Positions 1 to 64,000 of a stretch of DNA of 64,000 nt are shown piece by piece. Position 1 is the first letter of the stretch. Each line of letters begins with the position of its first letter. This DNA is from Clostridium hydrogenum (GTDB lineage Bacteria > Bacillota > Clostridia > Clostridiales > Clostridiaceae). Both the position numbers and the translations under genes were made by a program. The notes under the pieces are model-generated. The model was not told the DNA's origin. It did not search any database and saw only the letters and a list, made by a program, of their open reading frames with translations. The stretch covers positions 2,065,501 to 2,129,500 of the forward strand of contig NZ_JAEACT010000002.1 of NCBI RefSeq assembly GCF_021432385.1, written 5' to 3'.

Positions 1-1662
1 TTAGCTTTTGGACTTTCAAAAGATGGAGTAGATTATGATTCACTTGATGGACAACCTGCTAATATATTTTTTATGATAGCAGCAAGCGAAGGTGCTAACA
101 ATGAACATTTAGAAACTTTATCTAGATTATCTACTATGCTAATGAATCCAGACTTTAAAAATGGTCTTCTTGAAGCAAAAAGTGAAGATGAAGTTCTAAA
201 TCTTATTAATAGTCAAGAAGAAGAAAAATTAGAAGAAGAAGTTTCAGAAGAAATACAAACAGAAAATGAAAATTCAAAAGGTCTTGTATTAGCTGTTACT
301 GCATGCCCAACTGGAATTGCACATACATATATGTCCGCAGATGCTTTAAAAAATAAGGCTAAAGAAATGGGTGTAGACATAAAAGTTGAAACTAACGGAT
401 CAACTGGTGTAAAAAACAGATTAACTGCTGAAGAAATAGAAAAAGCAGCTGGAATTATTGTTGCTGCTGATAAGCAAGTTGAAATGGCAAGATTTGATGG
501 TAAAAAGGTTCTTCAAGTACCAGTAGTTGACGGTATCAAAAGACCAGAAGAGCTTATAACTAAGGCATTAAATGGAGATGCTCCTGTGTACAAGCATGAA
601 GGTGGAAGTGCTAGTGCTTCTACTAAATCGTCTGGACAAAGAGTAGGTTTCTATAAACACCTTATGAATGGTATTTCAAACATGCTTCCTTTTGTCGTTG
701 GTGGCGGTATATTAATTGCTGTATCTTTTATGTTTGGAATTAAAGCTTATGATCCTAAAGATCCTACTTATAATTATTTTGCAAAATTATTGAACGATAT
801 AGGCGGCGGAAATGCATTTGCCTTAATGATTCCTGTACTTGCCGGCTTTATTGGTATGAGTATTGCTGATAGACCTGGTTTTGCGCCAGCTATGGTTGGT
901 GGATTCATTGCAGCAAATAATGGTGCAGGCTTTATAGGTGGCTTAATTGCTGGTTTCCTTGGTGGTTATGTAGTTGTTCTTTTAAAGAAAATATTTGCAA
1001 AACTCCCTGAAACCCTTGATGGTTTAAAACCTGTACTTATATATCCACTGTTTGGTATATTTATTACTGGTGCAATAATGTTTATTGTAATAGTAGGACC
1101 TGCAAAAGCAATAAATTTAGGTCTTCAACATTGGTTAACTGGAATGGGTACAACAAATAAACTTATTCTAGGTTTAGTATTGGGCGGAATGATGGCTATC
1201 GACATGGGTGGTCCAATAAACAAAGCTGCTTTTGCTTTTGGTATTGCAATGATAAGTTCTGGAAACTATTATCCACATGCTGCTGTTATGGCTGGCGGTA
1301 TGGTTCCTCCTCTTGGAATTGCCCTTGCAACTACTTTATTCAAAAACAAATTTACTGCTGATGAAAAAAAATCTGGTTTAACTTGCTATATAATGGGTGC
1401 TTGTTTTATAACTGAAGGTGCTATTCCTTTTGCTGCTAGTGATCCAACTAGAGTAATACCTGCATCTGTTGTAGGTTCAGCTGTAGCAGGAGCTTTAGCT
1501 ATGTTCTTTAATATAGGCCTTCCAGCCCCTCACGGCGGAATATTTGTAATAGCTATAGTTAAAGGAAACCCTTTATTATACTTATTATCAATCATAATTG
1601 GAGCAGTTATTACTGCAATACTTCTTGGTATATTAAAGAAACCAGTAAACACTGAAGCTTAA
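1..1662 (+). CDS. fruA: PTS fructose-specific EIIABC component, 5' end outside window
   Basis: Frame 1 is open from the first base, so the gene starts before the window; the ATG at 73 is internal. The visible part begins in the C-terminal end of a fructose/mannitol-type EIIA domain. A Glu-rich linker follows, then an EIIB domain with the phosphocysteine motif ACPTGIAHT (Cys codon at 304-306), and an EIIC membrane domain from about base 650 with many hydrophobic spans and the GGP/PHGG-type loops of the Fru family. The protein imports and phosphorylates fructose or a related sugar at the membrane. In Firmicutes such genes usually follow fruR and fruK, which would lie upstream. Fructose specificity is inferred from the domain order. 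Confidence 0.9.
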   Translation, partial: LAFGLSKDGVDYDSLDGQPANIFFMIAASEGANNEHLETLSRLSTMLMNPDFKNGLLEAKSEDEVLNLINSQEEEKLEEEVSEEIQTENENSKGLVLAVTACPTGIAHTYMSADALKNKAKEMGVDIKVETNGSTGVKNRLTAEEIEKAAGIIVAADKQVEMARFDGKKVLQVPVVDGIKRPEELITKALNGDAPVYKHEGGSASASTKSSGQRVGFYKHLMNGISNMLPFVVGGGILIAVSFMFGIKAYDPKDPTYNYFAKLLNDIGGGNAFALMIPVLAGFIGMSIADRPGFAPAMVGGFIAANNGAGFIGGLIAGFLGGYVVVLLKKIFAKLPETLDGLKPVLIYPLFGIFITGAIMFIVIVGPAKAINLGLQHWLTGMGTTNKLILGLVLGGMMAIDMGGPINKAAFAFGIAMISSGNYYPHAAVMAGGMVPPLGIALATTLFKNKFTADEKKSGLTCYIMGACFITEGAIPFAASDPTRVIPASVVGSAVAGALAMFFNIGLPAPHGGIFVIAIVKGNPLLYLLSIIIGAVITAILLGILKKPVNTEA

Positions 1663-1680
1663 AATTAATACAAAGTAAAA

Positions 1681-1905
1681 AACAGAGTAGAGAGTAAAGA
1701 GTAGAGAGTAGAGTGAATGATGATTTTCTTCCGTTTCACTACGGAAAATCTTAAAACTTATTTTTGATTGCTTACGCAATCGTATCATAAATGTCGTTCA
1801 GCGAAGCTGACACCATTTAAGTTTAAGATTTACCTGACGTAAGGAAAAGTAAATCATCCTTAACTCTACTCTCTACTATCAACTCTTTACTCTGTCTTTT
1901 TATTT
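1681..1905 (+). repeat. Dispersed structured repeat, family B, copy 1
   Basis: About 225 bp fill the gap after the PTS gene. The outer arms are short tandem units (agagtag type) that are complementary between left and right ends. Inside lie hairpins gattgc-ttac-gcaatc and cagc-gaa-gctg, and an inner stem made by aatcttaaaactta with taagtttaagatt. Similar copies lie near 7140, 23095, 24604, 26013, 26508, 31110, 47322 and 57336. Confidence 0.85.
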
Positions 1906-1919
1906 TCTCCCACGGTCTC

Positions 1920-2081
1920 TTATTTAAGCTTATTATTAGACTTTTCCTCAATATAAATATCTAGTGCTTTGATTCCCCTTTTAGCAAGTTTTATAAACAA
2001 TACAAATCCATAAATTCCGATGCCTAATAAGGCTAAAATAATTATTATATTAATAAATGAAAACACAACCATTGTAGACAT
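1920..2081 (-). CDS. Small single-pass membrane protein, 53 aa
   Basis: I do not recognise this protein. The ATG at 2081 is preceded by a strong GGGGGAGGAC ribosome site, so I prefer it to an upstream start that would add 21 residues. Residues 4-32 form one long hydrophobic segment, followed by a basic, Lys-rich tail (KLAKRGIKAL and later NNKLK), which predicts an inserted small protein with a cytoplasmic C-terminus. It is downstream of the alcohol dehydrogenase gene on the same strand with an 82-bp gap, so co-transcription is possible. No function can be read. Confidence 0.6.
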   Translation of the reverse strand: MSTMVVFSFINIIIILALLGIGIYGFVLFIKLAKRGIKALDIYIEEKSNNKLK

Positions 2082-2163
2082 AGTCCTCCCCCTTAAGTAA
2101 ATTTTATTTATAATATTATCATCATTTTCAAAATATGTAAACATTTATTAATCTGTACTCAAA

Positions 2164-3321
2164 TTAAAGGCATTTTCTATATAACATTTTTATTTCGTCA
2201 AGTTCAGGCTTTCTTGGATTATTTCCTATAGCATAAGTCATGGTTTTTACAGCATTATTTGAAAGCCATTCTATATGTTCTTCCTTTACGCCTAGGTCTC
2301 CTAGTGTCTTATTTAAATCTAATTTCTTAAGAAGTTTTTTAATTCCATTTATGCTCTTTTTAGCGGCATCATGAACACTTAAGCCTTCTACATCTTCACC
2401 AAGTATTTTAGCTATGTTTGCAAATTTTTCTTCTGCGCTCTCGTACGAATATTCTGCCCAATTAGCTAAAATTGCTGCTAGCCCTTCACCATGTGTTACA
2501 TCCAAAAGACCACTTACAGGATGTTCAAGTCCATGAGCAAGTGCTACTCCCGATGCATCTATCACCATTCCACCAAGTGTATTAGCAAAAGCCATTTTAC
2601 TCCATGCCTCTATATCTTCTGGATTTTCATACACCTTAGGCAAGTTTTGGTATACAAGTTCCATAGCCTTTAAAGCTAAAATTTCACTTATTGGATTGCT
2701 ATTGTTTGAAACATATGCCTCAGCTGCATGGCAGAAGACATCAATTCCAGTAGGTGCTATTATATGTCTTGGAAGTGTTGTCATAAGCTCAGCATCAATT
2801 ATTGAAACCTTTGGATATATAAGTGGTGAATTTAAGGATTTCTTATCGTTATTCTCAGGGTTAGTTAAAACAGCAAGCTTGTCTCCTTCGCTTCCAGTTC
2901 CTGCTGTTGTTGTTACCGCTATTATCGGGAGCGCAGTCGTTCCTATTTTTCTTCCAAATATGTAATCATTAATGTCTCCTTCATTAATAGCCATAAAAGC
3001 AATTGCCTTAGCAGCATCCATCGCACTTCCCCCACCTAATGCAATTACAACATTACAGCCAGCTTCCTTAGCCAACTTAACACCAGCTTCTGCTGTAGTT
3101 GTAAGTGGATTTGATGGAACTTTATCAAATATAACACTTTCAACCCCTGCTGTTTTTAAATATGAAACTGTTCTATCTAATAAACCTGTTTTTTTAGTAC
3201 TGCTTCTTCCTGTAACTATTAATGCCTTATTGCCATACTCTTTTGTAATTTTTCCTATTTGCGCTAGCTTACCAGGTCCAAATAAAAGTCTTGTTGGTAA
3301 AAAATAATCAAAGTTAATCAT
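2164..3321 (-). CDS. Iron-containing alcohol dehydrogenase
   Basis: This 385-residue protein is a full-length group III (Fe-dependent) alcohol dehydrogenase, expected to interconvert alcohols and aldehydes with NAD(P)H in the cytoplasm. The nucleotide-binding motif GGGSAMDAAKA lies at about 96-106. The iron ligands are visible as Asp194, His198, His263 and His277, in TGIDVFCHAAEAY, AHGLEHPVSG and DVTHGEG. The gene starts 4 bp after the stop of the metallo-beta-lactamase-fold gene, with a good AAAGGAG site, so the two are co-transcribed. A solventogenic role (butanol or ethanol dehydrogenase-like) is possible, but the sequence is not the BdhA/BdhB I remember, so the substrate is open. Confidence 0.9.
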   Translation of the reverse strand: MINFDYFLPTRLLFGPGKLAQIGKITKEYGNKALIVTGRSSTKKTGLLDRTVSYLKTAGVESVIFDKVPSNPLTTTAEAGVKLAKEAGCNVVIALGGGSAMDAAKAIAFMAINEGDINDYIFGRKIGTTALPIIAVTTTAGTGSEGDKLAVLTNPENNDKKSLNSPLIYPKVSIIDAELMTTLPRHIIAPTGIDVFCHAAEAYVSNNSNPISEILALKAMELVYQNLPKVYENPEDIEAWSKMAFANTLGGMVIDASGVALAHGLEHPVSGLLDVTHGEGLAAILANWAEYSYESAEEKFANIAKILGEDVEGLSVHDAAKKSINGIKKLLKKLDLNKTLGDLGVKEEHIEWLSNNAVKTMTYAIGNNPRKPELDEIKMLYRKCL

Positions 3322-3325
3322 AATT

Positions 3326-3970
3326 CTAGTCTCCTTTTTTCTTCAAATGTTCAATCGTATCTAAAATATCCTGCTCCGTTAAATTTAAAGTATGCCCTGC
3401 CATAATCCTTTTAGGCTTATAACTTATGTATTTTTTAAGTGTATTAATATAAGTTTCAATATCATCATCTTCAACAGATACATTAGGTTTTTCTAAATTA
3501 TCCCCTACATAAAGCGTCTTATTTTCATGATCAAATATAGAAATACAATCTATAGTATGACCCGGACTATAAAATATTTCAATACCATCTTTATGAAATT
3601 CTAATTTATCCGTAAAAGTTATGTTTGGCAAGCATTTAGTTGTATTTCCTAAAGCATATTTCTTGTTTTTTTCTAAATCCTTTTCCCATACTCCATCTAA
3701 CAGTTTCCTGCACTTTTCATGACTTATTATATCAGATTTTTGAAAACAGCAATTTCCCCATACATGATCCCAATGAGAATGTGTATTTATAGCTGTAACT
3801 TTTTTCTCACCTATTTTTTTTATTATGGGCATCATATAATCACTGCCGCAAAATGTATCTATTAAATAGAAGGCATTTTCTTTTTCAATTAAAAATGCAT
3901 AGGTTAGGCAGCTTCCAAGTTCATCAAATTCATATGCTATAGCGTTAGTTGTTATTTTATTAATTTTCGT
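3326..3970 (-). CDS. Metallo-beta-lactamase-fold hydrolase with apparent ACG start
   Basis: The zinc motif THSHWDHVWGN marks the MBL fold, with later metal ligands in SPGHTIDC, VGDNL and MAGHTLN. The first in-frame ATG (3835) would remove the N-terminal beta strands (residues LTYAFLIEKENAFYLIDTF in the longer frame). The same frame stays open to 3970, where the codon ACG lies 5-8 nt after a strong AAAGAGGTGAG ribosome site, followed by KINKITTNAIAYEFDE. Full length is then 214 aa, as expected for a single-domain MBL protein. Either ACG is used or a start mutation has occurred. It lies 21 bp after the acetyltransferase gene and 4 bp before the Fe-ADH, in one operon. The substrate is unknown. 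Confidence 0.75.
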   Translation of the reverse strand, partial: TKINKITTNAIAYEFDELGSCLTYAFLIEKENAFYLIDTFCGSDYMMPIIKKIGEKKVTAINTHSHWDHVWGNCCFQKSDIISHEKCRKLLDGVWEKDLEKNKKYALGNTTKCLPNITFTDKLEFHKDGIEIFYSPGHTIDCISIFDHENKTLYVGDNLEKPNVSVEDDDIETYINTLKKYISYKPKRIMAGHTLNLTEQDILDTIEHLKKKGD

Positions 3971-3991
3971 AAATTCTCACCTCTTTTGTAA

Positions 3992-4513
3992 TTAAAATTT
4001 TCTTATCCAATATCTGCATATACCTTCAATAATATCCTGAAGTTCTCCACCATTTTCCTCTATTACACTTCTTGAAGCTGTATTATTTTCATTGCAAGTT
4101 AAAAGTACTTCCAGCATACTTTTTTCTTTAGCTTTTTTTAAAGCTTCTTTAAGTATTAGCTTACCATACCCCTTTCCTCTTTCAGTTGGCCTTATAGTAT
4201 ATCCTATATGTCCTCCCTCTTTTTTTAAGTTTTCATTCAAATAATGCCTAAGCTTTGTAATCCCAACCGGTTTTTCATCAATATATAGCCAATATGTTGT
4301 TTGTGGAACATATTTAGAATTTAAATTTATACCTTTAGACATTTCTATATGTCCAATAAGATAACTTTCAAACTCATCATAACTTATATTATATCCAGCA
4401 TTCATATATCCATTTTCGCCCGGTCCAATTTCTTTAATCATATCAAATATTTCTTTTCCATCGTGAAGAGATAACTCTTTTAGCTCAACCAACCTAATTC
4501 CACCTTGCTTCAT
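3992..4513 (-). CDS. GNAT-family N-acetyltransferase
   Basis: This protein of up to 173 aa has the GNAT acetyl-CoA binding signature: GYTIRPTERGKGYGKLILKEAL at about 102-123 (R/Q-x-x-G-x-G/A motif), followed by the CNENNTASRSVIEENGG segment. It should transfer an acetyl group from acetyl-CoA to an unknown small molecule or protein. The ATG at 4513 sits directly against a family A repeat and has no clear ribosome site. A TTG at 4492, eight codons in, lies 7-8 nt after AAGGTGG and is an equally good start. It is first in a probable operon with the MBL hydrolase and Fe-ADH. Confidence 0.82.
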   Translation of the reverse strand: MKQGGIRLVELKELSLHDGKEIFDMIKEIGPGENGYMNAGYNISYDEFESYLIGHIEMSKGINLNSKYVPQTTYWLYIDEKPVGITKLRHYLNENLKKEGGHIGYTIRPTERGKGYGKLILKEALKKAKEKSMLEVLLTCNENNTASRSVIEENGGELQDIIEGICRYWIRKF

Positions 4514-4514
4514 T

Positions 4515-4619
4515 TATAGATAAACCATTTCAACTACCAAAATCAATTTGCATCATAATGCCCAAAAGCCAGCATTTTGATACAAATTAATTTTAAAGTT
4601 TCAAGTGGTTTATCTTTAT
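4515..4619 (+). repeat. Dispersed palindromic repeat, family A, copy 1
   Basis: A ~105-bp imperfect palindrome with ends TAGATAAACCA and TGGTTTATCTTTA and centre AATGCC...GGCATT-like. It lies exactly between the fabV stop and the GNAT start. Copies occur at 10594, 18036, 21223, 21390 (decayed), 21481, 23883, 42819, 46007, 46116, 62190 (decayed) and 62274. Confidence 0.88.
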
Positions 4620-5816
4620 TTATGGTATCATTTTTTTCAATATTTCAGTATTAACTTCCGAATCATAATTTACTTTATCAACATCAAAACCATTTAGCTG
4701 CATAAATTCATTTTTATAACCAGCATAATCTGATAAAACTTTAAAATTTTCTGGAGTGACTTTTTTCCAAAGCTCATCTACTTCTCTTTGCACATCTTCC
4801 CTGAGTTCTAAATCATCCATTCTAAGTCTACCAGCTTCATCAAATTCTATCTTACTTCCTGAATATATTTTTTCTGAAAACATTCTCTGCATCTGCATTA
4901 TACAGTTTTCATGAATATTTTTTTCTTTCATAACCTTATACAAAATTGCAGCATATACAGGAAACGTTGGAATGTATGCACTTGCTTTTGTTACTAATGC
5001 CTTATTTACAGATACAAATGCCCTTCCACCTATTTCTTCTGAAAGTTTTTTATTTATCCTAAGAACAGTTTCTTCAAGATTTTTTTTTGCTACCCCTATA
5101 GTACCTTCTCTATATATCTTATACGTCTTTGGCGATCCTATATATGAGTAGGTTATGGCAATTGCTTTATCAGAAAAACAGTTATTCTTCAAAAGCTCAT
5201 AGCACCATTCTTCTAAATCCTCCCCTCCCATTACCTTTTTAGTACCTTCTATTTCCTCTGGAGTTGCACTACTAACCTTTTTCATAACTATTTCATCGTT
5301 AGAAATATCAATAGTATTACCTGTGAATTCTCCGGAGGTTGTTTTAATTGTTGAATTATAGATTTTTCCTGTTTTATAGTCTTTCCTTCTTGGTGCAGCA
5401 AGACTATACACAAGCAAATCTATTTTTCCAAACTCTTTTTTTATGTATTCAATTACCTTTTCTTTAACTTCATATGAGAAAGCATCATCAATAAAGTTTT
5501 TGGCGATTAAACCTTCTTTTTCTGCAAACTCTTTAAAAAATATATTATTATACCAGCCAGCTGTTCCAAGCCTTCTATCCGTTGCACCTGTTTCATATGA
5601 TACTCCAATAGTATCAGCTTTTGAACCTCCAAATGCCAATGAAATTCTAGTTGCAAGACCAAAGCCTGACGAAGCACCGATTATTAAAACCTTTTTAGCT
5701 CCATTAAATTGTTTAGCTTTTTTACAATAATCTATTTGATTTAATACTTCCTGTCTGCATCCATATGGATGAACATTTTTAACAAGCCCTCTAATAATCT
5801 CCGCTTTTATTTTCAT
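4620..5816 (-). CDS. fabV: Trans-2-enoyl-CoA / enoyl-ACP reductase, FabV-Ter type
   Basis: This 398-aa protein (start at the second ATG of a pair, 7 nt after GGAGG) reduces trans-2-enoyl-CoA, for example crotonyl-CoA to butyryl-CoA, or enoyl-ACP, with NAD(P)H. The FabV N-terminus VHPYGCRQEVLNQIDYC is present. The Rossmann motif GASSGFGLATR lies at 47-57, and the catalytic Tyr235-x8-Lys244-Lys245 in KIYREGTIGVAKK matches the family exactly. It resembles Clostridium Ter, which works in butyrate/butanol formation or fatty acid synthesis. The promoter upstream has MerR-type geometry, and the adjacent merR gene is the likely regulator. Confidence 0.95.
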   Translation of the reverse strand: MKIKAEIIRGLVKNVHPYGCRQEVLNQIDYCKKAKQFNGAKKVLIIGASSGFGLATRISLAFGGSKADTIGVSYETGATDRRLGTAGWYNNIFFKEFAEKEGLIAKNFIDDAFSYEVKEKVIEYIKKEFGKIDLLVYSLAAPRRKDYKTGKIYNSTIKTTSGEFTGNTIDISNDEIVMKKVSSATPEEIEGTKKVMGGEDLEEWCYELLKNNCFSDKAIAITYSYIGSPKTYKIYREGTIGVAKKNLEETVLRINKKLSEEIGGRAFVSVNKALVTKASAYIPTFPVYAAILYKVMKEKNIHENCIMQMQRMFSEKIYSGSKIEFDEAGRLRMDDLELREDVQREVDELWKKVTPENFKVLSDYAGYKNEFMQLNGFDVDKVNYDSEVNTEILKKMIP

Positions 5817-5851
5817 CATTTCTCCTCCAAGCATACCTAATTTATAATAAA

Positions 5852-5883
5852 ATTATACTATGTGGAGTATACTACATTGTCAA
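5852..5883 (-). promoter_or_regulatory. MerR-type promoter of fabV with 20-bp spacer and dyad operator
   Basis: Read on the minus strand there is TTGACA (5878-5883), a 20-bp spacer and TATAAT (5852-5857). The over-long spacer contains the inverted repeat AGTATA-n6-TATACT. A 19-20 bp spacer with an operator inside it is the hallmark of promoters activated by MerR proteins through DNA unwinding. The -35 box overlaps the stop codon of the merR gene. Confidence 0.75.
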
Positions 5884-6278
5884 ACATTTTTTTCATTTAT
5901 TATTTTATTTAGCACAGGGCATGTTAGTTCTTCTATTTCACTTTGAAATTCTATTAGCATTTCTTTTTTGTGAATAAGCTTTTTGCACTCTTCATCTACT
6001 TCTTTTACTTTATTTTCAATAATCTCATTAAATCCCATTCCTTCAATTCCGTTATTTGAAACCTCACAAAGGAAATTAGCTATTTCATGTAGAGTAAAAC
6101 CATAAGATTTTGCTTTCATTATTAATTTTAATTTGTATACATACATTTCTGAATACTTTTTATATCCATTTTCAAACTTTTCTGGTTTAGGGATTAAGTT
6201 TATCTTTTCATAATAACGAATTGTTTCGATATTCATATTTACAATTTTGCTTAATTCACCGACTGTATAATATCTCAT
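5880..6278 (-). CDS. MerR-family transcriptional regulator
   Basis: This 132-aa protein has the winged-helix motif TVGELSKIVNMNIETIRYYEKINLIPKP at 4-31, then NGYKKYSE and a long coiled-coil helix (about 78-117). Cysteines at 71, 98 and 120 (TCPVLNKI near the end) are placed roughly where metal or thiol sensors keep theirs, but the match to MerR mercury ligands is loose, so the signal is unknown. It lies directly upstream of fabV on the same strand, and the next promoter has a MerR-type spacer. Control of fabV and perhaps of itself is therefore a strong inference. Confidence 0.88.
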   Translation of the reverse strand: MRYYTVGELSKIVNMNIETIRYYEKINLIPKPEKFENGYKKYSEMYVYKLKLIMKAKSYGFTLHEIANFLCEVSNNGIEGMGFNEIIENKVKEVDEECKKLIHKKEMLIEFQSEIEELTCPVLNKIINEKNV

Positions 6279-6316
6279 AGAAACCTACCTTTATTAGTTA
6301 TTTTCTTTAAGATGCC

Positions 6317-7054
6317 TTAATTTTCTTTTCCAGTTTTTACGGCTGATTCACTAATAATATAACATAATTTCACTCTAGATAGCCATCTTTCTGAAGCTGA
6401 AATTTTTCTTCCATATCCATTTTCTTCTTCCTTATACAATAATCCTTTAACTGCCTTGTATCCAACTTTTAACTTTTCAATTCTATGCACTATCATTGGC
6501 CATTCCGCATCTGTCATTTTATCTTTAGAATATTTTGCAATAGCCTCTGCACTTTTTCTTGAAAAACCAGAGGAGCCAGCAGTAATATCTACTTCTTGTC
6601 CAAATTCTAATGAAAATATCTTATTTGTAATCTTCTCTGTTTCAATCCATTCAACAGGATGAGTGTTAAAAGCTTCTTCCGTCCTTCCTAATATAAGATA
6701 ATTAAATTGTTCTATGTATAAAGGAATTCTTCTAAGTTCACTTTCATATTCAATAGCCCAGGTAAGTAGTCTATCAAAATCACAATAATGAAAATACTTA
6801 TCATTCCCTGAAAGTGCAAAATTTACAGCTTCTCTTCTAGCATTAGCTGCACCCTTTTTAGCTATTACTTTTACATTAAAGCCTCCTGCCATAAGTTTTT
6901 CTTGTAATTTAATATCAGTTTCTTCACTTACTGTAATAAATAAATTAGAATAAATCTCCCTAAAAACATTGCTTACCTTCTCATAAAACTTTAAATTTTT
7001 ACCCTTCGGATCATGTGTTACACAAATCAAAGCAACATCTGCCAAGTTTTTCAC
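6317..7054 (-). CDS. Uncharacterised protein, possible GT-A-fold glycosyltransferase relative
   Basis: This 245-aa soluble protein has no signal peptide. The N-terminus ADVALICVTHDPKGKNL and the motif HYCDFDRLL (about 90-98) resemble the first strand and the DxD metal site of GT-A glycosyltransferases, and residues 150-165 (DITAGSSGFSRKSAEAI) could be an acceptor-side loop. The match is only by eye and I cannot name a family. It lies 38 bp upstream of merR on the same strand, so it may be co-transcribed with it. Confidence 0.6.
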   Translation of the reverse strand: MKNLADVALICVTHDPKGKNLKFYEKVSNVFREIYSNLFITVSEETDIKLQEKLMAGGFNVKVIAKKGAANARREAVNFALSGNDKYFHYCDFDRLLTWAIEYESELRRIPLYIEQFNYLILGRTEEAFNTHPVEWIETEKITNKIFSLEFGQEVDITAGSSGFSRKSAEAIAKYSKDKMTDAEWPMIVHRIEKLKVGYKAVKGLLYKEEENGYGRKISASERWLSRVKLCYIISESAVKTGKEN

Positions 7055-7137
7055 CTACCTATTTATTGATTTTCTTTTATTTTATAACATGTAATATTTT
7101 TATTCAACTTAGATATCTTAAAAAATACGAACCTTTA

Positions 7138-7356
7138 TTCAGAGTACAGTTGACAGAGTACAGAGTACAGTTAAGGATGATTTTTCTTCGCTTTGCTACA
7201 GAAAATCTTAAAACTTAGTTTTTGATTGCTTACGCAATCGTAACATCAATGTTAATCAGCGAAGCTGACAACATTTAAGTTTAAGATTTACCTGACAAAA
7301 GGAAGGTAAATCAACCTTAACTGTACTCTGTCATCTGTACTCTGTACTCTGATTTG
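7138..7356 (+). repeat. Dispersed structured repeat, family B, copy 2
   Basis: A full-length copy with outer arms of agagtac units and their complement at the right end (gtactctg units), both hairpins and the inner stem. It occupies most of the 308-bp gap between the lipoprotein gene and the 245-aa gene. Confidence 0.87.
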
Positions 7357-7362
7357 TTTGTT

Positions 7363-8670
7363 TTAATTAATTTTCCAAAATTTATTGTCATTATCTTTTA
7401 AATTAATTCTTAAGTAAACTGGATTCTTAGGTAACTTATTATCTGTAGTTCTAAAAGACACCTGTAAATTATAATTATTAGGCTCAAATATTATTTTTTG
7501 TTGAAAATTTTTATCATATAAATCTCCATCAACAGCATCTCCAGGCTTGCTTCCACTATAAAAATCTGTTATTTCTTTAATTTCTTTTATTCCAATAGAA
7601 TTTCCTTTTGACAAAAGTTCCTTCTTCATGCTGTCCCATCTTTTAACATTGGACGCATCATAAGAGTGATTATCATAATTTCCCTTTAATAAAAACGAAT
7701 TAACACAGGCGATGGAGTTCTTCACATCCCAGTTTATTCCTGGATTGAGTATAGATTTTTCTGTTCTAAAATCTCTGACCGCATTTGAATCAAGTGCTTG
7801 ATTGTTTTCTAAAACTTTACTTGTTTTTGAATCAGCTAAAAAAATTAAATTGCTAAATGCATAATTTCTTTCTTTTTCTTTTAGATAACTTCCAACATCA
7901 TCCAAAGTGTAGCAATTTTCTAAAGCATATCTTAAATCAAATGGATATGAACGTTTCAAGTTTGATGAATAAATCTCATTTGTCTTTGAAGCTAAAATTG
8001 AGGCAAAAACTTTATTACAGTTAAAACCGGATATAACCCCTAAATACCCCAAATATCCTACAGTACAAATGGATTTGCCATTATTATTAAAGGTAGTTAC
8101 AGCCTGTATTTTAGCCAAATCATTTTTCAAATCTGAAGGAAATTCTAAACTCGTAGCAACTAATGTATGTCCACTTTTAGAACGTTCCCCATATACCGCA
8201 AGAGCTGAGCCTTTAGTCGCACTTAACACATCAGGTAATAAACTCATTAAATATATTTCATCCTTAGATAACTTACCATCACCGGGTATGTCTTTTTTAG
8301 AGTTTGATAGTTTAGATGCCATTCCCTCTATTTCATCTTTATAAGCTTTATCTAATTGGGCTTCAATACCTTTAGCCCTTTTTATTATAGTTTTATAATC
8401 ATTATCTACTGTAACCAAATATTTAATATATGAATCAACCATTGTTTCATAATTAGGTACAACTTTTAAAATTTCTTCCCCATACTCCTCACCTACTTGT
8501 TTATGCGATTTAGCTTTTGTAAAATCAAGTGTAACATTATAGTATTTGCCCTTATTAATTATTATAGCTACTGAATCATTATTATTTGATGATTTTCTAT
8601 AACCACATCCAGTTACCGATATTTGTATAATAAAGAATACAACTATTATTAAAATAAATTTTTTGTTCAT
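7363..8670 (-). CDS. Lipoprotein, distantly like C45 (acyltransferase/choloylglycine-hydrolase-like) proteins
   Basis: This 435-aa protein has a lipoprotein signal with the lipobox SVTGCG (Cys22), so it should be attached to the outer face of the membrane. The middle (about 165-245: GSALAVYGERSKSGHTLVATSLEF, then GYLGYLGVISGFNCNKVFASI) recalls the Ntn-hydrolase core of C45-type autoproteolytic acyltransferases. The Cys expected after the Gly in that family is not evident (the segment reads TKGSALAV), so activity is doubtful. It is transcribed divergently from the HtrA-like gene. The family assignment is tentative. Confidence 0.6.
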   Translation of the reverse strand: MNKKFILIIVVFFIIQISVTGCGYRKSSNNNDSVAIIINKGKYYNVTLDFTKAKSHKQVGEEYGEEILKVVPNYETMVDSYIKYLVTVDNDYKTIIKRAKGIEAQLDKAYKDEIEGMASKLSNSKKDIPGDGKLSKDEIYLMSLLPDVLSATKGSALAVYGERSKSGHTLVATSLEFPSDLKNDLAKIQAVTTFNNNGKSICTVGYLGYLGVISGFNCNKVFASILASKTNEIYSSNLKRSYPFDLRYALENCYTLDDVGSYLKEKERNYAFSNLIFLADSKTSKVLENNQALDSNAVRDFRTEKSILNPGINWDVKNSIACVNSFLLKGNYDNHSYDASNVKRWDSMKKELLSKGNSIGIKEIKEITDFYSGSKPGDAVDGDLYDKNFQQKIIFEPNNYNLQVSFRTTDNKLPKNPVYLRINLKDNDNKFWKIN

Positions 8671-8805
8671 GTTTCACCTCTATTTACAATTTATACTTTT
8701 GCCATTATAAATATTTTATACTAAGCCACGTTAATTGTAAATATATGGTAATGAATATTAATTTGTCCCTTGTGAAAAAATAATAAAAACATTGGAGGTG
8801 ACATT

Positions 8806-9849
8806 ATGAAAAATTCTAAATTAATAAGTAGTATATTGATAAATACATTTCTTATTTCTGGACTTACTGGTTGCAAAAATATTCCAATGACTAAATCTAA
8901 TACAAATCAAAATACTGCAAATGCAGAAGCCGCATCTAATGGTTCTTCTATAACTACTGCTTCGGAAAAAGTAATCCCCTCTGTGGTTGGAATTACAACA
9001 ACAAGCATAAATGAAAACAACCAAACAGTTCAGGGTGTTGGCTCCGGTATGATAATTGACAATGCTGGATATATACTTACAAATAACCATGTAGCTAATG
9101 CTAACAGTAGGGATATAACTGTATCTCTATACGACGGTAGAAACCTTTCTGGTACTCCTGTTTGGTCAAATGAAGCATTAGATCTTTCTATAATTAAAAT
9201 AGCAGGTAAAAATTTTTCTTCTGTAAAATTAGGAGATTCTTCAAAGGTAAAAATAGGTGAAACTGCCATAGCTATTGGTAACCCATTGGGATTAAACTTT
9301 CAAAGGACCGTTACTTCTGGAATTATAAGTGCAGTTAACAGAACTCTTGAAGTTAGCGAAGGTAGTTTTATGGAAGATTTATTTCAAACCGATGCTTCAA
9401 TAAATCCCGGTAACAGTGGAGGTCCTCTTATAAATATAAATGGAGAGGTTATTGGTGTAAATTCAGCGAAAATTACGAGTGCAGAAGGAATAGGCTTTTC
9501 AATACCAATAAATATAATTAAACCTGTATTAAAAAGTGTAAAGGCAACTGGCAAATTTACAACTCCTGTCCTCGGAGTTATTGCTTTCGATAAATCAATG
9601 TCGGGGTATTTAAATATAAATTTTCAAAATGGTATTTATATTTACAATGTTAATTCAGGCAGTGGTGCATATGCTGCTGGTCTTAGAAAAGGTGACATCA
9701 TTTTAGCTATGAACGGAAATATAGTTAATACTGTAAATGATTTAAGAGAGGTCATTTATAATTTAGGAGTAGGAAATACTGTAAGGATAAAAGCTATGAC
9801 TTCTAGCGGCGAAAGAAATTTTGATGTTAAAATTAATGCAATGCAATAG
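8806..9849 (+). CDS. HtrA/DegP-like serine protease lipoprotein with PDZ domain
   Basis: The 347-aa protein starts at an ATG 6 nt after GGAGGTGA. The signal peptide ends in the lipobox GLTGC (Cys23), so this HtrA is a lipoprotein and not the usual membrane-anchored type. The trypsin-like domain (about 50-235) has the full triad: His95 in TNNHV, Asp126 in EALDLSII and Ser204 in NPGNSGGPL. A single PDZ domain occupies about 250-345. It should degrade or refold damaged exported proteins at the cell surface. It stands alone, divergent from the lipoprotein gene. Confidence 0.9.
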   Translation: MKNSKLISSILINTFLISGLTGCKNIPMTKSNTNQNTANAEAASNGSSITTASEKVIPSVVGITTTSINENNQTVQGVGSGMIIDNAGYILTNNHVANANSRDITVSLYDGRNLSGTPVWSNEALDLSIIKIAGKNFSSVKLGDSSKVKIGETAIAIGNPLGLNFQRTVTSGIISAVNRTLEVSEGSFMEDLFQTDASINPGNSGGPLININGEVIGVNSAKITSAEGIGFSIPINIIKPVLKSVKATGKFTTPVLGVIAFDKSMSGYLNINFQNGIYIYNVNSGSGAYAAGLRKGDIILAMNGNIVNTVNDLREVIYNLGVGNTVRIKAMTSSGERNFDVKINAMQ

Positions 9850-9916
9850 ATACAAGCAACCTGAAACAATGAAATTACACATACCGAGTGTATCCTGTTA
9901 AACCAGAATTTATAGA

Positions 9917-9967
9917 TAAGAGTACAGTGGCGGAAGAAAATCATCCTTCACTGTACTTTGTACTCTG
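9917..9967 (-). repeat. Family B repeat remnant (one end only)
   Basis: Only the end segment (gcggaagaaaatcatccttcac plus gtacttt/gtactctg units) remains. It overlaps the 3' end of the HAM1-family gene, whose last codons and TGA stop are read from it. Confidence 0.75.
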
Positions 9968-10577
9968 TCTGCCTTTTTAGGGCTTTCATAAAAAATTCTT
10001 TATAAGCATTTGCTTCATTTTCATCTTCCTTAATAGGTGTTTTTATATCCATATAATATTTGCCCGATTCAATATGCACCGAAAGAGAATTTAATGGAAA
10101 TCCTTCATCTCTATTTTTATGTGGTTTTGCTGCTATTATATATTTCTCAGATGCTATCTTCTCACCATCATATTCGAAAATTTGCTTTTCATCAATTACA
10201 AGACATATTGCATTCCTATATCTTGCTATAGCTTTTCCACCTAAGCTTCTTGAAATTCCAGAATAGTATTCTATCATCTCTTCATCATTTAATGTTTTTC
10301 CATGAATTCTTCTAACATGCACACCTGGCTGTTCTTCTTCGTTTAAGCCTTCAATATATAAACCCGAATCACAAGAAAACACAGGAATTTTAGCTGCTTT
10401 ATAATATGCAAGCGCCTTAATTCTCGCATTCTCCAAAGGCTTATTTCCACTTTCATCTATAGTTCCTAATTGCAGTTTTACATCATTTAAAGTCAATAAT
10501 TCTATATCTAATCCTTCAAGCATTTTTTTCATCCATTTAATCTTTGATGGATTTGTTGTACCATACAAAATTTTCAT
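9948..10577 (-). CDS. Non-canonical purine NTP pyrophosphatase family (RdgB/HAM1) protein
   Basis: The 209-aa protein begins MKILYGTTNPSKIKWMKKML, the classic HAM1/RdgB N-terminus that binds the triphosphate. It carries SCDSGLYIEGLN (catalytic Asp in the D-S/D-G motif, about 69-80), PGVHVRRIHG and KNRDEGFPLN in place of the usual GYDPIF loop. Family members hydrolyse dITP/XTP to monophosphates to keep damaged purines out of DNA. The divergence in the GYDP region leaves exact specificity open. The final residues (RQTEYKVQ) are encoded by a family B repeat end, so the native C-terminus seems to have been replaced. Confidence 0.78.
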   Translation of the reverse strand: MKILYGTTNPSKIKWMKKMLEGLDIELLTLNDVKLQLGTIDESGNKPLENARIKALAYYKAAKIPVFSCDSGLYIEGLNEEEQPGVHVRRIHGKTLNDEEMIEYYSGISRSLGGKAIARYRNAICLVIDEKQIFEYDGEKIASEKYIIAAKPHKNRDEGFPLNSLSVHIESGKYYMDIKTPIKEDENEANAYKEFFMKALKRQTEYKVQ

Positions 10578-10593
10578 ATCTTCACCTACATTC

Positions 10594-10698
10594 TATAGAT
10601 AAACCATTTCAACTACCAAAATCAATTTGCATCAAAATGCCTAGAAGATGGCATTTTGATACAAATTAATTTTGAAGTTTCAAGTAGTTTATCTTTAT
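10594..10698 (+). repeat. Family A palindromic repeat, copy 2
   Basis: Full copy with GATAAACCA / GTTTATCTTTA ends and centre AAAATGCC...GGCATTTT. It fills the gap between the HAM1-family gene and the 81-aa gene. Confidence 0.88.
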
Positions 10699-10940
10699 TC
10701 AATAACTTTTCCTTCAATTAAGACTCTTCCTTCATCTGGACATCTAAATTGAAATTTCTTTTCTCTAGTGCTGCCATAATCTAAATCTCCATTGTTTAAA
10801 AGCGTATAAACATTGGGATATATACACTGCCACAATTCATGGCATATAGGAGGACAAAGGTCTTCTACAATATATGTATCCCCCGCTTTATGATATCCTC
10901 CACGACATTTACTTTCTAGTATCGTCAACTTAACTTTCAT
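10695..10940 (-). CDS. TIGR04076-type small Cys-containing protein, 81 aa
   Basis: The protein has the pattern KVKLTILESKCRGGYHKAGDTYIVED, then CPPICHELWQCIYPNVYTLLNNGDL, and FRCPDEGRV, which fits the TIGR04076 family as I know it. Five Cys and two His could bind metal. The family has no established role. The ATG at 10940 follows an AAGAAAG stretch, a weak ribosome site. The stop lies at the edge of a family A repeat. It is 37 bp downstream of the esterase start region on the same strand. Confidence 0.75.
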   Translation of the reverse strand: MKVKLTILESKCRGGYHKAGDTYIVEDLCPPICHELWQCIYPNVYTLLNNGDLDYGSTREKKFQFRCPDEGRVLIEGKVIE

Positions 10941-10977
10941 AATAACATACTTCTTTCTTGTTTTTATTAATTATAAT

Positions 10978-12423
10978 TTACTTTAATAATATTGCCTCTT
11001 CCGGGAAGTCCATTAATGCATCCGATCCATTTAATTTTTCTACCTTGGCAGCCTCATTAATTCTGAAAACATATTTTTGCTCTTTAGTAGATGGCAGCCA
11101 TTTTGAAGTAAATTTAGGTTCACCATTTATAGCAAAACCTACATACATATCGCGTAAAATATCTCCAGATTTTTTTAGTTGCTCTTGTGATAGTATTTTA
11201 ATTAGCATTTCTGGCACTTCCTCTTCCCAAAGCGCCATCATATCAAGTGCATGAAGTGCAGGTGGCAATTCATAGCTATACTGCCATACTGTTAATCCAC
11301 GTTCTATTAGAGTATCAGCTAATTTATAAGTATGAGTTCTATACATATAATCAGAAAGGATATCACATTTCTTCTGAATTCTTTCTTTTTCATCAATGTC
11401 ACTCGCAATTTTACTGAATTCATTTTCCGCATATACTGCATTATCGCCAAAAAGCTGTTTCGCTATTGTATTAAATTCTTCATCCTGAGCAAAGTAGCTA
11501 TACCATCCACATTCATTTTTATTGCAGCCAATAACTGCTTTGCCTTTCCAACCATTTTCACTTTTAATGTCCTCATGCCAATCAGTTGGAATTACAATAT
11601 CATCAGCTACAGGTCCAAAATAACAAGTCGATACACCGCTGCTGCAAAACTCTTCATTTGCTTTCGTTAAAATGTCATTATCTACAGTAAGTATGTCTTC
11701 AATATTATTAAGCTTTAAAATTTTAAGAAAACGCTTTGTTATCTCATGCGCAGTATTTGTATCCCTTATACTTTGAATTCCACCACTTGATAACACTGCA
11801 CTGTGAAACAAATTTTTAGATTCCTTAGCTACCATAAGTGCACCAATGGACTTAGCCCCTGCAGATTCACCAATCACCGTAATTCTATCCCTGTCACCAC
11901 CAAAAGCAGCTGCATTATTATAAATCCATTTTAATGCTGCTATTTGATCCAATGTCCCATTATTACCTGAAGTTTTATATTTATCTCCAAGCTTTTTTCC
12001 TAAATAAAGATATCCCCATACCCCTACACGATAATTGAACCCTACATAAACAAATTGTTCTCCTTTAAGTAGTCCAACTCCTGTTTTTATTTTCTTATCT
12101 GCTCCACCATTTTGAAATGCTCCACCATATATATCTACTACAATGGGAAGTTTTCCTTTAATACTTGGTGTGAATATATTCATATTTAAGCAATCATCTG
12201 ACATATTAAATTTCTCTTTAGAAATACTCTGCATTTTCCTAGGCGCTTGCCAGCATCTTGGACCATAATGAACTGCTCTAAAGGTCCCTTCCCAATTTAT
12301 TTCCTCAGGTGGACAAAATCTTTTTGCCTTTGCAAATGGAACTCCAAGAAAAATTTCATATACATCTGAAACAAAGCCCTGAACCTTACCGCCTGTTGTA
12401 TTTACAATATCTGTTTCTATCAT
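10978..12423 (-). CDS. Type-B carboxylesterase
   Basis: The 481-aa protein is an alpha/beta-hydrolase of the carboxylesterase/para-nitrobenzyl esterase family. It shows VQGFVSDVYEIFLGVPFAKAKRF at the start and CLNMNIFTP at 78-86. The oxyanion-hole segment YGGAFQNGG is at 99-107 and the nucleophile elbow GESAGA puts Ser187 in place. A likely catalytic His lies in PPALHALD near residue 387. No signal peptide is seen, so it acts in the cytoplasm on ester substrates of unknown identity. It is 79 bp after the MBL-fold hydrolase on the same strand. Confidence 0.9.
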   Translation of the reverse strand: MIETDIVNTTGGKVQGFVSDVYEIFLGVPFAKAKRFCPPEEINWEGTFRAVHYGPRCWQAPRKMQSISKEKFNMSDDCLNMNIFTPSIKGKLPIVVDIYGGAFQNGGADKKIKTGVGLLKGEQFVYVGFNYRVGVWGYLYLGKKLGDKYKTSGNNGTLDQIAALKWIYNNAAAFGGDRDRITVIGESAGAKSIGALMVAKESKNLFHSAVLSSGGIQSIRDTNTAHEITKRFLKILKLNNIEDILTVDNDILTKANEEFCSSGVSTCYFGPVADDIVIPTDWHEDIKSENGWKGKAVIGCNKNECGWYSYFAQDEEFNTIAKQLFGDNAVYAENEFSKIASDIDEKERIQKKCDILSDYMYRTHTYKLADTLIERGLTVWQYSYELPPALHALDMMALWEEEVPEMLIKILSQEQLKKSGDILRDMYVGFAINGEPKFTSKWLPSTKEQKYVFRINEAAKVEKLNGSDALMDFPEEAILLK

Positions 12424-12502
12424 AGTAATGCCCCCAAATCTTCACGTACTTTATCAAAATTCTTATAAAGGTGGATTTACCTGCATTATGCTATCTTTAA
12501 CA

Positions 12503-13399
12503 CTACTGTGGTTTTTTAAAATAATATAGTTTTCCATCATCTATTGAATATTGAAGCAAATTTTTGTTGTAAAGATAAGCAACAAAGGCTGAAACTGCGG
12601 AAAAATTTATGTGGTATTGATTAAAATCCATTGCAAGCTCATTTAATACCGATAAATTTTCTAAAATATCTTCTCTAGTTAATGGCTGATCAAGTAAATC
12701 TAAAATTTGATTCTCATAGTTTTCTATATTAGCTAAATTCTTATCTATAACTAACATAAACTCTTCTTTTGTTAACACACTGTTGCTGTGACTTATTACA
12801 AAATAATCTGCATCAGCAGTTTTTAACTTATTTAAAGTATCTTTTTCAAGTTTTACATCATAAAGATATGGCAGTGAATATTTTTCAAGTATTTCTGTAC
12901 TAAATACACTATCCCCAACAAAACATACCTTTTCGTGTGTAATTATTCCAATAAGATCTACTGTGTGTCCACCTAAACTTATAATTTCAAATTTCTCATC
13001 ATTTATTTTATTTTCACCTTCTACAGTTACAAAATCCACTAAAAATTCCTTGTTACTTTTGTGAAGTTCTTTAATTGGACTTGCACCAAAAAGTGAAAAT
13101 GGATATAAATGAGGGTTTTCCATAGGAAGTTTTTCTTTCTCTGAGGTATAAACTAAACAGCCTGGATATTCTTCTTTAAAATATACATTACCCCCACAGT
13201 GGTCCATGTGGTGATGAGTGTTTATTATATACTTTGGATGAAGTCCATTTTGTTTTAAAACCTCATCTATTTTACGTGCTGCTCCAGTATCTTTTCCACT
13301 GTCTATTAAAAGACAATTTTTATTTTTAAAAACATAAACTCCTATATTTGTTGGTGCATCTATATAATATGTACTACCCTTAATCTTAGTAAGTTCCAT
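12503..13399 (-). CDS. Metallo-beta-lactamase-fold hydrolase, 298 aa
   Basis: The zinc motif NTHHHMDHCGGN (about 60-71) and later ligands LGGHTVDL, VGDSVF and ISHSNS identify the MBL fold. The C-terminal ~90 residues (from about 205) form a helical region like the extra domain of LACTB2/glyoxalase-II-like relatives. The ATG at 13399 follows GGGAGAATATT. The substrate is unknown. It is the first gene of a pair with the carboxylesterase. Confidence 0.85.
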   Translation of the reverse strand: MELTKIKGSTYYIDAPTNIGVYVFKNKNCLLIDSGKDTGAARKIDEVLKQNGLHPKYIINTHHHMDHCGGNVYFKEEYPGCLVYTSEKEKLPMENPHLYPFSLFGASPIKELHKSNKEFLVDFVTVEGENKINDEKFEIISLGGHTVDLIGIITHEKVCFVGDSVFSTEILEKYSLPYLYDVKLEKDTLNKLKTADADYFVISHSNSVLTKEEFMLVIDKNLANIENYENQILDLLDQPLTREDILENLSVLNELAMDFNQYHINFSAVSAFVAYLYNKNLLQYSIDDGKLYYFKKPQ

Positions 13400-13539
13400 A
13401 ATATTCTCCCTTCTGCAAAAATTACTTTAAATTAATTATATAATTTATTATGAATAGTATCAAATAAATATCGATTCTAAATTTAAGCTTAAAATTTTAG
13501 TGGCAGCAATCATTACAATTGCTGCCATACATACATTAA

Positions 13540-14442
13540 TTAATCATTTTCTAGTTTTGCTTTAAGTTCATTTATTCTATCAATACTTAATCCAGTTCCT
13601 TGCGCTACTATAACTTCACTCATTCCTAGTTTTAAGAAGCTTATTGCTGTTTCTTCTTTTGCTTCAGTTTTACCTACTGCTCTTCCTTCTTCTAAACCTT
13701 CAATCTTGCCTTCCTCTTTTGCACCTTCAAGCATACTCTTCTCATCTAATATTTTTTTCATTCGAAGTTCTGCGAGTCTCACAGTTTCCGGGTCTCTACT
13801 TAACATATCTAAAACTGTTATAGCTTTTCTTATTGCTGGTTCACTCATTTCTACCACCTCCATCACTTCTTTTTCTGGTTTTGTTAAAAATGTAAGCCAC
13901 TTATCCAGACTGTTATTCATCTCTAGATTTTCATCTAAAAACTTTGGCAATTCAACAAAATGTATTTCTAATATATCTGTTAACATCGTCCTTTCATCAT
14001 CTTCGTATAAGTGATATGCTGTATGATACTTCTTGCTCTCAATATAATTAAAATTTAATATATTTATGGTTATAGTTTTATTAAGCCTCTTATAGTCCTC
14101 ACCTTTTTTTATTTGGTTTGAGTACAACCTAGACCAATAAAACAAAGTTCTTTTCAACATATTATATCTATTTATAAGTTGTATTTCGACGTTTATGTGA
14201 ATTTCTTTTTCTGTTATAACTCTTACATCTAATATTCCAATTTTATCATCTACAGCTTCTATATCTGATAGTTTTGTATCCACATATTCTATATGCTTTA
14301 TCTTTTCTTTTTCAGTTTCTTCTAAAATAGCATTTAAAAAACTTATTAATATATCCTCATTTTCAGGACTTCCAAATATTTTTTGAAATACTATGTCATT
14401 CTTCGGGTCAAGAATTATTTTATCATCATAATTATTATTCAT
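13540..14442 (-). CDS. Rpn-family PD-(D/E)XK nuclease / putative transposase
   Basis: The 300-aa protein begins with the Rpn/YhgA signature DPKNDIVFQKIFGSPENEDILISFLNAIL (12-40). The nuclease core is seen in GILDVRV and INVEIQLI (about 75-100: D, then E-x-Q). The C-terminus has repeated GK/EGLEEGRAVGKTEAKEE and a small helical module (SFLKLGMSEVIVAQGTGLSIDRI). Rpn proteins cut DNA and promote RecA-independent recombination, and many copies are phage-defence or mobile genes. RBS: GGAGGATTACA before ATG 14442. A hydrophobic segment is absent, so it is cytoplasmic. Confidence 0.87.
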   Translation of the reverse strand: MNNNYDDKIILDPKNDIVFQKIFGSPENEDILISFLNAILEETEKEKIKHIEYVDTKLSDIEAVDDKIGILDVRVITEKEIHINVEIQLINRYNMLKRTLFYWSRLYSNQIKKGEDYKRLNKTITINILNFNYIESKKYHTAYHLYEDDERTMLTDILEIHFVELPKFLDENLEMNNSLDKWLTFLTKPEKEVMEVVEMSEPAIRKAITVLDMLSRDPETVRLAELRMKKILDEKSMLEGAKEEGKIEGLEEGRAVGKTEAKEETAISFLKLGMSEVIVAQGTGLSIDRINELKAKLEND

Positions 14443-14797
14443 TGTAATCCTCCTCCGTTAATAATATTCTACCAAATTTGCTATTCTTATTCTATACTGA
14501 ACTTATTTTTTAACTGAATTTATATACAAAATCTACTTCATTAAACTAAGTAGCTGCTATTGCCACACTTCTATAATTTCCGCTGTACTTACCTCAAAAT
14601 TCTAGCTTTCCATATCTATTATTGATTCATGAATCCTAATGCAATAAATGTAATAGTAACAATTAGGAGGAAAAGTTCTGTCAATGCATAAAGGATATTT
14701 ATTGACTTACATGAACCTTGGCAGTACAATTAAGGTATAAAATTACAAAACAGTTAATTTAAAACTCAAATTCAGTAAAATATGGAGGAAGGCTAAA
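14443..14797. other. Intergenic region with promoter only
   Basis: This 355-bp divergent gap holds the promoter at 14702-14730 and one tiny 18-codon frame (14684-14740). I see no further gene or repeat. Confidence 0.6.
14702..14730 (+). promoter_or_regulatory. Sigma-A-type promoter for the 138-aa secreted protein gene
   Basis: TTGACT (14702-14707), a 17-bp spacer and TACAAT (14725-14730) lie 67 bp before the ATG at 14798. Confidence 0.65.
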
Positions 14798-15214
14798 ATG
14801 AAAAAAGCTCTAATTGGAATTTTAATTGTAGTAGTTTGTATTATGGGATTTGATGCATATAAGAATATTGAGACAAGAAACAGCTTCGATTTAAAACAAT
14901 TAGCTGCGGATGGTGAACGATTTTTTTGGACTGATAACTCTGAGCATAATAGATATGATATTAAATTCGACTCCCTTAATGGAGATGACATTAAAGAAGT
15001 TATTTCAAAAAAAGATGCTTATAATATGAAAATTGATTCTAACATTACAAGTGGAGATTTTAATTTAAAAATTTATAATGACAATAAGGTTTTATTCAAA
15101 CGAAGTGGTTCGGTAAGTAAAACTATAACAATAAACAAGAATGATAGTAAGAATATAAAAATTGAAATTGATGGAAAAAAAGCCAAGGGAAATATTAAAA
15201 TCAATTTAAGTTAA
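14798..15214 (+). CDS. Uncharacterised exported or membrane-anchored protein, 138 aa
   Basis: I do not recognise this protein. It starts at an ATG after GGAGGAAGG. Residues 4-20 (ALIGILIVVVCIMGFDA) form a signal peptide or N-terminal anchor without a lipobox. The rest is polar, rich in Lys, Asp, Asn and beta-branched residues, with alternating beta-type segments such as DFNLKIYNDNKVLFKRSG and KTITINKN, suggesting a small extracellular beta-sandwich. It stands alone between its own promoter and a shared terminator with purD. Confidence 0.7.
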   Translation: MKKALIGILIVVVCIMGFDAYKNIETRNSFDLKQLAADGERFFWTDNSEHNRYDIKFDSLNGDDIKEVISKKDAYNMKIDSNITSGDFNLKIYNDNKVLFKRSGSVSKTITINKNDSKNIKIEIDGKKAKGNIKINLS

Positions 15215-15247
15215 AAAAGCCGTAGGTTCAACCCTACAGCTTTTTTT
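15212..15247. terminator. Bidirectional terminator between the 138-aa gene and purD
   Basis: A perfect stem CTGTAGG/CCTACAG-type hairpin is flanked by A7 on one side and T7 on the other. It can therefore end transcription of both convergent units. Confidence 0.85.
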
Positions 15248-15252
15248 GATTT

Positions 15253-16503
15253 CTAACGTGCTTTTCCTATATCTTTTCTATAGTAAATGCCATCAAATTT
15301 AACTTTATTTATATCTGCATACGCTTTTTCAATTGCTTCCTCTAGAGAATTTCCTCTTGCTGAAGCACAAAGCACTCTACCACCGTTAGTCTTATAAACT
15401 CCATTTTCAAGTGATACTCCTGCACAGAATACTTTATTATCTACATCTTCAATTCCTGTGATTTCAAATCCAGTAGGATATTTACCTGGATATCCTTTAG
15501 AAGCTGCAACAACACAGCAAGCATTTCCATCGTGCCATTTCAAATCAAATTCTGTAAGCTTCTTTGAAAGTGCTGCTTCTATTAAATCTACTAAATCACT
15601 CTCCATTAAGCAAAGCACTGCTTGAGTTTCTGGATCTCCCATTCTAACATTGTATTCAAGAAGATATACTCCCTTTTCTGTTATCATTATTCCAAAGAAA
15701 ATTATACCTGTGAAATCCATTTTTTCTTCTTGTATACCATGAAGTGTAGCCTTTAAAATTTCTTCATTAAAGCTCTCTAGAACTTCTTTTGTGCAATATG
15801 GATTTGGTGCTATTGCTCCCATACCACCTGTATTAGGTCCCTTATTGTCGTCAAAAATTTGTTTGTGATCTTTAGAAGATACAAATGGAAGTATAGTTGT
15901 ACCATCTGTTATTGAAAGTATTGAAGCTTCAACACCTCTTAAGAATTCTTCAATGACAACTTTTTTGCCTGAACCTTTAAATACATCATCAACCATGAAG
16001 GATTTAATTGTTTCTTCTGCTTCCTCATATTTTTCACAAATTACAACACCTTTTCCAGCTGCCAAACCATCTGCTTTTATTACTATGGGATATGAACAAG
16101 TTTTCAAATAATCTATAGAAGCTTCAGCATTTTCAAAAACTGCATATTCTGCTGTTTTTACATTATACTTTTTCATGAAATCCTTTGAAAAAGACTTGCT
16201 GCCTTCAAGCCCAGCTGCATATTTACTTGGTCCAAATATTTTAAGTCCTTCTTTTTTAAATTCATCTACTATTCCGTCTACTAGTGGTACTTCTGGGCCT
16301 ACTACTGTAAGCTCTATTTTATTTTCTTTAGCAAATTTTAAAAGTTCATCTATTTTGTTTAAGTTTACATTTTCACATTTATCTTCTTTAGCTGTTCCGC
16401 CATTTCCTGGTGCGCAGTATATCTTTTCAACTTTTGAATTCTGTGCCATTTTCCATGCAAGTGCATGCTCTCTACCACCTGAGCCTATTAGTAATATATT
16501 CAT
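15253..16503 (-). CDS. purD: Phosphoribosylamine-glycine ligase
   Basis: The 416-aa GAR synthetase joins glycine to phosphoribosylamine with ATP, the second step of de novo purine synthesis. The N-terminal motif MNILLIGSGGREHALAWK is diagnostic. The ATP-grasp region (about 110-310) has KADGLAAGKGVVIC, GMGAIAPNPY and YNVRMGDPETQ. Length matches the family. It is the last gene of the purE-C-F-M-N-H-D operon, 16 bp after purH, and ends at a bidirectional terminator. Confidence 0.98.
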   Translation of the reverse strand: MNILLIGSGGREHALAWKMAQNSKVEKIYCAPGNGGTAKEDKCENVNLNKIDELLKFAKENKIELTVVGPEVPLVDGIVDEFKKEGLKIFGPSKYAAGLEGSKSFSKDFMKKYNVKTAEYAVFENAEASIDYLKTCSYPIVIKADGLAAGKGVVICEKYEEAEETIKSFMVDDVFKGSGKKVVIEEFLRGVEASILSITDGTTILPFVSSKDHKQIFDDNKGPNTGGMGAIAPNPYCTKEVLESFNEEILKATLHGIQEEKMDFTGIIFFGIMITEKGVYLLEYNVRMGDPETQAVLCLMESDLVDLIEAALSKKLTEFDLKWHDGNACCVVAASKGYPGKYPTGFEITGIEDVDNKVFCAGVSLENGVYKTNGGRVLCASARGNSLEEAIEKAYADINKVKFDGIYYRKDIGKAR

Positions 16504-16519
16504 AATAAACCTCCAATTC

Positions 16520-18019
16520 CTAGTGTTTAAAGTGTCTTACTCCAGTCATAACCATTGAAATTCCATGCTTATTGCAGCCATCTATTGATTCTTGATCTCT
16601 TAAAGAACCACCTGGTTGAACTATTGCTTTTATTCCGTGTTTTGCAGCTTCTTCTACTATATCGCCAAATGGAAAGAAAGCATCTGAAGCAAGCACTGTT
16701 GCCCCTTCTCCTCTTTCCATAGCATCCTTTGCAGGCCATATTCTGTTAACCTGACCGCCGCCAATTCCTACTGCTGCTCCATTTTTTACAACGACAATTG
16801 CATTTGATTTTACGTATTTTACAACTTTCATTCCGAAAATCATTTCTTTCATTTCCTGATCTGTTGGAGCTTTTTCAGTAACAACTTTCATTTCATCTAT
16901 TAACTTTTCATCAGCACTTTGAACTAAAATTGCACCATCAACCTTTGCAAGTTCAAATTTATCTGAAGGTTTCTTTAAGGCTTTTATAACTCTTAAATTC
17001 TTTTTAGCTTTAAAAACTTCAAGAGCATCTTCTGTAAAATCTGGTGCTATAACTATTTCAAGGAAGATTTTTGCCATTTCTGTAGCAGCTTCCTTATCAA
17101 CAGTTTTATTTAATGCAACTATTCCTCCAAATATTGAAGTTGAATCACAATCAAAAGCCTTTTTGTATGCTTCAAATGGAGTTTCTCCCATAGCAACACC
17201 GCATGGAGTATTATGTTTTAATGCACAGCATACTAATTCTTCAAATTCATTTACTACCTTCCAAGCTATATCCATATCTTTTATGTTATTGTAAGAAAGT
17301 TCTTTACCATTAAGTTGCTCAAAATCCTTCATTGCTCCACTTCCAGTTGCTGCTTCATAAACAGCTGCTGTTTGGTGAGGATTTTCTCCGTATCTTAAAT
17401 CCATTCTCTTTTTGTATGGAAGAGTTAAGTATTCTGGATATTCATCTTCAAGAAGGAATCTGCTTATTGCACCATCATAAGCTGACATTAAGTTAAATAC
17501 CTTTCCTGCAAATTTTCTCTTTGATTTATAATCAACTTCTCCATTAGTTTCAATTTGATCCATTACGTCTTTATAATCATTAACATCAGTTAAAACAACT
17601 ACATCTTGAAAGTTTTTTGCAGCTGCCCTTATCATTGTAGGACCGCCTATATCTATAAATTCAACTTTTTCTTCAAAAGTAATATCCGCATCCACTTTAT
17701 CAAAGAAAGGATATAAATTAACAACCACCATATCTATTGGTTTTATTCCTTTTGCTTCGATAGCCTTCATGTGTTCTTCATTTTCTCTTATAGCTAAAAT
17801 TCCACCGTGTATAAATGGGTGAAGTGTTTTTACTCTTCCATCAAGCATTTCATCAAAGCCTGTTACATCTGATACTTCAACAACAGGAATTCCATTTTCT
17901 TTTAGATACTTGAAAGTTCCTCCTGTAGATATTATTTCAACACCTTTTTTATTTAAAAATTGTGCAAGTTCTAAAACTCCATTTTTATTAAAAACACTTA
18001 TTAATGCTCTCTTTAACAT
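16520..18019 (-). CDS. purH: Bifunctional AICAR formyltransferase / IMP cyclohydrolase
   Basis: This 499-aa protein catalyses the last two steps to IMP. The N-terminal IMP cyclohydrolase (about 1-190, MGS-like fold) shows [14 protein letters not shown] and [16 protein letters not shown]. The C-terminal formyltransferase has [16 protein letters not shown] and KHNTPCGVA. The catalytic Lys-His pair is in ALKHNTPCG and the C-terminal [12 protein letters not shown] is intact. The C-terminus MTGVRHFKH is canonical. A family A repeat separates it from purN upstream. Confidence 0.98.
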
Positions 18020-18035
18020 ATTCTACTTCCTTTCA

Positions 18036-18141
18036 TTATAGATAAACCATTTCAACTACCAAAATTAATTTGCATCATAATGCCTAGAAGACGGCATTTT
18101 GATGCAAATTAATTTTACTGTTTCAAGTGGTATATCTTTAT
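18036..18141 (+). repeat. Family A palindromic repeat, copy 3, inside the pur operon
   Basis: Full copy between purN and purH. It has GATAAACCA / TATATCTTTA ends and centre AATGCC-TAGAAGAC-GGCATT. Its position within an operon makes it part of the pur mRNA, where it would fold as a long hairpin. Confidence 0.88.
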
Positions 18142-18752
18142 TTAGTGATTTTTACGTGTCTGCCTTCTTTCATAACTTTTCCCTCTGACAAAAGCTTTAC
18201 TGCCATAGGAAGAAGCTTGTGCTCTTCAACTAATATTCTTTTTTGAAGAGCTTCAGCAGTATCATCATCTAAAACTTCTACTGCTTTTTGAAGTATTATA
18301 GCTCCAGTATCTGTACCTTCATCAACAAAATGAACTGTGCAGCCTGAAATTTTAACTCCATATTCCAAAGCTTTTTCATGAACTTTCAAACCATACATTC
18401 CATTTCCGCAAAAAGAAGGAATAAGTGAAGGATGTATATTTATTATTTTGCCATTAAATTCGTGAATTAAATCTCCCTTTAATATTGATAAAAAACCTGC
18501 AAGAACTATTAAATCTACTTTACCCCTAAGTAAATTTAATACTTCATCTGAAACTGTTCCCTTATATTCTTTTCTATCAAAAACATAAGTTTTTATTCCA
18601 TGTTTTTCTGCTCTTTCTATTCCGTAAGCCCCTTTTTTATCGCTTATGACAGCCACAATTTCCGTATTCGTTATTTCTTTATTTTCAACCGCATCGATAA
18701 TTGACTGAAGATCTGTTCCACCGCCGGAAATTAGAACAGCTATTTTAAACAT
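18138..18752 (-). CDS. purN: Phosphoribosylglycinamide formyltransferase
   Basis: The 204-aa GAR transformylase uses 10-formyl-THF. Visible motifs are FKIAVLISGGGTDLQSIIDAV at the start, AGFLSIL, and the catalytic NIHPSLIPSFCGNGMYG (Asn and His, about 106-122), with the Asp in SGCTVHFVDEGTDTG. The start overlaps the 3' end of purM by 13 bp, so translation is coupled. The 3' end runs 4 bp into a family A repeat. Confidence 0.97.
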   Translation of the reverse strand: MFKIAVLISGGGTDLQSIIDAVENKEITNTEIVAVISDKKGAYGIERAEKHGIKTYVFDRKEYKGTVSDEVLNLLRGKVDLIVLAGFLSILKGDLIHEFNGKIINIHPSLIPSFCGNGMYGLKVHEKALEYGVKISGCTVHFVDEGTDTGAIILQKAVEVLDDDTAEALQKRILVEEHKLLPMAVKLLSEGKVMKEGRHVKITK

Positions 18753-19738
18753 ACACCATTACCTCCAGCTTTCACAGTTCCCATTTTATAAGCCTTTTCA
18801 TCCATATTCTTAAGTTCAGAAAGTACCTTGTCAGCTTCTTCTTTTGCTACACATAAAACAAAACCAATTCCCATGTTGTATGTATTAAACATGTGATCTT
18901 CATCTACACCAAGTGACATTAAATGCTTAAATATTTCTGGAACTTCAAAACTATTTTTATCAATTTCAGCTGTAAAATCACCCTTAAACATTCTTGGTAT
19001 GTTTTCATAAAAACCGCCGCCAGTTATATGAGCCATTCCTCTGATTTCAAATTTTTCTAAAAGTTTAAGAACTGGCTTAACATATATTCTAGTAGGAGTT
19101 AAAAGAACTTCGCCCATTTTCTTTCCGTTAAAATCTTGATCTAAATCTGTTATAAGTTTTCTAACTAAAGAATAACCATTACTGTGGATTCCAGATGAAG
19201 CAATTCCTATAAGCACATCGCCATCTTGAATTTTACTTCCATCTATTATTTTAGCTTTATCAACTATTCCTACAGCAAAACCAGCTAAATCATATTCTCC
19301 CTCATCGTAGAAGCCTGGCATTTCTGCTGTTTCTCCTCCAATTAGCGCACATCCAGCATCCTCGCAGCCTGCTGAAACACCTTTAACAAGATCTGCCGCT
19401 ACATCAGCTTCAAGTTTTCCACAAGCAATGTAATCAAGAAAAAATATTGGTTTTGCGCCATGGCATAATATGTCATTTACACACATAGCTGTACAATCTA
19501 TTCCTACAGTATCATATTTCTTAGTTTTAAAGGCAACAGCAAGTTTTGTTCCTACACCATCAGTTCCAGATACTAAAACCGGGTTTTCATAGCCTTTTCC
19601 TATTTCAAACATACCTGCAAAGCTTCCTAGATTGTTTATAACTCCTGGTATAAAAGTTTTTGCCGCATATTCTTTCATTAATTTAACGGATTTATAACCT
19701 TCTTCAATATTAACTCCACTATCTTTATATGTTACCAT
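18740..19738 (-). CDS. purM: Phosphoribosylformylglycinamidine cyclo-ligase
   Basis: AIR synthetase closes the imidazole ring with ATP. I choose the ATG at 19738 (MVTYKDSGVNIEEGYKSVKLMK), which gives 332 aa and matches the family N-terminus. A longer frame would run back into purF and add 27 unrelated residues. Motifs: PVLVSGTDGVGTKL, GIDCTAMCVNDILCHGAKP, ALIGGETAEMPG, SSGIHSNGYSLVR and HITGGGFYENIPRM. It lies between purF and purN with tight spacing. Confidence 0.97.
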   Translation of the reverse strand: MVTYKDSGVNIEEGYKSVKLMKEYAAKTFIPGVINNLGSFAGMFEIGKGYENPVLVSGTDGVGTKLAVAFKTKKYDTVGIDCTAMCVNDILCHGAKPIFFLDYIACGKLEADVAADLVKGVSAGCEDAGCALIGGETAEMPGFYDEGEYDLAGFAVGIVDKAKIIDGSKIQDGDVLIGIASSGIHSNGYSLVRKLITDLDQDFNGKKMGEVLLTPTRIYVKPVLKLLEKFEIRGMAHITGGGFYENIPRMFKGDFTAEIDKNSFEVPEIFKHLMSLGVDEDHMFNTYNMGIGFVLCVAKEEADKVLSELKNMDEKAYKMGTVKAGGNGVCLK

Positions 19739-19760
19739 TCCTACACAACCTTTCAAAATA

Positions 19761-21188
19761 TTAATCTTCAAGTCTATCTTTTGCTGCTTCCATAGGTGCG
19801 GAAACAGGGTAAATTCCACTAAAGCAACCTAAACAGAATTTTTTATCTTTTCCAAGAGTCTTTAAAAGTGCCTCTATACTTAAATATCCAACACTATCAG
19901 CACCAATGAAATCACTTATTTCTTCTACAGTTTTGTGTGCTCCTATAAGCTCACTTCTATAAGCAGTGTCTATTCCAAAATAGCATGGAAATTTTACTAT
20001 TGGTGACGAAACTCTAAAATGTACTTCTTTAGCTCCAGCTTTCCTGATTAAATCTACAAGTTTCTTACTAGTAGTTCCTCTCACTATAGAATCATCTATT
20101 AAAACAACCCTTTTTCCTTCTATTAAAGATTTAACTGGGTTTAGTTTTACAGATACAGCTTTTTCTCTTAATTCTTGAGTTGGAGATATAAAAGTTCTTC
20201 CAATATACTTGTTTTTTATAAGTCCTAGAGAATATGGTATACCAGAAGCTTTTGAATAACCAAGTGCAGCTGGAATACCTGAATCAGGAACTCCTATTAC
20301 AATATCCGCTTCAACTGGTGAACTCTTATATAATTCTTCTCCAGCAAGTTCTCTTGATTTATAAACATCAATTCCATCAATTACACTATCTGGTCTTGCA
20401 AAATAAATATATTCAAAAGAGCAAGTTTCACATTTTGTTCTTTCTGCAAAATTAATGCTTCTAAGTCCGTCTTTATCAACTATTACAATTTCTCCAGGAT
20501 TTACGTCACGTACAAATTCAGCTCCAATTGTATCAAGGGCACAGCTTTCTGAACATAAAATATAGCTATCATCAAGTTTTCCAATACAAAGTGGTCTAAT
20601 ACCATTTGGATCTCTAACTCCTATAAGTTTATCCTTTGTAAGTATTACTAGTGCATATGAACCTTTAACTGCCTGAATAGCATCAACAACAGCATTTTCT
20701 ATTCCTTTTTTGGCACCTCTAGCAATTAAATTAAGTACAACTTCTGTATCTATTGATGTATGAAACATAGTTCCACCGTCTTCAAGTAATTCTCTTATAA
20801 CATCTGCATTTACTAGGTTTCCGTTATGTGCAATAGCAATAGAACCTAATTTAAAATTACTTATTATAGGTTGAGCATTTAAGGCAGTACTTCCTCCAGT
20901 AGTTGAATATCTTACATGACCTATTGCAGAATTTCCAACCATTGAATTTAATATTTCAGTATTAAATACATCTGCTACTAATCCCATTTCCTTGTAAACA
21001 TCAATTTTACCATCATTACAAACAGCAATGCCCGCACTTTCCTGTCCTCTGTGTTGAAGTGCATATAAGCCGTAATATGTTAATTGTGCTGCATCTATTT
21101 TACTAGTGGAAAAAATACCAAAAACTCCGCATTCTTCTTTGAACTTATCCACATCTTCATGTTCTACTGTATACTGAATATTTTTCAT
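19761..21188 (-). CDS. purF: Amidophosphoribosyltransferase
   Basis: The first committed step of purine synthesis makes phosphoribosylamine from PRPP and glutamine. The ATG at 21188 has a good AAGGAGATAAGC site and gives 475 aa. A short propeptide precedes the catalytic Cys of KFKEECGVFG (Cys20). Then come the glutaminase domain (ALQHRGQESAGI, GHVRYSTTGGS, AHNGNL) and the PRTase domain with the PRPP loop VVLIDDSIVRGTTSKK. Cys residues at CETCSF and CLGCFSG near the end fit the Fe-S-containing Bacillus-type PurF. About 390 bp of repeats separate it from purC. Confidence 0.97.
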   Translation of the reverse strand: MKNIQYTVEHEDVDKFKEECGVFGIFSTSKIDAAQLTYYGLYALQHRGQESAGIAVCNDGKIDVYKEMGLVADVFNTEILNSMVGNSAIGHVRYSTTGGSTALNAQPIISNFKLGSIAIAHNGNLVNADVIRELLEDGGTMFHTSIDTEVVLNLIARGAKKGIENAVVDAIQAVKGSYALVILTKDKLIGVRDPNGIRPLCIGKLDDSYILCSESCALDTIGAEFVRDVNPGEIVIVDKDGLRSINFAERTKCETCSFEYIYFARPDSVIDGIDVYKSRELAGEELYKSSPVEADIVIGVPDSGIPAALGYSKASGIPYSLGLIKNKYIGRTFISPTQELREKAVSVKLNPVKSLIEGKRVVLIDDSIVRGTTSKKLVDLIRKAGAKEVHFRVSSPIVKFPCYFGIDTAYRSELIGAHKTVEEISDFIGADSVGYLSIEALLKTLGKDKKFCLGCFSGIYPVSAPMEAAKDRLED

Positions 21189-21222
21189 GCTTATCTCCTT
21201 CTCAAAATTATCTACAATATTA

Positions 21223-21325
21223 TGGATAAACCATTTCAACTATTAAAATTCATTTGCATCATAATGTCTAGAAGCCGACATTTTGATACAAATAAATTTT
21301 AAGTTTCAAGGTGGTTTATCTTTAC
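21223..21325 (+). repeat. Family A palindromic repeat, copy 4
   Basis: Full copy directly upstream of purF. It is the first of three A-type units between purC and purF. Confidence 0.85.
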
Positions 21326-21389
21326 TAAAGTCTAATATAGACTGAAGCACTAAAAAGCATCTTCAGCCTATTTTGTAAGTAAAAAAAAC

Positions 21390-21479
21390 TAGCTCAATTA
21401 TAAACTATATATTCATCAAAGTACCCAAAACCGGCATTTTGATACAAATTAATTTTGAAGTTTCATAGAGGTTTTCTTT
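21390..21479 (+). repeat. Family A repeat, copy 5, left half decayed
   Basis: The right half (ggcattttgatacaaattaa and following) is well kept. The left half is only loosely recognisable (agctcaattataaactat). It abuts copy 6. Confidence 0.7.
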
Positions 21480-21480
21480 A

Positions 21481-21582
21481 GATAAACCATTTCAACTACC
21501 AAAATCAATTTGCATCATAATGCCCAGAACATGGCATTTTGATACAAATTAATTTTGAAGTTTCAAATGGTTTATCTTTATT
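21481..21582 (+). repeat. Family A palindromic repeat, copy 6
   Basis: Full copy ending at the purC stop codon. Together with copies 4 and 5 it makes the purC-purF spacer almost entirely repeat. Confidence 0.88.
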
Positions 21583-22285
21583 TACCGCTTATTCTCTTAA
21601 GTATTTCAACATAAGCTTCTTTTACATTACCTAAGTCTCTTCTAAATCTATCTTTATCTAATTTTTCGTTTGTTTTTTCATCCCATAATCTGCAAGTATC
21701 AGGGCTTATTTCATCTGCAAGTAAAACTTCTCCATGGAATCTACCAAATTCAATTTTGAAATCTATAAGTTTAATTCCTTGCTTATGGAAGAATTCTTTA
21801 AGTACGTCATTTACAGTTGCAGTCATTTCGTAAATTTTCTTTAATTCATCAAAAGTTGAAGCTCCAATTGCTACTGCATGAGTATCATTTATAAGTGGAT
21901 CTCCAAGAACATCATCTTTGTAGCATATTTCAAAAATTGTTGTTTTAAGTTCAGTTCCTTCTTCAAGTCCAAGTCTTTTAGCCATACTTCCAGCAGCTAC
22001 ATTTCTTACTATAACTTCAAGAGGTACTATTTCAACTTTTTTGCAAAGTTGCTCTCTATCATTTAATTTCTCCTCAAAATGAGTTTTTACTCCATGCTTT
22101 TCAAGAAGTTCAAATAACATTGATGTTATCATATTATTAAGAACACCTTTGTCTTCTATTTGTCCCTTCTTTTCTCCGTTAAAAGCTGTAGCATCATCTT
22201 TATAATATATTACTACTTTATCCTTATCATCTGTTGCATAAACTTTCTTAGCTTTTCCTTCGTACATTAATTCTTTCTTTTCCAT
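21578..22285 (-). CDS. purC: Phosphoribosylaminoimidazole-succinocarboxamide synthase
   Basis: SAICAR synthetase couples aspartate to CAIR with ATP. Start at ATG 22285 ([20 protein letters not shown]) after GAAGGAGTGG gives 235 aa, the normal length. Motifs: [37 protein letters not shown] and SPDTCRLWD. The ribosome site lies inside the last codons of purE and only 1 bp separates the two genes, so they are translationally coupled. The start, 2 codons from the purE stop, makes earlier starts unlikely. Confidence 0.97.
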
Positions 22286-22286
22286 A

Positions 22287-22766
22287 TTAAAATTCCACTC
22301 CTTCTTCATTATCCTTTATAAATTTTTCTTTCATGTCTTTTCTGAATTTAACAAGTTTTTCTTTTATTTCTGGATATTTTATAGAAAGTATTTGAACTGC
22401 AAGCATTCCTGCATTGTAACTGTTATTTATTCCCACAGTAGCAACTGGTATACTCTTAGGCATTTGAACTATTGAAAATAAAGAATCTAAGCCATCAATA
22501 GCTGCATTTATTGGAACTCCGATAACCGGAAGCGTTGTTTGAGATGCAATAACACCTGGTAAATGTGCTGCAAGACCTGCTCCTGCAATAATAGCTTCAA
22601 AGCCATTTTCTTCTAACTCTTTTATAACCTCACTTAGTTTTTCTGGTACTCTATGTGCTGATAAAATGTAAGCCTTATATTCTACGCCAAACTCAGTAAG
22701 TGCAGTAGCCGCACCTTTCATTTTTTCTGTATCAGACTTACTTCCGAATATTATAGCAACTTTCAT
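22287..22766 (-). CDS. purE: N5-carboxyaminoimidazole ribonucleotide mutase
   Basis: The 159-aa class I PurE rearranges N5-CAIR to CAIR. It has [21 protein letters not shown], the active-site [11 protein letters not shown] with His, [17 protein letters not shown] and the [21 protein letters not shown] substrate loop. It is the first gene of the operon, with an AAGGAGGCAAAC site. No purK is present in the window, so N5-CAIR may form by a purK elsewhere or spontaneously. Confidence 0.97.
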
Positions 22767-22865
22767 GAAGTTTGCCTCCTTAATATATGAAATTTCTTTG
22801 TCATTTTAATTTCATGTTAGCATAATATTCTGCATAAGTCAATAACATTAATTAACTTATCATTA

Positions 22866-22922
22866 TGATTGTTCGTGTCATGTCAATTATACGGTGTATT
22901 TTTTTCGTTAACGTTCGTATTT
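22866..22922 (-). promoter_or_regulatory. Putative pur operon control region: two CGAAC boxes and TTGACA
   Basis: On the minus strand, ACGAAC occurs at 22913-22918 and 22871-22876, flanking a perfect TTGACA at 22881-22886. A TGATAA follows 18 bp later, and a second TTGACT/TAACAT pair lies closer to purE. CGAAC is the core of the PurR box of Firmicutes, but the two boxes here are 42 bp apart and in the same direction, unlike the B. subtilis pair. PurR control is therefore only a possibility. Confidence 0.4.
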
Positions 22923-22962
22923 TTATTTTAAAATTAGGTTAAACTATTATTTTATAATAAAT

Positions 22963-23012
22963 GGCTATGTTTTAAATAAGTGTGAAAATCAACACTTATT
23001 TAGAACATAGCC
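22963..23012. repeat. Family E palindrome, copy 1
   Basis: A near-perfect 50-bp inverted repeat beginning GGCTATGTTTTAAATAAG. A second copy with nearly the same left arm is at 38878-38952. It lies between the pur control region and the cheX-side repeat and has no T-run, so it is not an obvious terminator. Confidence 0.7.
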
Positions 23013-23089
23013 TAATAAATAAGACTATGGGGTTACTACACTAATGGCATTTAATACGTAATTTATAATTATTGCGAACTAATTTAATC

Positions 23090-23300
23090 AATTCACAGTT
23101 CACAATGCACAATAAAGGATGATTTGCCTTCCTTTCGTCAGGTAAATCTTAAATTTAAATATTATAAGCTCCGCTTAGCACCATAAATGGTGCTATTGCG
23201 TAAGCAATAAAAAAATTAAGTTTAAGATTTTCTGTAGCAAGCGGAAGAAAATCATCCTTCATTGTGAATTGTGCATCGTGAATTGTGAATTGATTTAATT
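23090..23300 (-). repeat. Family B repeat, copy 3, with different outer arms
   Basis: The inner part (bases near 23124-23265) matches the other B copies in reverse. The outer arms, however, are made of ttcacaatgcac-type units instead of agagtac units. Left and right still pair with each other (attcacagttcacaatgcac with gtgcatcgtgaattgtgaat). Confidence 0.85.
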
Positions 23301-23351
23301 CGTAATCTTTAAGATTTGCATATTAAATAATTTTATGCAACAGTCCATAGC

Positions 23352-23813
23352 CTAAATTATGCATACATCTAATTCCAAAGTACCACCTATATCTAAGGAA
23401 AGTGGAACACATATTGTTTGATTTGCGTAATTTGCAGTAGCATGTTCTCTATTAATTTGCATCATTGGAGGTGTTATGTCAATTTTTGTATTTATATCTG
23501 AAAAATGGATTCCTGATTGTCCACCTATCATATTACAAATTTCCGAAACTGCACTTGCTGTAATCTCATTAAACTCCGTAACAGGAAATCCTCCCATCAT
23601 TATTGATGCAATATTCATAGCAGTTTCTCTATCAAACCCCATAACAAAATTTCCCTTTATATCGCCTGTAACTCCTACCGATATAGTTACATCTTTAAGC
23701 TGCGTAAAACCCTTTTTAACAAAAAGCTGATTTTTGCTTACGCTGATATTACACACTTGTTTTAAAATATCAATACTTGATACTATAAATGGATTTATAT
23801 ATTCGACTTTCAT
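23352..23813 (-). CDS. cheX: Chemotaxis protein CheX
   Basis: The 153-aa protein fits CheX, a CheC-family CheY-P phosphatase. The conserved active helix EITASAVSEICNMIGGQ (about 79-95, with Glu and Asn) is clear. The N-terminal MKVEYINPFIVSSIDILKQV and the terminal GGTLELDVCI are typical. It would dephosphorylate CheY-P and reset flagellar signalling in the cytoplasm. It stands alone here, far from other che genes in the window. RBS: AGGTGAAGGG before ATG 23813. Confidence 0.88.
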   Translation of the reverse strand: MKVEYINPFIVSSIDILKQVCNISVSKNQLFVKKGFTQLKDVTISVGVTGDIKGNFVMGFDRETAMNIASIMMGGFPVTEFNEITASAVSEICNMIGGQSGIHFSDINTKIDITPPMMQINREHATANYANQTICVPLSLDIGGTLELDVCII

Positions 23814-23882
23814 TTTCCCTTCACCTCTAAAATAATTATGCTTATAGTTTTTTATGTTAGTCTCTTAAGTTTGTTATATTTA

Positions 23883-23984
23883 AAGATATACCACTTTGAA
23901 ACTTGAAATTTATTTGTACCAAAATGCCGTCTTCTTAGCATTATGGTGCACATGAATTTCATTAGTTGAACTGGTTTATCTATA
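23883..23984 (-). repeat. Family A repeat, copy 7 (reverse)
   Basis: Reverse-orientation, more diverged copy (AGATATACCA / TGGTTTATCTATAA ends). It lies in the 344-bp gap between cheX and the His/Met-rich gene. Confidence 0.8.
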
Positions 23985-24157
23985 ATTTTTTGGAGATACC
24001 TTAAAATTCTCATAGTAATTTAACTTTATTATATCAGATATTATGTACATATACCATTACATATTAAATACACTTAAATTTTTTTAAAATTTTGTAAACA
24101 TTTTATTGTTATATAAATATACTATTATAGTGTAATTAAAATTTATGGAGGTTACTT

Positions 24158-24508
24158 ATGGATTCAGAAAATGATATCAGACATGATCATCATGATGATC
24201 ATGATCACGAATATGAAAACTTTTCATATCCCCAAATGCCTTATATGATGGGGTGCCCTATGATGCAATGTCCTATGATGGGCATGAAAACTCCTCAATG
24301 CCCAAATAAAATGAGTGGTTGTCCAATGTCAATGAGCAACTACGGTATGCATATGTCAAAATATGACGATGATGATTCCGATTGGGATGATAGGGATTCC
24401 GATGATTACAGACAGCATCATCATCACCATCACAACTACCACTATTATCCATATCCTCATTATCACATGTACTACCATCATAAAAGGCCTTGGTGGATGT
24501 ACTACTAA
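24158..24508 (+). CDS. His/Met/Cys/Tyr-rich putative metal-binding protein, 116 aa
   Basis: I do not recognise a family. The ATG follows a clear GGAGGTTACTT site. The N-terminal His/Asp cluster (HDHHDDHDH, 9-17) is followed by four Cys-Pro units with Met (GCPMMQCPMMGM, QCPNKM, GCPMSM, about 32-58). Then come an Asp/Ser stretch and a run of six His leading into Tyr/Pro/His repeats and a Trp-Trp end. About 17 His and 4 Cys suggest binding of Cu, Ni, Co or Zn. There is no signal peptide. A metal store/chaperone or a spore-coat protein are both possible. Confidence 0.75.
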   Translation: MDSENDIRHDHHDDHDHEYENFSYPQMPYMMGCPMMQCPMMGMKTPQCPNKMSGCPMSMSNYGMHMSKYDDDDSDWDDRDSDDYRQHHHHHHNYHYYPYPHYHMYYHHKRPWWMYY

Positions 24509-24603
24509 AAATAAATCAAGTTGAAAATCCATTAACTTGTAATTTATAAAAAAACAACTTATGCAATACGATTGTTTAATACAAAAATTTAAAATATTGC
24601 GAA

Positions 24604-24840
24604 CAAAATCAAAGTACAAAGTATAGAGTACAAAGTACAAAGAAGGATGATTTACCTTTCCTTGCGTCAGCTAAATCTTAAACTTAACTGTTGTCAGCTT
24701 TGCTGACAACAGTAATGACGCGATTGCGTAAGCAATCAAAAATAAGTTGTAAGATTTTCTGTAGCAAAGCGGAAGGAAATCATCATTCACTGTACTTTGT
24801 ACTTTGTACTCTGTACTCTGTACTTTGATTAAAGCTTCGC
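24604..24840 (-). repeat. Family B repeat, copy 4 (reverse)
   Basis: Full copy with long agagtac/caaag outer arms. The cagc...gctg hairpin is expanded to a perfect 12-bp-arm stem (CTGTTGTCAGC with GCTGACAACAG), so sequence change has kept pairing. It fills most of the 378-bp gap. Confidence 0.87.
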
Positions 24841-24886
24841 AATACTTTTAAAATCTGTATTAAATAATAATATTAGATAAGTTCTT

Positions 24887-25318
24887 TTAATGAGATAATC
24901 TAACTAAAAATGCTTTAGCAAACAAAACATGAAATACCACAAGTACTATCAATATTATAGATAAAATCTTGTGAACTTTAACCCATGAACCCCTTGCTCT
25001 TTTTTTTATTCCATAGTAATATACACCTAGTATTGCTACAATTATCATAATCAATGCTGCTATGACTCCTGTCACCGATACTTTTCCTTTAGTAAGCATA
25101 AGATAAAAATGAATTAATATTGATGCCGTAGCTATTATTCCTGCAATCTTATGGTACTTTACAATGTATTTCATAATGCCCCTATAGGCATTGGTAAACT
25201 TATTTTTCCCAATTTTATTAATATATCGTTTATTGATATACTTAACAAAATAATTCAGCAGTGCAAATACATATCCCCATAAGCCAATCCATCCAAATAA
25301 ATTTGCAAGTTTCCCCAT
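24887..25318 (-). CDS. Four-helix membrane protein with two His-x13-His pairs, putative di-heme b protein
   Basis: This 143-aa protein has four hydrophobic helices (about 5-25, 46-70, 80-102 and 112-136). Helix 2 has His54 and His68-type spacing in YHKIAGIIATASILIHFY. Helix 4 has VHKILSIILIVLVVFHVL. Both are His-x13-His, the arrangement that binds two b hemes across a membrane in ferric-reductase-like and cytochrome b-like proteins. A membrane electron-transfer role is inferred. No partner flavoprotein is next to it. Confidence 0.65.
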   Translation of the reverse strand: MGKLANLFGWIGLWGYVFALLNYFVKYINKRYINKIGKNKFTNAYRGIMKYIVKYHKIAGIIATASILIHFYLMLTKGKVSVTGVIAALIMIIVAILGVYYYGIKKRARGSWVKVHKILSIILIVLVVFHVLFAKAFLVRLSH

Positions 25319-25597
25319 ATAATATCCCCCATTCTTAAGTTTTTTTATAATTATACATTATACGCATTTTTTTGTAAATTAGAATTTGTAATGCAGAGTA
25401 CAGTTAAGGTTGATTTTATGTAATACATGGTCCTTATTATTGTTTCTGTACTACACCAAAATTCCGTAGGCACACTAATATTCTTGATTAATTTATGTAT
25501 TTGAAATGGAGCACTAGAAATTAATAATACAGGTTCAAGAATCTTAATGGGCTTACGCCTAAGCCTCTGGTATGTGTTCTTTCCTTAAGTCACTGTA

Positions 25598-25734
25598 ATT
25601 GCGAAGTAAGAGCGTTTTGGAACGATTTAAATAACATCTTATAAATCTAAGAGCAATATTCTTAGGATTTTAAGAATATTGCTCTTAGATTTATTGATGT
25701 TATTTAATGTTCCAGAATGCTCTTACTTCGCAAT
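25598..25734. repeat. Family C long palindrome, copy 1
   Basis: Two arms of about 65 bp (attgcgaagtaagagcgttt ... and its complement) surround a 7-bp loop. It is one of the longest hairpins in the window and ends at the stop of the 62-aa gene. The first part of the 420-bp gap (25319-25597) holds only a B-type fragment near 25393 and no gene. Confidence 0.88.
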
Positions 25735-25738
25735 ATTT

Positions 25739-25927
25739 TTACTTTTCGTACTTATTTAGAAGCTTTTGCAATGTTTGGGCTTGATATGCTGATTCTTCTG
25801 CAAACCTTTTAAAAGTCTCATCAACTTCCTTATCATCTACTTTTCCTGAATATTCCTGATAATCCCTTACATTTTCTTGTGCATCAATAAGCTTTTGCTT
25901 TATCATATCCTCGGTCGTAAATTTCAA
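25739..25927 (-). CDS. Small charged alpha-helical protein, 62 aa
   Basis: I do not recognise this protein. The preferred start is TTG at 25927, 8 nt after AGGTGG; a GTG at 25939 overlaps that site and is less likely. The protein is helical and acidic (IKQKLIDAQENVRDYQEYSGKVDDKEVDETFKRFAEESAYQAQTLQKLL), with the spacing of Glu and His-free helices seen in small ferritin-like or coiled-coil proteins, but no metal motif is complete. It is flanked on both sides by large repeats. Confidence 0.6.
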   Translation of the reverse strand: MKFTTEDMIKQKLIDAQENVRDYQEYSGKVDDKEVDETFKRFAEESAYQAQTLQKLLNKYEK

Positions 25928-26012
25928 ATTTATCACCACCTAAAAATTAGACTTTATTTAAGTTTATTTTATCCCCTACAATATTATTTATTCTGTTAAA
26001 TTGTAATTTGTC

Positions 26013-26235
26013 GAGCAGAGTACAGATGACAGAGTACGGAGTACAGTGAATGATGATTTACCTTTCGCTTTGCTTAGGCAAATCTTAAACTTAAATGGTG
26101 TCAGCTTCGCTGAGCGCCATATATGACGCAATTGCGCAGCAATAAAGAAAATAAGTTTTCAGATTTTTCATAGTGTTAACGGAGAAAAATCGTCCTTCGT
26201 TGTACTCTGTACTTTGTACTCTGAGTTAAATTGTA
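26013..26235 (-). repeat. Family B repeat, copy 5 (reverse)
   Basis: Full copy with agagtac arms and a more diverged middle (gcaattgcgcagcaat, tcagcttcgctgag). It fills most of the 374-bp gap between the 62-aa gene and the SASP-like gene. Confidence 0.83.
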
Positions 26236-26313
26236 ATTTATCTATAATATACGCATATGATTATTAGAATTGTAAAAACTACTTACATACTCTTTACAAA
26301 AGAAGGTGATATT

Positions 26314-26496
26314 TTGTCTAAAAATCATAAAATATTAGTTCCAGGAGCTAGAAAAGGGTTAGAAAAATTAAAGGAAGAAACATCCGAAGAGCTTTCAGAA
26401 TTTAATAGCCATAAAGATTCAAAACATCAAATGCTTAACGTTGGTGGAGGAATGGTGAAAAAAATGGTTGAAAGTTTTGAAAAAAAACTAAAATAA
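26314..26496 (+). CDS. Small acid-soluble spore protein-like (alpha/beta type), 60 aa
   Basis: Start at TTG 26314 after AAGAAGGTGATA gives the sequence (L/M)SKNHKILVPGARKGLEKLKEETSEEL...NVGGGMVKKMVESFEKKL. The pattern P-x-A-R-x-G-L-x-x-L-K-x-E and the later G-G-x-M-V-K-x-M-V/I-E match the two conserved DNA-binding blocks of alpha/beta SASP proteins. These coat spore DNA and protect it from UV and enzymes. The central part is unusual (EFNSHKDSKHQMLNV). It should be expressed in the forespore. Confidence 0.75.
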   Translation: MSKNHKILVPGARKGLEKLKEETSEELSEFNSHKDSKHQMLNVGGGMVKKMVESFEKKLK

Positions 26497-26507
26497 GAGC
26501 ATTAAGC

Positions 26508-26722
26508 CAAAGTACAAAGCATAAAGTACAGAGTACAAAGAAGGATACACTTGCTATGGGTTTTGGCGTAAGCCCATGTAGATTCTTTAACTTAGTAGAA
26601 TTACTTTCAATAGCAGTTCTACTGTTGTCAGCAAAGCTAACAACAGTAAGTTTAAGATTTACCTGACGCAAGGAAAGGTAAATCATCATTCTTTGTACTC
26701 TGTACTTTGTACTTTGATTTAG
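26508..26722 (+). repeat. Family B repeat, copy 6, chimeric left half
   Basis: The right half and outer arms are standard. The left half is replaced by a segment starting ggatacacttgct and containing a gggcttacgcc-type stem (GGGTTTTGGCGTAAGCCC). The same segment is in the copy at 47322. Confidence 0.83.
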
Positions 26723-26751
26723 TTGCTTTCAAATATTTTTATAGCAACATA

Positions 26752-26800
26752 TTGATTACATCTCTAAATATGTTATAATAGATGATAGAAAAGGTTTTCT
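26752..26800 (+). promoter_or_regulatory. Promoter and 14-bp operator of the GH42 beta-galactosidase gene
   Basis: TTGATT (26752-26757), a 16-bp spacer and TATAAT (26774-26779) are followed at 26787-26800 by AGAAAAGGTTTTCT, a near-palindrome at the expected transcription start. The identical word occurs twice before the galactan transporter genes in the same promoter-relative position. Confidence 0.72.
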
Positions 26801-26836
26801 TGATTTACTAATAATGATTTTAGAGGTGATATTACA

Positions 26837-28888
26837 ATGATTAACAAATACAAACCAATCAGTAGCAAACTTCCTCACTTTATTCATGGTGGAGATTATA
26901 ACCCTGATCAATGGCTTGACCATCCAGAAATTTTAGAAGAAGATATTCGTTTAATGAAACTTTCAAAATGTAATGTAATGACTGTAGGAATTTTCTCTTG
27001 GGTATCTCTTGAACCAGAAGAAGGTAAATTTAATTTCGAATGGCTAGATGGTGTTATAAACAAGTTATATGAAAACGATATACACGTTCTTTTAGCTACT
27101 CCTACTGGTGCAAGACCTGCATGGATGTCTTTTAAATATCCTGAGGTGCTAAGAGTTAGTTCTAATCGAATGAGAAATTCACATGGAGGAAGACATAATC
27201 ACTGCTATACCTCCCCTATATATAGAGAAAAAACTAGAATAATAAATACTAAACTTGCTGAAAGATATTCTAACCATCCTGGTGTAATAGGATGGCATAT
27301 AAGTAATGAGTATGGTGGAGATTGCCACTGTCCCCTTTGTGAGGAAGCTTTCAGAAATTGGCTTAAAGAAAAATATAAAACTCTAGATAATTTAAATAAG
27401 GCGTGGTGGACTACTTTCTGGAGTCATACATATACAGATTGGTCTCAAATTGAATCTCCTGTTCCTTACGGTGAAGAAGGCGTTCATGGCTTAAATCTAG
27501 ATTGGAAACGTTTTGTTACTCATCAAACTATCGATTTTTATAAGTGGGAAATTGAACCACTAAGAAAAGCAAATGCTGATTTGCCAATCACTACAAACTT
27601 TATGGAAATGTTCTACGGGCTAGATTATTGGAAATTTGCAAAAGAAGTAGATGTAGTTTCTTGGGACAACTATCCTACTTGGCACAATGAAGCCGACGAT
27701 GTAACTTTAGCTTCAAGAATGTCTATGGTACATGATGTAATGAGATCTTTAAAAGGCGGAAAACCTTTTATGCTTATGGAAAGCACACCAGGAGCAACAA
27801 ATTGGCAGGCTACAAGCAAATTAAAAAAACCAGGAATGCATTTACTATCCTCAATGCAGGCAGTAGCCCATGGTTCTGACACAGTACAATATTTCCAATG
27901 GAGAAAGAGCAGAGGCTCTAGTGAAAAATTTCACGGCGCTGTAGTAGATCACTGCGGTCATGAAAACACAAGAGTGTTTAGAGATGTTACAGATGTTGGT
28001 ACAACACTTACAAAATTGGATGAGATTTTGGGTACTTCTGTTAATCCTGATGTAGCAATAATATTTGATTGGGAAAACTGGTGGGCAATAGATGATGCTC
28101 AAGGTCCAAGAAATTGTGGCATTAAATATAAAGAAACTATAGAACAACACTACAAAGCTTTCTGGAAAAAAGGTATTCCTGTTGATGTTATAAATATGGA
28201 TTGTGATTTTTCTAAGTACAAGCTTGTCGTTGCACCTATGCTTTATATGGTAAGACCAGGTGTTGGCGAGAGACTTGAAAACTTTGTTAAAAATGGTGGT
28301 ACGCTGGTTTCTACTTACTGGTCTGGCATTGCAGACGAAACTGATTTATGTTTTCTTGGAGGTTTCCCAGGTCCATTAAGAAAAGTTCTAGGGATATGGT
28401 CTGAAGAAATAGATTCTCTTACAGACGACCAGCGCAATACAATAAACTTTAACAATTCAAATGAACTTAAGGGTGAATTTGAAGCAATAGAACTTTGTGA
28501 TTTGATACATACTGAAACAGCTGAAAGTCTTGCTGTTTATGGTGATGATTTTTACAAAGGGAGACCAGCAGTAACTGTTAATAACTTTGGATCTGGAAAG
28601 GCTTACTACATTGCTGCAAGAACTAAAGAAGATTTCAATGATACATTTTATACTTATTTAAATAATACCCTAAGCTTAAAACACGCAATTACTACCGAAT
28701 TACCTTATGGTGTGACTGCACAATTAAGAACTAATGGAGAAAATGACTATATATTCTTAATGAATTTTAATAATGCTACTACAAAAATTGAACTTGATGA
28801 TTGCAGTTATTATGACATTCTTTCAAAAGAAAAAGTTGATAAAACAATCACTCTAGCTCCATATGGACTTGCTATACTAAAAAAATAA
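26837..28888 (+). CDS. Beta-galactosidase, glycoside hydrolase family 42
   Basis: The 683-aa protein is a complete GH42 enzyme. It has the A-domain start FIHGGDYNPDQWLDHPEILEEDIRLMK and acid/base Glu158 in ISNEYGGDC. The nucleophile is Glu315 in FMLMESTPGATNW, and the zinc-cluster cysteines are Cys123, 163, 165 and 168. The trimerisation B-domain (about 395-600) and a C-terminal beta domain follow. No signal peptide is present, so it cleaves imported galacto-oligosaccharides in the cytoplasm. The nearby galactanases and ABC transporter, and the shared operator, place it in galactan use. It is the counterpart of B. subtilis GanA. Confidence 0.95.
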   Translation: MINKYKPISSKLPHFIHGGDYNPDQWLDHPEILEEDIRLMKLSKCNVMTVGIFSWVSLEPEEGKFNFEWLDGVINKLYENDIHVLLATPTGARPAWMSFKYPEVLRVSSNRMRNSHGGRHNHCYTSPIYREKTRIINTKLAERYSNHPGVIGWHISNEYGGDCHCPLCEEAFRNWLKEKYKTLDNLNKAWWTTFWSHTYTDWSQIESPVPYGEEGVHGLNLDWKRFVTHQTIDFYKWEIEPLRKANADLPITTNFMEMFYGLDYWKFAKEVDVVSWDNYPTWHNEADDVTLASRMSMVHDVMRSLKGGKPFMLMESTPGATNWQATSKLKKPGMHLLSSMQAVAHGSDTVQYFQWRKSRGSSEKFHGAVVDHCGHENTRVFRDVTDVGTTLTKLDEILGTSVNPDVAIIFDWENWWAIDDAQGPRNCGIKYKETIEQHYKAFWKKGIPVDVINMDCDFSKYKLVVAPMLYMVRPGVGERLENFVKNGGTLVSTYWSGIADETDLCFLGGFPGPLRKVLGIWSEEIDSLTDDQRNTINFNNSNELKGEFEAIELCDLIHTETAESLAVYGDDFYKGRPAVTVNNFGSGKAYYIAARTKEDFNDTFYTYLNNTLSLKHAITTELPYGVTAQLRTNGENDYIFLMNFNNATTKIELDDCSYYDILSKEKVDKTITLAPYGLAILKK

Positions 28889-28894
28889 TTAAAG

Positions 28895-28970
28895 ATTGCG
28901 AACAAAGGTGTAGTGCAAAATCAAATAGCCTTTGGTAGGTGTAGAAAAATGATGTTAGTGAATAGCATCT
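28895..28970. repeat. Family D repeat arm, left of the IS110 element
   Basis: About 75 bp (ttgcgaacaaaggtgtagtg ... gttagtgaatagcat) match, in inverted form, 30709-30779. They also match the ends and centre of the palindrome at 40682-40797. Confidence 0.75.
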
Positions 28971-28975
28971 TAAAA

Positions 28976-30700
28976 TCTTAAATAAAATTAATAAAACTAA
29001 GCAGCAAATTTTCTAATCCTTAAGAGCTTTAGATAACTCGCAAAAAGACGCTCAAACCTGCTAAGTAAAGTCAAGTGTTTTTCTTAAAAAAATTTTAAAA
29101 ATTTTTTTAAGAAAATAGGGTAACTTTAATAAAACCTTCTTATAGAAGATTTTTTAAAGTGCCCTATTTTTATATTTTTTAGTTTTTTAAAACTTCTGAA
29201 ACCCTAGCATAATATATCCTCAAAAATTTATTTAGTCCTGCTATTTTAGCTTGTTTCTTTGCTTTACCTTCTGATTCTTTTTTTATTATATAGTCATATA
29301 CTGCTGTGTCTTTAGTAGGAACTCTGCATTTTATGCTTTTCATTATCTCATAACCTGTTTTTCTCAGATATCGAGATCCTCGCTTGGATATTTTTCGATC
29401 GTTACCGTTAAAATTTCCAGATTGATAAGGAGGAGCATCTATTCCTGAATAAGCCACAAGAGCTTTTGAACTGTAATACTTTCTTACGTCACCTACTTCT
29501 GCAATAATTCTTGGTGCTAATTTTTCTCCTACACCATTCATGTTCAAAACAACATCGTATTCTGGCAATAACTTGGCAAGTTCCTTCATTCGTGATAATA
29601 TTAGATTCAAGGATATTCCAATGGAATGGATTCCTTTGATAGTCTCTGAGGTGATCATTTTTGTGCTTGACATCTTAGAAGGCATAGTTGGGATACTATT
29701 TTTAGCGAGAATATATATATCATGAGCTTTATTCTCACTAAATTGGTATCCTTCTTTTTTTGACCATTTTTTATAGCTTTCAGTAAACTTATTTTCACTT
29801 AACTTAACTTAACAATATTGTCATAATGCCAATACTTTTGTACAAAGTCTGATAACTTATCTTTTGCAAAACTAGTTGAGTTTGAAGCTAAGAGTCCTGC
29901 AATACCTGGCATAGTTTTGTCTAAAAGATTTGAAAGCATTACTTTAAGTTTTATCCTTAAGGACATAAATTGAAAATATTGTCTTGAAAGAGTTTTGAGT
30001 TCATAATATATATCTTCTTCTACTTTATAATTGGTTAGTTCATACCAATTATCCAATCCAAACTTTGATATTTTTTTAGAGTCTAATTTATCTGTTTTAC
30101 CTTTTCTAAGAGATATACTTGCATATTTTTTCATAAGCATAGGGTTAACAACGCAAACAAAAATACCCCTTTCTTGTAGATACGACAATACTGGAATATG
30201 ATAGTGTCCTGTTGCTTCTAAAACTACCTTACTTTCTTCATCAAAACTTATAATTTTGTCAGCTAATTTTCCTAGATCTTCTAAAGTGTGTTTAACTTCA
30301 AAAGGTTTCTCCACAATTTCACCGTGTAATTTACGAATACAAACTGTACTTTTGCCTTTTGAAATATCTATCCCAATGCTAATCATAATATCAACTCCTT
30401 TGTTAAAAATTTTGTCCATCCACTTATTACTACTCATTTTTGTTCGTTACGCGGAAGCTAATTATAGTTCCAACCTGCTTAATCGAATATCCATAATAAG
30501 CAATGGGTGATAGTTTGAGCTACGGAAGTAAAATTCCAACAAATTGAATCATCAGCCCATTTCTTATTATAATAAAAATAAGTGCAGATTACTTAATCAA
30601 ATGAGATTAAGTATCTACACTTATAGTACAAGACAATCTAAAGCTCTAAAGGCTTAAAAAATTTTCCACTAAGTTTTATACAATTTTATTTAAAATATTT
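28976..30700 (-). mobile_element. IS110-family insertion sequence, approximate limits
   Basis: The element contains the broken transposase and non-coding flanks of about 200 bp (3' side) and 310 bp (5' side). Exact ends cannot be set because IS110 elements lack clear terminal repeats. The 5' flank (30387-30700) contains a strong hairpin cttaatc-aaat-gagattaag near 30594-30613 and could encode the bridge RNA known for this family. The whole is bracketed by inverted family D arms. Confidence 0.6.
29179..30386 (-). pseudogene. IS110-family transposase, frameshifted by a 5-bp repeat expansion
   Basis: The upstream frame (start ATG 30386 after AAAGGAG) carries the DEDD RuvC-like domain with Asp7, Glu57, Asp99 and Asp102 and stops at 29799. 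The downstream frame has the Tnp20 domain with VVLNMNGVGEKLAPRIIAEVGD and PPYQSGNFNGNDRKISKRGS, holding the candidate catalytic Ser. At 29804-29818 three tandem copies of TTAAG (minus strand) occur. Removing one copy restores one continuous frame of exactly 400 aa, the family's normal size. The element is thus inactive unless frameshifting occurs. Confidence 0.9.
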
Positions 30701-30708
30701 TTTCAATG

Positions 30709-30779
30709 CTATTCCCTAACATCATTTTTTCCTCCGCCTACCAAAGGCTATTTGATTAATCCACTATCTCTTTGTTTCA
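30709..30779. repeat. Family D repeat arm, right of the IS110 element
   Basis: Reverse complement of 28895-28970 with small changes (cctaccaaaggctatttgat and ctttgtttcac). The IS element therefore lies between two inverted arms. Confidence 0.75.
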
Positions 30780-30924
30780 CAATATATAATTATTTTCTAA
30801 CAACTTAATACAGTAATTATAAGTTACGTACTAAATATTTTGAAATAGCTATTGATATCTTGTATAATTATTCTTAATAAAAATATTACAAATATACCAG
30901 TTAACCAGTTATTAAACAGAGGAC

Positions 30925-31098
30925 TAAATGAGAGTAATAGAAGCAATAAATCTAAGAGGAATATCCTTAAAATCCTAAGAACTTTCAATAACTAACTACC
31001 GTTCAAACAAATTGAAAGTTCTAAGCCTTTTAAGAATATTCCTCTAAGATTTATAAGCTGTTATTTAAATCGTTCCAAAACGCTCTTATTTCACAATT
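30925..31098. repeat. Family C palindrome, copy 2, with an F-like inner hairpin
   Basis: The right part (gatttataagctgttattta ... tttcacaatt) is the reverse complement of the left arm of copy 1. Its centre holds an inner stem (agaactttcaat with attgaaagttct) similar to the palindrome at 48776. No gene is seen between the IS and 31250. Confidence 0.75.
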
Positions 31099-31109
31099 AC
31101 AGTGGTTTA

Positions 31110-31247
31110 ATGAAAAAATTCCTCCGTTCCTACGGAATTTTAAGATAAAAACAAGAAATACTACAATTGCGCAAGCAATCAAAAAAATAAGTTTTAAGAT
31201 TTTCTTTAGCAAAGCGGAAGAAAATCATCCTTCACTGTACTTTGAAA
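31110..31247 (-). repeat. Family B repeat, copy 7, one end missing
   Basis: Partial reverse copy with the gcaagcaatc hairpin half, aagttttaagatt and the gcggaagaaaatcatccttc end. It touches the stop codon of the LPXTG galactanase gene. Confidence 0.78.
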
Positions 31248-31249
31248 AA

Positions 31250-34129
31250 TTACTTTACAATTCTCTTTCTTCTAATTTTTTTACTTAAAGTAACTATAGC
31301 GCCTCCTAAAGCAATACAAATCATTCCAAGTTCAGCAAGTACACTAAAATCTACACTTGAACCTGTTTTAGGAAGGGTTCCTAGGTTTTTATTTATGCTA
31401 CCAGTAGAAGTAGATGTATTTACAGTTTGTGCCGGATTGGCTCCGTTTACAGCACTTCCTCCTTGATTCTGATTAGCTGATGTCGTTGTTGATGATATAG
31501 GTGATGGTACTACTATTAAGTCACCTGTTTTTTCAAGATCTACACCATCTAAATCCCACCAAGTATTTGGAAGTGCATTGACATTCATTCCTACTGTACA
31601 TTTTCCATTAGTTACTTTAATATTACCTATAGTAACTTGTGTCCAAGAGCTATATTTTGATACATCTAATGTAAGGTCTTTATCTCCAAAACCACTTGCA
31701 AAAAGTTTTACATCACTTATGCCATCTCCAGAACCTACTACCCAGGCTTTTAAAGTATATATACCATTTGGAAGATTATTAACCGTTTGGCTAACCTTAT
31801 AATTAAATGCTGATTTGTTCCATGAATTTAATGTATACTTTCCTCCATCTCCTGTCCATGAATCCATTTTTACCGTACCATCATTAGCATTGTCACCTGT
31901 TATTTGCCAACCTGAGGTATCTCCTGTTTCAAAGCCTCCATTTTGCAATACATTATTTGACATTTTTATAGTAGCTACTGCCTTTACATCTGTACCGTCA
32001 ACAGTTCCGTTTATATTAAAGGTTCCTGCTTTTGCATAATCTGAAGCTGATATTTTATCCCAAGTAACATTTTTTGTTTGAGTACTTCCATCGCTATAAG
32101 AAACATCAACTGTAGCTGGTAACTTCGAAGTTGGATCAGTACCCACAACTCCTTCGACATATGGCTGCTTAATACTAGTTACTGTTGTATTTGTTACCCT
32201 TGAAAACTCAACGCCATCTAAATCCCACCAAGTATTTGCAGCTGCATCAACATTCATTCCAACTGTACATTTTCCATTAGTTACATTTATATTTCCTAAA
32301 GTAACCTGTGTCCAAGAACTATACTTTGATACATCTAAAGTCGTATCCTTATCGCCAAAGCCGCTTGCAAAGAGTTTTACATTGCTTTTGCCATCACCTG
32401 AGCCTACTACCCACGCTTTTAAAACATAAGTGCCATTAGGTATATTTTCAAAGCTTTGACTAACATTATACTTTAAAGGTGTAGCTTTCCAAGAATTTAA
32501 AGTATACTTGCCCCCATCTGCCGTCCAAGAATCCATCTTTATTACGCCATCGTTAGCATCATCACCTGTTATTTGCCAACCTGAGGTATCTCCTGTTTCA
32601 AAACCTCCATTTTGCATTAAATTGCTTGACATTTTAACATCTGCTGCTGCTTTTACAGTTGTGCCATCAACAGTTCCACTTACAGTAAAGGTTCCCTCTT
32701 TTCCATAATCAGAAGCTGATATTTTATCCCATGCAACATTTTCACTTTTCATAGTTCCATCACTATAAACAACAGTGACTGTGGAAGGTAACTTTGAAGT
32801 CGGATCACTTCCAACAAAACCATCTATACTTACCTTAGGAATACTTATTACAATTGGATCAACTGTTGCACTGCTGCTAACTTGATTGAATACATCTAAA
32901 GAAGGAAGTGCATTACCCTTAAAATCAAACATAGCCTGATTTTCCCACGCATTGCCTTGTCCAGATATCCAGCCTGCTCCTTTCACAGGAATCCAATCTC
33001 CTTCCCAATAAAACACACCTAAACCTCTGTTATTTGGAAGCTGCGCCATTACATTCATCATTGTTCTAACTTCAGTTGCTTGCCCTTGAACTGTAGCAGG
33101 AAAGACTCCAGCCAATTCCTGTGCTGGTCCAAAATTATTTGCAAACCCATCACTGTCATCGTTTGTAAAAGCATATGCAGTTTCAGCTATAACAAACTGC
33201 TTTGAAGGATATCTAACGCTTAATTTATTTACATTATCTTGAAGGCTCTGTACTGAACCATGCCAATATGGATAAAATGAAAGTCCAATAACATCAAAAT
33301 CTACATTTCTTTGTGTCATTGCATCAAAGAAATTTGTAAAACCTTCATTGTCTCCACCCTTAGCTAAATGAAGCACTATTTTAATTTTATTATTGCTGTC
33401 TTGTACTTCTCTTACAGCCTTTGATCCACTGTTTAATAATCTAGCCAATTCATCATATCCACCAGAATTTGTTCCTGTAATTTGACCATCTGGCCATAAC
33501 ATTCCGCCATTAATCTCATTACCTATTTGAACCATATCAGGCAGTGCATTATTATTTTTTAATGTTGTAAGAGTATCTTTCGTAAAGTTGTATACATCAT
33601 TTTCTAAAGCAGTATAGCTTCCTGTTGCTTCTTTTGTGTCTTTTGTCCATGCCGATGGTATTGTTTGAGTTCCTGCATCTGCCCAGGTATCGCTATAATG
33701 GAAATCCAGTAGAACTTTTAAACCTAATGCTTTTGCTCTAGCAGCTAAATTAATTGTTGTGTCCAAATTGTTTTCTCCACCAGCACCAGTTGGGTTATTC
33801 CATATTCTTAATCTAACCCAATTTACTCCATGTGCCTTTAAAATCTTTAAACAATCCTCAGACTTTGGATTTCCATTTGCATCAAACAAATTATCGTAAT
33901 ATTTTCCACCATCATCTTCTATTTCTTTTAACATAGAAACATCCATACCTTTTATAAAATCTGGAGATAAATTTTTTATTGGGGGAATATTTATTTTTGT
34001 ACTCTGCAATTGCGAAGTATAATTTGTTACTGCATCAGCTTTTACATTTATAGAATTACTGCAAAAAGCCGATACTGGCATAGTTAGTGTCGCCGCTAAA
34101 GTTATACATAAAATTTTTTTCTTAATCAT
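31250..34129 (-). CDS. Cell-wall-anchored arabinogalactan endo-beta-1,4-galactanase, GH53 with duplicated Ig/CBM modules
   Basis: This 959-aa multi-domain enzyme has a signal peptide (1-32) and a GH53 domain (about 55-425), with acid/base Glu205 in QIGNEINGG and nucleophile Glu316 in VIAETAYAF. Two tandem modules follow. Each has a bacterial Ig-like domain (GSDPTSKLPSTVTVVYSDG) and a CBM61-like galactan-binding domain (QNGGFETGDTSGWQITGD, NTWWDLDGVE). A Ser/Thr/Asn linker leads to LPKTG (from residue 919), a hydrophobic span and a KKIRRKR tail, so sortase links it to peptidoglycan. It cuts beta-1,4-galactan at the surface. CBM61 assignment is by similarity of the WWDLDGV pattern. Confidence 0.92.
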   Translation of the reverse strand: MIKKKILCITLAATLTMPVSAFCSNSINVKADAVTNYTSQLQSTKINIPPIKNLSPDFIKGMDVSMLKEIEDDGGKYYDNLFDANGNPKSEDCLKILKAHGVNWVRLRIWNNPTGAGGENNLDTTINLAARAKALGLKVLLDFHYSDTWADAGTQTIPSAWTKDTKEATGSYTALENDVYNFTKDTLTTLKNNNALPDMVQIGNEINGGMLWPDGQITGTNSGGYDELARLLNSGSKAVREVQDSNNKIKIVLHLAKGGDNEGFTNFFDAMTQRNVDFDVIGLSFYPYWHGSVQSLQDNVNKLSVRYPSKQFVIAETAYAFTNDDSDGFANNFGPAQELAGVFPATVQGQATEVRTMMNVMAQLPNNRGLGVFYWEGDWIPVKGAGWISGQGNAWENQAMFDFKGNALPSLDVFNQVSSSATVDPIVISIPKVSIDGFVGSDPTSKLPSTVTVVYSDGTMKSENVAWDKISASDYGKEGTFTVSGTVDGTTVKAAADVKMSSNLMQNGGFETGDTSGWQITGDDANDGVIKMDSWTADGGKYTLNSWKATPLKYNVSQSFENIPNGTYVLKAWVVGSGDGKSNVKLFASGFGDKDTTLDVSKYSSWTQVTLGNINVTNGKCTVGMNVDAAANTWWDLDGVEFSRVTNTTVTSIKQPYVEGVVGTDPTSKLPATVDVSYSDGSTQTKNVTWDKISASDYAKAGTFNINGTVDGTDVKAVATIKMSNNVLQNGGFETGDTSGWQITGDNANDGTVKMDSWTGDGGKYTLNSWNKSAFNYKVSQTVNNLPNGIYTLKAWVVGSGDGISDVKLFASGFGDKDLTLDVSKYSSWTQVTIGNIKVTNGKCTVGMNVNALPNTWWDLDGVDLEKTGDLIVVPSPISSTTTSANQNQGGSAVNGANPAQTVNTSTSTGSINKNLGTLPKTGSSVDFSVLAELGMICIALGGAIVTLSKKIRRKRIVK

Positions 34130-34151
34130 TTTAATATCTCTCCCTTATTCT

Positions 34152-35177
34152 TTAGTAAGCATTCATAGCACTTGTTGGTTCTTCTGTGGAAGGATTTGTA
34201 GCACCCATAGTGTAACCGTTCCAATTGTAACATTCTGGTTCCCAATAGAATATTCCGATTCCTCCAACAGAAATTACATTTGCTTTAAGTTGACTAAGGA
34301 ATTTAGAAGCATTTACAGGGTCATTAGAATCAAAACCTGCTTCAGAAATAACTACATTTTTTCCATATCTCGATTCCATATCCTTCATATTAGCTAAGCA
34401 TTCATTATTGTATGTTACATAGTTGCTTGAGTTTGGATAAAGTGACATTCCTATAACATCCCACTTTCCACCAGCAGCTTTAAGCCCATCGAAAAACCAT
34501 CTAAACGTTGCATTATCATAGCCATTAGCTAAATGTACAATACATTGAGTTGAACTGTTTACAGCTTTAACAGCATTGTATCCAGAATTAATTATCCAAG
34601 CTACATTAGAAAAACCATTAGAAGTGTTCCCAAGTGGCCATATTAAGCCTGAGTTAATTTCATTTCCTATTTGCACCCATGTAGGTGTAACTCCAGCATT
34701 CTTCATGTCTGTCATAACCTTATAGGTATAATTATATACTTGTGTACCTAATTCATTCATTGTAGTATAACTGGACCATGCAGCGGGTATAGTTTGATGC
34801 CCTGGATCTGCCCAAGTGTCACTATAATGAAAATCTAGCATTATAGCAGCTCCTATAGCTTTTGCACGTTTTGCCATTTGAATCACTTGATTCTCATTGC
34901 AACCACCATTATAAGGATCATTTGATGGATTTACCCAAAGTCTCAATCTAACAGCTGTAACTCCTAACCCCTTCATAACAGTCATTTCATCTTGCTTAAC
35001 ACCAGCTGAATTTTTAAAAGTATAACCTTTTGCTTCCATAGCTGGCAGCCAACTTAAATCCACTCCCTTATAATAAGTACCTGCTTTAACTTGTTTTGGT
35101 ATAAACATTGTTGATGATACTGCCAAAATAAAGGCAGCAGTAGTGGTTGAAATTATAGCTTTTAGTATTTTGTTCAT
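34152..35177 (-). CDS. Secreted arabinogalactan endo-beta-1,4-galactanase, GH53
   Basis: Start at the second ATG (35177), 8-9 nt after GGGGG, gives 341 aa. The signal peptide ends near VKA-GTYYKGVD (about 32). This is a single-domain GH53 enzyme with RLRLWVNP, DFHYSDTWADPG, acid/base Glu173 in QIGNEINSG and nucleophile Glu279 in VVISEAGFD. It would be released to the medium and make galacto-oligosaccharides for the transporter encoded just upstream. It lies 22 bp before the LPXTG galactanase, so the two are probably co-transcribed. A cre-like site precedes it. Confidence 0.94.
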   Translation of the reverse strand: MNKILKAIISTTTAAFILAVSSTMFIPKQVKAGTYYKGVDLSWLPAMEAKGYTFKNSAGVKQDEMTVMKGLGVTAVRLRLWVNPSNDPYNGGCNENQVIQMAKRAKAIGAAIMLDFHYSDTWADPGHQTIPAAWSSYTTMNELGTQVYNYTYKVMTDMKNAGVTPTWVQIGNEINSGLIWPLGNTSNGFSNVAWIINSGYNAVKAVNSSTQCIVHLANGYDNATFRWFFDGLKAAGGKWDVIGMSLYPNSSNYVTYNNECLANMKDMESRYGKNVVISEAGFDSNDPVNASKFLSQLKANVISVGGIGIFYWEPECYNWNGYTMGATNPSTEEPTSAMNAY

Positions 35178-35194
35178 ATAAAACATCCCCCTTT

Positions 35195-35208
35195 ATTAAA
35201 CGTTTACA
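35195..35208 (-). promoter_or_regulatory. Possible cre (CcpA) site upstream of the GH53 genes
   Basis: Minus-strand TGTAAACGTTTAAT matches 12 of 14 positions of TGWAANCGNTNWCA. It lies about 18 bp before the galactanase start codon, a position fitting catabolite repression. Confidence 0.42.
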
Positions 35209-35239
35209 CTTATTTTATAAAAAAATTCATTTATAAAAA

Positions 35240-35272
35240 CATAATCAGATACCAAAACGGTATCCAATTATG
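35240..35272 (-). terminator. Stem-loop between the transporter and galactanase genes
   Basis: The arms CATAATTGGATACC and GGTATCTGATTATG pair with two mismatches around a GTTTT loop, followed by T5. It could end or weaken transcription from the ABC operon into the GH53 genes. Confidence 0.6.
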
Positions 35273-35291
35273 ATTTATTCCTAATTTAATT

Positions 35292-36146
35292 TTAGCCTTT
35301 TACTGAACCTGCAGTAAGTCCTTTTGCTAAAAACTTTTGGAAACTCATGAATATTATTACGATAGGAAGTGATGCCATTACTGCTGCTGCTGAATATTGA
35401 GTCCAGTTAGCAGAGAATTTATCACGTATAAAACTTTGTAAACCTAGAGCAAGCGTATAATTACTTGTATCCTTTAATAACGCACTACTCAATGGGAATT
35501 CACTGTATGTTCCTATAAAAGTGAATAAGAAAATTACAATTAACATAGGTCTAGATAATGGAATTATCATGCTCCAGAATATTTTGAAAGGTCCTGCTCC
35601 ATCTACCATTGCGGCTTCATCAAGTTCTCTTGGAAGTCCATCAATATATCCTTTTAATAACCAAATGTTGAATGCGCTTCCTCCAACAAGTAATAATATA
35701 AGTGCTGCAAGGTTATCCATAAATCCTAATTTGTACGCTAATCCGATTATAGCTGGAAGTGTCATCATACTAGGAAACATTTGAAGAATTAGTAACATCA
35801 TTAAGCCATTTTTTCTAAATTTAAATTTCATTCTTGAAAAGGCATACGCAGCAGTAGTTGTCATTATTAATTGAAGTACAGCAACTATTGAACTAATTAT
35901 AAGACTGTTCTTTAGCCATATTAAGAAATCTGTATTTTTAAGTACGCTAACATAATTGTCAAATGTAACTGATGCAGGAATAAGTGTTGCTTGGAAAAAG
36001 CCTGTACCTTTTGCTAAAGAAGCAGTTACAACGAAAAATATTGGAACAAGAGTTAGTGCAATAAAAAGCCATATGAATAATCGTTTTAGCCATAAATTTC
36101 TGAGTTTTCTTTTGTTTATTCTCTTTACATATATCTCTTTACTCAA
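35292..36146 (-). CDS. ABC sugar transporter permease, MalG/GanQ type
   Basis: The 284-aa integral membrane protein has six predicted helices and the EAA loop RELDEAAMVDGAGPFKIFWSMIIPLSRP (about 172-199) that contacts the ATPase. MalG features are present (QMFPSMMTLPAI, FIGTYSEFPLSSALL). It starts 1 bp after the stop of the MalF-like gene and ends in AKGLTAGSVKG, a typical MalG C-terminus. By context it imports galactan oligosaccharides. No ATPase gene is present, so a shared MsmX-type ATPase is likely encoded elsewhere. Confidence 0.93.
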   Translation of the reverse strand: MSKEIYVKRINKRKLRNLWLKRLFIWLFIALTLVPIFFVVTASLAKGTGFFQATLIPASVTFDNYVSVLKNTDFLIWLKNSLIISSIVAVLQLIMTTTAAYAFSRMKFKFRKNGLMMLLILQMFPSMMTLPAIIGLAYKLGFMDNLAALILLLVGGSAFNIWLLKGYIDGLPRELDEAAMVDGAGPFKIFWSMIIPLSRPMLIVIFLFTFIGTYSEFPLSSALLKDTSNYTLALGLQSFIRDKFSANWTQYSAAAVMASLPIVIIFMSFQKFLAKGLTAGSVKG

Positions 36147-36147
36147 T

Positions 36148-37092
36148 TTAATCTACCTCCTCAAACATTCCTGATCTTTTCATGTTAATGTAACTGATTG
36201 ATCCAATGATAATAAATATTATAACACCTAAGGCTGCACCCAAATCGTATCTATTTTGCTGCATAGCTAGCTTATATGTGAAAGATACAAGTATATCAGT
36301 ATATCCAGCAAAAGCAGAATTTAATCTTACAGGGTTACCATTAGTAATTAAATATGCAATATTAAAGTTATTGAAGTTAACTGCAAAAGAAGAAATAACT
36401 AAAGGGAATGTTGATGATGCAAGTGCTGGTAAAGTAATTTTATAAAACTGAGTGAACCAAGAAGCACCATCTATCTCTGCGGCTTCATAATATGTATCAG
36501 GAATTGCAGATAGAGCTCCGGTACATACATTCATCATGTATGGGAATGCAAGCCATATATTTACTAATATAAGACCAACTCTAGCCCAAAAAGGATTTGT
36601 TAACCAAGGAATATTTTGAGTTATAATATGAAGGGTTCTAAGTAAAACGTTAATTCCTCCATAAGTAGGATTTAATAAACCTTGCCATGTGATAATAGCA
36701 ATTGTAGCAGGTATTGCCCATGGTATAATAAGCAAACCTTTATATATTTTTGATTCCTTCATATCTGAATCATTTAGTATAATTGCAAGAATTAATCCAA
36801 CTATAAAAGATCCTAGTGTAGATATTAATGCGAAAATTATTGTCCATCCTAAAACAGGGAAAAACACTGTTTTTAACGGTCCAGTTAAAATAGAAATATA
36901 ATTGCTAAATCCAACAAGAGAATAATCTTGCATATGATTTATGCTATAGTTTGTAAAAGATATGTAAAAAGTATATAGTACCGGTAGCAAGGTTAAAACA
37001 AATATACTAATTAGTGCTGGTGATGAATATACATATGGTCTCACTTTATCATAAAAACTTCTACTATGATTTTGTTTTTTACCAGACTTCAT
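36148..37092 (-). CDS. ABC sugar transporter permease, MalF/GanP type
   Basis: The 314-aa membrane protein has about six helices and the EAA loop DTYYEAAEIDGASWFTQFYKITLPAL (about 205-230). The segment LIIPWAIPATIAIITWQGLLNPTYGGIN is typical of MalF-like permeases. The long periplasmic loop of E. coli MalF is absent, as in Gram-positive members. It pairs with the MalG-type protein to form the channel. It starts 60 bp after the binding-protein stop, behind a perfect stem-loop that may set a lower level than the binding protein. Confidence 0.93.
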   Translation of the reverse strand: MKSGKKQNHSRSFYDKVRPYVYSSPALISIFVLTLLPVLYTFYISFTNYSINHMQDYSLVGFSNYISILTGPLKTVFFPVLGWTIIFALISTLGSFIVGLILAIILNDSDMKESKIYKGLLIIPWAIPATIAIITWQGLLNPTYGGINVLLRTLHIITQNIPWLTNPFWARVGLILVNIWLAFPYMMNVCTGALSAIPDTYYEAAEIDGASWFTQFYKITLPALASSTFPLVISSFAVNFNNFNIAYLITNGNPVRLNSAFAGYTDILVSFTYKLAMQQNRYDLGAALGVIIFIIIGSISYINMKRSGMFEEVD

Positions 37093-37121
37093 TTCAAATA
37101 CCTCCTTGTAAATCTAATTAT

Positions 37122-37149
37122 ATAAAAGAGAGCATATGCTCTCTTTTAT
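37122..37149. terminator. Perfect 28-bp palindrome between binding protein and permeases
   Basis: ATAAAAGAGAGCAT / ATGCTCTCTTTTAT is fully self-complementary and has flanking A and T runs. It likely acts as a leaky terminator or 3'-end stabiliser, so that more binding protein than permease is made. Confidence 0.7.
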
Positions 37150-37152
37150 TTA

Positions 37153-38352
37153 TTATTTCTGAGCATCAATAGCAGCTTTTACATCTGATTCTGCTTTTTG
37201 AGCATAATTAGCTGGTGTCATTTTTCCTGATGTTAACATATTTAAAGAGTCACTTACTTTCCATATAGCGGATGCTTGTTGTATATTTGGCATTGGAGTA
37301 CCTACTTTAACTTGATCAACAAATGCTTTTACATTAGGATCTGTACTAACCTTATCTGCTTCTGATGTTAACGCTGGAATTCTATTACCTGTTTTGAATA
37401 AAATTTGGCTTGTATTTGCTGCTAAGTATTTCAATAAATCCATAGCTTCTGTTTTATTCTTTGATCTTGCATTTACGAATCCAGTTTGAACACCTACAAA
37501 TGTTGACATTGGTTTTCCATCAATAGTTGGCATTGGCACTACGGCAAATTTTAAATTGGCTTTTTTAAATCCATCAACATCCCATGGTCCACCAATATAA
37601 AATCCAGTTTTACCAGCTTGGAATTGTCCAGTAGCTATATCTCCTTTTATATCAGCTGACATAAATTTATCTTTTTGAACTAAATCTTGAATCATTTGAT
37701 AACCTTTTATTGCCCCTGCATTTGCTAAGCCTAAATTATTTGAATCAAGAGTACCATTATTATCTTTAAATGTATATCCGCCGTAAGCAGCTATAAATGG
37801 ATAACTGTAGTACAAATCGTTTACAGAATATTGAAATCCAACTGTTTTAGCTTGCTCTACTAGTTCATCAAATGTTTTTGGTGCTGTTTTTACCTTATCT
37901 GTATTATAAAACAATGTAGTTGTTTCTATTGATAATGGAATTGCATATTGTTTTCCATCAAGAGTAACAGCTTTAATTGCAGTTTCTGGATATTTTGATT
38001 TATCAAGATCGCTTGATGTAACTTCTTCTAATAATCCAGCTTTTTGGAAAGTTCCTAAGTTATCTTGTGGAACTCCAAACATTACATCTGGTCCTTTGCT
38101 ACTATTACCAGCTTGTAGGAAATTTGAATATTCACTTGTGTCACATACAACGTTTACTTTGTTTCCTGTTTTCTTTGCCCATTGCTGTGCTATTGGAGTT
38201 ATTTGCTTTACTTCGGCTTGTGTTAAATGTGACCATACTGTAATAGTTTTTCCTGTCTTGCTACTTCCCGAACTACTTCCGCAACCTGCTAAACTAGATA
38301 ATGTTACTATACCAACTAAAATCGATGCTAAAAATTTAACTTTTTTATTCAT
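37153..38352 (-). CDS. Extracellular sugar-binding lipoprotein of ABC importer, MalE/GanS type
   Basis: The 399-aa solute-binding protein has a lipobox LSSLAGCG (Cys24) for lipid anchoring. The segments KTITVWSHLTQAEVKQITPIAQQW, GPDVMFGVPQDNLGTFQKAGLLEEV, GKQYAIPLSIETTTLFYNTDKV and GKTGFYIGGPWDVDGF are classic maltose/oligosaccharide-binding features. It captures oligosaccharides outside the membrane. The GH53 and GH42 neighbours suggest galacto-oligosaccharides. It is the first gene of the transporter operon, with an AGGGGAGGGG-like site and two operator repeats in its leader. Confidence 0.94.
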   Translation of the reverse strand: MNKKVKFLASILVGIVTLSSLAGCGSSSGSSKTGKTITVWSHLTQAEVKQITPIAQQWAKKTGNKVNVVCDTSEYSNFLQAGNSSKGPDVMFGVPQDNLGTFQKAGLLEEVTSSDLDKSKYPETAIKAVTLDGKQYAIPLSIETTTLFYNTDKVKTAPKTFDELVEQAKTVGFQYSVNDLYYSYPFIAAYGGYTFKDNNGTLDSNNLGLANAGAIKGYQMIQDLVQKDKFMSADIKGDIATGQFQAGKTGFYIGGPWDVDGFKKANLKFAVVPMPTIDGKPMSTFVGVQTGFVNARSKNKTEAMDLLKYLAANTSQILFKTGNRIPALTSEADKVSTDPNVKAFVDQVKVGTPMPNIQQASAIWKVSDSLNMLTSGKMTPANYAQKAESDVKAAIDAQK

Positions 38353-38371
38353 TTCTTTCCCCTCCCAAGTT

Positions 38372-38444
38372 AGAAAACCTTTTCTCTTTAGAAAACCTTT
38401 TCTTTTTACAATCTAATAATATCAAATCTTATTAACTTTTGCAA
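38372..38444 (-). promoter_or_regulatory. Transporter operon promoter with two tandem 14-bp operators
   Basis: Minus-strand TTGCAA (38439-38444), 17-bp spacer and TATTAT (38416-38421) form the promoter. Two identical copies of AGAAAAGGTTTTCT lie just downstream at 38390-38403 and 38372-38385, 18 bp apart. The same word occurs once at 26787 before GH42, also directly after the -10 box. The placement suits a repressor. Confidence 0.75.
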
Positions 38445-38993
38445 TACGTTTTCATAAATAATTTTAAATTTTATTTTTAAATCAAATTTATATTGCATTG
38501 CATAATATGTTAGTTGGCTGTATATCACATTTATCAACTATATTAACAGGTTCTCCTGTATATATATTGCATTCTCTTAAAGCTCAATATTTGCATTTTT
38601 TTGATTTTATACCAAACAAAATATATATAAATTAGAAAATTATTTCTATTAAATACATATTTTTCTAATAAAAGCATATAATTTTTTTAAATTTTATTGC
38701 ATTAATATAATTGATATTGTATGTAATTTAGGTGCAACCTCTTATTTTATCTCATTTGATGTAATTAATACATTTTTATTACATTTAAATAAAATTTATA
38801 CATATGGTAGAAACTGTTTTCTATAATAATATACATTTTTATATTATAGTATATACTTTTCTGTAATTTATATATAAAGGCTTTGTTTTAAATAAGTTTC
38901 AAAAATTATCTGCCAAATGCTTTTGCTAGAAACCCTATAAAACAAAGCCCATATAAAAAAATAATACCTATATTTCTCACATGCTTCTATAAA
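38445..38993. other. AT-rich intergenic region without recognised genes
   Basis: Very AT-rich. The only structure seen is the family E palindrome at its end (38878-38952). Confidence 0.6.
38878..38952. repeat. Family E palindrome, copy 2
   Basis: The left arm GGCTTTGTTTTAAATAAG and right arm TATAAAACAAAGCC pair. The left arm is nearly the same as the copy at 22963. It sits 40 bp downstream of the 109-aa membrane protein stop. Confidence 0.65.
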
Positions 38994-39323
38994 CTATCTA
39001 GAAACTATATTTTTTGCTAAATAATATATACTTAGTATTATACATACCACACTTCCCCAAGAAAAAACTAAGCTTTCCAATCCTCCAATTCCTATTAAAT
39101 GCACCCAAAAAGTAGGACTAATAATCAATTTAAGAACTGCAATTACCAAGGTTATAACGCTTGGAATTGCAATTACTTCCTTTAAAGAAATAGCACAAAG
39201 GACTAAAGCTATTGGAACTATGTATCCAGCTCCCCATATTGGTATTATAAATCCAATTATAACTAAAATTAATGATATAATGCTGCAGGTACCTGCATAT
39301 TCAGCTTGTTTTTCTTCTTTCAT
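38994..39323 (-). CDS. Uncharacterised small membrane protein, 109 aa
   Basis: I do not recognise this protein. The N-terminus MKEEKQAEYAG is charged and followed by three to four hydrophobic stretches (about 12-45, 50-70 and 83-103), with few charged residues. It resembles short DUF-type membrane proteins of Clostridium. RBS: AAGGGAGAG before ATG 39323. It is a single gene between two AT-rich gaps. Confidence 0.65.
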   Translation of the reverse strand: MKEEKQAEYAGTCSIISLILVIIGFIIPIWGAGYIVPIALVLCAISLKEVIAIPSVITLVIAVLKLIISPTFWVHLIGIGGLESLVFSWGSVVCIILSIYYLAKNIVSR

Positions 39324-39571
39324 AATTCACTCTCCCTTATTAATCAATTGCTTTTCCATCATAAATCGAATGCTGATTTCCCCTCTATTGTCCATCAAAA
39401 TATTCCCATGTTAGAATAATAACCCAAATAAATAATTATATCAATACTATTACTTAATGTTCTGTAATTTAGATACTTTTATAGTTAAAATGACCAAAGA
39501 GCTGCCAAAGGTTATTTGACAGCAAGCCACGACACCTGTAAAATCACAATGTCAAGACCATGTAAAAGTTA

Positions 39572-39600
39572 TTGACTTGTAATTCCTTACAGTTTATTAT
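39572..39600 (+). promoter_or_regulatory. Sigma-A-type promoter of the phosphoesterase gene
   Basis: TTGACT (39572-39577), 17-bp spacer and TATTAT (39595-39600) lie 72 bp before the ATG. The rest of the 349-bp gap shows nothing further. Confidence 0.65.
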
Positions 39601-39672
39601 GTATATAACTAAATAATCATTTAGTGTATTGGTTTAAGTTGTTAATTTATATTTTGAATCGAGGTTGATTTT

Positions 39673-40596
39673 ATGAGATATGCCATCATTTCAGATATTC
39701 ATGGAAATTACTTTGCTTTAAATGCAGTGTTAGAAGATTGTAAAAAGCAACATATTGATAAATATCTCTTCTTGGGAGATTATTATGGCGAATTCCCAAT
39801 GCCAAATGAAGTAATATCCAAGATTAAGGAAATTGATAACTCTTACGCTATTAAGGGTAATAAAGAACAAAGATTGGTTGATTATTATTATACTAGTCAT
39901 GAACAGCGAACAAGTGAGCAACTTGCTCCTTTATTCTGGAATCTGAAAAATATTAATAACAGCAGCTATGAGTATATTGAGAGCCTACCTGAAACGCTGT
40001 CTTTTGAAATAGACAATACTAAATTTTTTATGGCTCATTCTCCAAGCCAACATTTTGAATATGGAGTTATTGATAGTATAAGTGGTCTAACATTCATTAA
40101 TGAATTTGGTATGGATTACACTAATCACTCTGAGTATTTGCATTATATAAAAAATAAAATTCAAACTGATTTGAATTTTATCAATACTTTATCTGACAAA
40201 ACTGATGGTATCTATTTATTTGGACATTACCATACACAATGGCATACACGAATTAATAATAAATTATTAATAAATCCTGGTTCATGTGGTATGCCAAATG
40301 ATTTTGATACATCGGCTCCGTATACTGTACTAGATACGAATGGATTTTCTATAATAGAACGGCGTGTACAATATGATATAAAAATGCCTGTACAATTTCT
40401 GAAAGAATCTGATTATTATAGGTTTGCACCTTTTTGGTGTAAACTATCAATTATGGAATTTGAAAATGCTAAGGTAACTGCTTTTCTATTTTTAGAATTT
40501 GTTGAAGAATTAGCAAAAGCGAGAAATGATACTATTCGTCCATATTCTAATACATTGTGGAGAGAAGCTATTTCATTGTATGAAAAAACGCATTAA
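39673..40596 (+). CDS. Metallophosphoesterase (calcineurin-like)
   Basis: The 307-aa protein has the phosphoesterase signature: IISDIHGNYFAL (Asp and His of motif I, 7-18), LFLGDYYG (motif II), IKGNKEQ (motif III, GN-x-E), MAHSP and FGHYHTQW, then the YfcE-type ending LINPGSCGMP. It should hydrolyse a phosphodiester or phosphomonoester with two metal ions in the cytoplasm. A C-terminal ~80-residue extension (about 225-307) has no clear motif. The substrate is unknown. It has its own promoter and no operon partner. Confidence 0.9.
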   Translation: MRYAIISDIHGNYFALNAVLEDCKKQHIDKYLFLGDYYGEFPMPNEVISKIKEIDNSYAIKGNKEQRLVDYYYTSHEQRTSEQLAPLFWNLKNINNSSYEYIESLPETLSFEIDNTKFFMAHSPSQHFEYGVIDSISGLTFINEFGMDYTNHSEYLHYIKNKIQTDLNFINTLSDKTDGIYLFGHYHTQWHTRINNKLLINPGSCGMPNDFDTSAPYTVLDTNGFSIIERRVQYDIKMPVQFLKESDYYRFAPFWCKLSIMEFENAKVTAFLFLEFVEELAKARNDTIRPYSNTLWREAISLYEKTH

Positions 40597-40681
40597 TTTG
40601 ACAGCATATTATAAGCAAACAACCATTCACATTACACTTTGACTACGACTTAAGTATCTATTAAAAATTTGCAAAAACAAA

Positions 40682-40797
40682 GGTATAGTACAAAAACTTA
40701 AATAATAAGTGGGAGCTCTGCATAAAAAAATGCTATTAATCACATCATTTTTATGCAGAGCTCCCACTTATTATTTTGTTTTGCACTACACCTTTGT
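40682..40797. repeat. Family D long palindrome
   Basis: Outer arms acaaaggtatagtacaaaa / tttgcactacacctttgt and a perfect inner stem of about 28 bp (aataataagtgggagctctg...) surround a ~19-bp loop. It lies between convergent genes (phosphoesterase and tkt) and can act as a terminator for both. Confidence 0.85.
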
Positions 40798-40806
40798 TTT
40801 CAATAA

Positions 40807-42798
40807 TTATAAATTTTGTAAAACTTTTTTAGCTTTTTTAACTACATTTTCTACAGTGAAGCCAAATTCTTTAAATAAAACCTCAGCCTTGCCTGATGCA
40901 CCAAAGCTCTCCATAGCTACTATTTCACCATCAAGTCCAACATATTTATGCCATCCAAAGGGTGAAGCAGCTTCTACAGCAACTCTAGCTCTTACTTTTT
41001 TAGGCAAAACGGAAGCTTTGTATTCTTCGCTTTGCTCTTCAAATATTTCAAATGATGGAACACTAACAACTCTTGCATCTATATTTTCTTTTTCAAGTTC
41101 TTTTGCTGCATTAAAAATAAGTTCAACTTCTGAACCTGAAGCCATTAATATTACATCAGGGTTTTCTTTATTCTTAGAATCCTTTAATATATATCCACCC
41201 TTTAATGCATTTTTATCTGAGTTCTCATATAGCGGAAGTGTTTGCCTTGTAAGAACTAAAGCTGTAGGTCCTTTTTTGCTGCTTAAAGCACTATACCAAG
41301 CCGCAGCAGTTTCATTAGAATCTGCTGGTCTAAATACAGTCATATTAGGAATAGATCTTAAAGCAGCTAATTGTTCAATAGGTTCATGGGTTGGACCATC
41401 TTCACCTACTCCAATACTATCATGAGTTAAAACATAAACTATTGGAAGTTTCATTATAGCAGAAAGCCTCATTGCACCTTTCATATAGTCACTAAACACA
41501 AAGAAAGTTGCTACAAAAACCTTAAGTCCTCCATGTAAATACATTCCATTAGCAATTGCTGCCATAGCATGTTCTCTGACTCCAAAATGCATGTTAGACC
41601 CACTTCTATCTTCAGCAGAAAAATCTCCTCTATCATCCATATGTGTCTTATTTGATGGTGCTAAATCTGCAGATCCACCTATTAAATTAGGTACAAGTTT
41701 TGCAAGTCTATTAATTATAATACCAGATGACTGTCTTGTAGCCATTGGTTTTTCAAACTTCCAAAAATCCTCATTTTTCAAAAGATCTACTGACATTTTA
41801 TCACTAAACCAAACAGCCCATTCCTTTGCAAGATCTGGATACTCTTTTTTGTATTCTTCAAACATCCTATTCCATTTATCTTCTTCGTTCTGTGCTTTTA
41901 ACTTAAATTCCTCTGCAAAAGCTTTTACTTCTTCAGGGATAGTGAAAGGTTCATAGTTCCAATTAAGTGCCTCTTTCGCAGCCTTTAAGTTTTCTTCACC
42001 CAAAGGCTCACCATGTGCAGCTGATTTACCCTGTTTTGCAGGACAGCCATACCCTATAATATTCTTAACTACTATTATTGAAGGTCTATTTTTATCAGCT
42101 TTAGCTTCTTTTATTGCGGCATCTATTTTAGCTACGTTAGTTCCATCCTCTACATGTAAAACCTGCCAACCATATGCTTCATATCTAAGTGCAACATTTT
42201 CTCTAAAAGCAATATCAGTGTTTCCTTCTATAGATATGTTATTTGAATCATATAAGACTATTAATTTACCAAGACCTAAGGTACCTGCAAGTGAACTTGC
42301 TTCCCCCGATACGCCTTCCATTAAGCATCCATCACCAGCAATTGCATACGTATAATGGTCTATTATATTGTAATTAGGCTTGTTAAATTTATTTGCCAAA
42401 TAAGTTTCTGCTATAGCCATACCAACAGCATTGCATATTCCTTGTCCCAAAGGTCCTGTTGTTGTTTCTATTCCATCAGTATGACCATACTCTGGGTGAC
42501 CAGGTGTTTTACTTCCAAATTGTCTAAAATTCTTAATTTCATCCATGGTTACATCTTTATATCCAAATATATTAAGCAGTGAATATAAAAGCATTGAACC
42601 ATGACCTGCAGAAAGTACAAATCTATCTCTATCTTCCCATTTTGAATTATTAGGATTCTGCTTTAAGTGCCTACTCCAAAGTGTATATGCCATTGGAGCA
42701 GATCCCATAGGCAAACCTGGATGACCAGATTTTGCTCTTTGAATAGCTTCTGCCGAAATAATCCTTATTGTATTTATAGCTAAATTATCTATATCCAT
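40807..42798 (-). CDS. tkt: Transketolase
   Basis: Start at ATG 42798 ([28 protein letters not shown]) after AAAGGAG gives 663 aa, the usual length. A longer frame reads back through a repeat. Motifs: [11 protein letters not shown], thiamine-diphosphate motif [18 protein letters not shown]...[10 protein letters not shown], and the pyrimidine-domain [16 protein letters not shown]. It moves two-carbon units between sugar phosphates in the non-oxidative pentose phosphate pathway. It is last in the araD-araA-tal-tkt operon, feeding xylulose-5-phosphate from arabinose into glycolysis. Confidence 0.97.
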
Positions 42799-42818
42799 AC
42801 TAATATACTCCTTTATTA

Positions 42819-42921
42819 AAGATAAACCACTTGAAACTTCAAAAACAATTTGTATCAAAATGCCATCTTCTAGGCATTTTGATGCAAATTGATTTTGATA
42901 GTTCAACTGGTTTATCTATAT
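42819..42921 (-). repeat. Family A repeat, copy 8, inside the ara operon
   Basis: Full reverse copy (GATAAACCACTTGAAAC start) between tal and tkt, with centre AATGCC-ATCTTCTA-GGCATT. It would be a strong hairpin in the ara mRNA. Confidence 0.88.
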
Positions 42922-42952
42922 TTAAAACATCAACATTCTTTTAAAACATAGC

Positions 42953-43600
42953 TTATTTATTAAATGCTTCTGCCCAATCCTTCTTAAATTTCTCTAAGCC
43001 TTGATCTGTTAAAGGATGTTTTACCATCTGCATAATTAAATTGTATGGTACTGTTGCTATATCTGCTCCAGCCTTTGCTGCTTCAATTACATGTATTGGA
43101 TTTCTTACGCTGGCTGCTATTATTTCTGTTTCTATTCCATGAATTTCGAATATCTCTGCTATATCTCTAACTAAGTCCATGCCTATCATTGATATATCAT
43201 CTATTCTTCCGAGAAATGGACTTACATATGTTGCTCCTGCATTTGCTGCAAGTAAAGCTTGTGTTGCCGAAAATATTAAAGTTACATTTGTTTTAATTCC
43301 TTCTTTTGAAAGAACTTTAACAGCCTTAAGACCTTCTACCGTCATTGGAATTTTTACAATCATATTCTTATGAATTGCTGCTATTTTTCTGCCTTCTTCT
43401 ATCATACCCTTTGCATCTTCGCTTATAACTTCTCCACTTATTGGTCCATCAACTATTTCTGTGATTTCTTTTATAACTTCATTAAAATCTCTACCTTCTT
43501 TTGCTACTAGTGAAGGATTTGTTGTAACTCCACATATTACTCCCATTTCATTCGCTTCTTTAATATATTCTACATTTGCTGTATCTAAAAAAAGCTTCAT
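42953..43600 (-). CDS. tal: Transaldolase, MipB/TalC type
   Basis: The 215-aa small transaldolase (fructose-6-phosphate aldolase-like subfamily) begins [20 protein letters not shown]. It contains [13 protein letters not shown] (22-36), the Schiff-base Lys in [18 protein letters not shown] (Lys in VKIP, about 84) and [14 protein letters not shown]. It transfers dihydroxyacetone units in the pentose phosphate pathway. It is between araA (19-bp gap) and tkt in the operon. RBS: GGGGGAATAGGGA. Confidence 0.95.
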
Positions 43601-43619
43601 TCCCTATTCCCCCAAATTC

Positions 43620-45086
43620 TTATTTTGTTGTTTTTTCAATTACATCCTTTAACTTTGTATCTTTATCAATAATTATAGTTTCTAAACCAACCATACGACT
43701 CCAATCATATACTTGTTCTACAGTTAAAGCTAATGAAAGAACTGTATGATGTCCACCACCTGCATAAATCCAAGCTTTGACTCCATCAATAAAGTTTGGT
43801 TCTGGTTTCCACACCATTTTAGCAACTGGTAAATTAGGCATGTCTTCATCTGGATTTACAGCTGTTACTTCATTTATAATCAAACGATAATGAGTTCCTA
43901 AATCAAGCATTGATACAGCTACACCGTGTCCTGTAGAACCATTAAAAATCAAACGAGCTGGATCTTCACGATCTCCGATTCCTAAAGGTTTAACAATTAC
44001 TTTTGGTTTATCAGAAGCAAGGGTTGGATCAACTTCAAGCATATGAGCACCCAAACTCTTTTCATTTCCACGGCTAAGTTCATATGTGTAATCTTCCATA
44101 AAGCCTGTCTTAGTGTTATTTGTCATAACTTTTAATAATCTATCTAAAGCTGCTGTTTTCCAATCTCCTTCACCAGCAAATCCATAACCTTCAGCATTTA
44201 AACGTTGAACTGCAAGTCCAGGTAATTGCTTCATACCATATAAATCTTCAAAGTTAGTAGTAAACGCGTTATAGTTTCCTCTTTCCAAGAAAGTTCTTAA
44301 AGCAATTTCAATTTTAATTTGTTCTTTAACTTGCTTTTCATAAAATGCTGGATCATTTTCACCTGGATCTAATATATATAATCCTTTAAATTCTTCATAA
44401 GTTTTATTTATATCAGCTTCTGAAACCTTATCCATTTCAGCAACTAAATCACCTATAGCAAAATAATCAACTGTCCATCCAAATTGAATTTGAGCTTCTA
44501 CTTTATCTCCTTCTGTAACTGCAACATTACGCATATTATCTCCAAAACGCGCAACTTTTATGCTTTCACTAGCAATGTAACCAACAGCTACTTTCATCCA
44601 ATCTGAAACTTCTTTTTGAACTTCTTTATCCTTCCAATATCCTACAACAATTTTATTGTGCTTCTTAAGTCTTGCATTTATAAATCCATATTCTCTATCT
44701 CCATGGGCACTTTGATGTAAGTTCATGTAATCCATATCTATTGTCTTCCAAGGAATATTTTCATTATATTGAGTTGCAAAGTGTAATAATGGCTTTTGTA
44801 AAAGCTTTGTTCCTGCAATCCACATTTTAGCAGGTGAGAAGGTATGCATCCAAGTTATAACTCCAGCCACTTCATCTTTGTAATTAGCTTCTTTCATTAT
44901 CTTTTTTATCTCATCGGCAGATGTTGCTAAAGATTTAAATACTATTGGATATGGCAAATTTGCACTTTCATTTAATTCATCCACAATAACCTTAGAATTC
45001 TTTTTTACCTCTGCTAAAGCTTCTTCACCATACAAATGTTGACTTCCTACAACAAACCAAAATTCCATTTTTTCATTTTTTAACAT
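43620..45086 (-). CDS. araA: L-arabinose isomerase
   Basis: The 488-aa enzyme converts L-arabinose to L-ribulose. N-terminus [20 protein letters not shown] is diagnostic. [30 protein letters not shown], the metal/active-site Glu region [21 protein letters not shown] and [16 protein letters not shown] are intact, with the His-rich [10 protein letters not shown] near the end. It is cytoplasmic and metal dependent. It lies 13 bp after araD and is co-transcribed with it under AraR and probably CcpA. Confidence 0.97.
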
Positions 45087-45099
45087 ATTTCATTTCCCC

Positions 45100-45804
45100 T
45101 TATCTATTTTTATTTTGTCCATAATATGCATTTTTACCATGCTTACGATAGAAATGCTTATCAAGTAGACACTTGTCCATTCTTATATTCTCTGGATTTA
45201 GCTGTAATGAATGGTAGGTCATTTTTGCTACTTCTTCTAATACAACAGAATTATGTACCGCATTCTTAGGATCTGTACCCCAAGTAAACGGTCCATGATC
45301 ATTTACTAAAACTCCAGGCATATAATCTGGATTAATATTAGCGTTATTAAAGGTTTCAACAATAACATTACCTGTTTCTTTTTCATACTCTCCAGTAATT
45401 TCCTTCTCTGTCATCCTTCGAGTCACTGGAACATCACCATAGAAGTAATCTCCTTGTGTTGTACCTGCTGCTGGTATGACAAGTCCTGCTTGAGCAAACG
45501 ATACAGCCCAAGGTGAATGAGTATGTACAATTCCCTTGATATTTTTAAAAGCTTTATATAAAACTAAATGTGTTGCTGTATCACTGGATGGGTTTAAATT
45601 TCCTTCTACAACTTTTCCATCTAAATCTACTACAACCATATCGGTTGCTTTCATTTCTGTGTATTCAACTCCACTAGGTTTAATTACTACTAGTCCATTT
45701 TTTCTATCAATACCGCTAACATTTCCCCAAGTAAATGTTACTAGCTTATATTCTGGAAGCATTAAGTTTGCCTCAAACACTTCCTTTTTTAAATCTTCTA
45801 ACAT
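45100..45804 (-). CDS. araD: L-ribulose-5-phosphate 4-epimerase
   Basis: The 234-aa class II aldolase-fold enzyme makes D-xylulose-5-phosphate. The zinc site is seen in [16 protein letters not shown] (His pair) and HGPFTWG with [10 protein letters not shown]-terminus [30 protein letters not shown] is typical. It is the first gene of the operon, with two AraR-like operators and a cre-like site upstream. The kinase araB, normally needed before this step, is not in the window. Confidence 0.97.
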
Positions 45805-45859
45805 ATCACTAACCTTCCTTTACAGCAATTTATTTGATTTCAAGTATATTTTTAGGACA

Positions 45860-45873
45860 TTTAATCGCTTTCA
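45860..45873 (-). promoter_or_regulatory. cre-like site at the start of the ara operon transcript
   Basis: Minus-strand TGAAAGCGATTAAA matches 13 of 14 positions of TGWAANCGNTNWCA. It lies just after the -10 box, so CcpA bound here would block elongation when glucose is present. Confidence 0.6.
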
Positions 45874-45880
45874 TAAGATA

Positions 45881-45938
45881 ATAATAATATTCATACCTAC
45901 AAATGTCAATATATTTTTTAAAATTTGTACGCACAAAT
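45881..45938 (-). promoter_or_regulatory. araD promoter with two AraR-type operators
   Basis: Promoter: TTGACA (45904-45909), 17-bp spacer, TATTAT (45881-45886). Operator 1 at 45923-45938, ATTTGTACGCACAAAT, differs by one base from the B. subtilis AraR consensus ATTTGTACGTACAAAT. Operator 2 at 45889-45904 matches 13 of 16 and overlaps the spacer. Centres are 34 bp apart. Confidence 0.82.
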
Positions 45939-46006
45939 TTTTTCTCAGTATCATTGTTAAACAGCCACTCTTTTGATATACTACTATATAGGAAAACTTT
46001 TTAATT

Positions 46007-46109
46007 AAAGATAAACCACTTGAAACTTCAAAATTAATTTGCATCATAATGCCGTCTTTTGGGCATTATGATGCAAATTGATTTTGGTAGTTGAACTGGT
46101 TTATCTATA
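46007..46109 (-). repeat. Family A repeat, copy 9
   Basis: Full reverse copy in the araD-araR divergent region. Its centre is AATGCC-GTCTTTTG-GGCATT. Confidence 0.87.
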
Positions 46110-46115
46110 AATATA

Positions 46116-46209
46116 AAACACCGTAAAACTTGAAGTTTATTTCTACCAAAATGCCGTCTTCTGGACAGTATGATGCAAATTAATTTTGGTAGTTGAACTG
46201 GTTTATCTA
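46116..46209 (-). repeat. Family A repeat, copy 10, directly before araR
   Basis: A slightly shortened copy lacking its first arm. It ends in TGGTTTATCTA just before the AAGGAG ribosome site of araR, so the araR leader RNA starts within or after a repeat. Confidence 0.82.
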
Positions 46210-46220
46210 AGGAGAAAAAG

Positions 46221-47318
46221 ATGAAGCATAAATATGAAGAAGTAGAGGAAAGTATTATAAATTGGGCTGTTACAGCCAAATTTAAACCACATGAAAAAAT
46301 ACCAACTGAATCTGAATTAATGAAAATGTTTAATGTAAGCAGACATACTATAAGAAAAGCCATAGGTGACCTTGTGTCCATGGAATATGTCTATCGAATA
46401 CAAGGAAGTGGAATATATATATCTGATTTAGCAGAAGACAAAGAAAATCTCAAAAACACTAAAAATGTAGCTGTGCTAACAACTCATATATCTAACTACA
46501 TTTTTCCTAGCATAATAAAGGGCATGGAGGATACTTTGTATTTGGAGTCTTATTCACTTTTACTATCTTCAACAAATAACAATGTTATGTTTGAAAATAG
46601 TAATTTAAAGAATTTGTTAGCTCATAAAATAGATGGCCTTATTTTAGAACCTACTAAAAGTGCATATCCAAGTCAAAATATTGGATATTTAAATAATATA
46701 ATCTCTAGGAATATTCCTTTTGTAACGATAAATGCTTCTTATTCTGAACTTAACGTACCAAGTCTTCGTGTAGACGACTTTAAAGGCGGAAAATTAGCAG
46801 CAAATCATCTTATATCTTTAGGGCATACAAGATTAATGGGTATTTTTAAAGTTGATGATTCTCAAGGAATAAACAGAATGAATGGATTTATTTCTGAATG
46901 CCAGAGCAATAATATTCCACCTTCTCCCTGGCAGATTCTAACCTACCTTTCCGAGGAAATAGGTTCATCTTTGCCTAGTAAAATAGAAAATGCTCTAAAA
47001 ACAAAAAAAAGACCAACAGCAATATTTTGTTATAACGATGAAATAGCATACATAACTCTAACTATTGCTAATAATTTAAATATTAAAATTCCCGAAGAAC
47101 TTTCTATAATTGGGTTTGATGATTCTCATTTAGCTGTAATGATGCAACCAAATTTAACTTCCATAAGCCATCCAAAAGAGCAAATGGGAAAAGATGCTGC
47201 TAATTTAATTATAAAATTAATTAATAACAACAACAGTTTTGATGCTGGTGATTCTATTCTTTATGAGCCAAAGCTTATTGTTAGAGAATCAACTTGTAAA
47301 AATATTGCGAAGCATTAA
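46221..47318 (+). CDS. araR: Arabinose operon repressor AraR (GntR HTH, LacI-type sensor)
   Basis: The 365-aa protein has a GntR winged-helix domain (1-72: PHEKIPTESELMKMFNVSRHTIRKAIGDL) fused to a periplasmic-binding-like sensor (about 85-360: VAVLTTHISNYIFPSIIKGME, ISLGHTRLMGIF, TAIFCYNDEIAYI, SIIGFDDS), the architecture of AraR. Arabinose binding would release it from operators before araD. RBS AAGGAG, ATG 46221. It is divergent from araD. The last codons (ATT GCG AAG CAT TAA) overlap the outer end of a family B repeat. Confidence 0.94.
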   Translation: MKHKYEEVEESIINWAVTAKFKPHEKIPTESELMKMFNVSRHTIRKAIGDLVSMEYVYRIQGSGIYISDLAEDKENLKNTKNVAVLTTHISNYIFPSIIKGMEDTLYLESYSLLLSSTNNNVMFENSNLKNLLAHKIDGLILEPTKSAYPSQNIGYLNNIISRNIPFVTINASYSELNVPSLRVDDFKGGKLAANHLISLGHTRLMGIFKVDDSQGINRMNGFISECQSNNIPPSPWQILTYLSEEIGSSLPSKIENALKTKKRPTAIFCYNDEIAYITLTIANNLNIKIPEELSIIGFDDSHLAVMMQPNLTSISHPKEQMGKDAANLIIKLINNNNSFDAGDSILYEPKLIVRESTCKNIAKH

Positions 47319-47321
47319 ACC

Positions 47322-47585
47322 AAAGTACAAAGTATAAAGTACAGAGTACAAAGAAGGATACACTTGCTAGAGGTTTGGGCGTAAGCCCATGTAGGTTCTT
47401 TAACTTAGTAGAATTACTTTCAATAGCAGTGCAATAAAACTTTGCATATTAATAATCTTTGCTACGGAAAATCTTAAAACTTATTTTTTGATTGCTTACG
47501 CAATCGCTTTATTACTGTTGTCAGCGAAGCTGACAACAGTTAAGTTTAAGATTTACCTGACGTAAGTTATCATTAGGTAAAAGAA
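47322..47585 (+). repeat. Family B repeat, copy 8, with extra inner segment
   Basis: Contains both the ggatacacttgct segment (as in the copy at 26508) and the regular core (gattgcttacgcaatc, cagcgaagctg), so it looks like a composite of two subtypes. The right outer arm is missing. It fills the 301-bp gap after araR. Confidence 0.82.
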
Positions 47586-47619
47586 TAATGCGAATTAAAC
47601 ATCATGTCCATAACATAAA

Positions 47620-48186
47620 TTATAAATTAATAATCGTATCTTGTATATACTCAATAATATTTGAGTATTTTTCATTTGGATTTTCACATTTATTCATATA
47701 TTTATATGTACTTCTATCAAAACGGTAATTTTTCATAACAAATTTATCAAAGATTAATTTAATTTCTTTATCATCACATATTTTATTATAGCAATAATTA
47801 AATATTGCTACTTTTTTATTTAATAATGGGTTATTATCTGTATTCATTACTCCTGTATAGTAAAGTACGCTTGTCATTCTTTCAAATAAGGCAGTTAAAC
47901 GAGATGGAATAACTGCGTAAACAGGAGTTATGATAAATACTGCATCTGCCACAATCATTTTTTCATATACTTCCTGAAAGTGGTCATTTTTCGAAGGTGG
48001 TAAAATGCATTGTCCAAACTTTCCACATTCATGACAGTCGATGCACCCTTCTATTTTATTGTTGGCTAAATGTATAAAATCAAATTCATGAATATCTGAA
48101 TATTTTTTCAATATTTTCTCGATTTCATGATTAGTACCCCCAAACCTATGAGAACCAAATATTACGGAAATCTTCACATATTTCAC
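47620..48186 (-). CDS. Flavodoxin-like NAD(P)H-dependent oxidoreductase with Cys-x2-Cys-x2-Cys motif
   Basis: The 188-aa protein has the FMN-binding start KISVIFGSHRFGGTNHEIEKIL. The Cys cluster IEGCIDCHECGKFGQC (47-62) is as in iron-sulfur flavoproteins of anaerobes, and IITPVYAVIPSRLTALFERM is the second flavin loop. It probably carries FMN and perhaps a 4Fe-4S cluster. The electron-transfer partner is unknown. The C-terminus (residues 130-188) is shorter than in full ISF proteins. It has a good RBS region before ATG 48186. Confidence 0.85.
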   Translation of the reverse strand: MKYVKISVIFGSHRFGGTNHEIEKILKKYSDIHEFDFIHLANNKIEGCIDCHECGKFGQCILPPSKNDHFQEVYEKMIVADAVFIITPVYAVIPSRLTALFERMTSVLYYTGVMNTDNNPLLNKKVAIFNYCYNKICDDKEIKLIFDKFVMKNYRFDRSTYKYMNKCENPNEKYSNIIEYIQDTIINL

Positions 48187-48433
48187 CTACTACTTTCTAT
48201 TTATAAATAGCCTCATGTTCACATTATCTTACTAATTGAACAAATGCTACAATCGTATACTAATATTATAATTTAATTATCCTGTATATACAAATATTAT
48301 CAAAATGCATATATAAAAAAAACCAGCAATAATACTTGTGACTATTAATGCTGTTTTTGTACTATTTTCTATGATATTTTACTGTTTTGTACCTCGGAAC
48401 GAAAGCCGCTGTATTTTTCACATGCTCCTATAA

Positions 48434-48482
48434 CTTACTACCCATTCAGGCATCAGGACGATGCATCTAAATGGGTAGTAAA
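48434..48482. repeat. Short palindrome
   Basis: Arms cttactacccatt and aatgggtagtaaa enclose a 23-bp loop that itself contains gcatc/gatgc. No adjacent gene uses it clearly. Confidence 0.55.
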
Positions 48483-48514
48483 TTATAAACGAGCAATTCT
48501 TAGAGTCCATTAAT

Positions 48515-48745
48515 GTCATAAGCTCATATCAACATTTTCAAAAGAATCTCATACTAAGGTAGCAATACCCAAAGAAAATGTAACAGCTAAAGATATAGTA
48601 GACATTTTACAAAAAAGAATCAAAATATATGGCAAACATAACTATCATCAAAGCTTCTACTGATCCAACAAAACTTTTAGGTTTCCCTCATCAATACATC
48701 GACGAAGTAACCTTTGATGATAGTAGAGCAAAAACTGACGATTAA
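48515..48745 (+). pseudogene. Frameshifted 3' remnant of a small protein gene
   Basis: Frame 1 reads SKESHTKVAIPKENVTAKDIVDILQKR up to about 48612. Coding character then continues in another frame as MANITIIKASTDPTKLLGFPHQYIDEVTFDDSRAKTDD, ending at TAA 48743-48745. No start codon or ribosome site is seen. The KLLGxPHQYI pattern recalls uncharacterised Clostridium lipoproteins, but I cannot name the family. It looks like the eroded end of a gene. Confidence 0.6.
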
Positions 48746-48775
48746 GTAGTAAAGCATTTTGAGAAGGTTAAAAAC

Positions 48776-48848
48776 TTTAAAAGCCTTAGATGTTTCAATA
48801 ACTCGCTGAGAGTCTGCTCATACAATTGAAACATCTAAGGCTTTTAAA
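48776..48848. repeat. Family F palindrome
   Basis: Perfect arms of about 23 bp (tttaaaagccttagatgttt...) around a 24-bp loop aactcgctgagagtctgctc.... The loop resembles the centre of the hairpins near 30980 and 29030. Confidence 0.8.
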
Positions 48849-48900
48849 ATATGTCGCACTAAATTTTTAATACAGAAGTCCAACCACTTCAAAATAACCT

Positions 48901-49044
48901 CTATTTAGGTTCCTTTTCATCTTGTATTTTCTTATTAATCTTATTTTTAACTTCAGTATTACTATAAAGTTCAGCCCCAACTTCCATCATATTATTAGCT
49001 ATAGCAGCCATTTTTAATTTAGTTCTAGTTAGTTTTTTACCCAT
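48901..49044 (-). CDS. Small basic protein, 47 aa
   Basis: Starts at ATG 49044 after a strong GGAGGGCA site. Sequence pattern: MGKKLTRTKLKMAAIANNMMEVGAELYSN, then a Lys-rich tail NKINKKIQDEKEPK. I do not recognise it. The good ribosome site and amphipathic helix make it a likely real gene, perhaps with a DNA- or membrane-binding role. It lies downstream of the RNase P RNA gene. Confidence 0.6.
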   Translation of the reverse strand: MGKKLTRTKLKMAAIANNMMEVGAELYSNTEVKNKINKKIQDEKEPK

Positions 49045-49111
49045 TTCATTGCCCTCCTTTTATTTTATATTACTCAGTAGAAAATATTTTATACTATATA
49101 AGTTTATGGCA

Positions 49112-49145
49112 AAATAAAAAACACCAGGCAAAAACCTAGTGTTTT
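49112..49145 (-). terminator. Terminator of the RNase P RNA gene
   Basis: Stem AACACTAGG / CCTGGTGTT with T-rich loop followed by T6, starting 7 bp after the mature 3' end. Confidence 0.85.
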
Positions 49146-49151
49146 CAATGG

Positions 49152-49526
49152 GCAAGTAACCCTATAAGCCGAGTTCTGTATTAGACAATCATCTATCTAG
49201 ACCTTACGTTACCATAAGGTTCAAGCGATACTACCCGGAAGCGGGACGGGCCGCCCCAAAACGCTTCCCTATTTGATCTTGCTCCAGATGGGGTTTACAT
49301 AGCCGCAAAGTCGCCAGTGCGCTGGTGAGCTCTTACCTCGCCTTTCCACCCTTACCTAATATATTAAAGGTGATGAAATGGATAATAGATAATATATTAG
49401 GCGGTATATCTCTGTTGCACTTTCCTTCAAGTTGCCTTGACCGGGTGTTACCCGGCACCCTGCCCTATGGAGCTCGGACTTTCCTCTCCTGCAAAACTTG
49501 CAGCAGCGATTGTCTGGCTTACTCGC
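49152..49526 (-). ncRNA. rnpB: RNase P RNA
   Basis: The 375-nt RNA is the catalytic subunit of RNase P, which cuts 5' leaders from tRNA precursors. The universally conserved core is visible: GAGGAAAGTCCGAGCTCC near the 5' end and ACAGAACTCGGCTTAT near the 3' end. The P1 helix pairs GCGAGTAA (49519-49526) with TTACTTGC (49152-49159), which sets both ends. The layout is of the ancestral (type A) form. A hairpin with AATATATTA arms near 49357-49402 is an AT-rich species-specific insert. Confidence 0.95.
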
Positions 49527-49589
49527 ATAAAATATAATATCACACTTATAAACTTAATGCAACTATAAATTTATAATATTTTAAGATGC

Positions 49590-50336
49590 CTAAGATGTTT
49601 TAGCCTTTTTTTCAAATTGTTTCTTAGCGTCATAGTATAATATTCTACCACAATTATCACAGTGAACAATTGGGGCACCTTTATATATGTTATCCATGGT
49701 TACAGCAGATACCTTCATTCTACATCCCTCACAAACTGAACCATTTAGCTTAACTACAGCTGAATCGCTGTTTTCGAGAAGCTTATTAATTTCATATAGA
49801 AGCTCACTCGGCATATCCTTTTGGATTTCTTCAACTTTTTTCTCTAAAACTTTTATGTGTTCTTCAGCATTATCTATTTTTTCACTACTTTTTTGCTTAT
49901 AATCATAAAAGTTATTTCTTATGTTTATGAGCTCTAACCTTAAATTTTCAAGCTCCATACTTACTTTTTCTTCATTCTCTAAAAGTTCAACCGCTTCATC
50001 TTCAAACTTCTTAAGTTTTTGTTTGCCACTATCTATTGATTTTTCAAGTTTGCTTATAACATTTAAATTTGATCCTGCTTTATTATAAAGTTTATATTCA
50101 TTATCCTCTATTTCTTTCTTCTGGTTATTTAGTTTTTTAGCCATAATTCCGTATTTATTTTTTATATCTTCAAGTTTTTTCTTTTTTTCACTATAATTTT
50201 GTTTTTTATCGTCAAACTCCTTCTTTAACTTTTTTAAAAAGTAAATGTGGGATCCATCCTTTAATACTTTTTTATTTTTCTTTATTAAATCATAATTATG
50301 CTGAAGTAAATAAGCTAGTTCAATAAAATTACTCAT
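49590..50336 (-). CDS. Coiled-coil protein with C-terminal zinc ribbon
   Basis: The 248-aa protein has a long coiled coil (about 12-185, Lys/Glu/Leu-rich) and a C4 zinc ribbon CEGCRMKVSAV...VHCDNCGRILYY (about 200-236). This is the architecture of the DUF164/CdsZ-like family, proposed to bind RNA or act near the ribosome. It is cytoplasmic. It follows the Nif3-like gene by 87 bp and precedes rnpB on the same strand, and may share the rpoD-side transcript. Its function is not firmly known. Confidence 0.9.
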   Translation of the reverse strand: MSNFIELAYLLQHNYDLIKKNKKVLKDGSHIYFLKKLKKEFDDKKQNYSEKKKKLEDIKNKYGIMAKKLNNQKKEIEDNEYKLYNKAGSNLNVISKLEKSIDSGKQKLKKFEDEAVELLENEEKVSMELENLRLELINIRNNFYDYKQKSSEKIDNAEEHIKVLEKKVEEIQKDMPSELLYEINKLLENSDSAVVKLNGSVCEGCRMKVSAVTMDNIYKGAPIVHCDNCGRILYYDAKKQFEKKAKTS

Positions 50337-50397
50337 ACTTTTTCCTCCAATAGCTATAATAATTTTTAATGTAATATACTTATTTATATAAATAAAA

Positions 50398-50430
50398 AAG
50401 TAGACACAGCAAAAACACCATATCTACTTC
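50398..50430 (-). terminator. Hairpin overlapping the Nif3-like stop codon
   Basis: Arms AAGTAGA and TCTACTT with a ~19-bp loop that has some inner pairing, followed by T6. The TAG stop is inside the first arm. Confidence 0.5.
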
Positions 50431-51230
50431 GTTTTATACGGATCAAGGTTACAGTTTGATACATATATTTTAATATTAACTTTTCTTTCTACTAATTCAT
50501 TTTGAAGCATTTTAGCAGCAACCTTTACAGCGGGCCATTCTGTACCAAAATGTCCAGCATCAATAACAGATATACCCATTTCATTATAATCACTTACGTA
50601 ATGATATGAAGTATCCCCTGTAATTATACAATCAGCACCACTTTCTTTTGCTTTCTCAAAATAGTCCTGACCACTGCCATTTATTATGGCAATTTTACAT
50701 ATTTCTTTTTTCTCATATCCACAATATCTAATGTTTTTTAAATTCAACTGCTTTTTTACAATATTGCATACTTCATCAAGGCTAAGAGAATGATTTAATT
50801 CAATTATTCTTCCTATACCATCATTTAAGTTTTCTTTATTTGAAGTCTCAATAACCTTCCCTTTAGGGAAGCCAAGCAGTTCTACAATAATATCATTTAG
50901 TCCACCTTTAACGCTATCAAAATTCGTATGCGATGAGTATACATTAATATTGTTTTTTATAAGCTTTAATATCTTACGTCCCTGAAGAGTTTCATTTGTT
51001 ATGGATGATGGTTTTCTAAAAAGAAGTGGGTGATGTGTTATTATCATATTGCATTCTTTGTCTATAGCTTCCTCTATTACATCTAAAGTACAATCAAGAG
51101 CCATGAGCACAGATTTTACCTCCTGCGTGCTGTCACCTATCATAAGCCCAACATTATCATAGCTTTCCTTTAAATTAAGAGGTGCATATTCTTCAATTAT
51201 ACTGCATAAATCTTTTACTTCAAAAGACAT
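50424..51230 (-). CDS. Nif3-like dinuclear metal centre protein
   Basis: The 268-aa protein is the single-domain YqfO/YbgI form. It has YDNVGLMIGDSTQEVKSVLMALDCT, the metal ligands ITHHPLLF and SHTNFDSVKGGLND, and the second half GADCIITGDTSYHY and DAGHFGTEW. Family members form hexamers with two metal ions per subunit. Possible roles include GTP cyclohydrolase-like or MTase-coupled functions, none proven. It overlaps trmK by 16 bp, a conserved pairing in Firmicutes. Confidence 0.93.
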   Translation of the reverse strand: MSFEVKDLCSIIEEYAPLNLKESYDNVGLMIGDSTQEVKSVLMALDCTLDVIEEAIDKECNMIITHHPLLFRKPSSITNETLQGRKILKLIKNNINVYSSHTNFDSVKGGLNDIIVELLGFPKGKVIETSNKENLNDGIGRIIELNHSLSLDEVCNIVKKQLNLKNIRYCGYEKKEICKIAIINGSGQDYFEKAKESGADCIITGDTSYHYVSDYNEMGISVIDAGHFGTEWPAVKVAAKMLQNELVERKVNIKIYVSNCNLDPYKTK

Positions 51231-51910
51231 GATAACAACTCCTTAAGATTAGAATTTTTAACAATTAACTCTTCTTTCCTTATAAGTGCTTTATCGCTCT
51301 CATCTGTAATGCTCTCTATAATAGTATTATTTTTATTTATTTTATATTCTATATATTTCTTAAGCAAAGGATGTTTTTTTTCAATAAGTTTTTCACTTAT
51401 CTCATAATATATATCGTCCTTTATTACAAAATCCTTAGCATAACATACTTTTATTATCTCATAATATTTATCTTCATCAATACACAATTCTTCATCAATA
51501 ATATTAAAACCACTATTATATAAATATTTTCTAAGTATTTCTGGATTTTGAACTGGCTGAAGGACTGCATATTGGAATGTTTTAAACACTTTCATCTTTT
51601 CTTCAATTATGTCTCTTATTAAATTTCCACCCATACCTGCTACTACCGCTACATCTACTTCATTTTCTTTTATTACCGAAAATCCACCGCCCAATCGGCA
51701 CTGAATTTTATCTTCAAGCGCATATTTTTTAATATTCATTTTTGCTTTGTTAAGAGGTCCCAAATTTACATCTGATGCAATTGCTTTTTCACATGTTCCA
51801 TTATTTATAAGGTAGATAGGTAAATAGCCATGATCTGTTCCTACATCTACCATTTTATTGCATTTACCCACCATCAAAGCCACACATTTTAGTCTAGATG
51901 CTATTTCCAT
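51215..51910 (-). CDS. trmK: tRNA (adenine22-N1)-methyltransferase
   Basis: The 231-aa SAM-dependent enzyme methylates A22 in the D-loop region of tRNA. It starts MEIASRLKCVALMV and carries the SAM motif DVGTDHGYLPIYL, ASDVNLGPLNKAK, CRLGGGFSVI and the NPPY-like MGGNLIRDII, as in the family. The C-terminal part is a helical coiled coil. It follows rpoD with one membrane gene between and precedes the Nif3-like gene, an order common in Clostridia and Bacilli. Confidence 0.94.
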   Translation of the reverse strand: MEIASRLKCVALMVGKCNKMVDVGTDHGYLPIYLINNGTCEKAIASDVNLGPLNKAKMNIKKYALEDKIQCRLGGGFSVIKENEVDVAVVAGMGGNLIRDIIEEKMKVFKTFQYAVLQPVQNPEILRKYLYNSGFNIIDEELCIDEDKYYEIIKVCYAKDFVIKDDIYYEISEKLIEKKHPLLKKYIEYKINKNNTIIESITDESDKALIRKEELIVKNSNLKELLSCLLK

Positions 51911-51972
51911 TTTTTCCTCCTGTCTTTAATAAAGATAAATCTCTGTATTTCTTATAGGTTAAATAGTTTATT

Positions 51973-52866
51973 TCACCTATGGAATAGCTGCAAAATTCTT
52001 ATTTGCATTATTAAAAAAATAGCTGCAATTACAAGTGATATGTAAATATACTTATATGCTGCCTTTCTACTATATTTAGCATAAAAATATGCAGCATAAT
52101 ACATACAAAAAAGTATAATCATATTATATGCACCATATAGCATTTGCTTAAATACAAATTCTTTATTTGTACCATATGCTAAAGGATTAAACTTTGCATC
52201 AAAACTCAGAGGCATCTTAGCTGGTAAAATATTATACCAATATGCTATAGCTGGTATAATAATCATTGCCAAAATTATAATTGCAACAATTATTAAAGGT
52301 ATCATAAAATATTTATCTTTATTCAAACTAACTTTTTTATTCCTCTTATAAATCCAGTTTTCCATTGAAATACTGCTCGCTTTAAGTGTATTTTCAATTT
52401 CAGATAAATCTTCAGGAGAAACTGCATATACACTATTCTCTGCTTTTAAATAGAGAACATCTTTCGTAGAGGTACAAAACATATTTACTGTACCAGTATT
52501 TTCTATAAAATACACACCCATAGCAAAATTATTTCTTCCATATCCATACAACTTAACTCCCTTTATTTCACCATCGGACTTTTGATACATTTCAATTTCA
52601 CTAAAAGGCACTATTACTTTTTTTAATCCCCACCAAGAAATTATGTAAAAATTACTATTATCATAATAATATTTTAAAGTTATACATTTTATTAAAAAAT
52701 ATATCTGATATATATTAAATGCAATTAAGAATACTTTAAGAAAAATAATTATAGTATATAGATTTATGAATTCACTTATTATAAATGTGAATGCATTAAC
52801 ACCTATTGACACTGCAATTACATATAAAATTAAAAGCAAACTTTTATGAGGTTTTATACATTTCAA
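51973..52866 (-). CDS. Membrane protein with PH-like domain and DUF1648-type segment
   Basis: This 297-aa protein has two N-terminal helices (about 12-60). A soluble middle (about 70-155: WGLKKVIVPFSEIEMYQKSDGEIKGVKLYGYGRNNFAMG) resembles bacterial PH domains. Two to three further helices follow, with LPAKMPLSFDAKFNPLAYGTNKEFVF (about 213-238), the DUF1648 pattern. The role is unknown; similar proteins accompany membrane stress or antimicrobial peptide resistance. It lies between rpoD and trmK. Confidence 0.75.
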   Translation of the reverse strand: MKCIKPHKSLLLILYVIAVSIGVNAFTFIISEFINLYTIIIFLKVFLIAFNIYQIYFLIKCITLKYYYDNSNFYIISWWGLKKVIVPFSEIEMYQKSDGEIKGVKLYGYGRNNFAMGVYFIENTGTVNMFCTSTKDVLYLKAENSVYAVSPEDLSEIENTLKASSISMENWIYKRNKKVSLNKDKYFMIPLIIVAIIILAMIIIPAIAYWYNILPAKMPLSFDAKFNPLAYGTNKEFVFKQMLYGAYNMIILFCMYYAAYFYAKYSRKAAYKYIYISLVIAAIFLIMQIRILQLFHR

Positions 52867-52941
52867 ATTTTCACCTTCTTTTTTCTATAAAAAATTATAC
52901 CATAAAAAAACCTTTTTTTAAATAAGTCATCTACGGAAAAT

Positions 52942-52977
52942 AAAAATTGCAGAGTGCATAAACACTCTGCAATTTTT
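52942..52977 (-). terminator. Terminator of the dnaG-rpoD operon
   Basis: Perfect 15-bp arms AAAATTGCAGAGTG / CACTCTGCAATTTT around a short loop, with flanking A and T runs, 24 bp after the rpoD stop. Confidence 0.9.
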
Positions 52978-53000
52978 ATGAAGTTCTAGCAAGAGAACTT

Positions 53001-54110
53001 TTAGTCAAGGTAATCTTTTAATTTTTTACTTCTACTTGGATGTCTTAATTTTCTTAAAGCCTTAGCTTCTATTTGCCTTATTCTTTCTCTCGTAACATTG
53101 AACTCTTTTCCTACTTCTTCAAGAGTTCTAGCTCTTCCATCATCTAATCCAAATCTTAATCTTAAAACTTTTTCTTCACGAGGAGTCAATGTATCAAGAA
53201 CATTTATAAGCTGTTCCTTAAGCATTCTAAAAGCAGCTGCTTCTGCTGGTGCTGGTGCTTCATCATCAGGTATAAAATCACCAAGATGACTGTCTTCTTC
53301 TTCACCTATTGGTGTTTCAAGTGACACAGGTTCTTGAGCAATTTTCATTATTTCTCTTACTTTGTCTACAGACATATCCATCTTTTCTGAAATTTCTTCA
53401 GGTTGAGGTTCTCTTCCAAGTTCTTGAAGGAGCTGTCTTGATATTCTTATAAGTTTATTTATGGTTTCAACCATATGCACTGGTATTCTTATTGTTCTAG
53501 CCTGATCTGCAATAGCTCTTGTAATAGCCTGCCTAATCCACCATGTTGCATAAGTACTAAACTTATATCCTTTTCTATAATCGAATTTTTCAACAGCTTT
53601 AATTAGTCCAAGATTTCCTTCCTGAATTAAATCGAGAAATAACATTCCTCTTCCAACATATCTTTTAGCTATGCTTACAACTAGCCTAAGATTAGCTTCT
53701 GCTAATTTCTTTTTAGCGACTTGATCGCCATTTTCTATTCTTTGCGCTAAACTTATTTCTTCGTCTGGAGATAACAATGGGACTTTTCCAATTTCTTTAA
53801 GGTACATTCTAACAGGATCATCAATTGCAATGCCCTCAGGTATTGTTAAATCAAGGTCTTCTTCTTCAACCTCAATTTCATTCATATCACCTATAACTTC
53901 AATTCCCATAGATTCAAGGACTTCATATATTTTTTCAATTTGTTCAGGACTTAAATCTACATCCTCTAACTCATCAATTATTTCTTTATAAGTAAGAGTC
54001 CCCTTCTTCTTTCCTTTATCTATTAAAGTTTTAACAACTTTCATTTTATCACTTTTTTGTTTGCTGTTATCGTTTTTTGCCTCACTGCTGACATCATTTT
54101 TATTTTTCAT
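53001..54110 (-). CDS. rpoD: RNA polymerase sigma factor RpoD (SigA)
   Basis: The 369-aa primary sigma factor has region 1.1 (about 20-85), region 1.2 ([17 protein letters not shown]), region 2 ([46 protein letters not shown], -10 recognition), region 3 and region 4 ([50 protein letters not shown], -35 recognition). All are canonical. It follows dnaG by 23 bp in the macromolecular synthesis operon, here without rpsU. RBS GGAGGTATC. Confidence 0.98.
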
Positions 54111-54133
54111 TAATGATACCTCCTTCCGTTAAT

Positions 54134-55909
54134 CTAAAGATTGTTTAATTTATTTTGCAATTCCTCACTCTGCTTAATCAGTTCAAGCGTTTCCTCAAAC
54201 AACCCTTTTTCTCCTAGTATCTTGATTTTTTTCATAATCTCCTTTTTCGACTCCTCTAGATTAAATTTTTTGATATTAAAAATAAAATCATCTATCAATT
54301 TTTTTTCATTACCATCGGAAAATATTATGTCTTCACTAATAACTTTTATCCATTCAGAATAGCTTTCTTTCTCATTGCACATAATTTCAATTTTTTTCAA
54401 TATATTCTCGCTATTTGCAACTTGATCTTCAATTACACTTATAATATTGTTATAGATTTTCTTATGACTATCAATAATTAGGTCTTCACATTTTAGTCTA
54501 GCCATGATATACTCACACATATTTCTATTTTGTGCCATAATTTTCAAAAGTGCTCGTTCAGACTTAATATATGCTGATTCTACATATAAATTTTGTCCAT
54601 AACCATCCATTTTATTCATGGTTTGTATTTGATTACCACTTTTCTGAACCTTTTCACTTAATAAATCATAAATTGCCTGTTCGCTTGTTCCAGTTTTTTC
54701 GGATATCCTTTTAATGTAAACATCCTTTTCAACAGGATCTAATTCTTCAATTATTTCAGAAACATTCCTAATATATCTTATGATGCTTTCATTGTCCTTT
54801 AAATTTACCTCTTCAAAGGCCTTATTTAACCTATAGTCTACTACTGGAAGTGCATTTTTTATAAGTTCAATAAAAGCTTCCCTGCCATTTTTTTTAACAA
54901 ATTCATCCGGATCTTTACCATCAGGTATTTTTATTATACTTACCTCAAAACCAACTTCTTTCAATATTTTAAGACCTCTTAAAGTTGCCGTTTGTCCTGC
55001 TGAATCAGCATCATATGATATAATTATTTTATCAGCGTATCTCTTTAATAACTTTGCTTGATTTTTTGTAAGTGCTGTTCCAAGTGATGCTACTGCATTT
55101 TTTATACCATACTGATGCAGTGTTATACAATCCATGTACCCTTCAACAATTATAAAAAATCTATCAATGTTATTTTTTAAAGAAAAATTTAAACCATAGA
55201 GATTTATTCCTTTTTTGAACACAGCAGTTTCGGGCGAATTTAAATATTTTGGTTTTGAATCATCTAAAACCCTTCCTCCAAACCCTATAACTCTGCCTCT
55301 ATAATCAAACACTGGAAAAATAACTCTATTTCTAAACCTATCATAAAAAGTATTATTTTTTTGAATTATAAGACCTGCATTAATTAAATCCAATTCAGTA
55401 TAACCCTTATTTTTCATATAATGTAGCAGGTTATTCCAATCATCTTTTGCATATCCTAAACCAAAACTTCTCATAGTGGCCTCTGTAATTTTTCTCGATA
55501 AAAAATATTGTTTAGCTTTTCTATCTTGATTTAAGTTATTAAAAAAATATCTAGCTGCCTCAACATTAATTTTATAAAGCTTGTTATTCTGTTCATAATT
55601 TTTCTTATCATTTCCTTGATTAAGTTCTACTGAAATATTTACTTTTTCAGCTAAAAAATTAACCGCCTCAACAAAAGGAAGATTTTTTGTTTTCATTATG
55701 AAAGTAATAACATTACCAGATTCCCCACATCCGAAACACTTATATATTTGCTTATCTTGAGATACACTAAAAGATGGAGTTTTTTCGTTGTGAAAAGGAC
55801 AAAGTCCTATATAATTGTGACCTGCTTTTTTTAATTTTACTTTTTCTGATACTATATCAACAATATCATTTAAATCTTTAATTTTTTGAATAACCTCTTC
55901 ACTTATCAA
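54134..55909 (-). CDS. dnaG: DNA primase
   Basis: The 591-aa primase makes RNA primers at the replication fork. The TTG start at 55909, 9 nt after GGTGGA, is the best, and no better ATG exists upstream. CHC2 zinc finger: CPFHNEKTPSFSVSQDKQIYKCFGCG (about 38-63). RNA polymerase core and Toprim: IGFGGRVLDDSKPKYLNSPET, FIIVEGYMDCITLHQYGIKN, IISYDADSAGQ and KIPDGKDPDEFV. The C-terminal helicase-binding domain (about 440-591) is helical. It is the first gene of the operon with rpoD. Confidence 0.97.
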   Translation of the reverse strand: MISEEVIQKIKDLNDIVDIVSEKVKLKKAGHNYIGLCPFHNEKTPSFSVSQDKQIYKCFGCGESGNVITFIMKTKNLPFVEAVNFLAEKVNISVELNQGNDKKNYEQNNKLYKINVEAARYFFNNLNQDRKAKQYFLSRKITEATMRSFGLGYAKDDWNNLLHYMKNKGYTELDLINAGLIIQKNNTFYDRFRNRVIFPVFDYRGRVIGFGGRVLDDSKPKYLNSPETAVFKKGINLYGLNFSLKNNIDRFFIIVEGYMDCITLHQYGIKNAVASLGTALTKNQAKLLKRYADKIIISYDADSAGQTATLRGLKILKEVGFEVSIIKIPDGKDPDEFVKKNGREAFIELIKNALPVVDYRLNKAFEEVNLKDNESIIRYIRNVSEIIEELDPVEKDVYIKRISEKTGTSEQAIYDLLSEKVQKSGNQIQTMNKMDGYGQNLYVESAYIKSERALLKIMAQNRNMCEYIMARLKCEDLIIDSHKKIYNNIISVIEDQVANSENILKKIEIMCNEKESYSEWIKVISEDIIFSDGNEKKLIDDFIFNIKKFNLEESKKEIMKKIKILGEKGLFEETLELIKQSEELQNKLNNL

Positions 55910-56258
55910 TGAAACATTCCACCTAACATAATAATTACCTTTACTATAAGCAAGATTATATTCGACAAAAATCCATTAAATCCTTTTTTTTTTAATAATT
56001 TATATTAAAATTTTTATCCTAGCATATTATTAGATTCTACATCCAGTTAATAAATCCTCTTTATCATTTATATCTTTTATATTTTACCCATTTAATAGTA
56101 AATTTTATTCTAAAATCCAAAAATAATGTTTTAAAACTTCTCTTTGCTCATAAATAAATTATTCTATACAAATATTTAATATCCTTTTTTTATATGTATA
56201 TTATAAAAAATTTTTTAATATCATATTTAATGAAGATAATTTTTAGGAAGTGCTAACT
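55910..56258. other. Divergent intergenic region, dnaG and CotS-like gene
   Basis: AT-rich, without repeats or extra genes that I can see. Promoters for both sides must lie here, but none stands out. Confidence 0.5.
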
Positions 56259-57323
56259 ATGATTGATAATAATCCTCCTTCTTCCCATATATTGTTGCCA
56301 TATGATGAAATAAAAAAATTTGTTTTACCTGAATACAACTTAGAAAATTCAATTATTGAACAAATAAAATTTAAAGATACTGATAAACAAAGAGCTGTTT
56401 ACAGCATAATTTCAGATTCAAAAAAATATTGTTTAAAAAAAGTATATTATAATAAAAATGACTTACTTTTTGTATATTCCGCAGCTGAATGGTTATACAG
56501 ATATAACATAAAAGTAACTAGGATACTACCAACTCAGAATAATTCACGTTTTGTTCTATATAACAATATGCTTTTTATCTTAATGCCCTGGATTGAAGGT
56601 AAAAAATGTGACTATAACAATCTTTCTGATATTTTAGTTTCAACAAAAAATCTTGCGCTAATGCATAAATTCACCAAAAACTTCATTCCAATTACCGGAA
56701 GTAATATTAGGTACGGGCTTGATGACATTTATGTATCTACAAAAAAACATTTTGACCAAATACTGGACTTTTATAATATTGCAAACAAAATAAATGATAA
56801 ATTTTCAAAAATACTTCTTGAAAATTCAGAGGAATGCATTGCCACTGCAAAAATAGCTTTAAAAGCTTCAAACAAAATACATCCTGAAAATCTAAAGAAG
56901 AGCTTATGCCATCTTGATTATGTTAACAAGAATCTAATATTTGATGACAATAATAATTTATGGGTTATTGATTTCGATAATTGTAAAATAGATTTTTCTG
57001 TACATGATTTATCTTATTCTTTAAGAAGAATATTGAAACGCGATGGAACCAACTGGGATAATGGAATTCTTATAAACACACTGAATGCTTATGAAAGTAT
57101 CAATGTACTTAACTTGGATGAATACTTATATATATTATCTTATCTAGCATTTCCCCAAAAATTTTGGAAGATATGCAAAGATTACTATAGGAACATAAAA
57201 AAATGTAATAAATCCTCATTCATAAATTTACTTAAAAGCAGTGTAAAATGTAAAAGTTCTCAATTAACCTTTGCTGAAAATTTTGCTAATTACATTAATG
57301 GTAAGTTTAATACTTACATTTAA
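56259..57323 (+). CDS. CotS-family spore coat / kinase-like protein
   Basis: The 354-aa protein (ATG 56259 after AGGA; a GTG at 56250 overlaps that site) has the CotS/YutH kinase-like fold. The N-lobe has KYCLKKVYYNK (about 61-71). MLFILMPWIEGKKCD is the hinge. The phosphotransferase-like loop LCHLDYVNKNLIF with NLWVIDFDNCKIDFSVHDLSYSLRR (about 228-262) gives HxDxxxxN and D-F-D. CotS proteins sit in the spore coat and some have sugar-kinase-like ancestry. It is close to a second protein kinase gene downstream. Confidence 0.85.
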   Translation: MIDNNPPSSHILLPYDEIKKFVLPEYNLENSIIEQIKFKDTDKQRAVYSIISDSKKYCLKKVYYNKNDLLFVYSAAEWLYRYNIKVTRILPTQNNSRFVLYNNMLFILMPWIEGKKCDYNNLSDILVSTKNLALMHKFTKNFIPITGSNIRYGLDDIYVSTKKHFDQILDFYNIANKINDKFSKILLENSEECIATAKIALKASNKIHPENLKKSLCHLDYVNKNLIFDDNNNLWVIDFDNCKIDFSVHDLSYSLRRILKRDGTNWDNGILINTLNAYESINVLNLDEYLYILSYLAFPQKFWKICKDYYRNIKKCNKSSFINLLKSSVKCKSSQLTFAENFANYINGKFNTYI

Positions 57324-57335
57324 ATTAGTAACTAC

Positions 57336-57492
57336 ACTAAGAAAATCTTAAGACTTATTTTTTGATTGCTTACGCAATCAAAGCATTAATGTTGTTCAGC
57401 GAAGCTGAACAACATTTAAGTTTAAGATTTACCTGACGCAAGGAAAGGTAAATCATCCTTCATTGTACTCTGTACTTTGTACTCTGTTTTTC
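57336..57492 (+). repeat. Family B repeat, copy 9, left arm missing
   Basis: The core (gattgcttacgcaatc; ttgttcagcgaagctgaacaa with extended pairing) and the right arm are intact. The left outer arm is replaced by ordinary sequence. Confidence 0.83.
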
Positions 57493-57575
57493 TATCCCCT
57501 CTGTTTTAAAATTATGCCAAAAATTTTGTGCTAAAAATAAAGACCAACAAGTTTTACCTTGGGTCTTATCTTTTC

Positions 57576-58151
57576 CTACATATAGTAAATTTCATCAAAT
57601 ATGCCTTCTACAAATTTTTCAAAGTTTTCTCTTTGAGTATGATTATTACCTTGATATATTTTTTCTGACATCACTATACTATTTAGCTTATGTGCATCTA
57701 GTGAACTCATTTCTTTAAATTTATTAGTTTCATACAAATTTCTTAAAGTTTCACCTATCTTCAAAAGGCTTTCGTAATACCTTCCATTAGAAAACCCCCT
57801 AACCATAGTACTAGTCAAATGTTTCCTTGAAAAAAATAAAGATTTCGCAATCCATCCCTTATCTGCTGTTCCGTTTTTTGTGGTATTTTCCAAAACAAAA
57901 TTCAAATATTTTGTAAATTCCGTAAACCTTCCCGTACTAGTTTTTATACCAATAATAGGATACCATAGTCCCCTTATTTTACCACTGTTAGTTCCTGATG
58001 ATCTAAAATATGCTAAAGTCACTCTTTCTACTCCGTAATCATATTTAATACTTACATTAACAAGTCCAATCATTCTAAAATGCTTGACAGTATATAAATT
58101 AGCGCTAAAGCTTTCCGGATACATTTTTAATATCTCTATTGAATTTAACAC
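57576..58151 (-). CDS. Uncharacterised 191-aa protein downstream of the kinase gene
   Basis: I do not recognise a family. The GTG at 58151, 7 nt after GAGGAGG, is the best start; an upstream frame adds 20 residues without a ribosome site. The protein is soluble and basic with aromatic segments: GLWYPIIGIKTSTGRFTEFTKYLNFVLENTTKNG, then GWIAKSLFFSRKHLTSTMVRGFSNGRYYESL (about 75-155). No catalytic motif is obvious. Being third behind the RS-repeat and kinase genes suggests a linked job, for instance as kinase partner or structural protein. Confidence 0.6.
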   Translation of the reverse strand: MLNSIEILKMYPESFSANLYTVKHFRMIGLVNVSIKYDYGVERVTLAYFRSSGTNSGKIRGLWYPIIGIKTSTGRFTEFTKYLNFVLENTTKNGTADKGWIAKSLFFSRKHLTSTMVRGFSNGRYYESLLKIGETLRNLYETNKFKEMSSLDAHKLNSIVMSEKIYQGNNHTQRENFEKFVEGIFDEIYYM

Positions 58152-58290
58152 AATAAATACCTCCTCAATTATTCCTCCTATGCTTGTTATATAAATAAAA
58201 GGAGATGTCACATTAACAATTGATTCAGCCGCAATATTTAAGATTACGGTTAAACAATTTTTTAGTGCAACAACTCCTCTATATTCAATA

Positions 58291-59004
58291 TCAATTTATA
58301 TTTTTAATTTTTTCAAGCTGTTCTTTTATTTCTTCAATATTTCTATATCTTCCCTTAATATTCATTAACTTTTTTAAAAAAACTTCTTCTTCCTGATTTA
58401 AATCAAGTTCTTCATACCAAGGTCTATCTTGTGAATCGGTTACTTTATATGATGAATAATATAGATGAATTAAAAAATCACCGATAAACCAATAATCTAT
58501 ATCTTTTACATATCTTTTATTATTAATAATTCTCGCTAATCCAAAATCAATCAATGCTATATCTTTGTTTTTTTTCAATATTACATTAGGAACTCTAATA
58601 TCTCGGTGAACTATACCATTGTTGTGCAATATCTCAACTAATTCTAGAAGTTGCCACCCAATTTTATAAATTTCATCCCTACTAAATTCATATTTATCTA
58701 CAGTTAATAAATCTTCAAATACTTTTCCATCAATATATTCTAATATATAGCCTTCTCTATCTCCATCATTAAATTTAGATATAAATTTAGGAAATTTAGG
58801 ACTATCTAAAGCTTTCAATATTTTCTCTTCATAAAATAATTTTTCTCTAGTATCATGAAGCATTCTTTTTTTTAATTGTTTTATAACACATTTTTCATAT
58901 TTGCTATTACTTGCCAAATATGCAATTCCATATCTACCTTCACCTATTATTTTTAGAATTGAATATCCATTTATCTTTTCTCCAGTTTTATAATATCTAT
59001 CCAT
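58291..59004 (-). CDS. Small Ser/Thr protein kinase
   Basis: The 237-aa kinase has a glycine loop GEGRYGIAYLA (21-31), Lys42 in CVIKQLKK, a Glu at about 59-60, the catalytic loop IVHRDIRVPNVIL (Asp135, Asn140) and DFG at 153-155. All residues needed for phosphotransfer are present. It has no transmembrane or PASTA region, so it is a compact cytoplasmic kinase like YbdM/YrzF-type proteins. The activation segment is short. It starts 52 bp after the RS-repeat gene stop. Phosphorylation of the RS tail is a natural hypothesis. Confidence 0.88.
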   Translation of the reverse strand: MDRYYKTGEKINGYSILKIIGEGRYGIAYLASNSKYEKCVIKQLKKRMLHDTREKLFYEEKILKALDSPKFPKFISKFNDGDREGYILEYIDGKVFEDLLTVDKYEFSRDEIYKIGWQLLELVEILHNNGIVHRDIRVPNVILKKNKDIALIDFGLARIINNKRYVKDIDYWFIGDFLIHLYYSSYKVTDSQDRPWYEELDLNQEEEVFLKKLMNIKGRYRNIEEIKEQLEKIKNIN

Positions 59005-59056
59005 ATCAATAATCCTATAGCTATTTTATTTCAAATAACGTTATCGACTATATGAC

Positions 59057-59287
59057 CTACCAACTTCTAGATCTACTTCTTGATCTGCTTCTTGACCAAC
59101 TTCTTGATCTACTTCTTGATCTGCAACTTGACCAACTACTCCATCTACTTCTTGATCTGCAACTTGACCAACTTCTTGACCTACTTCTAGATCTGCTACT
59201 TGATCTACTTCTAGATCTGCAGCTTGACCTGCAGCTTAGTTTATAATAACTATGGCCATTATATGATTCAGTGATAAAAGAATCCAT
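59057..59287 (-). CDS. Arg/Ser-repeat protein, 76 aa, putative kinase substrate
   Basis: The ATG at 59287 lies 7 nt after AGAGGTG. Residues 1-17 (MDSFITESYNGHSYYKL) are normal. The remaining 59 residues use only Ser, Arg, Cys and Trp, mostly as RS dipeptides, with 4 Cys and 5 Trp. The DNA is a 12-bp tandem repeat (agatcaagaagt type) with variants. Such an RS tail recalls CotG-type spore-coat proteins and RS domains phosphorylated by kinases. A possible sigma-K promoter lies upstream. It is first in a cluster with a kinase. The opposite strand also has an open frame, but without a ribosome site. Confidence 0.68.
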   Translation of the reverse strand: MDSFITESYNGHSYYKLSCRSSCRSRSRSSSRSRSRSRSWSSCRSRSRWSSWSSCRSRSRSRSWSRSRSRSRSRSW

Positions 59288-59340
59288 AAATAACACCTCT
59301 TCTGTACTTTTTAAATCATTATGATTTATTTTTACAATTA

Positions 59341-59369
59341 TATAATATGTTCCATCTAATCATTAAGTT
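59341..59369 (-). promoter_or_regulatory. Possible sigma-K-type promoter before the RS-repeat gene
   Basis: Minus-strand AACT (59366-59369), 16-bp spacer and CATATTATA (59341-59349) match the mother-cell sigma-K pattern mACm / CATAnnnTA. AT-rich DNA makes chance matches common. Confidence 0.4.
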
Positions 59370-59494
59370 ACTTATATAGAAATAAATAATAAAAAAATAG
59401 AGTATGCAACTTAAAATCACTAGTAAAGTTAAGTTACAATACTCTATGTTTTCACAATATACTCTAATTAAAATTTCAAATTAGAATTATACCA

Positions 59495-62128
59495 TTATTG
59501 TCTTGGATTTTTAACTTGAGCCTGTGCAGCTGCAAGTCTTGCAAGTGGTACTCTAAATGGTGAGCAAGAAACATAATCAAGACCAACATCGTGGCAAAAT
59601 TCTACTGAAGATGGATCTCCACCATGTTCACCACAAATACCTAACTCTAAATCTGGTCTTGTTTTCCTTCCAAGTTCTGCAGCCATTTTAACGAGTTTAC
59701 CTACACCTACTTGGTCGAGTTTTGCAAATGGATCATATTCATATATTTTTCTTTCATAATAGTCATTCAAGAACTTTCCTGCATCATCTCTTGAGAAACC
59801 AAAGGTCATTTGTGTTAAGTCATTGGTTCCAAATGAGAAGAATTCAGCTTCTTTAGCTATTTCATCAGCTGTAAGTGCTGCTCTTGGAATTTCTATCATA
59901 GTTCCAACTTTATATTTTAAAGAAACTCCTTCTTTTTTAATTATTTCATCGGCTGTCTTAACAACAACATCTTTAACATATTTTAATTCTTTTACTTCAC
60001 CTGCTAAAGGTATCATTATTTGTGGTTCAATATTAAGTCCTTTTCTCCTATTTACATCTATTGCAGCTTCAATTACAGCTGTTGTTTGCATTTCAGCTAT
60101 CTCAGGATATGATACACAAAGTCTGCAGCCTCTGTGGCCCATCATTGGGTTAAATTCATGTAGGGATAACACAGTTGTTTTAAGTTCATCAAAAGTAATT
60201 CCCATTTCCTTAGCTAAAGCGTCTATATCTTCATCATTTGTTGGCAAGAATTCATGTAGAGGTGGATCCAAAAATCTTATAGTAACCGGTCTACCTTCCA
60301 TGGCTTCATAAATTCCAGTAAAGTCTTCTCGCTGCATTGGAAGTAATTTTGCAAGTGCTTTCTTTCTCTGTTCAACAGTTTTAGCAAGTATCATTTCTCT
60401 AACTGCAGGTATTCTATCTTCATCAAAGAACATATGCTCAGTTCTGCAAAGTCCTACTCCCTCAGCTCCAAAGTTAACTGCCTGCCTAGCATCTTTTGGA
60501 GTATCTGCATTAGTCTTTACTTTAAGTTTTCTTATTTCATCAGCCCAACCCATGAAGGTTCCAAAATTTCCACCAACCTCTGGCGCTGAAGTTTTAATTT
60601 TTTCACCGTATACATTTCCTGTACTTCCGTCTAGAGAAATATAATCGCCCTCGTGAAATACCTTTCCATCTACCTCAAAGCTTTTTTCTTCTTCATTCAC
60701 TTTAATAGCTCCACAGCCTGCAACACAACAAGTTCCCATACCTCTTGCTACAACTGCTGCATGGGATGTCATACCACCCCTAACTGTGAGTATACCTTCT
60801 GAAGAAACCATTCCTTCTATATCTTCCGGTGATGTTTCACGTCTTACTAATACTACCTTCTCACCACTTTCATGATGTGCTTTAGCATCTTCAGCTGTAA
60901 AATAAACCCTTCCGCAAGCTGCACCTGGGGAAGCTGGAAGACCTTTTGCTATGGCTTTTGCATCTTTAAGTCCTTCTTTGTCAAAAGCAGGATGTAATAA
61001 CGCTTCAAGTTGTTTAGGCTCAACTTTAAGTATTGCTTCTTCCTTGGTGAGTAATCCTTCATTAACTAAATCAACTGCTATTTTCAATGCAGCCTGAGCA
61101 GTTCTCTTACCGTTTCTAGTTTGTAAGAAATATAATTTACCTTGTTCTATAGTAAATTCCATATCTTGCATATCTCTATAATGGTTTTCAAGTTTCTTAG
61201 CTATATCCATAAATTGTTTATAGCACTCTGGCAAATCTTGTTCCAATTTAACAATTGGCTGAGGTGTTCTTATTCCAGCAACAACATCCTCACCTTGTGC
61301 ATTTATAAGATATTCTCCAAATATTCTCTTTTCTCCTATTGCAGGATCTCTTGTGAAAGCAACTCCCGTTCCTGAAGTATTTCCCATATTTCCAAATACC
61401 ATTGATTGAACATTTACTGCTGTTCCCCAATCTCCTGGTATATCGTTTAACCTTCTATAAACTATTGCTCTTGGATTATCCCATGATCTAAATACAGCAG
61501 TTACTGCCTCTATAAGCTGTTCTTTAGGATCCTCTGGAAAATCCTTTCCTATTTCATTTTTATAAACATCCTTAAATTGATTGAGAATATTTTTTAAATC
61601 TTCAGTATCTAATTCAGTATCATATTTTACACATTTTTTCTCTTTTACTTCATCTAAAACTTTCTCAAATTTTTTACTATCTATTCCCATAACGACATCT
61701 GAAAACATCTGTACAAATCTTCTATAGGAGTCATAAGCAAATCTTTCATTATTTGTTAGCTTTGCAACTGCACCTACAGTTTTGTCATTAAGCCCCAAGT
61801 TAAGTATTGTATCCATCATTCCTGGCATTGATACTCTTGCTCCTGATCTAACTGAAACAAGAAGTGGATTGTCTTCACAGCCAAAATTTTTTCCTGTACT
61901 TTCCTCAAGTTTTTTCATATGTTCATTAATTTCTTCAAGTATCTCATTAGATATGTTCTTTCCATCCTCATAGTATTTTACACATGCTTCTGTAGTTACA
62001 GTAAAACCTTGAGGAACAGGTATTCCAAGGTTTGTCATCTCTGCAAGATTCGCACCTTTACCACCTAATAAATTCCTCATGCCTGCATTACCCTCATTAA
62101 ATAAGTAAACATACTTTTTTGTTGCCAT
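59495..62128 (-). CDS. ppdK: Pyruvate, phosphate dikinase
   Basis: Start at ATG 62128 (MATKKYVYLFNEGNAGM) after AAGGGGATG gives 877 aa. The N-terminal ATP-grasp domain (LLGGKGANLAEMTNLGIPVPQGF, VRSGARVSMPGMMDTILNLGLND) is followed by the phosphohistidine domain GGMTSHAAVVARGMGTCCV (catalytic His about 455) and the TIM barrel with LCRTEHMFF, RFLDPPLHEFLP and GICGEHGGDP (Cys about 830). It interconverts ATP + pyruvate + Pi with AMP + PEP + PPi, linking PEP and pyruvate pools in anaerobes. It is a single gene. Confidence 0.97.
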   Translation of the reverse strand: MATKKYVYLFNEGNAGMRNLLGGKGANLAEMTNLGIPVPQGFTVTTEACVKYYEDGKNISNEILEEINEHMKKLEESTGKNFGCEDNPLLVSVRSGARVSMPGMMDTILNLGLNDKTVGAVAKLTNNERFAYDSYRRFVQMFSDVVMGIDSKKFEKVLDEVKEKKCVKYDTELDTEDLKNILNQFKDVYKNEIGKDFPEDPKEQLIEAVTAVFRSWDNPRAIVYRRLNDIPGDWGTAVNVQSMVFGNMGNTSGTGVAFTRDPAIGEKRIFGEYLINAQGEDVVAGIRTPQPIVKLEQDLPECYKQFMDIAKKLENHYRDMQDMEFTIEQGKLYFLQTRNGKRTAQAALKIAVDLVNEGLLTKEEAILKVEPKQLEALLHPAFDKEGLKDAKAIAKGLPASPGAACGRVYFTAEDAKAHHESGEKVVLVRRETSPEDIEGMVSSEGILTVRGGMTSHAAVVARGMGTCCVAGCGAIKVNEEEKSFEVDGKVFHEGDYISLDGSTGNVYGEKIKTSAPEVGGNFGTFMGWADEIRKLKVKTNADTPKDARQAVNFGAEGVGLCRTEHMFFDEDRIPAVREMILAKTVEQRKKALAKLLPMQREDFTGIYEAMEGRPVTIRFLDPPLHEFLPTNDEDIDALAKEMGITFDELKTTVLSLHEFNPMMGHRGCRLCVSYPEIAEMQTTAVIEAAIDVNRRKGLNIEPQIMIPLAGEVKELKYVKDVVVKTADEIIKKEGVSLKYKVGTMIEIPRAALTADEIAKEAEFFSFGTNDLTQMTFGFSRDDAGKFLNDYYERKIYEYDPFAKLDQVGVGKLVKMAAELGRKTRPDLELGICGEHGGDPSSVEFCHDVGLDYVSCSPFRVPLARLAAAQAQVKNPRQ

Positions 62129-62189
62129 AGTAAACATCCCCTTCAATTGTTTTGTCGCCGTAATTAACTTATAAATTATACAGCTTTTA

Positions 62190-62267
62190 TATAATAAACC
62201 TCTTTAACTATAAAAATTATTTATAATGCCGCTTTATAAATTAATTCTAAGTTTTTAAGTGGTTTAT
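62190..62267 (+). repeat. Family A repeat, decayed
   Basis: Only the outline is kept: aaacctctttaactat ... aatgccgctttataaat ... aagtggtttata. Confidence 0.55.
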
Positions 62268-62273
62268 ACCTAA

Positions 62274-62378
62274 TTGTAGATATACCAGCTCAACTATTAA
62301 AATTTATGTTCACCATAATGCCCAAAGGATGGCATTTTGGCACAAATAAATTTTAAGTTTCACAATGGTATATCTTTA
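62274..62378 (+). repeat. Family A repeat, copy 11
   Basis: Nearly full copy with TAGATATACCA / TGGTATATCTTTA ends. Here both ends carry the matching change (ATATACC instead of ATAAACC), so pairing is kept. Confidence 0.82.
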
Positions 62379-62693
62379 ATTTGACGATTACTTTTGCATT
62401 AAATCGTTTACTTTCGACAGTAAAACTAACAACAATGTATTTTATACTATAAACAATAATTAAACCCTCCGTAGATAAATCACTAATTTAACTTATTTTA
62501 TCTACATACTAATTATAACATTTTAATCGTATATGTTATATTGAAAATTTACTATTTTGGGTTAAATTATTAAAATTAATATCCATTATTTTGAAATTGC
62601 TTTATATTACTCTAAATTTCATATGTATTTAAGTATTGTAAATTTTTAAAAAAACGTTTACAATTTAAATATATTTTAGGGTAATTTGCATAA

Positions 62694-62737
62694 AAAATAG
62701 TTAAGATATGGCATTAAGCCATATCTTAACTATTTTT
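62694..62737 (-). terminator. Terminator overlapping the DUF4342 stop codon
   Basis: Perfect arms ATAGTTAAGATATGGC / GCCATATCTTAACTAT around a short loop, with T6. The TAG stop is the first arm's start. Confidence 0.88.
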
Positions 62738-63284
62738 CATCATTGATATCATCAAATTTTACAGTGTATTGATAAGAGGCATCACTATCTGAATGATTTT
62801 GATTTTTAAATTTATCTTTAATCTCAGCTGCGGCATCATTTACTTTTTCTTTAACATTAGAAACAGTATCTTTAACAACTTTATTTACAACTTCAACGCT
62901 GCCATCATTTTTAGTTATTTCAACTGTAACTTTAGTCACAACAGCTGTTAAAAACATTAATACTAGTGATGGATACCATGCAATTCCTGCAACAACTCCT
63001 CCAAGAATACCTGCGCTAACAGGAATATCCGCAATGAGTTTATCATCTTTCTTTATTTTTATTCTTGATACATTTCCCTTTTCAATTAGTTCCTTAATCC
63101 AATTTACAAATTCATCTTTACTACTTTCAAATTGATCTTTCATATTTTTATGATTTTTTTCAATGTATACAAGTGTATCAATAACATTACCATTGCAGGC
63201 CTCTAGAGCTTCTTTTGCTTGTGTATATGTAACACTTGTTCTTTCCCTTATAATATCAATTTTTTCTAAGGTTATTTCTTCCAT
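62730..63284 (-). CDS. UBA-like / DUF4342 protein
   Basis: Start at ATG 63284, 9 nt after GGAGTG, gives 184 aa. Residues 1-40 form an EF-Ts/UBA-like helical domain (EKIDIIRERTSVTYTQAKEALEACNGNVIDTLVYIE). The middle (about 55-105) is DUF4342 (DEFVNWIKELIEKGNVSRIKIKKDDKLIADIPV) with a hydrophobic stretch IPVSAGILGGVVAGIAWYPSLVLMFLTAV. The tail is a charged helix. The function is unknown. It follows recO by 8 bp, so it is in one transcript with it. Confidence 0.85.
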   Translation of the reverse strand: MEEITLEKIDIIRERTSVTYTQAKEALEACNGNVIDTLVYIEKNHKNMKDQFESSKDEFVNWIKELIEKGNVSRIKIKKDDKLIADIPVSAGILGGVVAGIAWYPSLVLMFLTAVVTKVTVEITKNDGSVEVVNKVVKDTVSNVKEKVNDAAAEIKDKFKNQNHSDSDASYQYTVKFDDINDEK

Positions 63285-63292
63285 ACTTAAAT

Positions 63293-64000
63293 TCACTCCT
63301 TTTTTAATAAATTTAGTATCTCCAAACTCTTTGGCTTTTTAGCAAAATCATTGCTTATAAATTCGCTTAAAATCTCATATATCTCCCTCTTAACATTAGC
63401 GTTTAAACTTACCCTATGGACTTTTCCTAAAGGTAACTTGTTTAAATAATTTAAAGTACTATATGAAGCTGGTGAAATTTTTCTTCCACCTTCTTTTTCG
63501 CATTCTTGGCACAAACATCCGTAGTACTTATAGCTAATATAATTAGAAGATGATATTCTTTTTTTACACTTTGCACAATAGTCCAAATTAAGACCATAAC
63601 CTGTATATCTTAAAAGTTTTAATTCAAAAGCTCTTGCTAGAATTTCAAGGTCACCAACTTTATTTTTCATTAAATAAAATGTACTTACAAATTCTCTAAA
63701 TAAATCTCTGTTACTTTCACCTTCTACCATAGAAATATCAATTAATTCAGAGAGATAAGATGCATAAGTTAAAATATCCAAATCATTTAAAAAATCTTGA
63801 AAAGACTCTATTATTTGTCCTTCATTTAGTATAAACATACTTTTGCCCTTAAATAAAACATATTCACTAAAGCAGAAATTTAAAGTTATGGGCAGGTATT
63901 TGCTTCTACTTTTTCTTGCGCCTTTTACAACTGCAGATACCTTCCCCAATTTTTCTGTAAAAATCCATATTAATTTATCATTTTCCTTGAAATCCTGTGC
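63293..64000 (-). CDS. recO: DNA repair protein RecO, 5' end outside window
   Basis: The frame is open to the window edge (AQDFKENDKLIWIFTEKLGKVSAVVKGARKSRSKYLP), which is the RecO OB-fold start minus its first residues. An internal ATG would give a short form. The helical middle and a zinc finger CAKCKKRI ... CLCQEC (about 140-175) are typical. RecO loads RecA with RecF/RecR and anneals strands during gap repair. It is just upstream of the DUF4342 gene. Confidence 0.94.
   Translation of the reverse strand, partial: AQDFKENDKLIWIFTEKLGKVSAVVKGARKSRSKYLPITLNFCFSEYVLFKGKSMFILNEGQIIESFQDFLNDLDILTYASYLSELIDISMVEGESNRDLFREFVSTFYLMKNKVGDLEILARAFELKLLRYTGYGLNLDYCAKCKKRISSSNYISYKYYGCLCQECEKEGGRKISPASYSTLNYLNKLPLGKVHRVSLNANVKREIYEILSEFISNDFAKKPKSLEILNLLKKE

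Follow-up and report, generated by a model that had tools for sequence, protein, structure and literature searches.

A conserved cassette of a Hanks-type kinase, a small serine-comb partner and a third protein, with a predicted role in spore-coat assembly

Comparison of related loci indicates that three neighbouring genes of the window, a 64-kb stretch of DNA belonging to a 5.5-Mb genome, are a real and conserved cassette made of a Hanks-type Ser/Thr kinase, a small partner protein and a constant third companion. We consider it probable that this cassette, placed behind a sigma-K-type promoter, works in late spore-coat assembly, where the kinase would bind a GHxYYK-like motif of the partner and phosphorylate the comb of serines that follows it. 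The sequences show directly that the genes are linked, that the motif recurs, that serines stand on alternate positions, that the catalytic residues are intact, that the upstream region matches a sigma-K-type promoter and that a sister clade has a fusion of the partner to the kinase. An earlier note on this DNA had proposed a kinase-substrate cassette. What stands of this proposal is that the kinase would act in sporulation and have a partner of its own, as suggested by the linkage, the motif, the relocation of the partner, the sister-clade fusion and the sigma-K-type promoter. Its wording in terms of RS does not stand.

All three genes are on the minus strand. They are flanked by a gene at 59495-62146, which was named ppdK-like by eye, and by a CotS-like gene at 56250-57323. 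The first of them (59057-59287) encodes a protein of 76 amino acids with a net charge of +19. Its N-terminal part, MDSFITESYNGHSYYKL, is followed by 59 residues (18-76) that are exclusively Ser, Arg, Cys and Trp, as had been described earlier. The N-terminal motif, ESYNGHSYYK, is encoded at 59240-59269 and the tail at 59060-59236. An ATG start is preferred for this reading frame because the GTG at position 59296, given in the mechanical list of ORFs, falls inside the ribosome-binding site AGAGGTG (59294-59300). The kinase gene (58291-59004) and the gene of the third protein, 191 amino acids long (57576-58151), follow on the same strand. In the gap between the ppdK-like gene and the cassette, a stem-loop followed by a run of T was read on the minus strand (59391-59447); it is likely a terminator parting the two transcription units. 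The CotS-like gene that had been noticed nearby is real (TIGR02906, E 1.2e-78). As a member of the CotS/CotI/YsxE group, its product recalls the cassette by being spore-coat-related and kinase-like. However, it matches the APH family PF01636, is encoded on the opposite strand and is not the cassette kinase; the argument does not need it.

The second gene encodes a complete protein kinase of 237 amino acids, in agreement with the first description. Its score against PF00069 is 98.1 bits for a cut-off of 31.7, and residues G21, G23, G26, K42, E59, D135, N140, D153, F154 and G155 do not vary among the 39 family members that were aligned. The AlphaFold2 model has a pLDDT of 91.9, and the best Foldseek match is PknB. 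In both the alignment and the model, the kinase core forms one block without a long insert. PF08757, the CotH family, is absent from the Pfam matches of the kinase, which the earlier note had called unrelated to CotH. Identity with the anti-phage kinase MAD6 was rejected (NCBIfam score of 65.9 for a cut-off of 460). With the PADLOC models of another anti-phage kinase, PD-T4-6, which give no cut-off, kinase-domain matches reach 89 bits. Identity with LanKC or LanL was also rejected, the scores (43-52 bits) being far below the cut-offs (575-650) and limited to the kinase part. Together with the presence of Cys in the window tail, these weak matches to the LanKC and LanL kinase domains could evoke a lanthipeptide-like modification of a Ser/Cys peptide, in which the kinase and the third protein would phosphorylate, eliminate and cyclise. 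We regard such a pathway as very improbable, given not only these scores but also the lack of Cys in 16 of the 24 tails compared below and the lack of any lyase or cyclase match for the third protein in family profile searches.

Scanning the collection with the kinase returned six loci, five of them from five Clostridium species. These five have the same gene order, in which a small Ser-rich ORF is followed by the kinase gene and then by that of the third protein. The sixth locus (L010) has a different kinase (23% identity). Clostridium beijerinckii is among the species with relatives of both the kinase and the third protein. A wider homologue search, as the earlier note had advised for the 191-aa protein, found the third protein in 23 of the 225 genomes of the order. 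In a class sample, it occurs in 5 of 391 genomes, including one that does not belong to the family. A group of close kinases (E 2.1e-104 or better) is present in these 23 genomes and in no others of the order, and a wide gap lies between this group and the kinases that come next, whose E values are 5e-74 or worse. The 23 genomes of the order and the one outside the family give 24 cassette loci, which include the five species of the collection scan and which share ancestry. In all 24, the gene of the third protein is the direct same-strand neighbour of the kinase gene, with a gap of -4 to 101 bases (mechanical starts), and a motif-bearing small partner is present. The small ORF is thus conserved in relatives and the neighbours of the kinase are the same elsewhere, two points on which a contrary outcome had been named by the earlier note as a refutation. 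The partner is upstream of the kinase in 19 loci and downstream of the third gene in the other five (L036, L037, L038, L039 and L043). In the kinase tree, the cassette members group in a single clade (support 97/100; 98% of bootstrap trees). Because the five loci with a downstream partner fall at at least two places of the kinase tree, the partner has moved within the cassette and was nevertheless retained.

With 23 genomes out of 225, the distribution of the cassette is patchy, and the cassette is thus no core system of the coat. SpoIVA was found in 21 of the 23 cassette genomes. This says little, however, because almost all genomes of the order (213 of 225) have SpoIVA. A literature search outside subscription journals and preprints, for which the motif was not a search subject, found no published account of this cassette.

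The small partner is characterised by the motif G[HYCN]x[YHRD]Y, observed near the N-terminus in 24/24 cassette loci. A longer test pattern of the motif matched 23 of these 24 partners. Within the first 60 residues of the other ORFs of 40-200 amino acids in the same loci, it matched 1 of 1441; among long ORFs, it matched 2 of 392. Because the motif was derived from the cassette loci themselves, its count there is not independent; the phylum sample alone, described below, came after its definition. The possibility was considered that the small reading frame is no gene and is open by chance within tandemly repeated DNA. The underlying DNA is indeed a tandem array with periods of 12 and 36 bases (73-83% matches), and the opposite strand is also open (64-aa ORF, 59052-59246). 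We nevertheless find this explanation hardly credible. The motif and the position beside the kinase are kept in all 24 loci despite quite different tails, which argues that the S/R frame is more than chance, and within the N-terminal 18 codons four codon changes with respect to the nearest relative lead to one amino-acid change. In its own genome, the 76-aa protein alone is matched by the partner profile, showing that it is single copy.

Serine accounts for at least 30% of the tail that follows the motif in 21 of the 24 partners and mostly occupies alternate residues. Below this value are L039 (29%) and L041 and L042 (14% each). The last two are related cassettes having the partner motif and no Ser-rich tail, and they provide a natural test of the role of the tail. 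The number of i/i+2 serine pairs was matched by at most 10 of 1000 shuffles in 18 of the 24 partners, and SYSR is the C-terminal end in 13. Arg exceeds 13% of the tail in six partners only (the window protein, L023, L025, L030, L031 and L040). In the other 18, where it reaches at most 13%, reading of the tails finds Lys, Asn, Tyr, Asp or Gly common between the serines. This variation of the intervening residues indicates that the conserved design is a serine comb, of which RS is one version; judged by the 24 tails, the RS repeat is a lineage-specific form of the comb. The earlier idea of an RS tail as the substrate is therefore not supported in that form, in view of the low Arg content of 18 tails and of the absence of a Ser-rich tail in L041 and L042.

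The composition of the window protein could still point to nucleic-acid handling in the late mother cell, in which a basic RS-like peptide would bind RNA or DNA and would be released by the kinase, as for eukaryotic SR proteins. The tail is RS-rich, the whole protein is strongly basic, and its sole Pfam match, a weak one (E 0.073), is to the splicing-associated family PF12871. This idea seems improbable to us because Arg is scarce in 18 of the 24 partners and because family profile searches found no RNA-binding domain in the cassette. Alternatively, the small protein could be a localiser or an activator. In that case, the kinase would be bound by the motif and would phosphorylate other coat proteins, and the repetitive tail would adhere to nucleic acid or to the surface of the spore. 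Consistent with this, the motif is kept without a Ser-rich tail in L041 and L042, zinc ribbons or His-rich tails are found instead in some sister partners, and some fused forms have the motif with little Ser-rich tail. On the other hand, the Ser-rich tail is kept in 21 of the 24 cassettes while its other residues change freely, as would be expected of a Ser/Thr kinase target more than of an anchor. A localiser or activator is therefore judged unlikely, and phosphorylation of the serine comb is retained as the preferred reading.

A sigma-K-like promoter had been reported ahead of the first gene, and the corresponding sequence, AC-N17-CATATTATA, is located at 59341-59368 on the minus strand. As compared to the sigma-K consensus of C. 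taeniosporum, given as [A/C]AC[A/C] N16 CATA N3 TA in the available part of PMC5749712, it is a match to the loose form alone, with one mismatch to the strict consensus. The scan covered 150 bases upstream of each partner, with a loose form defined by AC N16-18. The strict consensus was found for 19/24 cassette partners, 0/25 partners of the sister kinases described below and 1/387 control ORFs. The loose form was found for 22/24, 4/25 and 9/387, respectively. In contrast, a TTGAC-type sigma-A pattern was present for 10/25 sister partners, 0/24 cassettes and 11/387 controls. This split predicts that the cassette branch is controlled in the late mother cell and that at least part of the sister branch is vegetative.

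In the proposed mechanism, the N-terminal motif would be the docking site that tethers the tail, presumed to be disordered, to the kinase. The tail, as the substrate, would then be modified serine after serine, many serines becoming phosphorylated, and the product would reside in the spore surface. On Arg- or Lys-rich tails, each phosphate would shift the strongly basic chain (+19 in the window protein) to a mixed or acidic one, and this shift could control how the chain packs in the coat. The third protein always accompanies the cassette kinase and would most likely act as an adaptor or as a binder of the modified protein, this being the least certain step. Searches with this protein, one of them at E 0.001, gave no family match and no solved-structure match; its AlphaFold2 model has a pLDDT of 89.4.

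Phosphorylation of spore-coat proteins is best known from CotH in Bacillus, and the available part of PMC7821199 describes CotH with CotB and CotG in the outer coat of Bacillus subtilis, Ser/Lys/Arg repeats carrying many phosphoserines (30 in CotB at one time point). As in the cassette, the kinase gene is there beside the gene of a Ser-rich repeat protein, and multi-site serine phosphorylation of a coat repeat, shown for CotH, would be a second common feature (PMC7821199). However, CotH belongs to PF08757 and is a distant relative of the Fam20C kinases, whereas the cassette kinase belongs to PF00069. Unlike in the CotH system, the partner encoded in the cassette is very small, carries a motif at its N-terminus and is accompanied by the third protein in 24/24 loci. 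CotH has no match in the genome of the window. It was found in 7 of the 23 cassette genomes as compared to 46 of the 202 others of the order, with no match in 172 of the 225. Across these genomes, CotH and the cassette neither complement nor exclude each other.

Arg/Ser dipeptides are the target of the eukaryotic SR protein kinases (SRPK), and an RS tract is present in the window protein. These kinases resemble the cassette kinase by a Hanks-type fold, which here would also act on a long Ser/Arg tract, and perhaps by a docking site outside this tract (PMC8065462 and PMC10878513, both in part). Their kinase core is split by a large spacer insert according to the same portion of PMC8065462, whereas that of the cassette kinase is not; in addition, the partner family shows no conservation of Arg, and no RNA-recognition domain was found. 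In a survey of RS domains, SR-related proteins are reported in about 25-30% of archaea and bacteria, the bacterial RS domains being linked, within one protein, to domains of the helicase, DEAD-box or kinase type (PMC9479744, available in part). The window protein resembles these domains in having S+R of at least 70%. This value is reached in some 20-residue stretch by 17 of the 24 partners, window protein included (best stretch 0.95), the stretch length being chosen in the present analysis, so that the rules of the survey, available in part, may differ. Pairs made of a separate kinase and partner, as in the cassette, do not appear in the available portion of that account.

If the proposed mechanism is true, the kinase and its partner would be a bacterial counterpart of the kinase-substrate pairs of Bacillus spores and of human splicing proteins. 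A Hanks-type kinase with a serine-comb partner would give some CotH-less clostridia another route to CotH-type chemistry, and RS-like repeats and their kinases would have arisen apart from splicing. The choice of substrate by bacterial Hanks-type kinases is a long-standing difficulty. A testable rule for the selection of a single substrate by a small kinase of this kind is suggested by the fused genes and the recurrence of the motif.

The order contains 26 further, sister kinase genes, of which 25 have a small partner with a motif variant directly upstream, ending within 9 bases of the mechanical start of the kinase. In these partners, the motif near the N-terminus is GSxYYK, GSxHYK or GSxHYQ, and the C-terminus is either a KSSWS-like end or, in five of them, a stretch with CxxC pairs. 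The partner of L083, from the phylum sample, is akin to the CxxC sister partners and matches double zinc ribbon families. In the 26th sister, L072 (L072:6224-7108), the motif and a Ser run are fused in frame at the N-terminus of the kinase ORF. Among 120 listed of the 211 relatives of L072, the part ahead of the glycine loop exceeds 40 residues in 33. The motif pattern is matched by 10 of these long N-termini, and four others (P0243, P0244, P0260 and P0265) are near to it by eye; 13 begin with a Ser run without the motif and six look unrelated, also by eye.

In the phylum sample (398 genomes), nine genomes besides that of the window have a family kinase at E 1e-30. A partner with a motif variant is present directly upstream of eight of the nine kinases, L088, the one with the weakest score, having no partner. 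In the genome of the window, none of the three other Pkinase genes has such a partner, about 1.4 kb upstream of them being covered. The partners and motif variants of the related kinases support the kinase-substrate idea and extend it to a family of kinases that have partners of their own. The cassette may be one branch of a widespread Bacillota family in which each kinase has its own small partner, a model to which we give an even chance. It would be a leader-guided protein-phosphorylation system, the partner being recognised through its GHxYYK/GSxYYK leader motif and its fast-changing tail being modified or used. Its branches would comprise a sporulation branch (serine comb and new third protein), vegetative branches (His/Arg-rich or zinc-ribbon partners) and self-contained fusions.

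Several further observations were made on these related loci. At L087 (L087:3095-4834), one of the eight partner-bearing loci of the phylum sample, a distant family kinase has a 54-aa partner directly upstream (GHKHYK, ending SRSYSS), and a Spo0M gene (PF07070, E 4.2e-77) overlaps downstream. In the predicted kinases P0141, P0198, P0203, P0204, P0207, P0210, P0211, P0215, P0216, P0221 and P0232, all of them relatives, the long N-terminus looks like a different frame of the Ser-rich gene that gene calling has merged with the kinase; in such cases the small gene is likely missed in annotation. The kinase pairs of L060, L062, L064, L065, L068, L074 and L086 lie near cation-transporter-like genes (P-type ATPase or cation diffusion facilitator, by eye). 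A link to metals is possible because of these neighbours and because sister partners are often His-rich or have zinc ribbons. Finally, TTGATAAT occurs upstream of 11/25 sister partners (loci L054-L079) as compared to 6/387 controls and may be an operator; in L054, it is part of the palindrome ATTATCAATTGATAAT.
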